From: Malus domestica
Taxonomy: Eukaryota > Streptophyta > Magnoliopsida > Rosales > Rosaceae
Assembly: GCF_042453785.1 (NCBI RefSeq)
Contig: NC_091675.1
Span: 2,058,501-2,122,500 of the forward strand
Direction of reading: 5' to 3'
Length of the DNA stretch: 64,000 nt
Of the stretch, positions 1 through 64,000 are shown piece after piece; positions within the stretch are counted from its first letter, which is position 1; each line of letters begins with the position of its first letter. A model generated the notes under the pieces. It worked only from the letters and a program-made list of their open reading frames with translations, searched no databases and had not been told where the DNA came from. Position numbers and translations under genes: made by a program.

Positions 1-2012
1 GGTGCTCCAGCGGAAGTTTAAGATGGTTGGGTGCTCCGATAGCCAATATTTGATGGTCTGCGACATGGATTGCGTCTCAAGTGTTGGACGAAATGCGGCA
101 GCGAAAAACAATTGAGGTTGGCGGAGGTCGGCGGGATATAAAGGGACATACGGAATTATGGGGTGGAGGAGGAGGACAGACTGCGGAACTTTCTTTTCTG
201 GTGACTTGTGAGTCGGTTTTGGGTTTTTTTTGTGCTGGATTGACTAATATGCCAGTGGGCAGCGGCCAACCATTTATTTATTTATAAACGCAACAAATAA
301 TAATATTAATAATTAATTAATTAATTAATTGAGGTGGACGTCGATGTCTTGAAGGCTTTTTTGTTTTCGCGTTCTGATTTGCCCAGTATGTTTGGCATCC
401 CTCCAGAGAGAGAGAGAGAGAGAAGGAATGGGACCCTGCGAAAAAGCATAAATTGACAATTAGAGCGCGTCTGGTAATCATCCAACATGATTTACATGAG
501 CATTTTGACCCTTTCTTTACCATGAAATAATAGTTGCTCGGAGTGATTCTCCAATGCTTTTCTTGTTCAAAATGCGCTTTAACGGCACCCTGGACCATAA
601 TTAAGTAGATCAGAATAGTTTATTGTCGTTATCTTTGCATTTGAATTTGAATGTCGCTCAATCGAACATGATGTTTCTTTAACAAAATACAAAGTTATTT
701 TTTTGAAGGCTGCGTACTAAATTATAGATATATGAATCATTTCAATTTGTAATTTATGTTTTGTTCATTAACACATTGAAATTCAAAAACGTTGATTTCT
801 CTTTAAAACCAGCAATTCAATACACGAGATGAGAAGAATTCGGTGTTTTCATTTCATTTCCTTACTTTTCAGATTCTTATTAAGCAAATACGTCATTTAT
901 TAAATATTGTAAAGAACACATTTATTATTCTGAATGTTTTGTTTTGGTATGTTTGTTACTAATCACTCTTGAATAATAGATGATTGGCAATCTTTGATTG
1001 AATTATCAAGCTAATGGTGTCGCATCCCGCAAAAGAAAAAGAAAGCTCACGATGCGACATATTTCGCATCATTTGGATTTAAGTAGTAGTTTCAGTGAGT
1101 GAAAAAAATAAGTGACAGAAAATGCATCCTATTAGAAAGATATTTTGCGGAAATGCACGTCAGATATACGTGGGCAACGAAAGTGGTTATAGATAATTTT
1201 TCAAATTGAATTCTGCATCGTTTACTATAAAACGACGTACGAGAATAACATTCACCACAAGCACAAGACATCCTTAGTAGTTGGATATCGTGCTGTCTAA
1301 CCCCTTTTTGTATTGCATGATTATTTAAAGATGAATAAGAAGTTTTACTTAAAATTCTTTATGATCAAATTATCGAGTTTTGTGTTTATGATTAGAATCG
1401 TTAATATTACGAATTACTCTGTAAACTATTTATAGTAGCAAACACATGGACAGTTTTTAATGTTTTTACCAATTTTGTTCATCTATTTTTATACAGTTTG
1501 ATAACTAAACGATCTTAGTTTTAAATTGATTTTTTTGCAGATATGATATTTATAGAATGATTTATAATATGAATAATGTTGATCGTAAACACGAAGTTCC
1601 ATGAATCAACAACGAACAATTTTAAGTAAAAACTCCAACTCATTTTTAGAGTAGCCACGTATTATTCTAACTTAAAATCCAAATTAAATAGTTGATTGTC
1701 CTAGTTGGTATATATTGTTTTTTTTTTTCGTTCTATTAACTTGAGTTTGAATTGTGCCTTTCTTTCTGGTGTAGTTTAAAGTACAAAAATTATTCGCAAT
1801 CTAAAAAAATTAAAACAAATAATCATTGACTATTTTTCTTCTCATCATTAGGAGATGTGTGGACACAGTTCAGTTCGTTCACCGAACGACACCGTTAAGT
1901 GGGACGGGGTCCAATTCGTCAATTTCGGTCGGTTCGGTTCTAGGAGGAAAGAGTCAACAGCGAGCGGAAACCGGACCAAATTATGTTAAAAACCCAACAC
2001 TTATGACGAATT
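1..2012. other. AT-rich intergenic DNA, no gene recognised
   Basis: No open frame here resembles a known protein. The first 290 bases are comparatively G-rich and could be the edge of a neighbouring gene, but no splice pattern or family motif supports that. A short AATT-rich stretch lies near 300-330 and an (AG)n run near 405-423. The rest is AT-rich with many stops in all frames. Confidence 0.6.
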
Positions 2013-2050
2013 AGCCCAAGCCTAAAATATCATGGGCCTAGTGAAGCCCA
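2013..2050 (+). promoter_or_regulatory. Cluster of site-II-like (TGGGCC/AGCCCA) motifs
   Basis: Three motifs of the TCP-binding site-II type lie within 38 bases: AGCCCA at 2013, TGGGCC at 2033 and AGCCCA at 2045. They lie about 250-300 bases upstream of the inferred first exon of the RING-finger gene. Such clusters are typical of promoters of broadly expressed plant genes. Binding is inference. Confidence 0.4.
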
Positions 2051-2906
2051 AAAACCTCTCAAGATTATTCATTTTTGACACCGTTGATTTTAGAATCAGA
2101 ATCCATAATCTAATCCAACGGATAAAATTTGAGAAGTCACGATCTGCCACTCAGAAGCCGCCAGGTAGGCATAAAAACAAATCTCCCGTCCGGAGATCTC
2201 AACCCGCGTCAAAATTGCATCGCCCACCAAGCACCAAATTCTATGCACTCTTCCTCCTTCCCGGCACGGAGATCTCTCGCCGGTGCTCGGATTGACTGCG
2301 AATCGATCCGCCTCACTTCTTCTATGTGAAGGTCAGTAGCGATCCCAACGATAATTTCAATCCGTGTATTCGTTCGGATTATTGTGCGAATCGATGAATT
2401 AAATTTCAACTTTTAGGTTTAAATCGGTGAATTTGGCGTATGAAATTGTGATTTCAGGAAGATATTATTGTATTTGAATGGGTCAATTTTAAAGTCGAAT
2501 TGTTGAGACTAAATCGATTACTTTTAAATGATCAGAAATCTCAAGAGAATTTGATTCAAATTTCGTAGGGTTTTCAGAAATTCGTTATGAATTAGGAATG
2601 ATTGCGAATTTTTGTACTAAATTGAGGTTCAGATTTCTGGGATTTCTGAGTTTTCAGAGATTTTCCATGTCTTTGTAAGAAGATATTAGATCATTTAATT
2701 ATGGGTTTTGTTTTTTTTAATATTTTTTATTTTATTTGTATCATTCATGTTGTTTGATGGGAATTTTAATTGCTGTCCGGGTTAAGTCGGTGCAACTGGG
2801 GCTTGCCTGAAATGATGATGTTGTTTTGTAGTGGTTTAAGGAAATTTAGATGTTTCAGTGGCTGGTTTCGATATTCATGAACTAATTCATTTAGGGTTGT
2901 CCAGAG

Positions 2907-3614
2907 ATGGTAAGTGGGTTCGGGGAATCAACGAGTAGGTCGTCCCAAGGGCCTTCATTCTCCGGCAGTAGCAATAACAACGGTGACGCTGGTGACTTCG
3001 AATGCAATATCTGCTTTGACTTGGCCCAAGACCCAATTGTGACCCTATGCGGCCATCTCTTCTGCTGGCCTTGCCTTTATAAGTGGCTCCACATTCACTC
3101 CCACTCTCAGGAATGCCCTGTTTGCAAAGCGCTCGTAAAGGAGGAGAGTTTGGTTCCCTTATACGGAAGGGGAAAGACATCAACTGACCCAAGATCGAAG
3201 TCAATTCCTGGTATTAATATCCCAAACCGTCCAGCAGGACAACGACCTGAAACAGCCCCTCCACCAGAACAGAGCCATTTTGCCCACCGTGGATTTGGGT
3301 TCATGGGAGGGATGGGAGGTTTGGGCGGGTTTGCACCAGTTGCAACCACAAGGTTTGGGAATTTCACATTTTCTGCGGCCATTGGTGGCTTTATCCCATC
3401 TCTATTCAATTTTCCGCTACATGGGTTTCCTGAGGCCGCCATGTTCGGTGCAAGTGCTGGATTTCCTCATGGGTTCTCAAATACATTTCATGGCGGACCT
3501 GCACATAGGCACCATCTGCACAGGGGTACAGGCCAGGGACAGCAAGATCATAGACTGAAGATGTTGTGCGTGATTGTTATTATTTCAGTATTTCTTGCTC
3601 TCGCTTGGCAGTAG
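2907..3614 (+). CDS. RMA-type RING-finger E3 ubiquitin ligase, tail-anchored
   Basis: This single-exon 235-residue protein is probably an endoplasmic-reticulum ubiquitin ligase of the plant RMA / animal RNF5-RNF185 family, which acts in membrane-protein quality control. A C3HC4 RING is complete: C33, C36, C48, H50, C53, C56, C70, C73. A Gly/Phe/Pro-rich linker follows, and the last 17 residues are a hydrophobic anchor (MLCVIVIISVFLALAWQ), as in RMA proteins. The ATG at 2907 is the first in frame and gives normal family length. A 5'UTR intron is likely, with a donor at 2332 (AG|GTCAGT) and an acceptor at 2903-2904 just before the start codon, a structure common in this family. Assignment to the family is firm; which RMA paralogue it is cannot be decided by eye. 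Confidence 0.93.
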   Translation: MVSGFGESTSRSSQGPSFSGSSNNNGDAGDFECNICFDLAQDPIVTLCGHLFCWPCLYKWLHIHSHSQECPVCKALVKEESLVPLYGRGKTSTDPRSKSIPGINIPNRPAGQRPETAPPPEQSHFAHRGFGFMGGMGGLGGFAPVATTRFGNFTFSAAIGGFIPSLFNFPLHGFPEAAMFGASAGFPHGFSNTFHGGPAHRHHLHRGTGQGQQDHRLKMLCVIVIISVFLALAWQ

Positions 3615-4603
3615 GTTGAATGTCAGTCTCAAGTTGCTATCTCGGTATTTGGGTGTGCTCAGCCTCTTGCGTTGTATGTCTGCTAGTTCATCTTTTTTGT
3701 TGTGATCAGGGTAAGTGTTCATATTTTACTATTGTCTGAAATGCTGTAGATTTTGCCTGGTCGTCACAGCATGGCGATTGTCGTTAACATTATCGTGGTA
3801 ATTGTGTTTTCGAGATTCTCTCCATACAACGTATTGCTCGTTTTAAATGCTGGATTATTAGCGAACTTCACATTCAATGGATGACAGAGCTTTGTATTTG
3901 TCAACAGTATGCCAGTTCCTGCTGTGCCAGTCCATTACTTGATTATTCGATGTGTGCCATCCTTGCGTAAATCTCATGCATAAATTGTCTTGTTTCCATG
4001 TCTTAAAGTTGTGTTTTTCCCGTTTTGAAATCTCACCTGCGTACGAGAATGCGCAGCAGGCAGACATCCATCAATCTTTGCCTAGAGATGCATTGTTTGT
4101 TTGCAACGTAAGTTGTCGACTGGTTTTCTCGTCCAGATTTTAGTTTTTCTTCGGAGCGATCCGATCGACTAATCGAGTAGATATGCATCCATCTTCTATC
4201 CTGTGGACACTTTTTCCAGATATTCTCTGTAATCTTGTAGTTTATTGTGAAAGAATGGGCATATATACTTGCAGTGTCATGGAATGCGACTGATAAAACG
4301 CCAATAGAATCTAAAAACAAATAATCTGGGCCTCGCCTTGTCTGTGGGCATTCTTCACAACCTTTCTTAGAGACAATATACTTCTACCGAGGGGTTGGGG
4401 ATTTAAGGCGGATTGAACTTGTCGTCCACAATAGTCAAATCTTGCAAATAGAGAAGAAACCACTCGACTTACGAATAAAGAAAAATATTATTTGATTATA
4501 GTCCGTTATCAAATCTTACAAATAAAAAAGAATATCAGTCGACTTATGAATAGAGAAGAATATTACTCGATCATAGTACTAAGCTTCATAACCGACCTGT
4601 CTC
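3615..4603. other. 3' flank of the RING gene, no further gene
   Basis: The first few hundred bases probably contain the 3'UTR of the RING gene. The remainder has no coding signal. Near 4,440-4,575 two short similar stretches (CAAATCTTGCAAATA and CAAATCTTACAAATA) suggest a small local duplication. Confidence 0.5.
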
Positions 4604-4606
4604 TTA

Positions 4607-5278
4607 GAGCAATTCCATCCCTAAGACTGGGTGTCGACGCCCAACGCATTTATCCACTCAAATGAACAGTAATATACTCCAATAAACAGTAATAGCCCAA
4701 AAGCATCTCCACTCCTAAAAATGCGCTGGCACCCAGTCAATCTAATATATATTATTTTATTCATATCAATTAATATTTTATCATTTAATTTATTTCTCTC
4801 CTGCTTCCATTTCATCTCCGACGGGGCACTTTCTCTCTACCTTCTCTTTTTTTCCCCTTTTTCTCCATGTTTTCTTCTTCAAATGAGCTGATGCACCTGA
4901 AATGGACCTCCTCCCCTAAAAATGGGAGCTCGTCGTGGAGGTGCTCCACACCAACGGATGGGACCTCGCCGGAGCTCCACACAAACGCTCGTAGGCACCT
5001 CGTTGTCGTCTCCTCACTGGAGCTCGCCATGGAGGTGCTCCACACCCAGGGAGTCGGATCTCGCCGTGGAGGTGCTCCACACCAACGCTCCTCGAAAAAT
5101 GGACCTCCTTCTCCTCCACATGACCCCGCTGGCGTCAGCATGAGTCAGATGTACCGGGCAACACCTCAGTCAATTTTGGACTGGGCTAGAGACCAGCTTG
5201 GGCTGGGTGCCAGTCAATTGGGTCGGGTGGAGGGGTTTCATAGGGTGCTGGGCAAAATGCCCTCCGCTAGAACTGCTC
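4607..5278. mobile_element. Probable PIF/Harbinger-type non-autonomous DNA element
   Basis: The ends are imperfect terminal inverted repeats: GAGCAATTCCA at 4607 and the complement of GAGCAGTTCTA ending at 5278. A TTA trinucleotide flanks both sides (4604-4606 and 5279-5281), the target size used by PIF/Harbinger elements. The 672 bp interior encodes no transposase. It carries repeated palindromic units around GGTGCTCCACACC (near 4940, 5035 and 5070), which create spurious open frames on both strands. Class assignment rests on only 3 bp of target duplication, so it is tentative. Confidence 0.5.
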
Positions 5279-5281
5279 TTA

Positions 5282-6067
5282 TCATTCTATTTCATCAGAG
5301 TAAGATTTAAGAACCAATACTCAAATTTTGTAATTATTATTAACAAATGTCTAACTTCTAGTTGTTTTAAAATAAATAAATACATTGCCAGAGTCCTTAA
5401 CGTCGCCTCTGAATATTTTAAAGTTTGACTCTCTGACGGTAGCTGTCCACACGAATCTCGATTTCTATTTCTTTGGAATATGTGTTCCGAGCAGCATTGG
5501 TACATTTTTAATCCGATTACAATAATCCAGTTATAATGCTAAGTTTCACTTAATAATACAAAATTATACTATTAAGTGATCAGCTTTATCGAAATAATTA
5601 AAATGATTGACGAAAAACAAACTTAAAAATTAATTTTATATTTCAAAAACCAAAATAAAAAATAATGACAACCTTAGAAATCATTTTAACTAAAAAAAAC
5701 CTTTTAAATGTTCCAGACTATGAATAAATTGACCTAATATTTATGCATTAATTATATAGTCCAAGCAGCCCCAAATTCCTAGTCTCTAGCCAAGCATGTG
5801 CGTCCGTGCGTCCGTGCGTCCGTAAATGAACTTTCATTTAAGTTTCCTCATTCCTCTTATGACCCACGCACGTTCCGGGGTTGTCGGTGAGCGTGACCAC
5901 GGACAACTGTTCAATGTACACATTTATTTATCAAACATTGATCGTGGGATGATATTGACATTTCAAAATATTGATTCAATTTTAGCATTCCGAAATAGTA
6001 ATTTGTACTTTATGATATTTCATTTTTATTTTGCAGTGTGAAACAATAAGAGCATGCATTAACGATT
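5282..6067. other. AT-rich intergenic DNA
   Basis: No gene recognised. A short GTGCGTCC repeat lies near 5800-5822. Confidence 0.5.
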
Positions 6068-6076
6068 GTGTTTATG

Positions 6077-6290
6077 GGAAAATGATCCTCGTCGGATTCT
6101 TTTCTTGAGGATTATAGAGATCACGTGATCATGATCGTTAATCATATATCGTGCGGTTATAAATCATTTCAAAATTTAAAATTTAAAATTAAATATAAAT
6201 AGTACATAATGAAAATTGACCACACGATGTACAATGAACGGTTACGATTGCATGATCCCTAGGAAAATGATCCGTGTCGGATCCTTTTCT
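6077..6290. mobile_element. Snap-back MULE-type MITE, 9 bp target duplication
   Basis: This 214 bp element is a long imperfect inverted repeat. The left arm (GGAAAATGATCC...) and right arm (...GGATCCTTTTCT) fold back through an AT-rich centre and share a GATCC-rich end and a TATCGTGCGG/CCACACGATG core. A perfect 9 bp direct repeat, GTGTTTATG, flanks it at 6068-6076 and 6291-6299. Nine-base duplications are characteristic of Mutator-like elements. It encodes nothing. A better preserved relative lies at 13537-13759. Confidence 0.75.
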
Positions 6291-6299
6291 GTGTTTATG

Positions 6300-7492
6300 T
6301 ATCTCAGAGTGCCAAGGATAATATTTTGTTAAAATTTCAAAGCAAATAACTTATTGATGTTGTTTTTTAACTTGCGTTTAAACATTTACACAACATATTG
6401 AACGTGGAAGTTTTAATCACAAAAAATTTCGATTTAATTAGAAATGAAACCGCTTATATGATTTATAAATAAAATAAAATCATTGTGATATGAAATACAA
6501 AAGACATGGAGAGGAGTTCGTGAGACATTATTTATGGATGATATTAATTTCTTTTAAATTATTGAAGCATGCATGACATAGACTAAAGTATAGTGATGAC
6601 GATGTTTTCCATTTTTATTGACTTTTGTGTGCATTGACATATATATGAATGGTGACGGTGATGTTCATTTATATTTAACCCCCGACCAAGTGTCTTAACT
6701 TTTCTTTTTCTTTTAAACAAACAATAGCGTTAGTAGGTTAAATAATTAATTGTTAGAGAGTAAAGAAATCGATGAGGATCAAACCCGCACTTTAGTGCAT
6801 ATGCATAATTACTTTCGTTTCCTACGATAAAGCACAATCTAAAAAAAAAAATTAATTAAATGGTTTTTAATTAAGGTTTGAAACGCGTCTTTTAATTTTT
6901 GCTGTCAAGTGCAAAAACAGGTGGGATTTTAGCATGATTAGGTGGTAAGAAGAAGAAGAAGAAAAGAAAGGGAAAATGATCGTTTATTTAGTATGTTTAA
7001 AGGGAATGTACGAGTTAAAATCTACTTAACGACACGTATAATCTACACTAATACATTCGTTAATTAACAATTAAAGTATAATTAACTCTCCGACCACATA
7101 ATTATATAGTTTAATATAATCGAACTTTCCATGTCTCCTTGAGCATATGAGTGTGACATCTCTGGAGTATGTTAGTAGAAAACTTGGTCTCGAAGCATCA
7201 AGTTTCTTTCTTCTTCTAGGTTTTTAACTGCTTCTCACTTGGAGGTGTCGGTAGCTTAAAAATAGTTTTCCCCGACTACGATATATCAACACTTTGACAG
7301 GTATTATTAACAAGAAAATAAAGGGAAAAAAACCAAAGTAAAAATTAATGAGAATATTCATTCTTAAGAGGACGACAAGTGGATGATTGCCAAATTCCAC
7401 CGCTTAATCGGAGGTTTATTTGCTATTTCAGTATCTCTTTCGTCAAATGATACGTGCTGCATGATAAAAATAATATACATGATTTCATGACT
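6300..7492. other. AT-rich intergenic DNA, nothing recognised
   Basis: No coding or RNA gene signal was seen. A purine-rich run (AAGAAGAAGAAGAAAAG) lies near 6948. Confidence 0.5.
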
Positions 7493-7497
7493 GGTTA

Positions 7498-7741
7498 TGT
7501 CACATTATCCGTTTTGGGCCCCGACCATGTCATCACGGTTTTGTTTATGGGAACTCATACGAGAATTTCCCAGTGGATCACCCATCATGGTGATCTCGCG
7601 CGAACTCGTTTAACTTCGGAGTTCTAAGTTCCAATGGAACCCGAAGCCAGTGAGCTCCCAAAAGGTCTCGTGCTAGTAGATATGAGAATATACATATAAA
7701 GCTTACATGATCCACTCTTCTGGACGATGTGAAATGTTACA
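7498..7741 (-). mobile_element. Cassandra-type (TRIM) solo LTR carrying 5S rRNA-like sequence
   Basis: Read on the minus strand, this 244 bp element runs from TGTAACATTTCACATCG to a TGACA end. It contains the 5S-rRNA-derived block (AACTCCGAAGTTAAACGAG) that defines Cassandra terminal-repeat retrotransposons in miniature. A perfect 5 bp target duplication, GGTTA, flanks it at 7493-7497 and 7742-7746. Only one LTR is present, so it is a solo-LTR fossil. The perfect duplication suggests a modest age. A second, longer and oppositely oriented copy lies at 50121-50400. Confidence 0.88.
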
Positions 7742-7746
7742 GGTTA

Positions 7747-9100
7747 CTTCTTCACAGCCACCACCCAAAATTTTATTAACTACAGAGACATTAGCAACCG
7801 TTGTTTTTTGAAGTTGAAGAACTCCGCTCATTGCTTGCGGAAGCCCTCTTGTATCCCGCCTGTACACAAGAATTCTTCGATTTGATGAATCATCGACAAA
7901 TAACCATGCAATTTGAAAAAAAAGGTTTTCCAGGCATGTTATTTTATTACACAAATTGATTGGGTACGATTCACTTTTGTAATGAAAAAGAAAAGAGAAA
8001 GAAAACGTGATGATTGATTGTTCTGTCATCCGCAGTAGTAAGAAAAGAGAAGCAATAAGTGACTGGGGTGCGATTCACATTTGTATCTCTCTCCGGCCGC
8101 CGCACTTTTCCCCGGCAAGAAATCCTTTATATTTCATCATTTTTGCTTTTGGCTATCGCAAGTTATGTAGATAAATTAATAAGAGGAGCAAACAAAATAC
8201 AATAGTTTCTTTAAACTTCTAGTTGCTTCTTATCTGTAAGATTTCATGCACATTTGTAATCAGAATTTTTTTTCTGTGTTTAGAGAGGTAATAAAAAAAG
8301 TGATCTTGCTTCGATGCCAAAACATAATTTAGACAAGATTATCGGACAACTAGTACGATTAATATTCTTACACAATGAGTTGATTTTGGTGAACTGTCGT
8401 TAATGTAAAAGACAGTCCTACAAAATCTCTAAACCAAATTGAAATACTAAACCAATTCTTTGACCAACAAAATTAAAAACCAATTCTAATTATTTGACAT
8501 GGTCTAGACTGTTTTATTGAATAATTTTGTTTGGACTATTAACATTTAACCCCTTTTTCAACCAAAAATAATAATAATTAATTTACCAAAAAAATTACAC
8601 TTGAATCTCCTTACCTACCAAGACATAATTAATTAGTAATTTAATTGTCAAATGGATCTCCTCACCCTAACCCTAAACTCTAGTAGATGGAAACATTTTC
8701 GAGTGTGACAACTAAAATGTCATGTGTTTCTGATCAAAACGTTATAACATAAGTTGGAAGGTATAGTTGATATTTTACGAATTGAGGGTGATATGATAAT
8801 AGATACACATTAACACGAGCATATTAATTATTCTCCATGGCGATTTGACACCGAAAGATGTACAACATTCTATTGTCAAAAAATATAGTAAAAAAGAAAC
8901 AAAGTGAAAAAGATTGAGATGTAGGAGGTTGAACTAAAAGAAGGATATTGACCAAAAAAAAAAACCTAAAAGAAGGAGATGTATCATCATATCATGTATC
9001 TTACTCACTAATGTGAACTCAACGACTCCCTCCCCTCCTACCCTTCCTTTGAAGTATATTCTTTTAATCCCCCTCCTTCTTTAAAACCCCCCCTCCCCTT
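7747..9100. other. Intergenic DNA upstream of the GATL gene
   Basis: AT-rich, with no confirmed gene. A short telomere-like run (CCCTAACCCTAAACTC) lies near 8664. The last 100 bases are C/T-rich and probably form the core promoter (Y-patch) of the following gene. Confidence 0.5.
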
Positions 9101-9107
9101 TATAAAA
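9101..9107 (+). promoter_or_regulatory. TATA box of the GATL gene
   Basis: TATAAAA lies 83 bases upstream of the start codon within a pyrimidine-rich tract, a typical plant core-promoter layout. It implies a transcription start near 9130-9140 and a short 5'UTR. Confidence 0.6.
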
Positions 9108-9183
9108 CTTAAAATCTGCACCCCATCATTTAGAAAATAGTACAGATCTCGTTTCATCACATCACTCCCTCCCTTTTCAAATT

Positions 9184-10260
9184 ATGACCACCCCACTTCC
9201 ACTCCTCCTCCTCCTCCTCCCCTTCCTCTCCCCCGCCATGGCAACCAATGCCGCCACCACCATCACCGCCCAACAGTTTAGAGAAGCACCTCAGTTCTAT
9301 AACTCCCAAGACTGCCCTTCAATCACCACCCTCCCCGACGATGACGTGGAACCCGACGGATCAGACGACAGCCACATGATTTGCTCTCCTCAAGCAGTCC
9401 ACGTCGCAATGACTCTCGACACCGCCTACATCCGCGGCTCCATGGCCGCGATCCTCTCCATCCTCCAACACTCCTCCTGCCCCCAGAACGCAGTCTTCCA
9501 CTTCGTCGCCTCCGCCGCCGCCAACGCCTCCCTCCTCCGCCAAACAATATCCGCTTCATTTCCCTACCTGAAATTCCGAATCTACTCCTTCGACGACTCC
9601 CACGTCTCCGGCCTCATCACCACCTCCATCCGCTCCGCCCTCGACTGCCCCCTCAACTATGCTCGATCCTACCTCGCCGTCCTTCTCCCCCACTGCGTCC
9701 GCCGCGTCGTCTACCTCGACTCCGACCTCATCCTCGTCGACGACATCGCCAAGCTCTCTGCCACTCCCCTCGGAGGCGGCGCCGTCCTCGCCGCCCCAGA
9801 ATACTGCAACGCCAACTTCACCTCCTACTTCACCTCTGCCTTCTGGTCCAACCCCTCCCTCTCCCTCACCTTCGCCGACCGCCACGCCTGCTACTTTAAC
9901 ACTGGCGTCATGGTCATCGACCTCGACCGGTGGCGACGCGGCGACTACACCGCAAAAATAGAGGAGTGGATGCATCTCCAGAAGAGAATGCGGATCTACG
10001 AGCTCGGATCCCTCCCGCCGTTTCTTTTGGTGTTCGCCGGGAAAATCGCGCCTGTGGAGCACCGGTGGAACCAGCACGGGCTCGGCGGCGATAACTTCAG
10101 AGGGCTGTGTAGGGATCTGCATCCGGGCGCAGTGAGCCTGCTGCATTGGAGCGGGAAGGGGAAGCCGTGGGCCCGGCTGGAGGCCAATCGGCCCTGCCCG
10201 CTCGATGCTCTCTGGGCTCCTTACGATCTCTTGGAAACGCCATTCGTTCTGGATTCGTGA
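9184..10260 (+). CDS. GATL1/PARVUS-like GT8 glycosyltransferase
   Basis: A 358-residue, intronless galacturonosyltransferase-like protein of CAZy family GT8. Members act in the secretory pathway in pectin and xylan synthesis for cell walls. The first 20 residues are a Leu-rich hydrophobic signal sequence. The metal-binding DxD motif is D179-S-D181 in [11 protein letters not shown], and the C-terminal GT8 signature HWSGKGKPW is at 321-329. Between them lie the family-typical stretches [13 protein letters not shown] and [20 protein letters not shown]. The C-terminal ending closely matches what I remember of Arabidopsis GATL1 (PARVUS/GLZ1), but GATL2 cannot be excluded. The gene is strongly GC- and C-rich at third positions, unlike its neighbours, as is usual for intronless GATL genes. 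The start codon gives full family length and an intact signal peptide. Confidence 0.95.
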
Positions 10261-12504
10261 GGCGGACAACGGTGCCGTCTTGTGGAAGATGCAGAGTCAC
10301 AGACTGAGACCCTGAATTTCGCGTCGTGGTTTTGGGGGATGAGCGAGCTCTCAGAGATGATCAGTCTTTTGGAATTTGTTTGTACATTATGCTACTACTA
10401 CAGGTATTATTTCAGGAACATGAAAAAAATTACTAGCTGATGAAATACTGAAACTATCTGGGGAGAAAATTAATTAACTCAGAAAATAAAAAATAAATAA
10501 AAAAGAAGAAGAAGAAATAAATGGAACAACGTTCATGAATTTCTGTCACCAATATTATGCGTTGAAATGCATATAATTGTATAATACAGGCGTCTGTAAT
10601 TTTCATGCACAGCAAAAGAGCTGTTGTTGGTCGCTTAATTAAATCATGGTAATTTTGATTTCAATTTGTTGATCAATGTCAATAAAATCTCCTTAATATG
10701 TTTTCAACATTATTTTTAACTGCATGTGCTAATAGGTTACGCTCGACAAGATCCCTTTCTGTATTCTAAGTTCGAATTTCTCTTCTCGCTCGGTTAATTG
10801 TGTTTGATAACCACGTTCAATTATAATTGATTTAGAAAGATTGTGCAGTTTCCCGAGTGTCCAACGAGTCATGGTCAGTGACATAAGTATTATTGAACCA
10901 TTTTCAAACTACATTAAATACAGCTGTCGTTCAAGTCTTTTCTTCTTGTTTTGTGTCTTTGAAAAGAACAAATTATCTCAAATAATTCAACGCCAACGTC
11001 GCTCATATGGAATTTTGGAACTTTGATTATTGTACTACTGTCAATTCACAATACCATCGCAAGTTGGACCTTTCGTTATTGCAGGAAAGACACGAATTAA
11101 ATCGCTACTTGTTTATTTTTCGTCTTTAAATTACAGTTTGATGTATATATAATATAACGCTTAAAATTTTTAAAATAAAAACTTACACGTATCAAGCTGT
11201 AATTATAATGTCGATATCATTCAAAGCCAACCTGTACGATCTTTATTCGAAACCCTTTTCATTTTAACTAAATTAGAAAGCAAACTCTGGTTAAATCATT
11301 TTTATTCATTTAAAAGTCAAAAAAATAAATATATGTGATATTTAGCTGAAGAAATGAAGTGTCGGTGGAAGCGGGAAAAGGACAAGGAAAGAGGGTGGCA
11401 AGACAGCAGGTCGTAATAAAAAAAGGAACACGCGGCAAACTTTTTAGGCCAAAAAATCAGTACAGGAAACGAGTCGGACAAGCCAGGGGGTACCGTGGTA
11501 CGCCCTGGGGCTGGGGTCCTACGTACCTTCAGGTTAGGTTTTAGAATTCACGACGCCAGGGAGCAGTTCGGACACAGAAACAGAACAGAGATCCTTACGG
11601 TAAGCTGTCTGCTTTTGGAAATTTTTTCTTTTTTTAGTACGTCGGTTTTTTTTTTATATTAAAAGGAGAAGAAGTTCGTTTAAATCACATAATAGACAAT
11701 TTTTATTTTTGGATTTGAAAACGTATTTATTATCAATTAATTAATAGGAATAATTAGGAATATAAGTGGCTTCAGTCTTAATAACGTGCAGGTAGGTGGT
11801 TGCTTAATTAATTACTGATTCTGCAATCAAATATTCCAGGCTGATTTCTTCCATTTAAAGTAACCAATTAATGTATGAGACATGAAGCATGATTTAATAC
11901 GTCCATGATGGGTAATTATACTTAATTACTATATCATCACAACAACCCTGGATTTAGAAATATATTACTTGGTGTATGATGTATTTGTTTTAATAAAAAA
12001 TAGTTACTATTGACATTCAAAATTCTTAAAATACATGCGTTGAGAGTATAAGTCTCACAACGGGAAAAAATGACTTTATATGGAGTTAGACTACTCTCAG
12101 TTATATTGGCAATTATTTTTGGATGGTGCTCCGTACACACTCATTTTTTACATACATTTCCCTCATTTTGGTCGTCGAATCAAATAAATTAAAGAATATC
12201 AATGACAAATTAACAAAGGTATGTAAGAGGTAAAAATAGCAATGTGAATATCACTATCCTTAATTTTATGATAAAACATCAATTTTTTAAGCGTGTTAAA
12301 AAAAGAAGAGAAGAAGATGAGTGAATATTCTCTCAAAAGCTCACACGCAGGTGGCTCTGAAACCACTTTTTTACTACTTGAAATGATGTTTGAATTGAAG
12401 TCTGCGGTGATGCACGGCGGAAGAAGCGGTGATCAACGGCGGTACATAAGTTTATAATGATGTTTCAGTAAATAACTACAGTGACGTTTCATATAACTTT
12501 TGCC
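10261..12504. other. Intergenic DNA with one G-rich exon-like patch
   Basis: Downstream of the GATL gene the DNA is AT-rich without coding signal. A patch at about 11345-11600 is markedly richer in G and ends at a plausible splice donor (TTACG|GTAAGC). It resembles a first exon, but no downstream exon was found. Confidence 0.4.
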
Positions 12505-12718
12505 TGCCACGACCCCATGAATATACTACAACGTAGATGGCTTTGTTCCTTTGATCCAAAAAAAAAAAAAAAGAAGATGGCTTTGTTCCAAGTCACAATC
12601 AACAAAAAAAAGTGCCACGACCTCATGAATTTACTACAACGTAGATGGTTTTGTTCCTTTGATCCAAAAAAAACAAAAGAAGATGGCTTTGTTTTAAGTC
12701 ACAATCAACAAAAAAAGT
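12505..12718. repeat. Tandem duplication, about 107 bp x 2
   Basis: Two near-identical copies beginning TGCCACGACC lie at 12505-12612 and 12613-12718. Each contains CTACAACGTAGATGG and an A-run. The start of a third truncated copy (TGCCAAGC) follows. No gene is involved. Confidence 0.8.
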
Positions 12719-13527
12719 GCCAAGCATTTTCTTTGCATGTGATAATATCTAAATGAATATAGTTTACGAAAAGGAAGATTCGACTTTAAGTGCAATAGGC
12801 GAGAATATTGCTTTATTAACTGCATTTGTAAATTATCACCAACTAACTTAATTCACATATGTGAAATCCGTATGAAAACCTTGAGCTGTTCCGAAACGTT
12901 GTTTGTGCTAGGGTTTCCGTGGCTGAGCTGAGACCGCTGGAAAACTTATGTGTTTCTTCACATGGAGGTGTTCCCATATTTGTACGCAGAGAGGAGTGGA
13001 CTAATGTTGGACGTGGCATATTCTTTTTGCCTCTCAATTTTGGAGGTGCCTCTAAGTCTACGTTTTAAAGATGACGCATACCCCTAAACAAATTTAAAAG
13101 ATCCGACGTGACTTTCTCTTCTATATTTTGGGAGTAGAAGGTTGGCTTGTACTTGTTAACTGTATGTCAATAGTTTCTGATTATCTTAATTAATCAAGAA
13201 ACTTAGGGATTGTAATGTCATGCTAAAATCACCGACGACCTATTCATGGGGTCGTTGAAAACTACAGTCTCCTAATCAGAGTTCAATTCCCTTTAACAAT
13301 TTCACTTCAATTATTATGAGTACGATTACGAATAAAAAATAAATTATATAATTTGTTCAATGATGAAGTCTTATTATAAAGTTCAACTGGCTTAATTCTC
13401 TATTGCTCATACTTTAGTTTATTCTTGGTGTATTGTTTCTATCAATGATATCACATCGTTTCTTTTCAAAAGGATAATTATTAAGTTTTTAAAGTCCACA
13501 TGAAGGCTCAATTCCAAAGGTCCCATT
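12719..13527. other. Intergenic DNA, nothing recognised
   Basis: AT-rich sequence without a supported gene. Short open frames here show no family motif. Confidence 0.5.
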
Positions 13528-13536
13528 GTGTCTGCC

Positions 13537-13759
13537 GGACCAGGATCCTCGCCGGATCCATTCCCTAGGGATCCTAGGGATCCCGCAATCCTATCCGTTC
13601 ATTGTGTATCGTGCGGTCAGTTTTCGTTAGTTACTATTTACTTTTGAATTTTAAAATTTAAAATTTAAATGATTTCTGACCGCACGATATACGATGAACG
13701 GATTGGATTGTGGGATCCCTAGGATCCCTAGGGAATGGATCCGGCGAGGATCCTGGTCC
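13537..13759. mobile_element. Near-perfect snap-back MULE-type MITE, 9 bp target duplication
   Basis: A 223 bp fold-back element has arms of about 90 bp that are almost exact inverted copies. They start GGACCAGGATCCTCGCCGG, end in the reverse complement, and are rich in CTAGGGATCC. The arms are separated by a short AT-rich loop. A perfect 9 bp duplication, GTGTCTGCC, flanks it at 13528-13536 and 13760-13768, as expected for Mutator-like transposition. It has no coding capacity. The high arm identity and intact duplication point to a young insertion. It is related to the elements at 6077-6290 and about 23813-23990. Confidence 0.85.
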
Positions 13760-13768
13760 GTGTCTGCC

Positions 13769-14572
13769 AAATATAATCTGCTGAAAGTATTAAAAAAGGA
13801 CATGATTTCTTTGTCCTCCCAGTTCCTAGACATTTTCATTTTTTCTTATTTGTGCGGTCAAGGTTAAGCCACATCAACATTTTATATCACTATTATGTTT
13901 TGTCTTATTATCTCTGTAAAAAAATTAATATAAAATATTGACATGACTTAACGTGATCTTACAAAATAAGAAAGAATGTTAATGTATGGGAACTGGAGGG
14001 TAGAGAAGTCAGATCCATTAAAAAATGAGAAGATATTGGAGAACACAAATATAATTACTTTCACATGGAAGTATGGAACTCCCATGTGTGCTGCGATCCC
14101 AATAGTTTTAGAATTTCCTACTTACTTTGCCAGCAGCAGTACTTAGTTCCCACATCGGGAGTACGGCTATCTGCAGAAGCAGCATGGTGTATAAAATAGA
14201 ATGCGGTTAAAAGTTACCCTCATACTTTTCTTGGCTTTTAGGCTAAGATTAAGTGTAGTATCTGTTTTTATTAGTTTAATATATAATACGTAAATAAATG
14301 GTTTACATGATATTAAATTAATTTTTTTAAAGAGAGAGTCTGTTACAGTAACTTGTTGCTGTAGCTCTCGCGCGTAGCCTTTGTGTTGCACTACTGCATT
14401 GGCCTGGCCCACCCTCCAAGAGTAGTTCAAATTGTTTTTTATACAAGTCTCTGAAACCTTGGCAAAATTGTTGATCTCGATGATATGATCTCTGAGTTGG
14501 CTTTCCGAAACAGAAAGCCCTTGTTCAAATTTCCCCACTGAAAATCAAAACAAAGGCAGCACAGACAAAGGG
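13769..14572. other. Intergenic DNA upstream of the broken CML gene
   Basis: No intact gene. A minus-strand open frame at 14167-14538 has no recognisable motif and is probably chance. Confidence 0.45.
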
Positions 14573-14896
14573 TTTGCAAAAGTTTTTGATCGTTTTGACA
14601 CCAACAAAGATGGCAAGATCTCCAGCGACAAGCTCCACGCTTACTTCACGTTCATCGAGGAAGCCATGTCCAACACCGAGGCTCAGAGCGTGATCGAAGA
14701 ATTCGACAAAACAAAACAGGCGACGACTTCTTGAAGTTTGAAGACTCTGAAGTTGATGGAGCGAGAGGGTGATGGCAATGAGGATCCTAAAAGGGCTTTT
14801 GAGATGTTTGAGGTTGATACGGCCTGTGGATGCATAACGCCGAAAGGATTGCAGAGAGATGCCAAATCGTACGATGAATGTGTGTCCATGATTGTG
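14573..14896 (+). pseudogene. Broken calmodulin-like (EF-hand) gene
   Basis: Translation of the first part gives an EF-hand (FAKVFDRFDTNKDGKISSDK) with a canonical Ca2+-binding loop, followed by KLHAYFTFIEEAMSNTEAQS. Further on, a different frame gives DDFLKFED and then another gives EDPKRAFEMFEV, GCITPKGLQR and KSYDECVSMI, the expected order in plant calmodulin-like proteins. At least two frameshifts separate these blocks, the last EF-hand region is mostly missing, and there is no N-terminal start. It is therefore a decayed CML copy, not a working gene. Which CML subgroup it came from is uncertain. Confidence 0.8.
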
Positions 14897-15686
14897 TAAT
14901 TAAAGTACCAAGTTAAACTTCTTGTGCCAAACAAATATTGAATCCAAATTATAAATTCAAACATACAAAATTGTTAATTTAAATTTATAGTTTGACAACA
15001 TAAGCATTTTATGCTGCATTTTTACTACTATTAAGGTGCATTGAGGACCGTAATTCCTCAAGTAGTTCCACCTAGATGATTTTGCTTTTTCAAATTCTCT
15101 AGAATTTATACGCGGTTTTCCTTGCGCCTTCCTCATTGGGGCTAAAGGTATAAGAGTGGCATCTCTAGGAAATAAACTTGCCACGATGTCACTACAATAT
15201 CTGAAGTTCAGTCAATCACACACTACAATGCTCTTTGATTTTCTCATAGCATTGAGTGACAATATCTGAAGTAAAGTCAATCACACACTACAATGCTTTT
15301 TGATTTTCTAATAGCATTGAGTGACAATGGTATCTCATTGCATGAAAGTCGTCCAGAGGTGGACTGAAAATTCTGCATATATACATTGTGAGACAGAAAA
15401 AAGTAAAGTAAAAATGTAAATCAAATTAATGAATTGATTCATGACATTAAGGCCACAATAAAAAAAAAAACCATGTGATACTATGGAGTCAATTCCTATG
15501 CACTTTTGGCCTTCGGGTTCTAACATGAAAGGCCGAAGCTATACCAATACAACAACATTTTCATAAGGATTCGACGTGATCATGGAGTGCCGGCTGTCGA
15601 CTACCTGACGCCCGCCGAAGCTATACCAATGTGGGAAAAAAAAGATTCAGAAGCACCCAATAAACTCAAGGATTCAGATTCAGTCC
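14897..15686. other. Gap between the CML pseudogene and the DA1-like gene
   Basis: Contains the 65 bp tandem duplication listed separately and, toward its right end, the probable 3'UTR of the minus-strand DA1-like gene. Confidence 0.5.
15194..15323. repeat. Tandem duplication, 65 bp x 2
   Basis: Two close copies starting ACAATATCTGAAGT lie at 15194-15258 and 15259-15323. Both contain CAATCACACACTACAATGC and ATAGCATTGAGTG. Confidence 0.85.
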
Positions 15687-18600
15687 TCAATAAGGAAACA
15701 ACCCTGTCATTCTAATATGTTCTAGGGTACTTCGAAGCCCGTATTTCTGCACTGCCTGTTGACCGGCCCTGAATCCATCTCCATATACCGGGGACATGTC
15801 TGTTTCAAGCTGGTGCAAAAAGAACCCCCCGAGCTTACTCTCAAGCGGTGATCTTGTACCCTTCTTTGATGCCCTGGAAGAGGAGGAAGACGAGGTTGAT
15901 GCAGCATTGCCGCCTGAGCCAGACATAAGCTCGGCCTCTAGCCACATATGAGCTAAAACTTGACAGATACCTTCTTCGACATCTTGACTAAGAGGTCGGT
16001 AACCTTCAAGAAGTATTGAGAATCTAGTCAGTAATTTTCATTTTGATGCCATCTTTAGTTCACAATTCCTTTAGCAGAAATGGGACTAAACAAGCAAATA
16101 AACGGATCCATCTAAAAAGCACCTTTAAGCCGCAGCCATGCATGCATCATCTCGTGAGCTAGAATAGACCCAGTCAGCAACCTGTACGCAGACAGTTCTA
16201 GTCATGCAACGAATTCAGCCAGAAGTTACAGTTGTGCCACAAATCGAAAATAGATAGAAACGCACCTTGGAAGACCATATAAGATTAGAATTGCAGTCAC
16301 CTCACAGCGACGAGTCAGCTTGTAGGGCTCTGTTATCAATTCCGCAGCTTGGTGTCCTGCCCCAAACCGTGGCCGCCTTGAAATCTGGTGGTTCTCGGAT
16401 CAATACAATATAAGTTGCTAACCCACGAGAAGATACCATACAAAAAAACCACCTGTGTGGAAAGCAAAAATAATATATTCATAAAACTCTCACCTTGCTA
16501 ATAGTTTGTTCCTCAGAAAGGCAAAGCCCTCTAGTCTCAGGCATGTGATAATGGCCCTAGAAATGACAAAAAGTTGATCAAAGTCGGATTTAGTCTCTAA
16601 GCTTAAAAAGAAAACCTTCAACAGAAGATGAGCAGATAACAATACAACAGGATGCAAGTGTGACATTTGGACTATACAAATTATTGGAGAGAATTCGAAA
16701 AATCTGCAGAGAAACTTGTACGTGCATGTTTCTGTAACATGTCAATAACATAAAATCAATGGAATGAATGATTTTCATATGCATTAGTTTTGTAATTATC
16801 AGAGAAATGAGAAAAAAAAATTCGATTAACAATGCATGACTTGCCAATTATGACCATGGAAAACTGTCCTACTTTCGTACTAGAAGGATATGGTTTTAAC
16901 TGAATGTCTTTACATTTCTTTCTCCTCCTCTTGCGTCATTTAGCGCTTGTCTTTCAACCAAGAGTAGTGGAACTTGCTGCTCCAACTTCATATTTAAACC
17001 TTCATAAAATTCTTGAATATCGAGATATAAGGGTTGGCATTCACTGGTATCCATGACTGCAGAATCCAGACACTCTAGACAGAGCTTCCGACCATCATCA
17101 AGGGGTACATATCTTGTGTCTCGGGCCTGCATGTAACGTATAGACATCTTGTAACAAACTCTTTTGCTTTCTATTTTCTTTTTCTTTGAAAAATCGGGTC
17201 AGCCATATTTCATAGCATAACTGCAGAAAGTAATTTATTCCGACTGACCTCCATTCGCTCACAACTGCCGCACCGAGGAGTATTATCAATTTCATGAGCA
17301 GGGCAGTATTTTTGGACCCAAAATGGATGTGCCCTATATTCAATAAGACCAGCAGGGTTTGTTGGAATCTGTCAAAAGATGTATATTACAAAAACGAAGA
17401 ACAACTATCAACAAATCATATACGAGTTATTTCTCGACATTTAGTATTCAACTTAAAATAAAATTCAATGAGGCATGGTTAGCAGCTGTCATGTGTCCTT
17501 CCTCTTATCACCGTCGTAACTTAAAAATCAAATCAGATCGTGATACTTACAAAATGCTTGCAAACATCACATTTTGGATGGTAGCTCTCCTTGTAGCAAG
17601 CTTTATGGTAAGGATAATGCCCAGATGTAGAAAACTACATAAAATGAAACATATGTAAGATAAATTGGACAACCGAAAGTTATCTTGCAAAAGAACCATT
17701 ACTGAAATTAAACCTATTTTTGCACCTCATAATCAGAAATTGGTTGGTTGCATGCACGACAGCGGAAACATTCTGGATGCCAAACTGCATTCATGCAATT
17801 TAAATATCGTCCAAAACCGATCTCAGCATTGCAACCAGCACAAACCCTATGTCAAAAAATGAGAATACTCAGTGCCATAATATGGGAAATAAGCAAAAAG
17901 GCCCAATATGGAATGTAATGTTAAGTTCCACAGAGAAATGTCGGTGCATCAAGAGGAGTTTGGTGTTCAGTGTGGTCGATGTCGAGAAAAGCAACTACAA
18001 TTCCACAACTTACATCCTACATACTGAATAAATTGTTAACATTTCAAATTAACATCCCATCAACTCAAGTTTCTTTATTTGTCATTCCTAAACACAGTGA
18101 CTTCAAAATTCCATCATTGTACACAATCAGGTCCAAGCGAAAGAAATCAAAATTTACAAAGTAACAGAAGCATAGAATAGGAATTCACGGTATACAAGAG
18201 AAGGGGTAATGACTGAGAATACAAAGAAGCATTGAGAAAAAGTTAGAAATGAGATGCCCTCAGACAATTACATATTGTTGTTTCAAAGACCATTCTACAC
18301 ATCCATGAGGTAATCAATCAGTGAAGCAACGTCAAGGAAGAAATAGCACTGAAATGTGACTACAGTTGTCCATCTTATAATCATATACCTGGAGCCCATT
18401 GGGTAGTACATGGGGATAGGATATGAACTTCCATTTCCATATCGGGGAGGAGTGATAGGTTGATATGTATTTCCATTTCCATTTCCATGTCGGGGAGGAG
18501 GGATAGGAGGGATAGGTTGATATGTATTTCCATTTCCATTTCCATGTCGAGGAGGAGACTCCGCATTCAGACTTTCTTGTATGACTCTGGCAAGTTGTTC

Positions 18601-19055
18601 ATCTTCTTGCAACTGAGAATCAGAACCTATCCAAGAATATGAAATTCTTATTGATTCAAACTGAATCATTTGACAGTACAAGAACGACAGAATGTATATA
18701 TATCATCCATAGGAAAAATCACTCACCAACCACATTTTTCCCTTTTTGGTTTTCTTCTAAAAGAGAGAGCGCAATTGCACGATCTATATCTTCATTCTCA
18801 TTTTCTGACCAGACCTCCTACAATGAAGTTTCCCACCACAATATGTTAAAGGAGTTCAAACATACCAAATGAGGATTAGAAAGAAACTCGTGTTCCATAA
18901 AGTGATCGTTTTCCATAATATCAAGAAGGGTTAGATGTTATTACCCCTGAACAAGAAGGTTCATGGCTATCTGGATCCTCGCCACTGTTGTCATGACAAT
19001 GCTCCTCCGATATTTTGTGGCTCGAGCCTTTAAAAATCTTGCTAAGCCAACCCAT
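15687..19055 (-). CDS. DA1/DAR1-type LIM-domain ubiquitin-activated peptidase
   Basis: Eleven exons join in frame to a 511-residue protein: 19055-18945, 18817-18727, 18626-18389, 17846-17726, 17634-17551, 17368-17249, 17126-16914, 16556-16494, 16384-16266, 16181-16123 and 16003-15687. All introns are GT-AG. Family members limit organ size by cleaving growth regulators after ubiquitin-dependent activation by RING ligases. The order is: [14 protein letters not shown] start; ubiquitin-interacting motifs near 46-59 ([13 protein letters not shown]) and 76-88 ([12 protein letters not shown]); a LIM zinc-binding region from C149; and the zinc-peptidase motif HEMMHA at 396-401. The Arabidopsis DA1 coiled-coil insert between the two UIMs is absent. 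A short imperfect [12 protein letters not shown] repeat lies between the second UIM and the LIM domain. Length is normal for the family (DA1 is about 530). Confidence 0.95.
18430..18553 (-). repeat. In-frame tandem repeat inside the DA1-like coding exon 3
   Basis: Two copies encode [15 protein letters not shown], and a third degenerate copy encodes [12 protein letters not shown]. At DNA level this shows as repeated CATTTCCATTTCCAT blocks on the plus strand. The repeat keeps the frame and lies in the flexible linker between the second UIM and the LIM domain, where length change is likely tolerated. Confidence 0.85.
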
Positions 19056-21520
19056 AATGTGCAAGGTTATCTGCTCATAGTCAATCAAGTTTTTTACTGA
19101 ACATGAAAACACCATCTGAGTTAATGCTGGAAACAAAATTACTGAGAATTGATACAAATAAAACCAGAATGCCAGTGCAAGTTCATGTAACCAAGCAAAT
19201 CCAATCAGGTGCAAAACAATACAAAAACCGAAAAATTAGGACATAACCTGATGGCATGACCTATTTAATTTCATCACCTAAAATTCCAGAAAGTGGATTT
19301 TGCAAATCATGCATGGACATCCCAATTCTAATAACTAATTATTCACCGATTGCATTTTTCTTCAAGAGAATATAATTAAATAAAAAATAAAAAATAAAAG
19401 TAATACTACAGAAGTAATTCACCCACCACGCATTTTAGCACCCCACAATGTTCAAGCTATGACTTCAATACGCAGAAATACAGGCGTGCCTAGTCAATTA
19501 TTACTAAAACATCCATTTATGGAGGAGAGAGGGGAGAGATTCTTCCATTAACTTGAAGACATATAACAATTAATCTGAGGTAAAAGGAAAAGGCAGAGAA
19601 TACAAAATAGTGGACAAATGAGTCACCTCCAAAAGAATCCAGAGACTTTTGCAACAGTTGTGAATGCTAACAGAGCAGACCCAGATCAGATAAGATCCCA
19701 ACACGATCAAAAGCACCATTTTTTTACAGCTCACAACCAAAATTTACAGAATTTAAACTCCTCCATCTCTCTCCCTCTCTCTCCTGGGTTGGGTCAATAA
19801 AATATAAGCTAGTCCAGCAGGCAAAGGAAGCAAAGAACAAAGAAAAACAAAAGCTTGATCCTTTAACTCTTTAAATTCAGAGCAGAATCTGGCAGAGGAA
19901 AAATGGGAAGAAGAAAGGAGAAATTAAATATCCTTCACGTGTTCAAATTAAAAGGAAATCCCAGAAGCAATTTCAATGGAGGAGTACACGAACAGTCCTC
20001 GGAAATTCAAAGACAATATTTTGAAAGAAAAAAAAACAACTGTAAAAACTCCAGCGATTGACTTTTTATCCCGCCCCAAATGGGGTTGACTAATTTTTCA
20101 TCAAACCCAGTTGGGGAAATTTATCAGAGAATGCCCTTTCGAAAGTTTTCGAGGAATCGGAAAGAAAACGAATTAAATATCTAATCTTTAACAAATGATA
20201 TGAAATTTTGGAAGAGAAAAAAGAAAGAAAGAAAGAAATAAATGTCCTTTTGGGAGCTTTAAAGTTAAAAACTAACTACCTAAAAGAGCAGAAAAGCTGG
20301 ATTTTGTGAAGATATCTTTGAGAAGGAAAAAGTGGAAGGAATCCGAAAATAGAAGCTGAATTCTATGGCTTGCTTAGATAAAAGCACTTTTGCAAACGTG
20401 ACTTGGTTTGGTATTAGCGTGTTTTGAAAAAAAAAACTATTACTGATATGTTGTCAAAATAAGTTCATTTTTGCTATTTCATATTTTCGATTTTTTTTTC
20501 ATTTAAAATTATGAAAATAATCTGTTTTTAAGTGTTTACCAAACACTTTTTTTAACTCAACTTTTTTTATACCCACTTTTTATAAAATTATCTCAGTACC
20601 AAACAAACTAGTATTTAACTAAAAACACTTTGAACAAGGTTTGGTTGAAAGTGTTTGCAGAATACAAAAATAATTTTGTGAAAAGCGCTTTTATTAAGAT
20701 TTTACATGATACTATCATTCTCAATTCGTTATTGTTGGATGGAATTGTCAGTTGATTACGTTTATATAGACAAAAAGAGTAGTAATGTTTGCAGCATTCA
20801 TTGAATCTAATCTATATAGGTTTTTATAACATGATTTTATTTTTATTTGTACAACGTTGTTATAATGATTTTATTTTCATTGAATCTCCTTGACAATGAT
20901 ACCTATTTATTGCTTATGGTTTTGTTGTTCCACGTGGTACAATTTTGATTATTTTTTTTCTACATGCGAGCAAATAATGAACGTTCAAACCATGTAACGG
21001 TACAATTTTTTTTTGTTTGCGCTATAATTAAAAGAAAAACCAAACCAAATCAAATCGAACGGTTTGGGTTCATGCATTGTATGTTTGAGCTGAATAATTT
21101 GTTTCCTATTATTAAACCAAAATTACCAAATCAAAGTATAATTAATGCAGCATCATTGTTTAAGTGTTTAATTCTCTAAACTGACATAATTATGTTTTAA
21201 TTTAATTATTATATGTCGCTATCCATACATTTACAAATCGTCATACATTGAATTCTTCATCGACTATATGCTCCTTATATGAAATTAGTTTCTGTAATAT
21301 TAAATATCAAAGTTTGAAAAATGAAATGTCAATTTCCCACGTGCCATTGGTTTTTGGGTTTTACTTTGTCAATAAAAGGGTCTGTGACAATGTGAAACAG
21401 CTTCCGTTCACCCTACCTAAGAAAGGAAAATGGTATCTTTGTTTACTTTTAACAAAAGATAAAATATCTTACGTATACAGACAATTTATTCAGATGGATT
21501 CTTATTTTTTTAGTAAAATG
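19056..21520. other. 5' flank of the DA1-like gene plus intergenic DNA
   Basis: The part up to about 20.0 kb probably holds the 5'UTR, possibly with a leader intron, and the promoter of the minus-strand DA1-like gene. At about 20370-20700 AAAAGCACTTTT- and AAAGCGCTTTTATT-type sequences face each other, resembling ends of a decayed hAT-like MITE. No target duplication was found, so it is not called. Confidence 0.4.
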
Positions 21521-21525
21521 GAAAT

Positions 21526-22081
21526 TGTTGAGCCAAAAATAATTATAAGGCGATACGTGGATTTTTGGATGAAGATGACAAATTTACTCTCGAGACATAC
21601 CAGGTCTCCTATATGCGAGCAGTGAAAAATCATCCATCAACCAAATCAGGAGTACCCAAAATAAGTAACAAGTTCAAATTTGTCTCATCCATCCTCATTC
21701 CATAACCTCCAAAAACCTCTCAAAACATTTCTTTTATTATGATAATTAGCCAATTAATATATTTATACGTAATTAATATATTAATTGCTAATTGAATCAC
21801 CAAATAACATCCCAAAACATACTTAAAGGCCAGCCACACCCCATTCCCTATATATATGACCCTATTTCTTCTAAAAAGCTAAGTTGATACTCTTGCAAAA
21901 CTCCCAAAAATCCTCCAAACATTTTTTCTCTCTAAATTCTAACTTTGGTATCGGAAGTTCTTCAATCAAAGCCCCCTCATTCATCATGGACGCGTGAGGT
22001 TCTTGGCCTTGACCAAAGGTGTTGATTGTTTTGTAGGTGCAATTTTGTCAAAGAAGGAAAATGTGAAAATCTGCATCCACA
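21526..22081 (+). mobile_element. Solo LTR of an unassigned LTR-retrotransposon family
   Basis: The 556 bp element begins TGTTGAGCCAAAA and ends CATCCACA, with TG...CA termini. A near-matching 5 bp target duplication flanks it (GAAAT at 21521-21525, TAAAT at 22082-22086). It shares clear blocks with the copy at 35509-36274: the left-end GCGATACGTGGATTTTTGG region, a TATA-like centre, and the right-end block around AAATTCTAACTTTGG and GGTTCTTGGCC. No internal retrotransposon genes lie nearby, so it is a solo-LTR fossil. The two copies are clearly diverged, suggesting an older insertion. Superfamily cannot be told from an LTR alone. Confidence 0.75.
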
Positions 22082-22086
22082 TAAAT

Positions 22087-24284
22087 TAGCTGCGGGGCTC
22101 CTTATACATCGAACTTCAATGATTTGAATCGTTTATATTTTAACTTTCTATTCATAGATCATATTTACAAAATACCAAATCGATATGAAATCATTTACTC
22201 ATTTCATTGTCATGAATAAATTTTAATGTTTCTTAAAATATTGTGTTCGTCAATTTTTTTAAACTCAAATAGATTCCTTAAACATTTTCGATTTGACTAA
22301 TATTTTGAAAGGGTGATTTGTAAAAGTGCAACTTGAAAAATAAACGGTTTGAATCGTTTATATTCTATATAGAATGGGCCTCACAATTAGTCTTCATTTT
22401 TTACCAAAGGTAGGTATCCCTTTGGATAAAAGACCTGTCTACGTATATATACTCATAATAAATTACGATCAATCACAACTTATTATTGAACTTAATGTAA
22501 CTGTATATTGTATGAGCATTCGCATGAGTATAACTTAATACCTTTTCAACTAAGCAAAACTAATTGTTTATGTCAGTCAACAAAACAGTATATTTACCCA
22601 AAATAAAAGGTCAACCATTTATGCATATAGATTTAGTCTTCTACTATTTTGCGATGGACTTTGTTTTCTTCGACCAAAAAATGGGAAAGTGTCCAAGTGC
22701 ATGGTGTAGTTGCAGTTTAATTTTTAATAGGTTGCTTATTTAAGCAAATCCGAATGTTGTCATGGTCAATGTCAACAATGATGGGCCTCAATTAGGTGAA
22801 ACAAACCAGACGAAATCTTAAACTAATTCAAAACAAATAAGCAACTTTTCAAATCACTTTCATTATTATTATTTTTTTTTTCAAAAAAGAATCCGTTGGT
22901 GGCTTCGTCATAACAATTTATATTTTTATAAACTGAAAAGACTTACTGGGGCATTTCAGATTCATCTTAAACATTATCGTGTGATTCATTAATGCCAAGA
23001 ATCGAACTAATGACGTGTCGTAGTTTAAACCACCTTCATTCTTTAAAACTAATACAATTAGCACAAAATACAACAACAATCTTTGCTCCTTTTGGAAGTC
23101 TGGTTTCTCTTTGGGCCTGTCTTTGGGCTTTATTGGTTTTTTTTTCTTCCGTCCAAGAGATGTAAAATGGCCCACGTACTAGGAATTTCTGTCTATACAT
23201 AGATAGAAATACATACACGAATGAAGTAAATTAAAGTTTTCTATTTATATACAAGTTATTAAGTTTCTCTATACCAACCGGTGAATGAGATCCATTGATA
23301 TCTGAACAGCTAGATTGCAACGGTTAGAATTCAAGCATGCAAAATTTAGCCGTTTTCGCAAGTTACAATGGTTTGTCAAGTTTTAAACAAATACGAGCTT
23401 TCACTAGCTTATGATCAAAATTGTGAATGTCGTTCATTGTTCATTGCTCCATGTGAATGCGAAGTCGATTTGATTTCATTAGAGTCTTGCGTCTTGAACA
23501 AAATCCAGTATGTCCACGATGGAAGTCTCATCAGAGTTTTCATTAAACTCTCGAAAAATAATTAAAATTTGAGGAAACAATTCCCATGCCATCCAAAAAT
23601 TTAGTCATCGGAATTACTTTACTACGAAAATTAAAAGTTCTTCAAAAAAGGGGACAACAACATTACACGTCAAAGAAGAGTAATGCTAAAAAAATTAAAT
23701 TTGTAGACAAAATTTGTAAACTAAATGACATAGAAGTTAATGATTAAATTATTACTTAAACGTTGATAAATGTGCTCATTTCTTATTTGTGAGACATCGT
23801 TTAGTTTGAAGATCCTTCCCGAATCCTCTTTGTTGGGATCCTCACATCATAACCGTTTATCATAAATCATGCAGTTAATTTTCGTTAAAAAATATTTATG
23901 TTTAATTTTAAATAAAAAAATTACAAATAATTTATAACTGCACGTACGATAAACAACTAAGATGCTTAATATTCCCACAAATCCTCTTTATCGAGTACAA
24001 TTTCAGACACCTGGCTTTCATCCACCGGGCTCTGGAAGCATGCGTCTGCGTGGCGAGTGCATTTACTCCGCACTACTTTCTTTCGAATTTGTACGCGATA
24101 ATTTCTTCTTCTTTTTTTTTTTTATCGGCATCTTGCTTATCGGAATGATTGGATTCCTTACCTGATTCAAATTTCTGAAATTCCTAGTCTTTGTCTGGTT
24201 GATGTGCAGCCCTCGCAGTTGTCGCGGAAAAAGAAGCTATCGCGGCTCAATTTCTCCATATTTCTGGACCAAAATTGAAGTGAA
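22087..24284. other. Intergenic DNA before the F-box gene
   Basis: AT-rich without a supported gene until the 5'UTR of the F-box gene, which probably begins near 24000. A degenerate fold-back element lies at about 23813-23990 and is listed separately. Confidence 0.5.
23813..23990. mobile_element. Degenerate relative of the fold-back MULE-type MITEs
   Basis: An imperfect inverted repeat has left arm GAATCCTCTTTGTTGGGATC... CGTTTATCATAAATCATGCAG and right arm ...CTGCACGTACGATAAACAAC... AAATCCTCTTTATCG around an AT-rich centre. The organisation matches the elements at 6077-6290 and 13537-13759. Arms are diverged and no clean target duplication is visible, so the boundaries are approximate. Confidence 0.5.
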
Positions 24285-26217
24285 ATGGTGAGCCTTTTTT
24301 GATTTAATTCCGTGTAATTTTAATAATTTCATTCAATTTTGTCTATTTGGTGTGTTAAGTATGCTTTTCTTGCGATTCTGTATTGTTCTCATGGTGGCCT
24401 GAAGGGAATTAGGGATTTGTTTTTTAATTTACTTTTTTGAAGAATTAGTTGCATTTATGTGGAAGTTTTATTTGACATACGATATTCTAAATTACTCTAA
24501 TTTACGGGGAGGATGATTCGAACTTGTATGCATTGGAACGGGCACACTGCTCTAGCCGACTGACCTAACCCGTATTTGCTGCACTTTTTATGAAGTTGTG
24601 GATAAGAAGCTGAATATTGTTTTGTATTTCCTTTAGTTTTAATCTACCATTTTTTTTGAAGTTCTAACAATCGTTTATCTCCCTACGCAAACTCAAACAC
24701 ACAAAGTTGCAGACTTGCAGTCTAAATGATCTAGAAACTGGTCACTGTATGAATCTAATGATTTTTTTAATTACTTGAATTTTGCAGAAGCAAAGACAAA
24801 CCCCCAAGTCCCTCTCCAAAACTATGGAGATGGATTTGGATAGAATTAGCAACCTACCGTGTCATGTTATAGATCAAATTTTGTCACATTTGCCGATTAG
24901 GGAGGCTGTGCGAACAAGTGTTTTGTCGACCAAGTGGAGGTACAGATATGCTAGGCTTCCACAGCTTGTGTTTGATAACCACTGTTTCTCGCCTCAAAAC
25001 CAATCAACCTTCGTCAACATTGTTGATCATGTGCTTTTACTTCACATTGGCCCCGTACACAAGTTCAAGCTGTCAAAGAGGGACTTTCTGGCCACTGCTG
25101 ATATTGATCGCTGGATTCTTCATCTGTCAAGAAGCTCAATCAAAGAGTTCATACTTGAAATTTGGAAAGGGCAGCGCTACAAGATGCCCTCATGCTTGTT
25201 TTCTTGCCAGGATATGATTCATTTAGAGTTGTTCAATTGTTTGCTTAAACCTCCATCGACATTCAAAGGCTTCAGGAGTTTGAAGAGCCTTGACCTTCAG
25301 CATGTTACCCTGGCCCAAGACGTCTTTGAAAATATGGTTCTTCGCTGTCCTCTGCTTGAGAAGTTGACTGTGATGAACTTTGACGGTTTCTCCCATCTCA
25401 ACATTGATGCGCCAAATCTCCAATTCTTTGACGTTGGAGGTAAATTTGAGGATGTTAATTTCAAGAATACCTCAAATCTTGCTGTAGTGTCCATTGGTTT
25501 GTATGAACATGTTGGCAACTCCTTTAGACGGCTTCCTAGCAGTTCTAGCAATCTGCTCAAGTTTTTTGCTCACCTTCCTGGTATCCAGAGACTTGAAATT
25601 CAGAGTTACTTTTTAAAGGTAATTGGTTGTGTGGTTTCACTCTCTTAAGCATATTGGTCGGGTGGTATCTTAAGCATCTTTTCCTTTCCAGTATTTGGCT
25701 ATTGGTCCCTTGCTAGGAAAGCTGCCTAAACCATGTCCAGTTCTGAACTATCTTTCTCTACGGATAAGCTTTAACGATTTGGACGAGGTCTTGACTGCTG
25801 TATGCATTTTGAAAAGCTCTCCCGCACTACAAGAAGTAGAAATTTTGGTGAGATTTATTCCATTGATGCATGCAAGAATGAATTTAGGCTTTGTCATGGT
25901 TCAAGAATATGATATCGTAGACATTTTCCTTTATGCAGGTCCGCCCAGAGGACATTGCTGTTGTGGGAACAGTTGACCTTCAGTTAGATGTAAACTGGAA
26001 ATGCCCAGTCACCCAACTGCGACTTGTGAAAATCAACGGCATCTCAGGTACCAAACCGGAACTAGAATTCATCAGATTTCTACTTTTGAGTTCACCTGTG
26101 CTCGAGAGGATGACTGTGAAGCCTGCATCCGTCAACTGTGATTGGGAGATAGTTAAAGCTTTGCTTCTGTTTAGGCGTGCCTCGGTGCAGGCAGAGATTG
26201 TCTACGAGGACCCATGA
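24285..26217 (+). CDS. F-box/LRR/FBD protein (At1g13570-like)
   Basis: Four coding exons join in frame to 422 residues: 24285-24287 (only the ATG), 24788-25618, 25692-25847 and 25939-26217. F-box proteins are substrate-binding subunits of SCF ubiquitin ligases. The F-box is near residues 18-60 (ISNLPCHVIDQILSHLPIRE ... TSVLSTKWRY), followed by leucine-rich segments (LKSLDLQHVTLAQDVFENMV, CPLLEKLTVMNFDGFSHLNI) and a C-terminal FBD-like part (ELEFIRFLLLSSPVLERMTV). The start is inferred from exon 1 ending GAAATG|GTGAGC. The next exon then reads MKQRQTPKSLSK and continues in frame, but a downstream ATG at 24824 is an alternative start. This arrangement matches the At1g13570-like group as I remember it; the target protein is unknown. 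Confidence 0.9.
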
Positions 26218-28205
26218 TTCATCAATAAATTTCGACAGATAAGAGGATTTGCTTGCAGGAATGAATGTAGGTTTTGTCGAGATGTTTATGATGCATGTAT
26301 GTTTGTCTGAACAAAATGTGTCATATCTGTAAACTCTGGGATGTGGATTCATTTGGCATTAACATTGCATAATGTATAGAGAGTTACTATGGCCTCTTTG
26401 GTTGTTTCAGCTCGTTTTCATATACGGGACATCTGAGCAGTCACTATGGCATTAAACACCCCCACCCGCACCCAAAAAAAGGGGCAATTGGCAACTCTAA
26501 AAACGGCTCAATTTTTCAAGATTGACATTAAAACTCACAATTTCTTTGGCATATTCACTGCTGAAAAGACTAAAGAGTTCCTCCTGCCTCAGCTAGCCAA
26601 CTAATGCTTCTATCAACCTACTTGACCGAATGGTGAAGCCCATGAGCCTAGCGCAAAAAAAAATTTATAACGTGGATGATGTCACATGTCAGGTTGACAT
26701 TACCTTGGCGTCAGATAGCCTCAAGTATGGCATGAGTAAGGCCTCAGGCCATTGGCGTCAAATAGCCTCAAGTATGGCCTGAGTAAGGCCTCATGTCATT
26801 CTCGCCTGACTGCTTGGTTTGTGGGAGAAGGGCCCACCCAATTGGTGGGGCAATTGGCATGGGGATTGGGGTGGAGAAGATTTTGGCGGATTAGGAGATT
26901 CAATCACCCAATATATTGGTAATTTGTAGTAATGGAGTTTGCTCTAAAAATGAATATCTGAAGTTGAAAAGGACAACAATAATAGGTAATAAGAATTTTT
27001 TTGTGAATTATAAGACGATAGAGGTCATAAATATATAAAAAGCCGGTTACATATATATATATATATATATATATAAAAGAATGCGATAGTTAAATAGCAT
27101 GTGATTTGTATGCGTTGGCATGGATTGCATGAGAAAAGTAAGACAGACATTTGGAGAAATCGGGAACAAGGCATGAATCATATGCTTCATAAAATACAAT
27201 AATTAAATAAATTAAAAATCGTGTTCATTTGGCTGAACCTCAACCTACCTAACCGTCCAAACTTTTGGTCAAACTTGGAGCCACAAATCTAGTCGGCTAC
27301 CGTTCGTTTGCTGTGACGAATTTATTTATTTAGAAGGTACAATAATCATTAATTCAAAAAGTTCTTGTAAAGTCAAGATATGGTCCGAGTCGCTGCATTT
27401 CAGCAAGTCGGATATTTCTTACACTGAAGCATGTAAATTTGTTGGCTTCTGCCTTTGTTAAGGGTAAATTAAATATAAATCCTATTGAGTTTCCTAAATT
27501 AAATATAATTCACCAAAAGAAAAAAAATCAAAACTATTCATTTATATTTTTTTAGTAGAGCAACAACGCTAGTGCTTTTAATCGTTAGTTGTTATATAGA
27601 GATGAAAATCAGTAAAAATAAAACGTATATCATAATGCATAATCATGATTTCTCTCCGCTACGGTAGCAAAATGTGATAAACTACAATTCATTTATGTTA
27701 AAAGTGTAATCTGCGTATAATGAGCTATTCATTATTGTATATATAGCTATTTTAGTCTTTGGCAAAATCAAATATGTACCCACTTTTACCCCCTCTCTCC
27801 TTCGTTACTAGCAATAGTCTATTTAAAAGGAAATGGTTTTCACCCTTCATTTTCTTCCATTTTGTTTGTTTTTATCAATAAATTTTTCAATGTGTCAGAA
27901 ATATAGCCCGATACACCAAGCGTCTATAATACAATTAATTGAATTTTATTTTTAAGCTTTCAACCAATTATATTACATTTTGTGTATCGAACAGTATTTC
28001 CGGTACACTGAAAAATCTGACCTCTCTCTCGCTGCGGCTGCGGGGTGTGGACCCGCTCATCTCAACGTCGACTCGTTTCATGCAAAAGTACGCAACCACC
28101 ATTCAAACGATGCCTTACCAAACATGCAAGGCTGGCGACCTAAAAACACTCACATCACAAAATCTTAACGACCCAAACCGCCTACAATCTCACCACTTTC
28201 TCAAA
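26218..28205. other. Intergenic DNA between the F-box and MATE genes
   Basis: Holds a 47 bp x 2 tandem duplication and a (TA)n run near 27050-27076. A stretch at about 26480-26945 ends in GGAGTTTGCTCTAAAAATG, which resembles a MITE terminus, but no matching left end was found. No gene recognised. Confidence 0.5.
26707..26800. repeat. Tandem duplication, 47 bp x 2
   Basis: Copies at 26707-26753 and 26754-26800 both read GGCGTCA(G/A)ATAGCC followed by CAAGTATGG and GAGTAAGGCCTCA. Confidence 0.85.
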
Positions 28206-28212
28206 TATAAAC
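28206..28212 (+). promoter_or_regulatory. Possible TATA box of the MATE gene
   Basis: TATAAAC lies 66 bases before the start codon, followed by a CT-rich tract. The position suits a core promoter with a short 5'UTR. Confidence 0.4.
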
Positions 28213-28271
28213 ACACAAACACAGTCTCCCTCTCTTAAACTCTTAACACTGCAGCTTTTGAGCTGAGAGAT

Positions 28272-28656
28272 ATGGCGGTCGACAATGGTCACAATACCCC
28301 TCTCCTGGTTTCCAACTACAGCGGCCATGAGGACGGAGAAGAGAAAATTGGAGTTGTTAAGCAGTTCGGGATCGAGTCCAAGAAGCTGTGGAAGATTGCC
28401 GGTCCAGCGATCTTCACCGCCCTCTGTCAGTACTCCCTGGGTGCCCTCACTCAGGTGTTTGCTGGGTTCGTCGGGGACCTTGAGCTAGCCGCTGTCTCCA
28501 TCGAGAATTCTGTCATCGCCGGACTCGCTTTCGGCGTCATGGTAATGGATCAAATCTCTTTAAGTCATTCACTCTCTGTCACCAAACTAATCCAATCCAA
28601 TCACTCTTAATCATCATCAAAAGCCGCCTAAGTGTTGTACATGATCAGCCTAAGTC

Positions 28657-28712
<56 letters not shown>

Positions 28713-31700
28713 GTATATATATGAAAAAAGGCTATTGTTCTTTTTCAGATTTGGAAAGAGGACTTTTATCATTCCGCACATCAAACACGTTTTGTAGGAT
28801 TCACTTCGTAATGTATTTTAGTGACCCTAACTTTTTATATTTTAGATTATCATTCATCGATCATCATTGCAAAAAATTAAACTCTAAAACCATTAAGACA
28901 TTCACTTATACGTAGTGAAGAAAATAGTCGAATATGGTTCTACAAAGAAACACTAAGTTTAATCCATCATATGGTTTCGGATTTTGGTAATTTTTGGTAC
29001 AATAATATTTGAGGAAAAACCTAAAAGATATACGGTTTAGATTATTAGAATACATTACAAAGGAAGCCTTACAAAAAATCGTGTTTGCCCATAAAAAAAT
29101 CAAATACATAAACAAATAGAAATGTTTAGAAAAATGAACATTAGACTATAATAATTATCGTGTTATTTGATTCAATTGTCCTAAATTCATAAATCTACGA
29201 TACGTCATATATAATCAGTTGGGATAGTACAAGTAAGATGATTTTTACATACATTTTTTTACCTTTTACATATTTTCATTTTTATTTGACCATCAAATTG
29301 AATAAATTAAACGAAAACTACACTTATGATTAAATAGGAATGTGTGAGATGTTAAAAAATATGAGATCTACCAACGCATTAAAAAATAGTACAAATATAG
29401 TATGAAAATTACAATAAGATTTGCATTTTTGGTATGTTTATTAATTGCAGGGTTCAAATACGGAAAAGGTATTACTGTTTTTTTGGAGTGATTTACTTTG
29501 GATTTAGTATTTGTAATCTAGCTTAAGCTTGATTAGTAATTAATTAGATTTGTGATTTGGGGGCCCGCAGTGGGGTATGGGTAGCGCATTGGAGACGCTG
29601 TGTGGGCAAGCATACGGTGCGGGACAGATCAGGATGTTGGGAGTGTACATGCAGAGATCATGGATCATTCTGCTGGTGACCGCCTGTGTATTGGTCCCCA
29701 TCTATGTGTGGTCCCCACCTATTCTCGAGCTTATTGGAGAGACCACTGAGATCTCTGAGGCCGCTGGTTGGTGATATTTCCTTTTTGGCTGAGTTTTAGT
29801 TTTTATTTTTTTATTTAAATATTGACAAATAAAAATGTCATTGGATCACATCATATGAAAGCACATGACCCTAAAAAAATCCCATGAATAATAACTACAT
29901 TCCTTTGATCAATAACTAAATAAATAAATAGAATGCCAAAGAAAAATGGTTTATGATCGAATGATACGTTATTTTATCTTTATTATGCTTGTAGTTTAAT
30001 ATTTTAATAGATAAAGTGTTAAACTTATACTCATGCATCACAGGGTCGTTACTCATTTGTTTTTAAATTATTGTGATAATTTCGATTTTTTTTCCACCTA
30101 ATAACAACAAACTTACAAAAAAAAAATTAAAAAAAACTTTAACTTTTATGTGTATGCAAAATTAATTTGTGATACCGGCAGTGTAACACATACTCTACTA
30201 GCCAGTCCCCAAGTCTCAAGGCCCGAGCTAACTTTTTGCCCAAAAATGAAAGTTTCTCTTTTCTCTTCCCCATTTTAAATAAGGGTGATGCTAAGAAGAG
30301 ACAATATTCGTAGATTATATTTTGTATATCATATGACATGATATTTAATAGTTGGATTCATTTTTTAAATCATTAAAAATGGAATCAAACGATTAATTGT
30401 CACATTATGTGTTTTACAAAATATGATCTAAACAAATGGTCTCCTTAACATTTTCCTTAAAATTAATAATCGCATTTTTAGCAAAAACCTTGGTTAGACG
30501 AGTTTGGCAGAGTAATATGTCCGTCTTCTTATATCCAAATTTGAATTCACTTTCTATAGGTTATTTTATTTTATAACATATCTCATCTAAATACCGTTGT
30601 ATGTGGTTCGAGGAACCTCTTGCTGTCATTTGTGATTTGAGTTTTGAGGAAAGTCTCCTCTTGTTTGTTTTTGGTTAACTTCCCACACTTGTCGTTGATG
30701 TGTTGGTGGGTAGGAGAAAAATCTTACTACTAGGGCTTTTGCGGTGCAGGAAAGTTTGCGGTGTGGATGCTTCCACAGTTGTTCGCCTACGCCCTCAACT
30801 TTCCAATTCAGAAATTCTTACAAGCACAAAGCAAAGTTAGTGTGATGGCCTGGATCTCAGTTGCAGTACTTGTAGAACATGCATTTTTCAGTTGGTTGTT
30901 GATACTTAAGCTCGAGTGGGGTCTGACTGGGGCAGCGATCACACTCAACGTTTCCTGGTGGTTCATAATTATTGGCCAGTTGCTATACATCTTCATCACC
31001 AAGTCAGATGGTGCTTGGGGTGGATTCTCTTGGCTTGCGTTTGCAGACTTGTGGGGATTTGTTAGGCTCTCTTTATCTTCTGCTGTCATGTTGTGGTGAG
31101 TAGTCCGGCTATGGAGCAAGCTTATGTTCGTTAATGAGTAACACACTGTTAATATGTCATTGGTAATGAGTCGATATTATCTGCATACATATTGTCCATG
31201 CATGTTCGACAATTTTGATGCACGTCCCCTCTATATTAAACAATGAACATCCTGCACCGAGAATTTTGTCGTACTAAGGTTTTTGTATAATTGCAGCTTG
31301 GAATTCTGGTACTTGATGGTGCTGGTGGTTATAACCGGGCGTTTGAAGAACCCTTTGATCCCAATTGATGCCATCTCTATTTGGTGAGTTGCTTTAACCA
31401 TCTAGATATTTTGCACAGAACTATGAATTCACTTTTTGACCTCATATTTCTTCTCATTTATGCAGCATGAACATAAATGGATGGGATGCAATGATTGCAC
31501 TAGGGTTCAATGCTGCAATCAGGTAAACTTATTTACTTATGTTCTCATCTGGCCTTTCTTTTTGTAACTTGTTGACTTTTTGGTACAACTAAAGATCAAC
31601 ATGTCATGAATTCGACTGATACGGAAGGTGGTATCCTAAATTTTCTGACTATATGCTATATGTTGCAAAACAAACAGCGTGAGAGTATCAAATGAACTTG

Positions 31701-32491
31701 GAGGTGGTGATTTCAAGAGGGCCAAATTTGCAGTGATAGTAGTTTCGATAACTTCCATCGCTATAGGAATCGTCTGCATGATCGTAGTTTACACGACGAG
31801 AGATTATTTCCCCTACCTTTTCACCAACAGTGAAGCCGTTGCGGAGGAAACTACTAAACTTGCAATATTGCTTGGAATCACAGTCCTCCTCAACAGCCTT
31901 CAACCAGTCTTATCTGGTAATTACAATTAACCACATAATTAACCCAGACTTTGGCGTAGACACACACACACACACACATATATCTATCTATCAATTAAGT
32001 GTTCTTTTTCTTGACAATTTGTTGTGTTTAATTTGTTTTTGAAGGTGTTGCTGTTGGAGCTGGATGGCAGTCTCTTGTTGCATACATCAACATTGGGTGT
32101 TACTACATTATCGGATTGCCGGCTGGAATACTTCTTGGATTCACATTTAAATTTGGAGTCGAGGTGATACAATTAGACGACTTACTATTTTGGAGTGCCA
32201 GCAACAATTCCATAAATCTAATCTCTCTCCTAATCTGCGTTTTTCAAACTTGTTTTGTAGGGTATTTGGTCAGGAATGATTGGTGGCATTCTCTTGCAAA
32301 CCATAATCTTGATAGTAGTCACTTCCGTAACTAACTGGAAGAAAGAAGTATTAAGTCCTTACTCTTGATTAACCTTAAATCGTTTTAATTTGCTTAAGCC
32401 CATACTAATTATGTCACAAAATGTGCAGGCTGATGAAGCAGAGAGCCGTGTCGCTAAGTGGGGAGGAGGAGGAAGAGATGCAGATATGTAA
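28272..32491 (+). CDS. MATE-family transporter (DETOXIFICATION, DTX33/35-like)
   Basis: Nine exons join in frame to 487 residues: 28272-28541, 29571-29766, 30750-31095, 31297-31383, 31466-31522, 31678-31916, 32045-32163, 32261-32347 and 32429-32491. All introns are GT-AG. MATE proteins are twelve-helix proton- or sodium-coupled antiporters; plant relatives in this clade move flavonoids, anthocyanins or ions, often at the vacuole. Family landmarks are [56 protein letters not shown] and [20 protein letters not shown]. The tenth-helix region ends [10 protein letters not shown], followed by a hydrophilic tail. At the exon 1/2 junction the reading is [14 protein letters not shown]; most relatives I remember have Leu where this gene has Trp, so that acceptor deserves checking. 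The clade is assigned from memory and the substrate is unknown. Confidence 0.93.
28660..28716. repeat. (AT)n/(GTAT)n microsatellite in MATE intron 1
   Basis: A run of AT dinucleotides passes into GTAT repeats within the first intron of the MATE gene. Confidence 0.9.
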
Positions 32492-33258
32492 ATCGAAGAC
32501 GAAAACTTCAAAATTAATTAAGGGGTGACAGTCACACAGAGCTTTTGCAGAAACCATCGGCAGTGCAGTTATGCATTGGCATTGAGCTAAGCAAGATTTT
32601 GATGCTAAATCCCGGAAGTAACGGATAATAGCGGATAGCTGGTATTGCCAGAACTCAGAAGCAGAGAAAACTGGTGAGGCGTCGATTTTGTTTGTATTTA
32701 GAATGGTGTTGGTTATTCAATTCTAATAAAGTTTCCAATACTATCGGCAACATGCTCGCAAAAATGAGTACATTCTCCAATGATCAATAAATGATGAATT
32801 CAAATCCGAGCGCAAAACTGAATTATTTGGAGAAAATCACTCTGTGAAGAACAATTATAAAACCTTGATTCAGCCACTAACGTGACACAACGACGCAAGT
32901 ACCACCAACTAAAAGCAAACTTCAAACCACAACCTCTCACACAATAGACTAAAAAAACAACGCAAAAAACGGATCCATGTTCAGTTTTTGCAACTTTTAA
33001 AAGTGAAACTAAAAACCTTTTTCACAGCTACGACGGGAGTTTTATTGGAGTAACAAAATTTCCATGCTTTAATCGCCCGTATAGACTAAAAAAATAACGC
33101 AAAAAACGCATCCATGTTCAGTTTTTGCAACTTTTAAAAGTGAAACTAAAAACCATTTTCACAGCTACGACGGGAGTTTTAATGGAGTAACAAAATTTCC
33201 ATGCTTTAATCGCCCGTGAACTATCTTGTATGCATCGCAAATAATTTTGATAGTGGGT
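32492..33258. other. 3' flank of the MATE gene
   Basis: Probable MATE 3'UTR to about 32750, with an AATAAA-like stretch near 32725, then AT-rich DNA with the tandem duplication listed next. The 8 bp hAT target duplication begins at 33259. Confidence 0.5.
32945..33217. repeat. Tandem duplication, about 137 bp x 2
   Basis: Copies at 32945-33081 and 33082-33217 both start TAGACTAAAAAAA and end CTTTAATCGCCCGT. They differ at only a handful of positions, so the duplication is fairly recent. Confidence 0.9.
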
Positions 33259-33266
33259 GTTTACAC

Positions 33267-34153
33267 TAGGATGGGCAACGGTTATGACGGGCGGGTAACC
33301 ACGGTTATTTACCAATAACCGTTTATGCTCATACCCGCATAACCGTTTACCCGTTGGGTAATTGCCTAAACGGTTATACACATACCCATAACCGTTTATA
33401 AACGGTTAACTATACCCATAACCGTATAGCCATTTAATCGTAACCGTTTAATACCCGTTCACCCATTTACCCATTTTAACTTTTTATCTTTATTTTTTAA
33501 CCATTACCCATTTTTCATCCGTCTACATGTTTTTTAACAACTTGAAAATTAAAAAAAAAATTGTCATAATTTTCTTTTTTTTGACAATTAAACACCGTTA
33601 TAGGTACATTCATCATACATTTCCGTATTTTAATTTTTTAAGTCCTTATATCATTCCAATAATTGAAATAATAGTTTACGGACGATATTTTTAACTATTA
33701 CCAATGAAGGTAAATATAATATTTGCTAAGTATTATTGGGTTACAAAAATTGTTTAGAAGACATTTTTGTCAAAATATTTCTGTCAATTTCACGGTTACT
33801 CTCAATGAATTTAAATTAATTTGACGAATTTCTTGATGATGAGAATCATCATTCCTATAACAGCGTTATTAAGAGAATGACCGATAAATTCCTTGCTAAT
33901 TTATTGGGTGCTAAGTATAATTGGATCAAGAACATGATTTGTGTTAATTTTACATATATAAAATAAATGAGTAAACGGTTACCTGTTTATAACCGCGGTT
34001 CATACCCATAACCGCTCATTTAAATTTCGCGAGTAAGCGGTTATATCCATAACCGTTTATTTACCTAAACAGTTATTCATAACCGTAACCGTTTAATTTA
34101 AATAGACGGATAACCGCGATTATCCATAACTAATAGGTATTTGCCCATCCCTA
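33267..34153. mobile_element. Non-autonomous hAT-type DNA transposon with perfect 8 bp target duplication
   Basis: The ends are near-matching terminal inverted repeats, TAGGATGGGCAA at the left and TTGCCCATCCCTA at the right. A perfect 8 bp duplication, GTTTACAC, flanks it at 33259-33266 and 34154-34161, the size made by hAT transposases. Both subterminal regions are packed with copies of AACCGTTTA and CATAACCG in both orientations, a usual arrangement for transposase-binding repeats. The AT-rich centre has no transposase frame. Length is 887 bp. Confidence 0.9.
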
Positions 34154-34161
34154 GTTTACAC

Positions 34162-34683
34162 CATTATCTTTTCAAGATGAATACGTTAATAAAGAACAAA
34201 CACGTAGAATTCAACTTACACACTTTGAGTCAAAGTCATCATCCATGTTACTTAACATATTAAGATGGAGGGTCCCTACCCAATCACTATCGACTCGATC
34301 TAACCTAATGACATTTATGTGTCAGACTAAGTTCTTTATCCTAATCGCAGTAGCCTTTTTTCAAGTCACGATCAAATTTAGCTTCCAATCGCGGTATGTA
34401 CTTTGGCATCAACCCCAAACCCTTTTCAAAAAAAATGTCTCATATTTTTACCTACCTAAAATGAGTATTGAAGTAATTCTAATTTCTAAATTCTTTTTTT
34501 TGGTAGTTGGTAATGTATTCAAACTAAGAAAAATATTGCGTGTTCCATAATTTTTTTTTTTACTGCAATACTAAAAAATAAAATTTCATACCAATTAGAC
34601 GTGCTATGCGATATCTTACCCTTTCCTTCTTTCTATTTTTAAATACATGACTTTCTTATTCTAAGTGGGCAAACATAATAAAA
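34162..34683. other. AT-rich intergenic DNA
   Basis: No gene recognised. The small open frames are AT-rich and lack motifs. Confidence 0.5.
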
Positions 34684-34691
34684 GTGGTAAG

Positions 34692-35500
34692 ATGCCCTCT
34701 TTTCTCTCACTGTGAGAGTTCTTCCCTTTGTTTGAGGGTGCTTCTCACCATATTGTGTGAGTAATTTCCCGATCGTGCTTCCGTTAATTGTTGCCGCTGA
34801 TCCTAGCTACGGCTGTGATCGATGGGTGGTTTTTTGTATTTGCTTTTTCTTTCTTCTCCCCATCCATCTGTTGATGGTCTTTCTCCTTTTCCTCTGGTTT
34901 TTTTGCTTTTTCTTTTTTCTCCCCTTCCGTTTGCTAATGGTTATTCTCCTTTTCCTCTCTGGCTTTTCTCATCCCTCAACCCTCGTGGGTATCCCTTTTC
35001 ATGGCCCTTCTGTGCCTTGTTTTTTTAGCCATGGTTTCTGTAGAGTTTGTGTGTAGAGTTCCGGTCTTGTATCCGACTCGAGTGATTCCCACACCACCAC
35101 GTTCTCCTTGTTGTCTACCATTCACGGCGGTGTTGGTCGAGATTTTCCTAGAGCTTCTTTCCGATGGTTGGCTTATCTCTCGCTGACCATCTCTTGTTGA
35201 TGGTTGTGTGCAGGTGGGGCTTGTAGAGGTGATGATTGGCGGTGGATGGAGGATTGGATGGGTGGTTGCTTCTAGGATTAGCGTTGGAGAGCACAATGGA
35301 TGTTTCTTTGATGTTTGTTTTTGTTTGGGCTTCACTATTGTTGGGCTCATTTTCTATGTTTTCTTTGTTTTTAGGCCCGTTCTTTGTTTGTTTCTAGGAA
35401 TAAATTGGGCCTTTGTTTTATTTGTAAGTGTATGTTTGTTTTGATAAAAACTTCTCGTTGGCAATCCTTTTGGATCCCACTTTCCAAAAAAAAAAAAAAA
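34692..35500 (+). mobile_element. Short LINE-type (non-LTR) retroposon with poly-A tail
   Basis: The insertion ends in a 15-base A-run (35486-35500). Matching 8 bp direct repeats flank it, GTGGTAAG at 34684-34691 and GTGGTACG at 35501-35508, typical of poly-A retroposition. The interior is T-rich on this strand and has no reverse transcriptase, so it is a strongly shortened LINE or a SINE-like derivative. Its 3' target duplication was later hit by the LTR element at 35509. Confidence 0.55.
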
Positions 35501-35508
35501 GTGGTACG

Positions 35509-36274
35509 TGTGGAGCTAAAAATAATCACAAGGCGACACGTGGATTTTTGACAAAAGAAGACAAAACTACCCTTGAGGCATACCAGGATTCCTACGCGCA
35601 AGCAACATGCAATTATCCCTTAACCAAGTGAAAAGTGCCCAAAATAGGTATCAACTTAAAACCTAATTTATTCATATATTTCCCATTTCATTATGTAGCT
35701 AATCAATTAGCTAAATAATATACTTATTCCTTTCATATTTCCTAAAATCATAATAATTGACTAATTAAGGGATTAATTACCTAATCAATCCCTTAATTAT
35801 CAATTGAAACACCCATCCAAACCTAAAACTACTAAAGTGGCCGGCCAATCCCATCAAGAAAAGTAAACCATCTTATTCTCCACCTTTTCCACTATTTTCC
35901 CTTTTTAATTACCCTAATTAACTAGCCAATTAATTCAAAAAACCACCAAAACATTCATTTTATGTTTAATAGCCAAATAAATTGGCTAATTAAACCTAAA
36001 TCAAACACAAAAACCCTAGCTAGGCCGGCCACCCCTATCCCTATAAATAGATTCCCATTTTCACCAAAATATCATTCCAATTCTTTTACAAAAAATCTCA
36101 AATACTCTAAACACTATTTCTCTCTCAAATTCTAACTTTGGCATCAGAGGTTCTTCGGCCAAAGCCCCCCCATTCATCGTAGGCGCGTGAGGCTTTTGGC
36201 CTTAACCTAAGGTGCTAGTTGTTTTGTAGGTGCAAAATCGTCCAAGATCGAGGAGGAGAAAATTTACATCTACA
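35509..36274 (+). mobile_element. Solo LTR, same family as 21526-22081
   Basis: The 766 bp element starts TGTGGAGCTAAAA, ends CATCTACA, and has a TATA box near 36041 (CCTATAAATAG). A near-matching 5 bp duplication flanks it (GTACG at 35504-35508, GTAAG at 36275-36279). It sits exactly in the 3' target duplication of the LINE-type element, so it is the younger of the two. No internal genes are present. It is about 210 bp longer than its relative, mainly through extra AT-rich and GGCCGGCC-containing sequence in the middle. It is a fossil, with the LTR-LTR relationship seen by eye only. Confidence 0.78.
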
Positions 36275-36279
36275 GTAAG

Positions 36280-36974
36280 ATAAGCCATAATAGTGAATGA
36301 CGAGCCCATTATGATTTCAAAGGTTGTGGTCTCGCAAAGTGATTTGCTACTAATTTGAGAGCATGGCACTTACTAATTTAAGAGCTCATGACGTGCTTAA
36401 TTTGATCTCAAAATTAGGTGACAGTGGATCATTTATCCACTTAGCTCATTAATCATGTAAACAATTACTTTAATGCTATGTTTAATTACAAACTCAAGCT
36501 ATCAGGTTTGACGAGGAGCCGATTGTGTAGAAAATGGAAATAATTAAAAAAAATTAAAAAATTAGAAAAGGGAAATTAGTAAAAATTAGTCATCCATCCC
36601 ATCGTAAGACATACCTTAAACATCGCCATTATCCCGTGATTTTATTTCAAGGAAAGACTGATCTCCTCCGCGGGAGAGATTATCTAAAACGAGGAACTAT
36701 TCAATATATGTAAATCCCTTTTCGGTTTCGTTTAAATTTGCCCTATCTCTCTCCCCTCTCCTCTCATCATTCTTGACGGGAGAAGGTGGAAGAGAAGAAA
36801 AGGAAAGGAAAAAAAGATCAAATCTTTCAAGGGGTTTTACTTCCCCACGAAGATTTCTTTCTTTTCATTTTCCCGGAAAATTTTCTCTTCCTCCCCTCGT
36901 CGATCAGGCCTAGTGAAAATCTTTGATCGTCTGCAATTCCAATTTTGATTTTTGGGTTTGAGAGAGATACAGAA
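36280..36974. other. Promoter and 5'UTR region of the first ARIADNE gene
   Basis: The left part is AT-rich. From about 36740 a long CT-rich tract (TCTCTCTCCCCTCTCCTCTC) marks the probable core promoter/5'UTR of the gene starting at 36975. Confidence 0.5.
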
Positions 36975-39766
36975 ATGGAGGACGATTATTACGTCAGTAG
37001 CGAGGACGAGGAGTATTACGACGACGAGGATGATCGCCAGAACATGGAGCTGTTGGATTACGTCGAGAATGACGACTCTCTCCCGCCTGAGGTTCCGAGG
37101 AGTAAGGTAGCGATGATTTTTAATTTCGTTGTTAGGTGATCGTAATTTTGTGAATTTCTTTTCCCGGGATTTTATTTGTTTCGCGAATTTCTGAGATTTT
37201 CGGAGGAAATTTCCTTTCTTTTTTCTCGAATTCTATCGCTAACCACAAAAGGGGTGTGCTTCCTGTTTGGTTGCTGAGAATGTGGTTTATTGCAGCTGTG
37301 TTTTTGTCTTTGTTAGTGAAATTTGGGTTTCTTTCGGGGTTTCGGTTTCGCAATTTGATGCAGAGAGTGAGAAACAGAATCATATTCTCTCAATTTTTGT
37401 GTGTTTAAAATCAAATTAATTTCTTGTTGCCTGCAATTTAGCTTATCTGCATCATGATTTTTTCGATACTTTGAAACTGTGAAAGTTCTCGTCCTGAATT
37501 CAATTACTGATGCCATCTTAATTTGTATTTACAGGTCATTCCGAAAGAATCTCTCTTGGCTGCACAGGTATGGAGTTCTGTAAATTATTTTTGGATAATT
37601 TTGTATGATGTTACGGTGGTTATGTATTTGTTAATAGAATTATATCAAATGTGGCATTAAAATGTGCAGAAGGACGACGTGCAGAGGGTAATGGATGTGC
37701 TATCATCGAAAGAAAACCATGCCCGAACCTTACTCATCCATTATCGGTGGGATGTTGACAATCTGCTTGCGGTGCTTGTAGATAAGGGGAAAGATAGATT
37801 GTATGCTGAAGCAGGTGTGACGTTGGTGGAGCACAATAGCAATGTCTCACAACAGTTGCCCTCTGAGGTTATGTGCGGTATTTGCATGGACGAAATTCCA
37901 GCTGGTCAGGTGACACTCATGGATTGCGGTCACTGCTTCTGCAACGAATGTAAGTACTCTCCTTTGCATCTTCTATACTTTTTCACGCAATGTACGCATT
38001 TTGTGATTATAGTTTCCTTTTAATGGAATCCGTTTTGTCTACAATTGTGCTTAGGTTGGACAGAGCATTTTATTGTGAAAATAAATGACGGGCAGAGTAG
38101 ACGCATTAAATGCATGGCACATAAATGCAATGCTATTTGTGACGAATCCATTATCAGAAATCTAGTCAGTGTAAGAGATCCTAATCTAGCAGAGAAATTT
38201 GAGCGTTTTCTTCTCGAATCATATATAGATGATAATAGAATGGTGAAATGGTGCCCAAGTGTTCCCCACTGCGGAAATGCCATACGCATCGAGGAAGATG
38301 AACTTTGCGAGGTTGAATGTGCATGTGCGCTTCAATTCTGTTTTAATTGCTTATCTGAAGCACACTCCCCATGTTCGTGTCAAATTTGGAAACTATGGTG
38401 TCAGAAGTGCCAAGATGAATCAGAGACGGTTAATTATATTGCAGTCAATACGAAGCCTTGCCCAAAGTGTCACAAGCTGGTTGAAAAGAACGGAGGATGC
38501 AATCTAGTTACTTGTGTCTGCGGACAACATTTTTGGTGAGTGTTTGTATATATTTTCTGCATTTTGTTTAGTCTTGTGCCCTAACGTTTATGGAACTGTG
38601 GGGCTGGTTTGGGGAATATTTCGTACATTTAGATGGTCGGGCAGTGTTCAAAACTCCACCGGGGTAGGATCCTTTTCTTAGGATTTGCTGTGCTAAAGGT
38701 GAAGTTTATGTTGATGTGTGACTTTTCGTAGACTGGCTGCTTATAGAGTAGGGTTTGGACATAAAATTATTGGTTTAAAGCATTCAGTAATGTACATGTC
38801 ATCTTCTATGACATTGCGATAAGCAGTATTGTAATACAGAGTGTGGCTCAAAATCTTCATTGAATCAAAATGGAGCTTCCATAATTCTGTCACTCTTCTT
38901 TTTGATGAATCGTTGCTGCCATTTCTTTTGAATGGAGTGCATTTGATAATATTATAATATTGCCTTAAAGTTTGTTTCTATACGTGTTTTGACAGTTGGC
39001 TCTGTGGTGGCGCAACTGGTTACGAGCATAATGCGGAGTCCATCGCGGGTCACAGCTGTGGGCGATTCAAAGAAGACGAGGAGATGACTCTTGAGCAAGC
39101 CAAGAGCGATCTTGTTCGTTACACTCACTACTACAACCGTTATCAAGCTCATATCGATTCTCTTAAGCTTGAATCAAAGCTGAAACAAAGCATACAAGGA
39201 AAAATATCGCATTTGGTAGAAAGAGAATTTACACGTACAGATTTTAGCTGGGCAACCAATGTACTCAACAGACTCTTCAGATCAAGGCAGATTATTTCAT
39301 ATTCCTATCCGTTTGCATATTACATGTTTAGCGAAGATCTATGCAAAAATGAAATGACGGCAGAAGAAAGGACCATAAAACAAAACTTATTTGAGGACCA
39401 GCAGCAGCAGCTTGAGTCAAATATGGAGAAGCTTTCTAAGTTTATAGAGGAGCCCTTCGACGAGTATTCGCCGGATGAAATTAGGGAGTTGAAAATCAGG
39501 ATCTTAAATCTTTCTACGCTTGTTGATAAGCTCTGCGCAAAATTGTAAGTTTCTTTCAAGACTTGAGTTCTCCCATTTGGTCTTCAAAAATCATGCTGGA
39601 GATGGTGTTGCATTCAAAAATCATGTGGAATTGACGCGTATGGATTATTTACAGGTACGATTGCATTGAGAATGATTTGTTGGGTTCCCTCAAGTGGACA
39701 AGGCACAGTGTTGCTTCTTACAAGTCGAACGGTGTGGAGAAAGCTTCAGAACTTAACGGTTCCTAG
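36975..39766 (+). CDS. ARIADNE-type RBR E3 ubiquitin ligase
   Basis: Six exons join in frame to 528 residues: 36975-37106, 37535-37567, 37670-37949, 38055-38535, 38996-39544 and 39655-39766, all with GT-AG introns. RING-between-RING ligases accept ubiquitin on a catalytic cysteine before passing it to substrate. The N-terminus is acidic (MEDDYYVSSEDEEYYDDEDD), typical of ARIADNE proteins. RING1 uses C124, C127, C141, H143, C146 and C149. An IBR follows at about 215-255. RING2 begins at C284-P-K-C287 and includes the catalytic cysteine C297 in NGGCNL. The C-terminal Ariadne domain carries SDLVRYTHYYNRYQAH and the family ending SYKSNGVEKASELNGS. The protein resembles the Arabidopsis ARI1/2/3 group, intact and of normal length. 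Confidence 0.95.
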
Positions 39767-40312
39767 GACACCACGACCTCTAACTTCGAAATTGATTTGG
39801 CAACCAAGGGTAAGCATTTTTCCAACGGTCGCATTTAACCTCATAAGTTTAGATTTAAAACATTACTATTTAGAAACTTTTTTTTTATTTTTTTTATCAG
39901 ATTTAAAACATAACTGGTCGCGTTCAAATTTACTTATTTATATTTTCTTGTGTTTTAAGTGTTGAGACCTGTCTAAATGCATGATTTGAAGTCCTGCAAC
40001 GTGTCGTGTAAAACATCAAATTTGATTATAATTTACTCCAAGTTTCTGGTGGGTGCTCATCTCCCTCCTAGTAGTTTGCCAGGTGTCTTATATTAACCAT
40101 GGTTAATTTTTGTTTTAAATGCTCTTTAATTTTTGTACGGCAACTTTCATGAAAAAACGACTCAGTTGGATGAACTGCATTATTGATATTGTCCCTGAAT
40201 ATTTTATGTACCGTGAACAATATACTTGAATTATTTGTGACGACCTCTCCAAACAAGCACAGACGTATCGACATGACTATTCTATTACGAAGATCACCTG
40301 GCGACGAAGCTT

Positions 40313-40399
40313 ATTGATTTAAGAACGAGAGAAAGAATTAGTGCCCATAATGATATTTTTCGTAGAAATAGTATTCTTACTTATTTTGATGATCCTCGT
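40313..40399 (+). pseudogene. Short fragment resembling plastid rpoC2 (possible plastid-derived DNA)
   Basis: One frame reads RTRERISAHNDIFRRNSI followed by LTYFDDPR, matching what I remember of the plastid RNA polymerase beta'' subunit (…NDIFAYFDDP-type segment). The similarity stops abruptly after the DDPR. It is far too short to function. It may be a nuclear insertion of plastid DNA; flanking organelle sequence could not be confirmed by eye. Confidence 0.4.
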
Positions 40400-40638
40400 T
40401 AAAGATGGACCCTCCATTAAATCTTGAAATTGGCTCTTTATCTATTGGTACCTCATCATTCATACATAATGAATTGGTGTGGTATATTTCTACTATTCCA
40501 GCCTATTATGGTATTATTGATAGGGATTTCAACGATGTTGAAGTTAGAACAAGTTGAGGGAATAGGCATTGTTGTATGTGCCACATTTGCACTATATTGA
40601 AACAAAAAAAACTTCCCAATTAATTTAGATTTAGATGT

Positions 40639-40947
40639 TTAGAGGCAAAAGATATAAATTAATACACTTTCAAAAGCTCCAATACGAGGAAGTTCGACTG
40701 AAATGCAAATAGGAATAAGAAATATGATCAATATTACGAAGAATAAAGAGATACTGTCTTTACCCAAATAAAAATTGATGTTTTCATAAGGAAGATATCG
40801 AAGGCTTTCCACATATTGAGATTTGACTGTAGAAGGATCAAATTGTATCCGAGGAACAGAGGCAGGTGCCCATGGGTCATAACGAACTACGTGCACAACA
40901 AATCCACTTTGAAGTTGACTTATTCGCTCGGCTAAATGATAGACCAA
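40639..40947 (-). CDS. Unrecognised open reading frame, coding status doubtful
   Basis: A 102-residue minus-strand frame whose first part (ERISQLQSGFVVHVVRYDPW, then ASVPRIQFDP) has balanced, protein-like composition. A plausible splice acceptor (TTTAG) lies just inside its start, and a donor-like GGTAAAG falls after YENINFYLG. It could be a relic exon. The remainder is hydrophobic and AT-driven. I do not recognise a family and saw no partner exons, so it may be chance or a gene fragment. Confidence 0.2.
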   Translation of the reverse strand: MVYHLAERISQLQSGFVVHVVRYDPWAPASVPRIQFDPSTVKSQYVESLRYLPYENINFYLGKDSISLFFVILIIFLIPICISVELPRIGAFESVLIYIFCL

Positions 40948-41966
40948 ACATTACAAAGCTAATAACTCTTTAATCAATATTGAAAGAGCAAAAAATTACA
41001 ACGTACTAAACAAAATTAAACATAGAAGATTAACTACTCAAAGCACCCTAGAAGGCTAGAACCCTCCCAAAACCCCATTTATCCCCAAAACTTAGATTAA
41101 GCACTTGAAAGGGAACTTTATAACTCATTTTGAAAACCAATTCAAATTAAAACGGTGTATTATAAATTTATCGTTTTACGTGTTGATCAATTTAAACACA
41201 AACACGACATGAATGTGAATAGTACATTAGGGCTTTGGTTTAGCTTATTGTTTTCACAGTTTTGTAAGTTTCATACTTGCAGCCCAGTGAGCTCAGTAAA
41301 ATCACTTTTTTCAGACAACAAAATTGATCGGATCCGGGTTGTTGAGCAGCCCGGTTTACAATGATTTTTGTCCTTTTTCATGTTCTAGTTTTTTCTTCCT
41401 TCCCACAAAAGAAAAGAGAAATTTTCTTCACCCTTATCCACCATGTCCAACAACACATAAGATTTTACCTCTCTTGATAAACTTTCCAAACCACACTTAT
41501 CTGAGTAGGTATGTGTGTGGGAGGCAGATTCTCTGCCCTCCCACTTCCGTATCTTCACGTACCCTCCTGTTTTGTATAGTCACAATTAAGCTACGTCAAA
41601 CCTATCAATATATTCATTACATATAAACATAATTATCAAACCTATCAAAGTTTTGATCCTCAAAAAATCATCAATATAATAATAATAACGTGTAGCAATG
41701 ACAAGGGAAAAAAACGTGTAGGAAGGAGTCATAGTCCAAAACATGAACAGCCTCACCACAAAAGGAAATTATTACTATATATTTTGGGAAAAAAATCAAT
41801 AAATATTTTTAAAAATAAGAAAAGTTGCGTTGGTTTCAAGTCGTAAATAACCGGCTTAAGCGAAACCGTGTTGACAGCGAATCACTTACCCCTTCTACCT
41901 TAATATCCACCGTCCATTGTTTCCATCACGGTTTAATCTCAGCCGTTCGTATTCACTCACTATACC

Positions 41967-41974
41967 TATAAATA
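41967..41974 (+). promoter_or_regulatory. TATA box of the modular non-coding locus
   Basis: TATAAATA followed by a short C/T tract lies about 30 bases upstream of a sharp rise in GC content near 42000. This suggests a genuine transcription start for the locus that follows. Confidence 0.5.
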
Positions 41975-42574
41975 CCCCCTTAGGCATCCTCCCAACTCGC
42001 TTGTTCGGATGGCGCCCTTGATCGGTGTGGCGTCAGCGATCAGGTTTCATCGCTCTGTGCTGGTGTTGAATCTGCGTTTTTAGATTTCGATTTCGGCTCG
42101 ATTCCTCCGTTTGGGTTTGTTGATTTTTATGGATTGCGTTTCGTTATGGTTGTGATTTTAGGGTTGGCTGGATTCCTGGCGATGACGATTTCTCTTTCCA
42201 GGTTAAAATTTTTCGATCCCAGTCATCTGACGATGATTGAAGGTTGAATTCCCTTTAAATATTTAAGTTCTCCGCCTTTCGACTTACTTTTTGGGATTGA
42301 TTAATTCTGCGTTGTAGTGTTATTGGTGTGTTTTTAGCGTTTGGCTGGAATGTTGGCGATGGCCTTTTTTCTACCAAGTTAATACGTTTAAAGGTTGTGA
42401 ATTGTTGGGATTTTTATACCGATCGCGGTCTCCCGGACAAGAATTTGTGATGTTGGTATGATTTCCAATTAGTTGGATTGAGGTCTCGTTTTATCTTCTT
42501 GATCTGCTTTTGCGGTTTTTTGATTTCCTGTCCCAGGGTGGTCTGGATCCAGTAACTGGTTTAGCTTTTGTTTC

Positions 42575-42925
42575 GATTCGGAGGGAAAGATCATCAATTT
42601 TACCTATGCGTTTGCACCACATCGGTTACCTCTTCCGTTTTCTTTCTTTCTAAAGTTTATATAACATAATAATTTAGAAATTCGATCCCCATCCTTTCGA
42701 ATAAGTGGAACGTTGTTGTTAAATTTCAGGCCCTGTTTACCAGATAACGTGTCCCTAGGGTTTTGATTCGGAGTGGAAGATCATTAATTTTACCTTATAC
42801 GTTGGGGGTTACCTCTTCCATTTTTTCTTTCTTCCAAAAGTTCATAATAACTTAGAAATTTTGATCCCATCCTTTTGAATAAGTGGAACGACGTTGTTAA
42901 TTTTCAGGCCCTGTTTACCAGATTG
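42575..42925 (+). repeat. Tandem duplication, period about 190 bp
   Basis: Two diverged copies start near GATTCGGAG (42575 and 42765) and end in CAGGCCCTGTTTACCAGAT. They share AAGATCAT, AATTTTACC, GGTTACCTCTTCC and GAATAAGTGGAACG. This is an older duplication inside the 5' part of the modular locus. Confidence 0.8.
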
Positions 42926-43997
42926 AATCAGCATCGATGGTTTAGGCAGGAGGGTTAGGTAGGTATCTTACTCGACTAATATTTTGATGGTTTTGAGGTC
43001 GGATCATATGCTATTTAAATCTTAAAAAAAAAAATAAATCTTAAACTCGTGAATTTTTGTTTAAAATCATGTTATGTTTTTCCTCTTGTTTAACCCTTTT
43101 TGTTTAAAATCATGTTATGTTTTTCCTCTTGTTTAACCCTTCTAGTGACTGACAGTAAATTCAGTAAATTTGGAACGTGTATGGTTCTTTCAGATTCTGA
43201 TTTTTGTCCTCAAGGTCTGTTTTTAGTTCTTCAATCAAATTTGGTTTATAGAAGTATATTTGTACAGCTGACCCCACTTAGTGGGAAAAGGCTTTGTTGT
43301 TGTAGACGTATCTTTGTGCTCGTTCCAGTCTGTAACGACTTTGTTGGTTTCTGTATGTATTCAGGTGATTATTGCGTCTTTTAGGAGCAAGATTGTTACT
43401 TAAGATGGGTTTGATGCTTCTTTTTTCACATTTATTTATTTATTGGCTTATGAACAATGTTTTACGGATCAAATTTAAATTGACTGGTAGTTTAAGGAAA
43501 ATGGATTGCTCCAATTTATGTCTTAATATATATATATATACACACACACATACGTATATATCTTGATTTATTATTTTTGGGTTTGAGCAGTGTTCTTGGC
43601 AGAATAGCTCATGTATGTTCAAGCAGTCTCTCTTTGTTTTCTGAGAATAAGCTGTTTTGAGGGGGGTTTTTATGCTTGTTGTCTTCTGACTTATTTTTCT
43701 GTTTCTTTACTTTGGTGATATATTTGAGTAAGTTTATTCATGCGGACAGCTTCCCACTTCTGTGTATGCTGATGTCTTAAGTGTCTGTTGAGGAGTCGCA
43801 TTTTAGAGAAGTGCATGCTGATATCTAAGAGGGGGTTCTCTTGTCTTATAATCCTGTTAATTTGTTTTTTAGTATAGATTTTTCTACGTTGTCTAAGAAT
43901 AAAATGCTTCTGTATGCAGACACATTCTTACCTTGTTGAAGGAAACAGCTTTGTACAGTGGGTTTGGGTGGTTCTTGACTTGTTTAATTTTTTATTC

Positions 43998-45966
43998 TTG
44001 AGATTTATGCCATCTGGAATCATTATTTGATCAAAGATCACTGTTTTTATCAGATGCATCCCAAAATTTTCTTGTTATGGAGTTTCACTCAGTCAAAGGA
44101 AAAAGGGCTGCATGATTGTATAAGAGGGTTTGGTGTTTCTTGGCTCATGGGTTATTATCTTCTTTTTCAAAAGCTTTTACCATCTAGCACCATGTTTGAG
44201 CAATGATTTTTCTGCAGATGGTATGTTTTTTGTTCATGGAATCTCACGTTTTGAAGGAGAATGCGCTGATTTTAGTTGGGGGTTCAAGTTCTTTCTTCTT
44301 GCTTCTGATTTAGTTTTTTTTTCTTGGGCTTTTGTTTGGTTCTACATTTGAGCAATTTGTGGCTACCCAATTGTTTGTTTGCAGATATGTTGAAGCGCCT
44401 TGTTTTTGGAGTCCTCCCTCGTTAAAGGAGAACAGTGAATATTGACAGGGGTTCTGTTGTTGTATGTTTTTGTTTTCTTATCCTAGAGTATGGTTTGGTG
44501 CTATTATTTGAGCAATGTCTTTGTATGCAGACACTTTCCAACTCGTCTGTAAATGAGGTCCAACTTTGTTAAAGTAGAACAAGCTGCTTCCAAGAGGGGG
44601 TTTGATTAGTTATTGGATTATGATTTAAATTCTTATTTCTTGGGTTTAATTTCTTATTTCTTGAGATTTATGCCATCTGGAATCATTATTTGATCAAAGA
44701 TCACTGTTTTTATAAGATGCATCCCAAAATTTTCTTGTTATGGAGTTTCACTCAGTCAAAGGAAAAAGGGCTGCATGATTGTATAAGAGGGTTTGGTGTT
44801 TCTTGGCTCATGGGTTATTATCTTCTTTTTCAAAAGCTTTTACCATCTAGCACCATGTTTGAGCAATGATTTTTCTGCAGATGGTATGTTTTTTGTTCAT
44901 GGAATCTCACGTTTTGAAGGAGAATGCGCTGATTTTAGTTGGGGGTTCAAGTTCTTTCTTCTTGCTTCTGATTTAGTTTTTTTTTCTTGGGCTTTTGTTT
45001 GGTTCTACATTTGAGCAATTTGTGGCTACCCAATTGTTTGTTTGCAGATATGTTGAAGCGCCTTGTTTTTGGAGTCCTCCCTCGTTAAAGGAGAACAGTG
45101 AATATTGACAGGGGTTCTGTTGTTGTATGTTTTTGTTTTCTTATACTAGAGTATGGTTTGGTGCTATTATTTGAGCAATGTCTTTGTATGCAGACACTTT
45201 CCAACTCGTCTGTAAATGAGGTCCAACTTTGTTAAAGTAGAACAAGCTGCTTCCAAGAGGGGGTTTGATTAGTTATTGGATTATGATTTAAATTCTTATT
45301 TCTTGGGTTTAATTTCTTATTTCTTGAGATTTATGCCATCTGGAATCATTATTTGATCAAAGATCACTGTTTTTATCAGATGCATCCCAAAATTTTCTTG
45401 TTATGGAGTTTCACTCAAAGGAAAAAGGGCTGCATGATTGTATAAGAGGGTTTGGTGATTCTTGGCTCATGCGTTATTATCTTCTTTTTTAAAAGCTTTT
45501 ACCATCTAGCACCATTTTTGAGCAATGATTTTTCTGCAGATGGTATGTTTTTTGTTCATGGAATCTCACGTTTTGAAGGAGAATGCGCTGGTTTTAGTTG
45601 GGGGTTCAAGTTCTTTCTTTTTGCTTCTGATTTAGTTTTCTATTCTTGGGCTTTGTTTGGTTCTATATTTGAGCAATTTGTGCCTACCCAGTTGCTTGTT
45701 TGCAGATACGTTGAAGCGCCTTGTTTTTGGAGTCCTTCCTTGTTAAAGGAGAACAGTGAATATTGACGGGGTTCTGTTGCCGTATGTTTTTGTTTTCTTA
45801 TCCTAGAGTATGGTTTTGCGCTATTATTTGAGCAATGTCTTTGTATGCAGACACTTTCCAACTCGTCTGTAAATGAGGTCCAACTTTGTTGAAGTAGAAC
45901 AAGCTGCTTCCAAGAGGGGGTTTGATTAGTTATTGGATTATGATTTAAATTCTTATTTCTTGGGTT
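43998..45966 (+). repeat. Triplicated block of about 663 bp containing four mini-exon modules
   Basis: Blocks at about 43998-44660, 44661-45323 and 45324-45966 are nearly identical; the first two differ at only a few positions. The third differs more and is a little shorter. Each contains the same four modules in the same order, so module positions shift by 663 bases between the first two blocks. High identity indicates recent unequal exchange. Confidence 0.95.
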
Positions 45967-48900
45967 TATGTTATCTTTAGTATTATTTGATCAATGATCA
46001 ATGTTTCATATCAGATGCATCCCAAAATTTCGTGGTTATGACGTCTGACTCGGTCAAAGAAAGATGTGCTATCTGCTTCTGAATGGGGTTCCGTGGTTAT
46101 TGGTTTAAGTTTTCATCTCCTATTCTCAGAGAGCTTTTGAAATTATTTGGGCAATATTCTTTGCAGATGCATTTTAAATCTAGGTTGGATATGGAATCTC
46201 ACTTTGTTCAAGGGGAAAGGGGTGCTTTTAAGGGGGATTTCCTTTATCTTTTAAATGTCCATTCTTAGATGTTGTATCCAATCTTGCGCCATGAGTTGAG
46301 CATTGTTTCTGTATGCAGACACATTCTATCCTCCATCCGTATATGGCAAGCAGAGGAAGGAGGGCAGTCTGAGGGGGTTTGAGCGGTTTTTGCTTTTTGA
46401 TATAATATCGTACTCCTGGTTGAGATCTGAAACAGTTATTGGAACAATGTTTTTTGCAGATCGATTTCAAAATAACCTGTTTATGAAGTCTCAAGAGTGT
46501 CGGATGACAACGGTCTGCCGGTTTTTAAAGAGGGGTTAATACTTCTTGGTCTATTTCTTGATCTTGTATTTCTTAGAGCATTGCGAAATTGTTTGAGGAG
46601 TTATTTGTGCAGATGCCTTTCTATTTTGGATCGAGTCAAACTCATTAAAGGGGAGCAGTTGACTTTTAAGAGGGGGTCTTTTGTCTTACTGTCTTCTTTT
46701 CTTTGCTTGGCTTCAGTTGTTTGAGCAATGTTTTTTCTATGCAGACACGTCCCGACATTAGTTTGTACGTGGTGTGCAAGTTTAGTGAAGGAGAGTGGGC
46801 TGCTTCTGAAAGGGGGGATTTCCATAGTTCCTGTCTTATGAATTTGTTTTTGGTTTTTGAGATGCTGAACCATTATACGGTCACTGTTCTATTGCAGATG
46901 CCAAACTCTTTTGTCTCACTCAGTTGAATGAAAAACGGGGCTGCCTGCTTTTAGGATGGAGTCAGATACTCTTTGGCCTTTTTTTCTATTCTAAGTTGTT
47001 CTTATGAGATCTTTATGATTTTATTTTATTTTTTTAGTTTATAAATTTGCTCTATGTTTGAGAGTACTTTTTTTATGCAGAGACATCCCAACTTCTGTCT
47101 GGGTTCAACTTTGTTGAAGGGGAGCATACTGCTTTTTGAAGGGGTTTGGGTTCTTGGCTTATGATTTGATTTCGTATTGCTTGGGGATTGTTTGCCGTGC
47201 AGATTTTTTTAGCTTGGAGTCTATCGTATGTCTACTTTATGGAACCGTCCTCACATTTGGTTTGCTATCCATCTGTTATCCTTCACCGTTTTCATAGAAA
47301 GATTTTCTTCAGTTTACGCTTCTTTGCTTCATTGTCTTCTGGCTCTGGTTTTATGCATCTTGGCTTGGTTTATGTTCAAATACTGCACAGCCTGATGTAC
47401 GACTGATGGGATTCACAACTATTTGAGAGATGCTGAAGTTTGTTTGGCTATTTAAATTTAAAGAATTTTCCTTGGATAAGATCCGGCATTTTCATTTCAG
47501 ATGCAGTTGTCTTTAAACACAGTTACCCTCCTGTGGTTTGATTTCAGGAGGGAGTATGATGCTTCTTTTCTTGTGATTAGTTTTTTCTTTAAACCGCTGT
47601 AAGATGTGATTCTAAATGTATGCAGTGATGGGGCGGAGCCTTATTTCATTGGATCCTAGAGGAGTATGGACTGCTTATAAAATGGAGTTTGTTGCATCAT
47701 GGCTTTGATTTTCAAGATGGCACTATACATGGACCGAAGTGATGAATTCTGGTTTTGTTACATCAACTGTCGTGAATTTTGGTTTTGTTTCAACAACTAT
47801 GTTCTCTTGCAGTGGTCTTGTGCTGAATAATCTTAATTATCGTGGAGTTTGGGGTTGGACTGACTCATTGTCTTCTACTTAGGCCGGCCAGAATTCTTTT
47901 GGGAGTTTAAGGCACAGATTAAGAGGTTCATGCTTTCTGGCTTATCAAGTTATCGTTTTATTTGTTATCTTGTCAAAGTTCATACGTCTGGCAGCTATGT
48001 GGAGATGCATTCCTGCAGAGGGCCCTTGCTAGAAACTCATAGAGTTGGTGTTTAAATGTGAACTATCTGGCAGTATTTTTTGGGATATGATTATGCAGTA
48101 TGGATTTTACTTTTCATGAATGAGTGCAGTGTGTCATATTCATGTTGATGGAACTGCTCTTTGAAGATGTCGTGGAGTTCGGTTCTTTTCTATAGAGTTC
48201 ATTGTTTCCCTGTTTTTCATTGAAGATGTCGTGCAGATGTAACTTAGGTGATGTCTGGTCTATTGATGACGTTGTTGGTGTGCAGGTTGTATTTCAAAAA
48301 GTAATGTAAATGTCATGTCATTTTGTATGTGCAACGTGAAGATAGGGATGAAAATGTTCCTGGATTAACATTTTAACTAATCAAAGTGATTAATATTTTT
48401 AATTGTGGGTTAACTCTGAAAGGAGCCGCATGAAGTGCATCAATAATTTACAGTGAATTGATGGGTGTCTGCAATTGGCGTCTAAAGATATTGAATTGGA
48501 ATATAAAGCTAAAATAAGGTCAAAGCACGTAAGGGGAATGAAGGAATGCTTGGTTCGAATTGTAAGTTAAAGCCATTCTCTGATTTTGTTTTAATTGTTA
48601 TTGCTAAATGACATGCATGATATTTTGCTACAAAAATCATGATATATTTTACGTCAAAAGCACTCTGTTTTATTTCGTGTTCTAATTGTCGGTCCCATTG
48701 TTTGGGTTTATTGCGGTGAATTCATTCTACGACATTTCTCTTGAACTGGATTTTGTTGTTTGTTTTTAACATTGTTTTCCGTCATGCATCATTTGATCGT
48801 TTGATATATAAATGAGATCTGCATTAGTTGTTAGTTACTGGTCCTTATTGCTCTACTCTTACGTTGTTTGGAAGATTTTCACCGATCAAGTTTTGTACTG

Positions 48901-49060
48901 CCTGAATAGGTTTAGCCGCATGATTTGTTTTGTCTCTCATCTCTTGGGTGTTTTTTAAAACATGGATAACATGCAAAAAAGAAAAAAACGGTGAATAACA
49001 AATTGTTTGATTCGTGTCTATCATCTCTTGTGTCTATACTCTGCTGTGTGTGCATTTGTT

Positions 49061-49095
49061 GTTAGGTTAGGTTAGGTTAGGTTAGGTTAGGTTAG
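49061..49095 (+). repeat. (GTTAG)7 simple repeat
   Basis: Seven exact GTTAG units directly abut the tRNA-like element. In the other register this is TTAGG, not the plant telomere unit TTTAGGG. Confidence 0.95.
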
Positions 49096-49194
49096 AGGGA
49101 TGTAGCTCAAAATGGTAGAGCACTCAGAGCTTGTAATTTGTAAAAGTTACATGGTGTACCTGAGAAGATCAAGGTTCGAATCCTTGCGTCCCTG
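49096..49194 (+). tRNA. tRNA-like gene or pseudo-tRNA with intron-like insert
   Basis: All canonical helices can be drawn: acceptor AGGGATG (49096-49102) with CGTCCCT (49187-49193), D-arm GCTC/GAGC, anticodon stem CTCAG/CTGAG, and T-arm CAAGG-TTCGAAT-CCTTG with a perfect B box (GGTTCGAATCC). The A box TAGCTCAAAATGG is good. Between the anticodon-stem strands lie 32 bases instead of 7, which can form an internal TGTAA/TTACA hairpin, like a pre-tRNA intron. Against a working tRNA, no T is found at the position expected for U33, so the anticodon cannot be assigned. No CCA is encoded, as is normal for plants. Confidence 0.45.
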
Positions 49195-49480
49195 CATTGC
49201 TCTTTGTTGCATGAACAAGTGATGTGGAACTTGTAGTGTGTATAATGCATCTGTTTGTGTTCTGCAAGACTAAGAAGTGCCTCACTGTTTCAGCATTCTG
49301 TGCAAACGGGAGAGAGAGCTAAAGCTTGTGTCTTGGGGCCGTTGGGGGAAGAAAAGGATTGGCATCCCAGGCACACTGAAAGCATGATGGCCTTGGAGGA
49401 AGGAAACATCAACGTCAAGTATGAAGAAGTAAACTGGTGCTGCTCTTAAGCAAAATCTAGACTGGTTTTCTTAGTTTCTG

Positions 49481-50115
49481 TAATGCTCACTTTTGCCAGT
49501 TTTTGTACATATGAGTGTTCTCTTTCGGTTTATTATTTTGGGCTTCCAAGAAGTTGTACACGCTTTACTTTCTTCAGTAACAATTTGATCCAAATCGGTA
49601 ATTGCGCAAACATGTTGGCCCAAATATTTTCTGGCTACTCACGGCGGCAGCAGTTAGGGATTCAGTTTTGGATAGGGAGAATAAGTTGATGAGAATCAAA
49701 ACATTAATATCAGCAATTGACAAAAAGGAAAACTCCCCATATGTAGGAAATGGGGAATATCGGTGGGGAAGGGGATCGTTTGAAAATGCTTTTAAAACGT
49801 TTATGGTGAAATCAATTTTCGATTTAAGTGTTTTTTTGGAAGAAGTTTTAGCTTTGTACTAAAAATTGGTTTCAAAATATTTTCACCAAAGACAATTTAA
49901 TCATTTTAAAAAGTACTTCTAAACGAACTCATTATCATTAAGTATGATTTAATGGTATTCTTTTATATCTGTAAGTGAAATGTAATAGTTTGAAATATTT
50001 TGAATGACAAGTTGAATGAATATGTTTTTTTACGTTGCATCATTATTTCAAAGAAAAGAGAATTTAGCTTATCACTTTGTGTTTATGATTTCTTGGTGGT
50101 TCCTTAACCTTCAAT
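49481..50115. other. Intergenic DNA between the modular locus and Cassandra LTR
   Basis: AT-rich. A stretch at about 49785-49930 has AAAGTGCTT/TTTAAGTG-like sequence reminiscent of decayed hAT-type MITEs, without clear ends. No gene recognised. Confidence 0.45.
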
Positions 50116-50120
50116 CATTT

Positions 50121-50400
50121 TGTAACTTCCCACATCGATCAGGGGTGTGGATATCTATACCTTATATGTATATTCTCATCTCTACTTAGCACGAGATTTT
50201 TTTGGACCTCACTGGCTTCAGGTTCCGTAGGAACTCCGAAGTTAAACGAGTTCACACGAAAGTAATCTCATGATGGGTGATCTAATGAGAAGTTCTCGTG
50301 TGAGTTCCTAGAAACAAAACTATGAGGACGTGGTCGGGATCTAAAACGGACAATATCGTGCTATCGCGGAGTCGAGCCCAGAATATGATGGGATGTGACA
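50121..50400 (+). mobile_element. Cassandra-type (TRIM) solo LTR, second copy
   Basis: Runs from TGTAACTTCCCACATCG to GGGATGTGACA, 280 bp. The 5S-rRNA-like core (GGAACTCCGAAGTTAAACG, then ATGATGGGTGATC and AGTTCTCGTG) is obvious. Near-matching 5 bp flanks (CATTT at 50116-50120, CATTC at 50401-50405) support insertion. Only one LTR is present. It is oriented opposite to the copy at 7498-7741 and retains a longer right end. It is a fossil, somewhat diverged. Confidence 0.9.
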
Positions 50401-50405
50401 CATTC

Positions 50406-50817
50406 AGTCCAAAGTTCAAATTGAATCAGATTCCATTTATGCGAAGTAAGGGGATAATTTGGCTGTAACTAAAAAGTAAGGGCTTCGACCAATTAAAAAA
50501 AAAAAAATATATATATATATATATAAGGGCTTTTTGGTAAAAAAATAAATAGTAGGGGCTTTAACGTGCCGACACATTTATTATTACCGTTTGACGTTCG
50601 ACCCGTACCCGACGCATTTCGGGTCCTCTTAGTCCAAACTCGAAACTTCCGTACACCCAGCAGACCCAGCAAAGGTTGTGCAGTGCCAACTTGTACTTTC
50701 GCATTTTCGTCTCGCACCTTCTTATTTTATTTGTATTTATCCGGCAGTCTTTTATTTTACCATTAAATTACAGCAGAGTCCGATTGAGATCCACCCAGTG
50801 CAGCACCACCACCGGCG
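50406..50817. other. Promoter and 5'UTR region of the SEC3 gene
   Basis: Contains an A-run and (AT)n near 50494-50526, then a GC-richer leader before the start codon at 50818. No separate gene is supported; the short open frames overlapping the start are shadows. Confidence 0.5.
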
Positions 50818-53800
50818 ATGGCGAAATCGAGCGCAGACGACCAGGAGCTGCGGCGGGCCTGCGAGGCCGCCATCGAAAGCACCAAGCAGAGCGTCGTTGT
50901 GTCCATCCGCGTGGCCAAGAGCCGTGGGATCTGGGGCAAGACCCACAAGCTCGGCCGCGACATGGCCAAACCTAGGGTTCTCGCACTTTCCGGTACGCAG
51001 TTGAATTCTATTTTCGTCCCTGTACTTTCAATCGATTAAACCGTATGCGCTGTGGAAAATTGCAAGGGAAATTAAGCTTTTGTAAAGATTCACACTGCAG
51101 ACTTCGTTTTCACTTGTCTAATTGTTAGAATCTTTTCTTTTCACTCTTTTGGATTGATTATAATGTCTCCAGATTGCGAAAGATAATCGGAATGGGGTTG
51201 AATGGATGGTAATGTATTTAGGTGCTTAGACTAGGGTTTAGGGTCTCCAGATTGCGAAAGATAATCGGAATGGGGTTGAATGGATGGTAATGTATTTAGG
51301 TGCTTATACTAGGGTTTAGGGTCTCCAGATTGCGAAAGATAATCGGAATGGGGTTGAATGGATGTTAATGTATTTGGGTGCTTAGAGTGGACAATTTCAA
51401 GAAATATAACTTTTGACTGATGTGTTTTATTCACAAGATTGTATGCATTGGTCAATCTTACAGGGAAGATAATAAATTTTTGAACTTGCCGAGTCATTTA
51501 TCTGCTTTAAGGATGTAGCTAGAACTAGGTTTTACTACGATAATGTTGCAAATCAGCACGGTGGGTTGTCGGACGAAGACTTCAAAGCATTGTCTTAGTG
51601 CATATTTTAAGGGTTGGAAGATAACTTTAGTTACTTCTCGCAGAATCATTAAACAGGACTGTACAAGGCATGCCGAGCATTAGATGGTGCAGTAATGATT
51701 TTTATCAGTGAGGTTGATTCGAGAATTGTGAGCTGACTTGTAGGTGTTCTAGGGGTTAGTCTACATTTTTTTTCTTCTCTTACTACACTTTTAATAACTC
51801 GAATTTTGCCACTAATGTATCACTATGATAATGGATAATAGATGGTGAATAATGGATAATGGATAGTGGATACTACTACACTTTTCTTCTCTTACTACAC
51901 TATCTGATTGTTCTAAAATGTGACAGCCATTCAATATCACATGAGGGGAAATTAAAAGACTCGTCTTTCCTAGCTTAGGTCATGGCCTGTATATGTGTGC
52001 ATAACTACAAATTCCCACTCTAGTATAAATATTCAGGCAGATGCAGATCACTGTGGGCACCTTAGTCGTACTTAATTTGTGTTGGTGACCACCCTTTGTT
52101 GTTTGTGCAGTAAAAACCAAAGGCCAGAGGACTCAAGCCTTTCTCCGAGTCTTAAAATATTCTACTGGAGGAGTCCTTGAGGTGAAGTCCTTAACAGATA
52201 TGTCTTATTTTGTGCTGTAAAGTTGGGCTTAATTAGGGACTGGGATTATGATTTTCAATTACTCAGAAATTTTCTTTTACTGCAGCCTGCAAAGTTATAC
52301 AAACTAAAGCATCTTTCAAAGGTGGAGGTTTTAACAAACGACCCTAGTGGGTGTACTTTTACTCTGGTAGGTAGTGCTCCATCTTCCATGTGTCTATGCT
52401 CTATATACATGCTGGGAATTTGTGCAAAGAAATAGGGTTCGGTCAATTAAGAAAAACAAGAAACAATGTTTGAGAAAAGTTTCAGTCCCATCCTCCATTT
52501 TAGTCTGACTGAATTTCTTGTAGGGTTTTGATAATCTTAGGAGTCAAAGTGTTGCTCCTCCTCAATGGACCATGCGAAATATTGATGACAGGTATGCCAT
52601 GGAGAACACCTATTTGGATGTTATCCTCCAGTAAACAAATTGATAAGATTCTGATAATTGGTTTTCTTTTTCTTTTCTGTGTAGGAACCGGCTTTTACTT
52701 TGTATTTTAAACATATGCAAAGATGCACTGGGTCATCTTCCTAAAGTTGTTGGTATAGATGTGGTGGAGATGGCTCTTTGGGCTAAGGTGCATATGATGA
52801 ATTTATACACCTGTATTGGTTTTTATGTACAGATTGGATTGCATGATATTTGTAATTGAAGATTTCACTTCCTTTGGAATCACTAATCATGGTTACAACT
52901 TTATGATGATAATTTTCTGTCAATGTGAATTTCTTTTTTTTTTCTTTTTGTTTTATTTTATGTCACTACGTAGAATTATTAGTACATACACTTCTCCTAG
53001 TTTTGGCTTCATGCTGTTGAAACTCTATTTATTAGTTGTTAGTTTGTTAAATTATTATTTGCAGTTAATTTTTGCCCAACTTTTTGTAAACAATGATTTA
53101 GGAAAATACACCGGCAGTCACTAGTCAAGTAAAGGAGCAAATGGGACCTGCTGCATCAACAGTAACTGAAAGTGACTTGAAAGTAACTGTTGAAAAAGAA
53201 CTTGTCTCCCAAGCTGAGGAAGAGGACATGGAGGCACTTTTGGGAACGTATGTACCATATCCTTATTTCTGATGTTACAAAGAAAATGTTTGTGCTTCGT
53301 TTCATTGTCCTTTTTGGGATATTGGTACCATAAGATTTTAATTGAAGTGATGCCTGTTTGCAAAAGTAGAATTATTTGATTGTTTTGAAGATCTTCTGTA
53401 ATTTCTTTTATCAGAAAACATAGCTATATACTATATTTTCCTTTGTTTGAGGTGGTCTCCCTATACAAAGGTCTTATGTCATTTCCTGATTAGAAATTAG
53501 ACTGATAGACAAAACCTTGGTTTAGTACGTGCTTAGTTCATGATACCTTCTGCATTGATGCCTGCCAAGAGTTCAATGACCAACTGGGGAATCCTAAATT
53601 GTCCCACCCTAGTCGATTACGGCTTTCTGTTTTTGAATGTTATCTATTGGTTGGGTTTGACAACTTCCAAATGGCAGGCATCAAATGCCATGTATTTATA
53701 GGGTGCTCTTAGTCACTCCTTAGTTGAATTACGTTGGAAATATCTTGATATAGTTATGAATTCTTTTGATTGTGGGTGTGTTATGCAGTTATGTCATGGG

Positions 53801-56800
53801 TATTGGTGAAGCAGAAGCATTTTCTGAAAGGTTGAAGAGGGAGCTTCTGGCTTTGGAAGCAGCAAATGTGCATGCCATTTTGGAAAGTGAACCTTTGATA
53901 GACGAGGTGACTATTGCTATTCAGTTTTGTTGAATACGATGAAGTTTGCTGCATTTCTTCTTTTTTATGTTTTTAAGTTAATGTCCTTTATGTTCTTTGT
54001 TTGTTGCTTGGTTTCACTCTTCCCAAACAAAGTCAAGATTTTCAATCTTCATTTTTTACCTCTCAATATCACTACGGTCAAAGTCTATTGTCTTGTCACC
54101 CATGTTACTGTATGATATAAATGGCGCTCGACAGGTCTAAGGATGCTAGTTATTGATTTTTAGCATGGATGTTTTTGCATTCATCTTCTGACCTTGTCCT
54201 GTTTACATTCTTCAACTTGCTTTTGCATAAAATGTGTTGCTATTTTACTCTTAGAAACTTTATTCATCTGTTTCAGTTACTTGCATACATTGCTTTAACA
54301 TTGTCAATGTGAGATTGCTGTGCATGCTACTTTTACCTGCTTCTAGGACATTGATTGGTGGTTGTCTATTTCTTTGAAGATATGTGTTATTTATATATTC
54401 CATTATGGGCCTTGTAGGTATTGCAAGGGCTTGAGGCAGCAACGAATTGTGTCGATGACATGGACGAATGGTTAGGAATCTTTAATGTGAAACTCAGACA
54501 CATGAGAGAAGACATTGAATCGGTAGGGACTCTAGCTACCTTTTAAGTTTTTAGATTTTCCTCTTTTATGGACTACAGTATTATTTCCAATGCAGTTCAG
54601 GGGAAAATTTTCTTTTTTTTTAAAATTTTTTTTTCATCTTATTCTTATGAATAATGGAACAAACATACTGTCTAAGTCGACGAATTTAGCCATGTACATC
54701 TAGTCAAAGCTTCCATTTGCTTGCTTATGGCATTGTATGTAAAAATATTAACGATAATTTCTGTGGTGATTTTAGTTTCCTTTACCCCCTTATACTTTTA
54801 CCATATTACATCCAATATAAAGTTGTTTAATTTAATTTTTTTTCCCAAGAAACTTTCTGATGGTATTTTGTTTAGTCTTGTTGATTAAAAGTGTATTGAT
54901 GCTAGTTCTGAGTTCGTTTCAATTTCCTCACGGTTCTGACTAATAAATGGTTGTTCTGTATGCCATGACATAACATAGTTTTATGATACTAGTGCTGGAT
55001 GTATAAATGTTTTTTATGTGAATACCTGTTAACTTTTTTCTGTTGCAATGTCCAGATAGAAACCCGCAATAACAAGTTGGAGATGCAATCTGTAAATAAT
55101 AGGGCACTCATTTATGAACTCGATAAGCTCCTTCTAGGTTTGCGTGTTCCTTCTCAGGTATGTTTTCCATCTGTTTAGCTGTGAGAGATAACTGGTTAGT
55201 TTTAACTTTGGCAACTTGTTTAGGCGTACTGTCTTTCTAATGGCGTTTCATTTGTGTAGTATGCAGCATGCTTGACAGGAGGTTCATTCGATGAAGCACG
55301 TATGCTTCAAAACATAGAAGCATGTGAGTGGTTGGCTGGTGCTTTACGCAGTCTTGAAGTACCTAACTTGGATCCCATCTATGCAAATATGCGGGCTGTA
55401 TGCATTCTGCCCTTCACATTTGTTTCATTTTTTTTCAACAATTTGTGGCCAGATGTATGAACTTTAGAGTTCCCTCTCATTACTGAGGTGCTAGATTGAT
55501 AGCTGTTTTGATTTTTGATATTGGAAACCCCATTGTGTTTATAGTTGTAATTGAAATTCTTAAAGGTTAAAGAGAAGCGAGCAGAACTTGAAAAATTGAA
55601 ATCTACATTTGTCAGAAGAGCTTCTGAGTTCTTGCGAAATTACTTTGCTAGTTTGGTGGATTTTATGATAAGCGACAAGAGCTACTTTTCTCAGGTGGAC
55701 TTATCGTACTTGGGCTTTTATAAATATAATCAAAATTGTTCATTTCCGGTGTACAAGTCTTAATGCTCACTATTGTGCTTGTTTTAAATAGCGGGGGCAG
55801 CTGAAAAGGCCTGATCATGCTGATCTACGGTACAAATGCAGAACGTATGCTCGCCTTCTGCAACATTTGAAGGTCAAATTTTAGCTTAATTGCATTAACT
55901 ATTAGGATTTTTGTTGTTTCTACTTGTGCATATGTACCGGTGTGTTTTTCCCTAAGTTTATTCTCCCCGCTTTGCATTTTCAGAGTCTTGATAACAATTG
56001 CATGGGCACTTTGAGGAAGGCATATTGTAGCTCCCTCAACTTGCTTCTTCGTCGTGAGGTGAGAATCACAACCTTATATTCTATTCTAACATATATATGT
56101 GTTAGAAATGTATTATTTGGTTGCTGCTTTTATCAGTTATCTTTAATTTTGTCTCATATGAAAAACCTTCTCATGAGCAACCAGATTTTGGTTTTCCATC
56201 TGATCACCAGACTTTCTGATAAGATTGTGATATGGTTTGGTCGTTCAATGTAGAATAAACTTGTAATAATTTAAACTAAAATGGTGGTGTATTCAACATT
56301 GCATCAATAACCTAATCAAATAATTCTTGTTCTCGAAATAAACTTTTGTAATCCTCAGACAGTTAAGTAGTTTGATCAGTTTGAAAGTTTGAGTATATAA
56401 TTTGATACCTACAGGCTCGTGAATTTGCAAATGAGCTTCGTGCTAGTACAAAGGCATCAAGAAATCCAACCGTCTGGCTTGAAGGGTCTGGTCAAAATGC
56501 GAATGCTGCAGACACTTCTACTGTTTCTGAAGCTTATTCCAAGATGCTTACAATTTTTATCCCACTCCTTGTAGATGAGGTTAAAATGGAGTTATATAAT
56601 GGTTTCTTTAATCTACATAACTCATATTTACATAATGCATATCTCCGTATTAAATGTCTATTTTGCAATGGCTCAATTGCAGAGTTCTTTCTTTGCGCAC
56701 TTTATGTGCTTTGAAGTTCCAGCACTTGTTCCTCCAGGGGGTACTGCTAATGGAGATAAATATGATGACACCAATGACGATGATTTGGGAATCATGGACA

Positions 56801-56903
56801 TTGATGACAATGACAGCAAAGCTGGTAATTTACACTACCATGCTGTAATTCCCTATGTACTTTTGATCATATTTTACACTGTCTGCAATGGGATGTTTCT
56901 GCT

Positions 56904-56934
<31 letters not shown>

Positions 56935-59536
56935 TTATATGATTGTCTAATTTTGTAGGCAAAAGTTCAGGAGAGCTTGCAGCATTAAATGAATCTCTTC
57001 AGGACTTACTTGATGGAATCCAGGTAATGTGCACAACTTGTTGCCTAATTTTTTGCAGCTGCTCGTGAATTTTTTTGCTTGGGCTTCATTTGCACACACC
57101 ACCAGTTCAACTGTTCTGGTCATGGCTTGTTGCATAGCAGCATGCACTATTTGGTAGTCATTAAAGTTCCTTGTTTTTCACCAATAAATATGGTTTTCAG
57201 GAAGACTTCTATGCCGTTGTGGACTGGGCATACAAGATTGATCCCTTACGCTGCATATCAATGCATGGGATTACAGAGCGCTATCTTTCTGGTCAAAAAG
57301 CTGATGCAGCAGGTTTTGTACGTCTCTTGCTTGGTGATCTGGAGTCGAGAGTTTCTATGCAGTTCAGTCGCGTAAGTTTGTGTGTTAGTGATTGTGGTCA
57401 TATATTTTTTAGGTTACGTTCTGAAGATTCTGAACCCATGTAATGTGTATGCTTCTTGCAGTTTGTTGATGAAGCTTGCCACCAGATTGAAAGAAACGAG
57501 CGCAACGTTAGACAAGTGGGTGTCTTATCATACATCCCAAGGTGAACTGGCATGTCTTGGCCACATTTACCATCTGTGTAAAACAAAGCAGTTGCTTATG
57601 TTTGTTTAACCTCCCTTCTACTTAGATTTGCTACTCTGGCAACACGAATGGAGCAGTACATCCAGGGACAATCTAGGGATTTGGTTGATCAAGCGTACAC
57701 AAAATTTGTGAGTTTTTTTTCTTCTGAAGATTATTTTATGGTGGTTCAAACTGTATGAGGAAGCTTTCTTAAAATTATGATTCAATCATAATTCATACAC
57801 CGTGCTAGTATTCGTCCTATGTACTATGCCTTTAAAGCTTATTATTTAGTTATCACAGTTTGATTACTCAAGTTTGAATTCAGAAGGCAACGTTCTTTTT
57901 CTTAAACCTTGCAGTCTCTTGGCCGTGTGAAGATAGATGATGATAACATTTGATTGTCTATCAGATGTTTTACCAGAAATGCATCTCCATTTTTCTTACG
58001 GTAGATCAATTGTTTGACAGGTTAGCATCATGTTTGCGACTTTGGAGAAAATTGCACAAACAGAGCCAAAGTATTCTGATCTTTTTCTATTAGAGAACTA
58101 TGCTGCGTTTCAGAATAGGTATCCTTATGTTTCCTTTCTACTATGATCATTGATCAATGCTTTCTTTTTTCGTGTGACTTCACTTTTGAAGTTTGCTTGC
58201 AGTTTGTATGACCTAGCAAATGTTGTGCCCACCTTGGCCAAATTTTATCACCAGGCAAGTGAAGCTTATGAACAAGCTTGCACACGCCATATCAGCATGA
58301 TCATATACAATGTAAGTTATCCCAATGCTGTATATGATTTTTTTCTTCCCACCCTATCCCCTGTTCCTTTTAGAATCATGTTCATATACACTGCAGTTTT
58401 CTCAAGGGCAGATCTAGCTTTAGGATATTATATGATAAATGGTAAAAATAGGATAAAGGCAGATCTATCTTTTAGCTATTTCTCTTTTCATATTGAAAAG
58501 GGGAGGGGTGAATAAACATGTCCAGGTGAACTAACAGTACAGTAGAAACTACTGGTAGAAAAACCGTCTGAACAGACAATATAGAACCTGTATGAAACAT
58601 AATGTTCCAGGTGAAAGCTAAACAGTTATGTTCATAGGAACACTGAAGTTTTCACCAAGGCATGTAGCCTGTGAAGAATCAGCCATTTTAGCATAGATTT
58701 CTTGCTTAAGCCTGACATACAGTTTGGACACATTTTTGGTTAAATATGCCCTCATATGTTTTCTTTTCGCAGCAATTTGAACGGCTTTTCCAGTTTGCTC
58801 GAAGAATAGAGGATTTGATGTATACAATCGCACCAGAAGAGGTTAGTGTGTTGGTATCTCAATTATCCATATCTGATCTAACTGGGAAAAATGAAACCTC
58901 TGTTAATTACGTCATATTCCTGGTTAATTTGAAACTATATCCAGTGATTTGCACATTGATATACTCCATGAAGAGTATCTTTGCCCCATCCTGAGAATGA
59001 ACTGTGATAATGTAGTTGCCCGAATGATTTATGTGGAGTTATTTATCTTCGAAGTCTTAATTTTCTGAATGTAATGGCTGATAACAGTTTCCTTCATTGC
59101 AGATCCCCTTCCAGCTAGGGTTGTCAAAGATGGATCTGCGGAAGGTGATAAAATCAAGTTTATCCGGGGTGAGTTGATTTACCCATCCGAAATTTTCATC
59201 TGTGAATGTTCGTTTCTAACACTATCGTGGATTTTCCTGGTACAGCTTGACAAGTCCATCGCTGGAATGTACAAGAAGTTGCAGAAAAACATGACTTCAG
59301 AAGAACTGCTGCCTTCTTTATGGGATAAATGCAAGGTACGTAACAATAGTTTCTTCTTCGTAAGCATGAAGAGTTTGTTCGCCTTCGCATTGAAAATATC
59401 TGATGGATGTCATGGATTTTGACAGAAGGAGTTCCTTGACAAGTATGAAGGTTTTGCGCAACTCGTCGCCAAGATTTACCCGACAGAGACCATTCTTAGC
59501 GTAACAGAAATGAGAGACCTTTTGGCTTCCATGTAA
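50818..59536 (+). CDS. SEC3A: Exocyst complex subunit SEC3 (SEC3A-like)
   Basis: Twenty-five exons join in frame to 879 residues (Arabidopsis SEC3A is about 887): 50818-50992, 52111-52181, 52286-52366, 52524-52591, 52685-52787, 53102-53247, 53789-53906, 54418-54522, 55056-55157, 55260-55397, 55566-55694, 55792-55872, 55984-56058, 56415-56579, 56683-56824, 56959-57023, 57201-57371, 57462-57541, 57626-57707, 58021-58118, 58203-58311, 58773-58841, 59103-59168, 59246-59335, 59426-59536. SEC3 tethers secretory vesicles to the plasma membrane within the octameric exocyst. The N-terminal part ([33 protein letters not shown]) is the phosphoinositide-binding PH-like region. An acidic coiled-coil region follows ([20 protein letters not shown]), then the helical Sec3 C-terminal domain ([40 protein letters not shown]). 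The protein ends MRDLLASM, as expected. No damage seen. Confidence 0.96.
51166..51387 (+). repeat. Tandem repeat, 78 bp x about 3, in SEC3 intron 1
   Basis: Copies start at 51166, 51244 and 51322 with TCTCCAGATTGCGAAAG and share GGAATGGGGTTGAATGGATG. Copy junctions contain CTAGGGTTTAGGG, a telomere-like string. Copies are nearly identical, so the expansion is recent. Confidence 0.95.
56907..56930. repeat. (CT)n microsatellite in SEC3 intron 15
   Basis: A run of about eleven CT units close to the intron's acceptor side. Confidence 0.9.
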
Positions 59537-60826
59537 AGTGAGAGTTTGTATTGTATATCTTGATAGCCTCTATTGAGGGATGTATTTAGCTTGCCGTAAT
59601 CTTTTCCGTCCATTCTTTCTGTTTCATTTTCCGTAAACGTTGTCCTGTAATTTGATTTATTAAAAAATGTAGATTTTTCGAGTGTGTCCTGTCGATGTTG
59701 ATGAAAAAACATATGTAACATTGTCACCCCAGATGTTCTGTTGCTATATTTTTCTGTTCCCACGATTTGTCGTCCCAGTGTGCCGGTTTTTTTATTTTAG
59801 ATGATTTCAAGGAGAATATTAATCACCATTTCAAGTGTCTTGCAAGAAGCTTCTGCAGCAGATAAAATGACATGGAAGTAGGTTGGATAATGGTTTTTCG
59901 GAAGAGCTTTTGTATGTGCGGTAAGAAAATGTTATTAGCCATTTCGAAGCTGACTTACCATTTATTGTGGCATGCTCTAAAATATCGACATTATTCCGAT
60001 ATTTTTATCGAAATTTTTGTGTTTTTGGGCTACCGATATTTCCGATATCATCGATATTTTAGACCTTGATAGGAACTCTATGTGATACCAAGTCATTCAT
60101 GTATCTTACCATGCAATGTATGAAGTGTAAAATATTGTATTAATTCATTATATATAAATGATTATGGTGTGTTTAAACTTCTTTCATTAATTACTACATA
60201 TTTTCTACACTCACAATGTTTGCCAGCTCGCTATATAATCAATTTAAATCAGTTAAATCCATCATGCAATGCATTTCCTTCCAATTTTTTTTTTGTGATA
60301 AACTAATAGATAATTAACTAAATAAACATCCTGTAAAGTTTCAATAAAAATTTTCAAGTTTTTCTTACAATTTCCATGGTTTTTATTCAATTTTTATCGA
60401 TATCGATAATATCTCGATATTTCCATTGAAATTTTCGTATTTTTGGACTACCGATATTTCCGATATCATCGATATTTTATACCTTGTACGGCGTAAAGCA
60501 TAGCTAGAACGGATTTTCGTGACTTCTTTTTAATGAAAGGATTAGTTGTTTTCACATATGCTTGTTTACTTATCCAAAACGGTAATTTTTATGTCATACA
60601 AGTTGCTCTCCTCCGTCCGTTGAAAGAAGGTGTCGTATAAGCAAATGAAAAACCGAGAAGAAAGCGCATATACGGATATACATTGCACTTTTATAAAAGT
60701 CAGTCGTCACTCGTCAATGGCCCGGTCAACCCGCAAGTTCGTTGCACCATCCTCCAAACTGTCTCGTTCCATGGAATTATTGGTGCTTATCTTCCAGTTC
60801 TTGCCCTTACCTCCAACTCCCCCATC
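59537..60826. other. Gap between SEC3 and the intronless ARIADNE gene
   Basis: Begins with the SEC3 3'UTR, followed by AT-rich DNA holding two related CGATATTT-rich repeats (listed next). The last 200 bases are the probable promoter and 5'UTR of the ARIADNE gene. Confidence 0.5.
59976..60483. repeat. Pair of related ATCGATATT-rich elements
   Basis: Copies at about 59976-60065 and 60396-60483 share TACCGATATTTCCGATATCA followed by TCGATATTTTA and CC. The first copy has inverted ends (TCTAAAATATCG / CGATATTTTAGA), suggesting a small fold-back MITE family. Boundaries of the second copy are unclear, and the 330 bases between them are unrelated AT-rich DNA. Confidence 0.6.
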
Positions 60827-62395
60827 ATGGATTCTACTCACCACTCCAACAGCTTCCTCAGAGACGATCAAACGGCGTCGCAACAGCTTCACTACACAAT
60901 CTTGAAACAAGCAGACATCAGCCAGCGCCAACTCCATGAAATCACAGAGGTCTGCTCGACACTTTGCGTGTCCAGAGCCGCCGCGATCATCTTACTCCGA
61001 CACTGTAATTGGAACACCAGTAAGTTGTTTGACAAGTGGTTTGAGGAGGAAGACGAGGTTCAAAAAAGATTAGGCTTGTTTAAGAAAACAAAAACAAGCC
61101 CACTTGTTCGAACCTCGTCTTCTGATGTTTGTTCGTTTACTTGTGAAATTTGCTTTGAAACATTTGTTGGTGGTGATCGTGGAATTAGCTCCAATTTTTG
61201 TAGCCATTTTTATTGTGGAGGATGTTGGGGAGGGTATGTCAGTAAGTCAATTAACAATGACGGTCTTGGATGCTTGTCGCTGAAATGTCCGCATCCGAGT
61301 TGTGGTGCTGCTGTCGGGGAAGATATGATCTTTCTGTTGGCGGACATTGACTCCGATAAGGGTAAGTTTTCGCGGTACCTTGTGAGGTCTTACATTGAAG
61401 AGAGTTATCGGAAGACGAAGATAAAATGGTGCCCTGCTCCTGGTTGTGATAATGCTGTAGATTTTGTTGGTGGCAATAAGACTAATTATGATGTTTCCTG
61501 CCTTTGTTCGTATATATTTTGTTGGAATTGTTCCGAAGAAGCTCACAGTCCGGTGAAATGTGAAACTGTGGCCAAGTGGATGTCGAAGAACAAGAATGAG
61601 TCCGAAAATATGAATTGGATTCTTGTCAACACCAAGCCTTGTCCACAGTGCAAGCGACCCATCGAAAAAAACCAAGGATGTAACCACATGAGATGCAGGG
61701 CACCCTGCAGGTTCGATTTCTGCTGGATATGCCTTGGAGAGTGGAGCCGTAGCCATTTGTGTAATTCTTACCCGGAGGAAGTGAAGAGCAATGCGAGTGA
61801 GAAAAGGAAAGAGATGGCAAAGATGTCTTTAGACAGATACGTCCACTATTACGAGCGTTGGATAGCCAACCATGATTCCAAGCAAAAAGCTCTCCAAGAT
61901 TTTCGGCTTGTGCAAGCTGTCCATCTGAACAAACTTGATAAGAAGTATCGCCAAACCAATCCGATTCTCAGTTTTGTAACCGAGGCATGGCAAGAGATAA
62001 TCCAGTGCCGGCGGGTGCTGCAATGGAGCTACGCATACGGGTTCTACATCCCTGAAAATGAGGATGGTAAGAGGCGGTTTTTTGAGTACTTGCAAGGCGA
62101 GGCAGAGTGCGGGTTGGAAAAGTTCCATCGATGTGCAGAAGTGGAACTAGAAGAGCATGTCAACGCAGATAGATCCATTGAAGATTTCATCAAATTTCGG
62201 GCTAGGGTAGTCCAACTGACCGTTGTGGTTAGGAATTACTTCAAGAACTTGGTGCGAGCTATGGAAAATGACCTTTCGGAGATAAGATCGTATGGGGATT
62301 ATTGGTCTTGTGATCTCTGCACCTATGTCAATGACAGTTCTGCTACCATGTGTGTTATGTGTTCTTCAGAGTCTCCATTGCCTGCTGAATTTTAA
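60827..62395 (+). CDS. Intronless ARIADNE-type RBR E3 ligase with C-terminal RanBP2-type zinc finger
   Basis: A 522-residue RBR ubiquitin ligase on one exon. It resembles the ARI7/ARI8 group rather than the spliced ligase at 36975. RING1 starts CEIC (C106, C109). The IBR contains KWCPAPGCDNAVDF. RING2 starts at C272-P-Q-C275, with catalytic cysteine C285 in NQGCNH. The Ariadne domain (DRYVHYYERWIANHDSKQ) follows, and a RanBP2-type finger (WSCDLCTYVNDSSATMCVMC, 493-512) closes the protein. The acidic N-terminal tract usual in this family is missing; the protein starts MDSTHHSNSF. The frame stays open upstream to about 60683 but has no earlier ATG. Lack of introns plus the shortened N-terminus suggests a retrocopy that has stayed open. 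Expression is unknown. Confidence 0.9.
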   Translation: MDSTHHSNSFLRDDQTASQQLHYTILKQADISQRQLHEITEVCSTLCVSRAAAIILLRHCNWNTSKLFDKWFEEEDEVQKRLGLFKKTKTSPLVRTSSSDVCSFTCEICFETFVGGDRGISSNFCSHFYCGGCWGGYVSKSINNDGLGCLSLKCPHPSCGAAVGEDMIFLLADIDSDKGKFSRYLVRSYIEESYRKTKIKWCPAPGCDNAVDFVGGNKTNYDVSCLCSYIFCWNCSEEAHSPVKCETVAKWMSKNKNESENMNWILVNTKPCPQCKRPIEKNQGCNHMRCRAPCRFDFCWICLGEWSRSHLCNSYPEEVKSNASEKRKEMAKMSLDRYVHYYERWIANHDSKQKALQDFRLVQAVHLNKLDKKYRQTNPILSFVTEAWQEIIQCRRVLQWSYAYGFYIPENEDGKRRFFEYLQGEAECGLEKFHRCAEVELEEHVNADRSIEDFIKFRARVVQLTVVVRNYFKNLVRAMENDLSEIRSYGDYWSCDLCTYVNDSSATMCVMCSSESPLPAEF

Positions 62396-63920
62396 TCAAA
62401 GAAGATGAACTCTTTGATTATGTGCTACTTTAAGCTTCGTGTTGTTCTCTGAATCTACAAAAACTGAGAATAAATGCTAAATCCAATACTTTTGGTTTTG
62501 TTTACTGTATATACAACGATATATTTATACGAAGGGGTGAGGGATTTTGGCTTAGCCGCACAAGTATGAACAACAACAATTCTTATCAATCTTCTCTCAT
62601 GATGAATCCCACATTGATGAACGATAGGCAAACAATCAATCTTCAAAGCAAAAAGCAATCGAGGATTTACATAACGTGCAAAGCGTACAGATCACGAAAC
62701 TTGCCGGCACACAATGCCAGTCAAGATTGTATGCTCAGGTTCATTATAGATGTGTGGGCACGGACCGTTGAGTGTAGGCAGGTATTGTGATGGACTTATG
62801 CGTACGGCTACTTCATCCCCGAAAATGGGCGTTTGAAGGTGCGGTTGTTCGAGCATTCGCAAGGCCACGCAGAGTTTGGTCTGGAGAGGCTTGACAAATG
62901 TGCAGAGAGCGAACTGCAGCATTTTCTTGTCTCGGATGGAGAGGCTTCACATGAAGAAGAAAGTACACGAAGCCATCGGTCAGAGTCAGGAAACCGATAT
63001 AAAGATCGCTATCAGATGAATTGGTCATCAGAAATCCGAATGACGAATAACCGTATGAACTTGGTCCGGATGTGTACACTTTTGTAGAAAGCCGATCGAG
63101 TCTAGACTCTAGAGTGAGTATTTACCCTTTTGTATATAAACAAGTCAAGCTACTTCAGGTGATCGGCTAGGAAGCTCGTCTCTTAACTGGAACGAGAAGA
63201 ACTAACACGAGGCATGTCACACCCCGGATTCAGGATCGGTGGGACGAGAAGAACTAACACAGAGTTTCACAAGGCATGCACTATTTTGTTTTGACAAGGC
63301 TACAATATGCCGTAACTACAAATTTACAAATTAAATGTTAAAAATCTCACCAAATTAGAACAAATTATGTACAAATTGATGTGTCCTAGGACTAACAATG
63401 CGCGTGGAGGCCAGGGGGTTGAATTTTTCATCAGTCAAGAGAGAGAGCTGTGGCCCGTGGGTGTAGGATGGAAACCGAGTCACCGGAGGTTCTTTTACAA
63501 AAGGATGGAAAGCAGCCCCCTTCCCTCCTCCTTTCCAAGATCCCAAATCGGAGTGACCACCTCCTCCTCCTAAACCCCGCCGAACCCTACTTGACGACTC
63601 CCCCACCCCCACCGCGAAAAAAAAAACCCCTAATTCAATAAGAAATAAATCTTGTATGGGTTAATCTAACATCTAATCTAATAAAATCTATGGTTTGAAA
63701 AAAATAAAAATAAAAATAAACCCTAATTAGATTTCTTTTAAAAAAAGTTATTTTTTAATTAGGACTTTTAAGTTAATTTGTTTTACCGAAAAAGAAAAGA
63801 AAAAAAGGCATAAGTCTTACTTGTTTGACCAGAGTTCCAGTCCAATTCATCCAATGATTATGAAGTTAACCTAGCCCTATACCCTAAACCCTAATCCCTT
63901 TTTCTGTTTTATCAGAATGG
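62396..63920. other. Gap holding an ARIADNE fragment and the promoter of the next gene
   Basis: Apart from the fragment at 62735-62945 no gene is seen. Two short GACGAGAAGAACTAACAC copies lie near 63190 and 63241. A telomere-box-like AAACCCTAA lies at 63886-63894, shortly before the start codon at 63921. Confidence 0.5.
62735..62945 (+). pseudogene. Broken ARIADNE C-terminal fragment
   Basis: The frame reads DVWARTVECRQVL, then a TGA stop, then WTYAYGYFIPENGRLKVRLF and EHSQGHAEFGLERLDKCAES. This matches the Ariadne domain of the intact gene just upstream (EAWQEIIQCRRVLQWSYAYG, FYIPENEDGKRRFFEYLQGE). Only this piece of the gene is present; the RINGs and the zinc finger are absent. It is a decayed partial duplicate of the neighbouring gene or of a close relative. 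Confidence 0.85.
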
Positions 63921-64000
63921 ATGGATTACAGCGACCAAAGTGTTTATGATGACGAAGACACTGGCTTTGTTGAAGAAGACGAAGATGACGACAATGAGGC
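63921..64000 (+). CDS. 5' end of a further gene, probably ARIADNE-type (cut by window edge)
   Basis: Twenty-six codons are visible: MDYSDQSVYDDEDTGFVEED then EDDDNEA. The strongly acidic start resembles N-termini of ARIADNE RBR ligases, and its position right after two ARIADNE sequences supports that reading. A telo-box (AAACCCTAA) lies 27 bases upstream of the start codon. The rest lies outside the window, so the identity is inferred from composition and context only. Confidence 0.5.
   Translation, partial: MDYSDQSVYDDEDTGFVEEDEDDDNE

Follow-up and report, generated by a model that had tools for sequence, protein, structure and literature searches.

The locus analysed here lies on the plus strand of apple (Malus domestica) contig NC_091675.1, beside genes for ARIADNE and SEC3, within a 64-kb window, i.e., the whole stretch of 64,000 nucleotides under study. 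It combines a TATA box, found upstream as the first-pass annotation had indicated, with short duplicated segments, a long array of homologous modules with splice-like borders and, near the 3′ end of the putative gene, a tRNA-like element (Table 1).

Table 1. Features of the apple locus, in positions of the window
Feature	Position	Strand	Basis
TATA box of putative Pol II promoter	41967–41974	+	TATAAATA at this position
Two diverged 5′ segment copies (42665–42745 and 42843–42923), each ending in acceptor-like CAG + GCCCTGTTTACCAGAT	42665–42923	+	
Array of 23 acceptor-block-donor modules with mini-exon-like blocks of 42–89 b	43581–47150	+	nhmmer, leave-one-out
Four-module block of the array, recently triplicated	43978–45969	+	direct repeats; unit edges are our cut
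Partial, decayed module	47657–47693	+	nhmmer, E 0.018
Seven GTTAG units, forming six overlapping donor-like sites (putative donors)	49061–49095	+	tandem repeat
tRNA-like element; all four stems intact, anticodon arm long	49096–49194	+	Rfam RF00005
Acceptor-like CTGTTTCAG, where the last intron putatively ends	49285–49293	+	only 86th percentile
Putative last exon, its end guessed	49294–49510	+	follows acceptor-like site; TTTGTA at 49502

An array of diverged acceptor-block-donor modules

A profile of 15 non-redundant modules, run with nhmmer against both strands of the window, detected 23 homologous acceptor-block-donor modules, the weakest at E 1.9e-7. No further full module was found on either strand of the 64-kb window outside the array, the 8 remaining matches listed at E<=10 having E values of 2.4 to 9 only, and the best match in the reversed window had an E value of 0.93. 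Leave-one-out profiles recovered 13 of the 15 non-redundant modules at E<=0.0016; of the two weakest, the module at 43602 was recovered at E 0.032 and the one at 43745 not significantly (E 1.0). Kinship among the 15 is uneven, with, for instance, 81% identity over 62 b between the modules at 44053 and 46014. The 23 modules follow one another at a mean distance of 158.1 b (sd 15.3, range 132–186, 22 intervals); position 47202 was not called as a module by the profile and was left out of the spacing.

The first-pass annotation had described about two dozen homologous modules spaced by 150–170 bases and attributed them to old duplication, and all of this is borne out: the array consists of local, strongly diverged duplicates of one acceptor-block-donor unit, the homology of which is demonstrated by the profile. 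Its related small blocks are likewise real, although their upper length is 89 b rather than the 85 bases given. By contrast, the layout does not repeat throughout 41967–49480, as had been claimed, the regular array being confined to 43.58–47.15 kb, about half of that interval.

Within the triplicated part of the array, the start-to-start periods are 663 and 657–659 b. Copies 1 and 2 are 98–100% alike. Copy 3 reaches 89–98% where no gaps occur and 72% in the one family that gaps interrupt, with a 4-b and a 1-b gap falling inside blocks. The duplications 5′ of the array are shorter and separate from the regular modules. They comprise the two segment copies (88% identity over 81 b), with acceptors at 42729 and 42907 that score at the 98.5th and 99.5th percentile, respectively, and a perfect 43-b tandem at 43054–43139.

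Strong acceptors and weak donors

The most conserved run of the modules is CAG|A at the acceptor (C in 15, A in 14, G in 15 and A in 15 of the 15 non-redundant modules), and CAG is found there in 21 of all 23 modules; 13 of the 14 AG-bearing non-redundant modules have acceptor scores at or above the 95th percentile. A GT donor is present in 13 of the 15 (21 of 23 overall), with scores between the 49th and the 91st percentile of all plus-strand GT. Thus, the acceptor signal is conserved and the donors are weak across the array, so that the splice-like borders previously said to persist do so as strong, best-kept acceptors, but not uniformly as donors. Blocks exceed shuffled sequences in identity by a z of 11.5 and intron interiors by 2.5, i.e., near shuffle level, a comparison that carries an anchoring caveat; for these z-scores, the block ends at 43745, 44053 and 46166 were set via hand-written motifs.

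If the array were a local, unspliced tandem repeat of the minisatellite type, its splice-like borders would merely have been inherited with the unit. The weakness of the donors, with GT missing in 2 of 15 modules, fits such an origin, as do the G-run ahead of the block end, which is conserved equally with GT, and the recent copies, which vary about equally in blocks (7 events/273, 2 of them gaps) and intron interiors (9/about 189) when unit edges are excluded. However, the acceptor columns are better kept than the remainder, and blocks and borders are far better conserved than intron interiors, with the same caveat on anchoring, which makes a minisatellite-like repeat very unlikely. The regular, ORF-less mini-exon layout would also suit a host gene for intronic snoRNAs, with the mini-exons as mere spacers, and plant snoRNAs are often intronic. 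Yet no part of the modules is less conserved than the intron interiors, which measure only 9–70 b in the 15 examined, and no Rfam snoRNA family matches 41500–50000 even at E<=5, so that a snoRNA host gene is unsupported and, of all the readings considered, the least probable.

Coding potential and fold of the blocks

The locus had been described as having no protein frame, and the chain of 23 blocks (1544 nt) agrees, its three frames staying free of stops for at most 75, 53 and 52 codons; the longest ATG ORFs lying entirely within 41967–49480 amount to 90 aa. The blocks might nonetheless descend from a protein-coding gene with symmetric, repeat-encoding mini-exons that has decayed into a pseudogene. 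Block length is a multiple of three in 10 of 15 cases (p 0.0085 if independent), the frame anchored at the block end contains 8 stops in 15 blocks where the 1st percentile for base shuffles stands at 11, and third-position mismatches stand at 0.50 vs 0.46–0.47; column shuffles that keep the homology reach 8 stops or fewer in 3.5% of cases, with 9 observed on the same columns. These p-values are too small because the modules share descent. Moreover, a stop interrupts the block-end frame in 12 of the 23 blocks, copy 3 of the triplication carries its 4-b and 1-b gaps in blocks, and the whole chain is open for 75 codons at most. The coding signal in the blocks is therefore not convincing: a coding repeat is unsupported for the present locus, there are hints only of an ancestral one, and we consider a decayed coding gene highly improbable.

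A common RNA fold of the blocks was not found either (mean z +0.23 over 15 blocks). The RNAalifold energy of the block alignment is 0.0, as it is in all 200 column shuffles, so that this control is uninformative. The proposed selection on block secondary structure, for which a consensus-fold check had been suggested, finds no backing in these values, and block structure as a conserved feature is unsupported.

The tRNA-like element

The element at 49096–49194, overlooked in the first-pass annotation, is the sole tRNA match in the 64 kb (Rfam) and lies on the same strand as the array, about 1.9 kb 3′ of it. Its score of 49.8 bits exceeds the cutoff of 29, and its minimum-energy fold is a cloverleaf with four paired stems (z -3.04), the anticodon arm of which has a 32-nt insert between the stem strands. 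No T4 run (TTTT) occurs for 272 b downstream, and ARAGORN with bacterial settings does not call the element. An independent nuclear tRNA gene and the head of a SINE are both disfavoured on three grounds: the element retains a paired 3′ acceptor strand, its anticodon arm is extended and non-standard, and a Pol III terminator is not near.

Directly 5′ of the element, the GTTAG donor-like sites score at the 96th–97th percentile; further donor-like sites occur near the putative last intron, one of which, at the 98th percentile, lies inside the element itself. The placement of the tRNA-like element in a last intron depends on such splice-like sites and is tentative, as are the limits of that intron, whose acceptor at 49285–49293 reaches the 86th percentile only.

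Probable relationship to GUT15/CR20

Judged on sequence features, the locus is probably a Pol II-transcribed lncRNA gene of the GUT15/CR20 family. Like GUT15 (At2g18440) and CR20, with which it was compared by description, it belongs to a plant genome, lacks a long ORF, abounds in splice signals and bears a tRNA-like element. A response to cytokinin and an unstable transcript are further traits of the family. The tRNA-like molecule of GUT15 is said to come from the final intron and not to be made by Pol III alone. The neighbours of At2g18440 in Arabidopsis presumably differ from the ARIADNE and SEC3 genes beside the apple locus, which would speak against membership. That GUT15 yields a stable tRNA-like molecule is reported in the title of Plewka 2018.

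CR20/GUT15 is described as hormone-regulated, alternatively spliced and conserved across angiosperms, and as one of the earliest plant lncRNAs found, for which functional data are scarce (PMC10226578); it has no long ORF (PMC2877095), and alternative splicing of CR20 is also described elsewhere (PMC4732554). The strong acceptors and weak donors of the apple array are compatible with such splicing. One paper reports a GUT15 homologue in Astragalus as a target of miR156 (PMC6572118); the apple locus contains no miR156 site at 3 mismatches or fewer, which counts against the assignment. The 23-module array is a difference, as neither it nor any other mini-exon array figures in the passages on GUT15/CR20 that were searched. 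A literature search for tandem exon duplication in plant lncRNAs yielded a single paper, unrelated to judge from its title and abstract. A pattern scan for relatives, which covered viral and prokaryote collections only, gave 0 matches, although the patterns do match the window. The earlier statement that no described plant lncRNA is built this way is probably wrong at the family level, because a noncoding, splice-signal-rich locus with a tRNA-like element resembles GUT15/CR20; the locus probably adds a member to an established lncRNA family that is itself little understood.

Alternatively, the locus could encode an lncRNA of another, undescribed family that has a mini-exon array, with the tRNA-like element an odd nuclear tRNA gene or tRNA relic that is its neighbour by chance and has no role in it. 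In favour of this, the comparison with GUT15/CR20 is one by description, some 1.9 kb separate the array from the element, and the A and B boxes of the latter appear usable. Nevertheless, the 64 kb contain no second tRNA match, the element shares the strand and falls inside the putative gene, its anticodon arm is unlike that of a plain tRNA, and a T4 run is lacking over the 272 b that follow; we regard a chance association as unlikely.

Other lncRNAs offer partial parallels, and we claim kinship with none of them. MALAT1, the source of mascRNA, is an animal lncRNA, and the apple element, by contrast, would sit in an intron; mascRNA has no match at the locus, where Rfam gives the general tRNA family. 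FIRRE-type lncRNAs contain repeated domains, with local repeats of about 156 b, and are thus similar in having local repeats within an lncRNA gene, whereas the apple unit consists of acceptor, block, donor and intron and is strongly diverged.

Proposed mechanism and implications

For a GUT15/CR20 member, we envisage that the TATA promoter would drive a Pol II transcript through the mini-exon-like array. Each module would pair a strong 3′ splice site with a weak 5′ one; inclusion, skipping and retention of blocks would then probably combine in many ways, yielding many unstable isoforms without ORFs. The last intron would carry the tRNA-like fold, and tRNA end processing by RNase P, RNase Z and CCA addition would probably release it as a small, stable RNA, competing with the splicing of this intron. 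The array itself would have grown via duplication of intron-exon units, the 660-b triplication being the latest step. A bolder version, in which selection keeps the two dozen or so strong acceptors and their weak donors as a splicing device whose combinatorial noncoding isoforms set the release of the final intron and hence of the tRNA-like RNA, we put forward as a rather doubtful possibility.

If the apple locus does belong to GUT15/CR20, its diverged array would be an internal record of which parts are conserved, namely, the acceptor signals and the block ends, but not the fold. This would confine the possible function to splicing as such or to linear motifs in the RNA.

Identity of the locus

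We consider it fairly likely that the locus is a member of the GUT15/CR20 family of plant lncRNAs. This reading draws on architecture rather than on sequence comparison. What we see is a noncoding, splice-signal-rich plant locus whose last putative intron holds a tRNA-like element; we know of no other family that this architecture would fit. The tRNA-like molecule of GUT15 (At2g18440) reportedly originates from the final intron and is said not to be made by Pol III alone. Searches for relatives of the locus in viral and prokaryote sequence collections returned 0 matches. Passages of the published accounts describe CR20 of cucumber and its Arabidopsis homologue as lacking a long ORF (PMC2877095), mention homologues in black walnut (PMC4732554) and Digitalis (PMC3269984), and list a portion of the GUT15/At2g18440 region among those detected in hen2 mutant samples (PMC4140647). 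The first-pass annotation had recognized no plant lncRNA built in this way; at the family level one is probably known, but for GUT15/CR20 the literature searched, three primary papers aside, yielded no account of mini-exons in an array.

The tRNA-like element, missed by the first-pass annotation, is the sole tRNA match of the 64 kb at the Rfam gathering threshold. All pairs in its four stems are standard. Minimum-energy folding yields a cloverleaf whose anticodon arm carries a long, self-paired insert (z -3.04; an equally good fold arises in 2 of 200 shuffles). ARAGORN, run with bacterial settings, made no tRNA call on it, and a run of four T occurs neither in the 272 b downstream nor in 49001-49096. 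The element plausibly sits in the last intron, itself predicted from splice-like sites, because donor-like sites in the GTTAG units that abut it 5' (96th-97th percentile; splice-site percentiles throughout are against all plus-strand AG or GT in the window, scored with generic splice-site weights) precede it and a moderate acceptor-like site (86th percentile) follows. A stronger donor-like site (98th percentile) lies within the element. The GTTAG units are telomere-like in appearance, all of them potentially usable as donor-like sites.

Coordinates of the features in the window
Feature	Positions	Strand	Details
U2 snRNA match	14222-14417		Rfam, 122.6 bits
TCCCACATCG ahead of U2	14148		TATAAAA before U2 start
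Upstream ARIADNE gene	37661-39545		split
Ariadne domain of that gene	38958-39545		E 1.7e-75; UBA_ARI1 and IBR in the two preceding pieces
Module array	43581-47150	+	23 modules
Partial module match	47657		E 0.018
GTTAG units	49061-49095		seven, perfect
tRNA-like element	49096-49194	+	Rfam, 49.8 bits (cutoff 29)
Acceptor-like CTGTTTCAG	ending at 49293
5S rRNA-like element	50128-50420		TCCCACATCG motif, then 5S-like stretch; Rfam 5S 17.7 bits (cutoff 38), E 0.87
Tandem repeats	51165-51398		three of 78 b, 86-99% to the first
Second ARIADNE-type gene	60641-62392		single open frame, 584 codons; IBR, Ariadne and RanBP zinc-finger matches

The module array

About two dozen homologous modules, each an acceptor-block-donor unit, had been claimed, and a profile run over the whole window indeed recovered 23, the weakest at E 1.9e-7. 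The profile was built from 15 non-redundant modules anchored on their acceptors, with one copy of a triplicated four-module block kept and the eight extra copies left out. Beyond the modules and the partial match, eight others on either strand of the window were among the matches listed at E<=10 (E 2.4 to 9), and the best match in the reversed window had E 0.93. Because a profile finds its own members, leave-one-out profiles were run; these recovered 13 of the 15 modules at E<=0.0016, the weakest two being those at 43602 (E 0.032) and 43745 (E 1.0). Kinship among the 15 is uneven (44053 and 46014 share 81% over 62 b). The 22 intervals between modules average 158.1 b (sd 15.3, range 132-186). 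The triplicated copies, with a period of about 660 b, are recent; the other modules are older. The array lies inside the extent originally proposed, 41967-49480 (7.5 kb), but occupies only about half of it; further duplications are present 5' of the array.

Conservation, splice borders and coding potential

Pairwise identity among the 15 modules averages 0.42 for blocks (0.215 after shuffling; z 11.5), 0.45 for the 40 b leading up to the acceptor (z 12.0) and 0.51 for 20 b spanning the block end (z 16.3), all three values being raised by analyst-chosen boundaries and shuffles that were not re-anchored; intron interiors show 0.30 versus 0.247 in shuffles (z 2.5). Fixed-register identity, subject to the same anchoring inflation, is highest in the 10 b either side of both borders. 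The best-kept run of the gapped alignment is CAG|A at the acceptor (C 15/15, A 14/15, G 15/15, A 15/15); CAG occurs in 21 of the 23 modules, the exceptions being 43745 (CGG) and 44716 (AAG), and this conserved CAG followed by A speaks for constraint. A branch-site-like TTTGAGCAATG is frequent among modules, as is a G-run ahead of the block end. Between the first and third recent copies, differences affect 10/273 columns in blocks, 7/160 before acceptors, 0/32 after block ends and 26/206 in intron interiors, where unit edges account for 17; with the unit-edge differences omitted, rates are alike, so that the recent copies bring no further support for selection on the array.

The acceptor-donor borders described initially are strong in their acceptor half and weak in their donor half, judging by percentile scores: 13 of 14 non-redundant modules with AG reach at least the 95th percentile (the remaining one, the 92.6th), whereas none of 13 with GT does (range 49-91). 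Two of the 15 carry GA instead of GT at the donor place.

The blocks share no secondary structure: their folding z averages +0.23 across the 15, and RNAalifold gives an energy of 0.0. In keeping with the absence of a protein frame, the 1544 nt of all 23 chained blocks stay open for at most 75 codons, but some results point the other way and would fit descent of the blocks from an old coding ancestor. Lengths are divisible by three in 10 of 15 blocks (p 0.0085 under an independence that the blocks do not have), and mismatches are more frequent at third positions (0.50 vs 0.46-0.47). In one frame, set by counting from the block end, the 15 blocks contain 8 stops, fewer than at the 1st percentile of base shuffles; homology-keeping column shuffles give 8 or fewer in 3.5%, the actual count on the same columns being 9. 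Against coding stand the shortness of that longest open run, gaps of 4 b and 1 b within blocks of the third recent copy, and stops in the block-end frame in 12 of all 23 blocks.

Neighbouring genes and other elements

The ARIADNE gene placed upstream of the locus is borne out by its Ariadne domain. SEC3 downstream is likely yet weakly shown, because the sole matching piece of eight, with a Sec3 coiled-coil match, scores under the curated cutoff (17.1 vs 27.1 bits, E 0.005); the tandem repeats lie near the start of this putative gene. The second ARIADNE-type gene, unlike the split upstream one, is in a single frame, and is perhaps a retrocopy. The TCCCACATCG and TATAAAA ahead of the U2 match resemble a plant snRNA gene promoter; the U2 body is off consensus at many pairs and may be a gene or a young pseudogene. 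The 5S rRNA-like element presumably resembles a Cassandra-type short retroelement.

Proposed mechanism

Transcription by Pol II would start from the TATA box at 41967. The array combines strong acceptors with weak donors, and because the donors are weak, mini-exon use may be variable. The tRNA-like fold is intact, and tRNA end-processing enzymes would release the tRNA-like RNA in competition with splicing, the long transcript probably being unstable.
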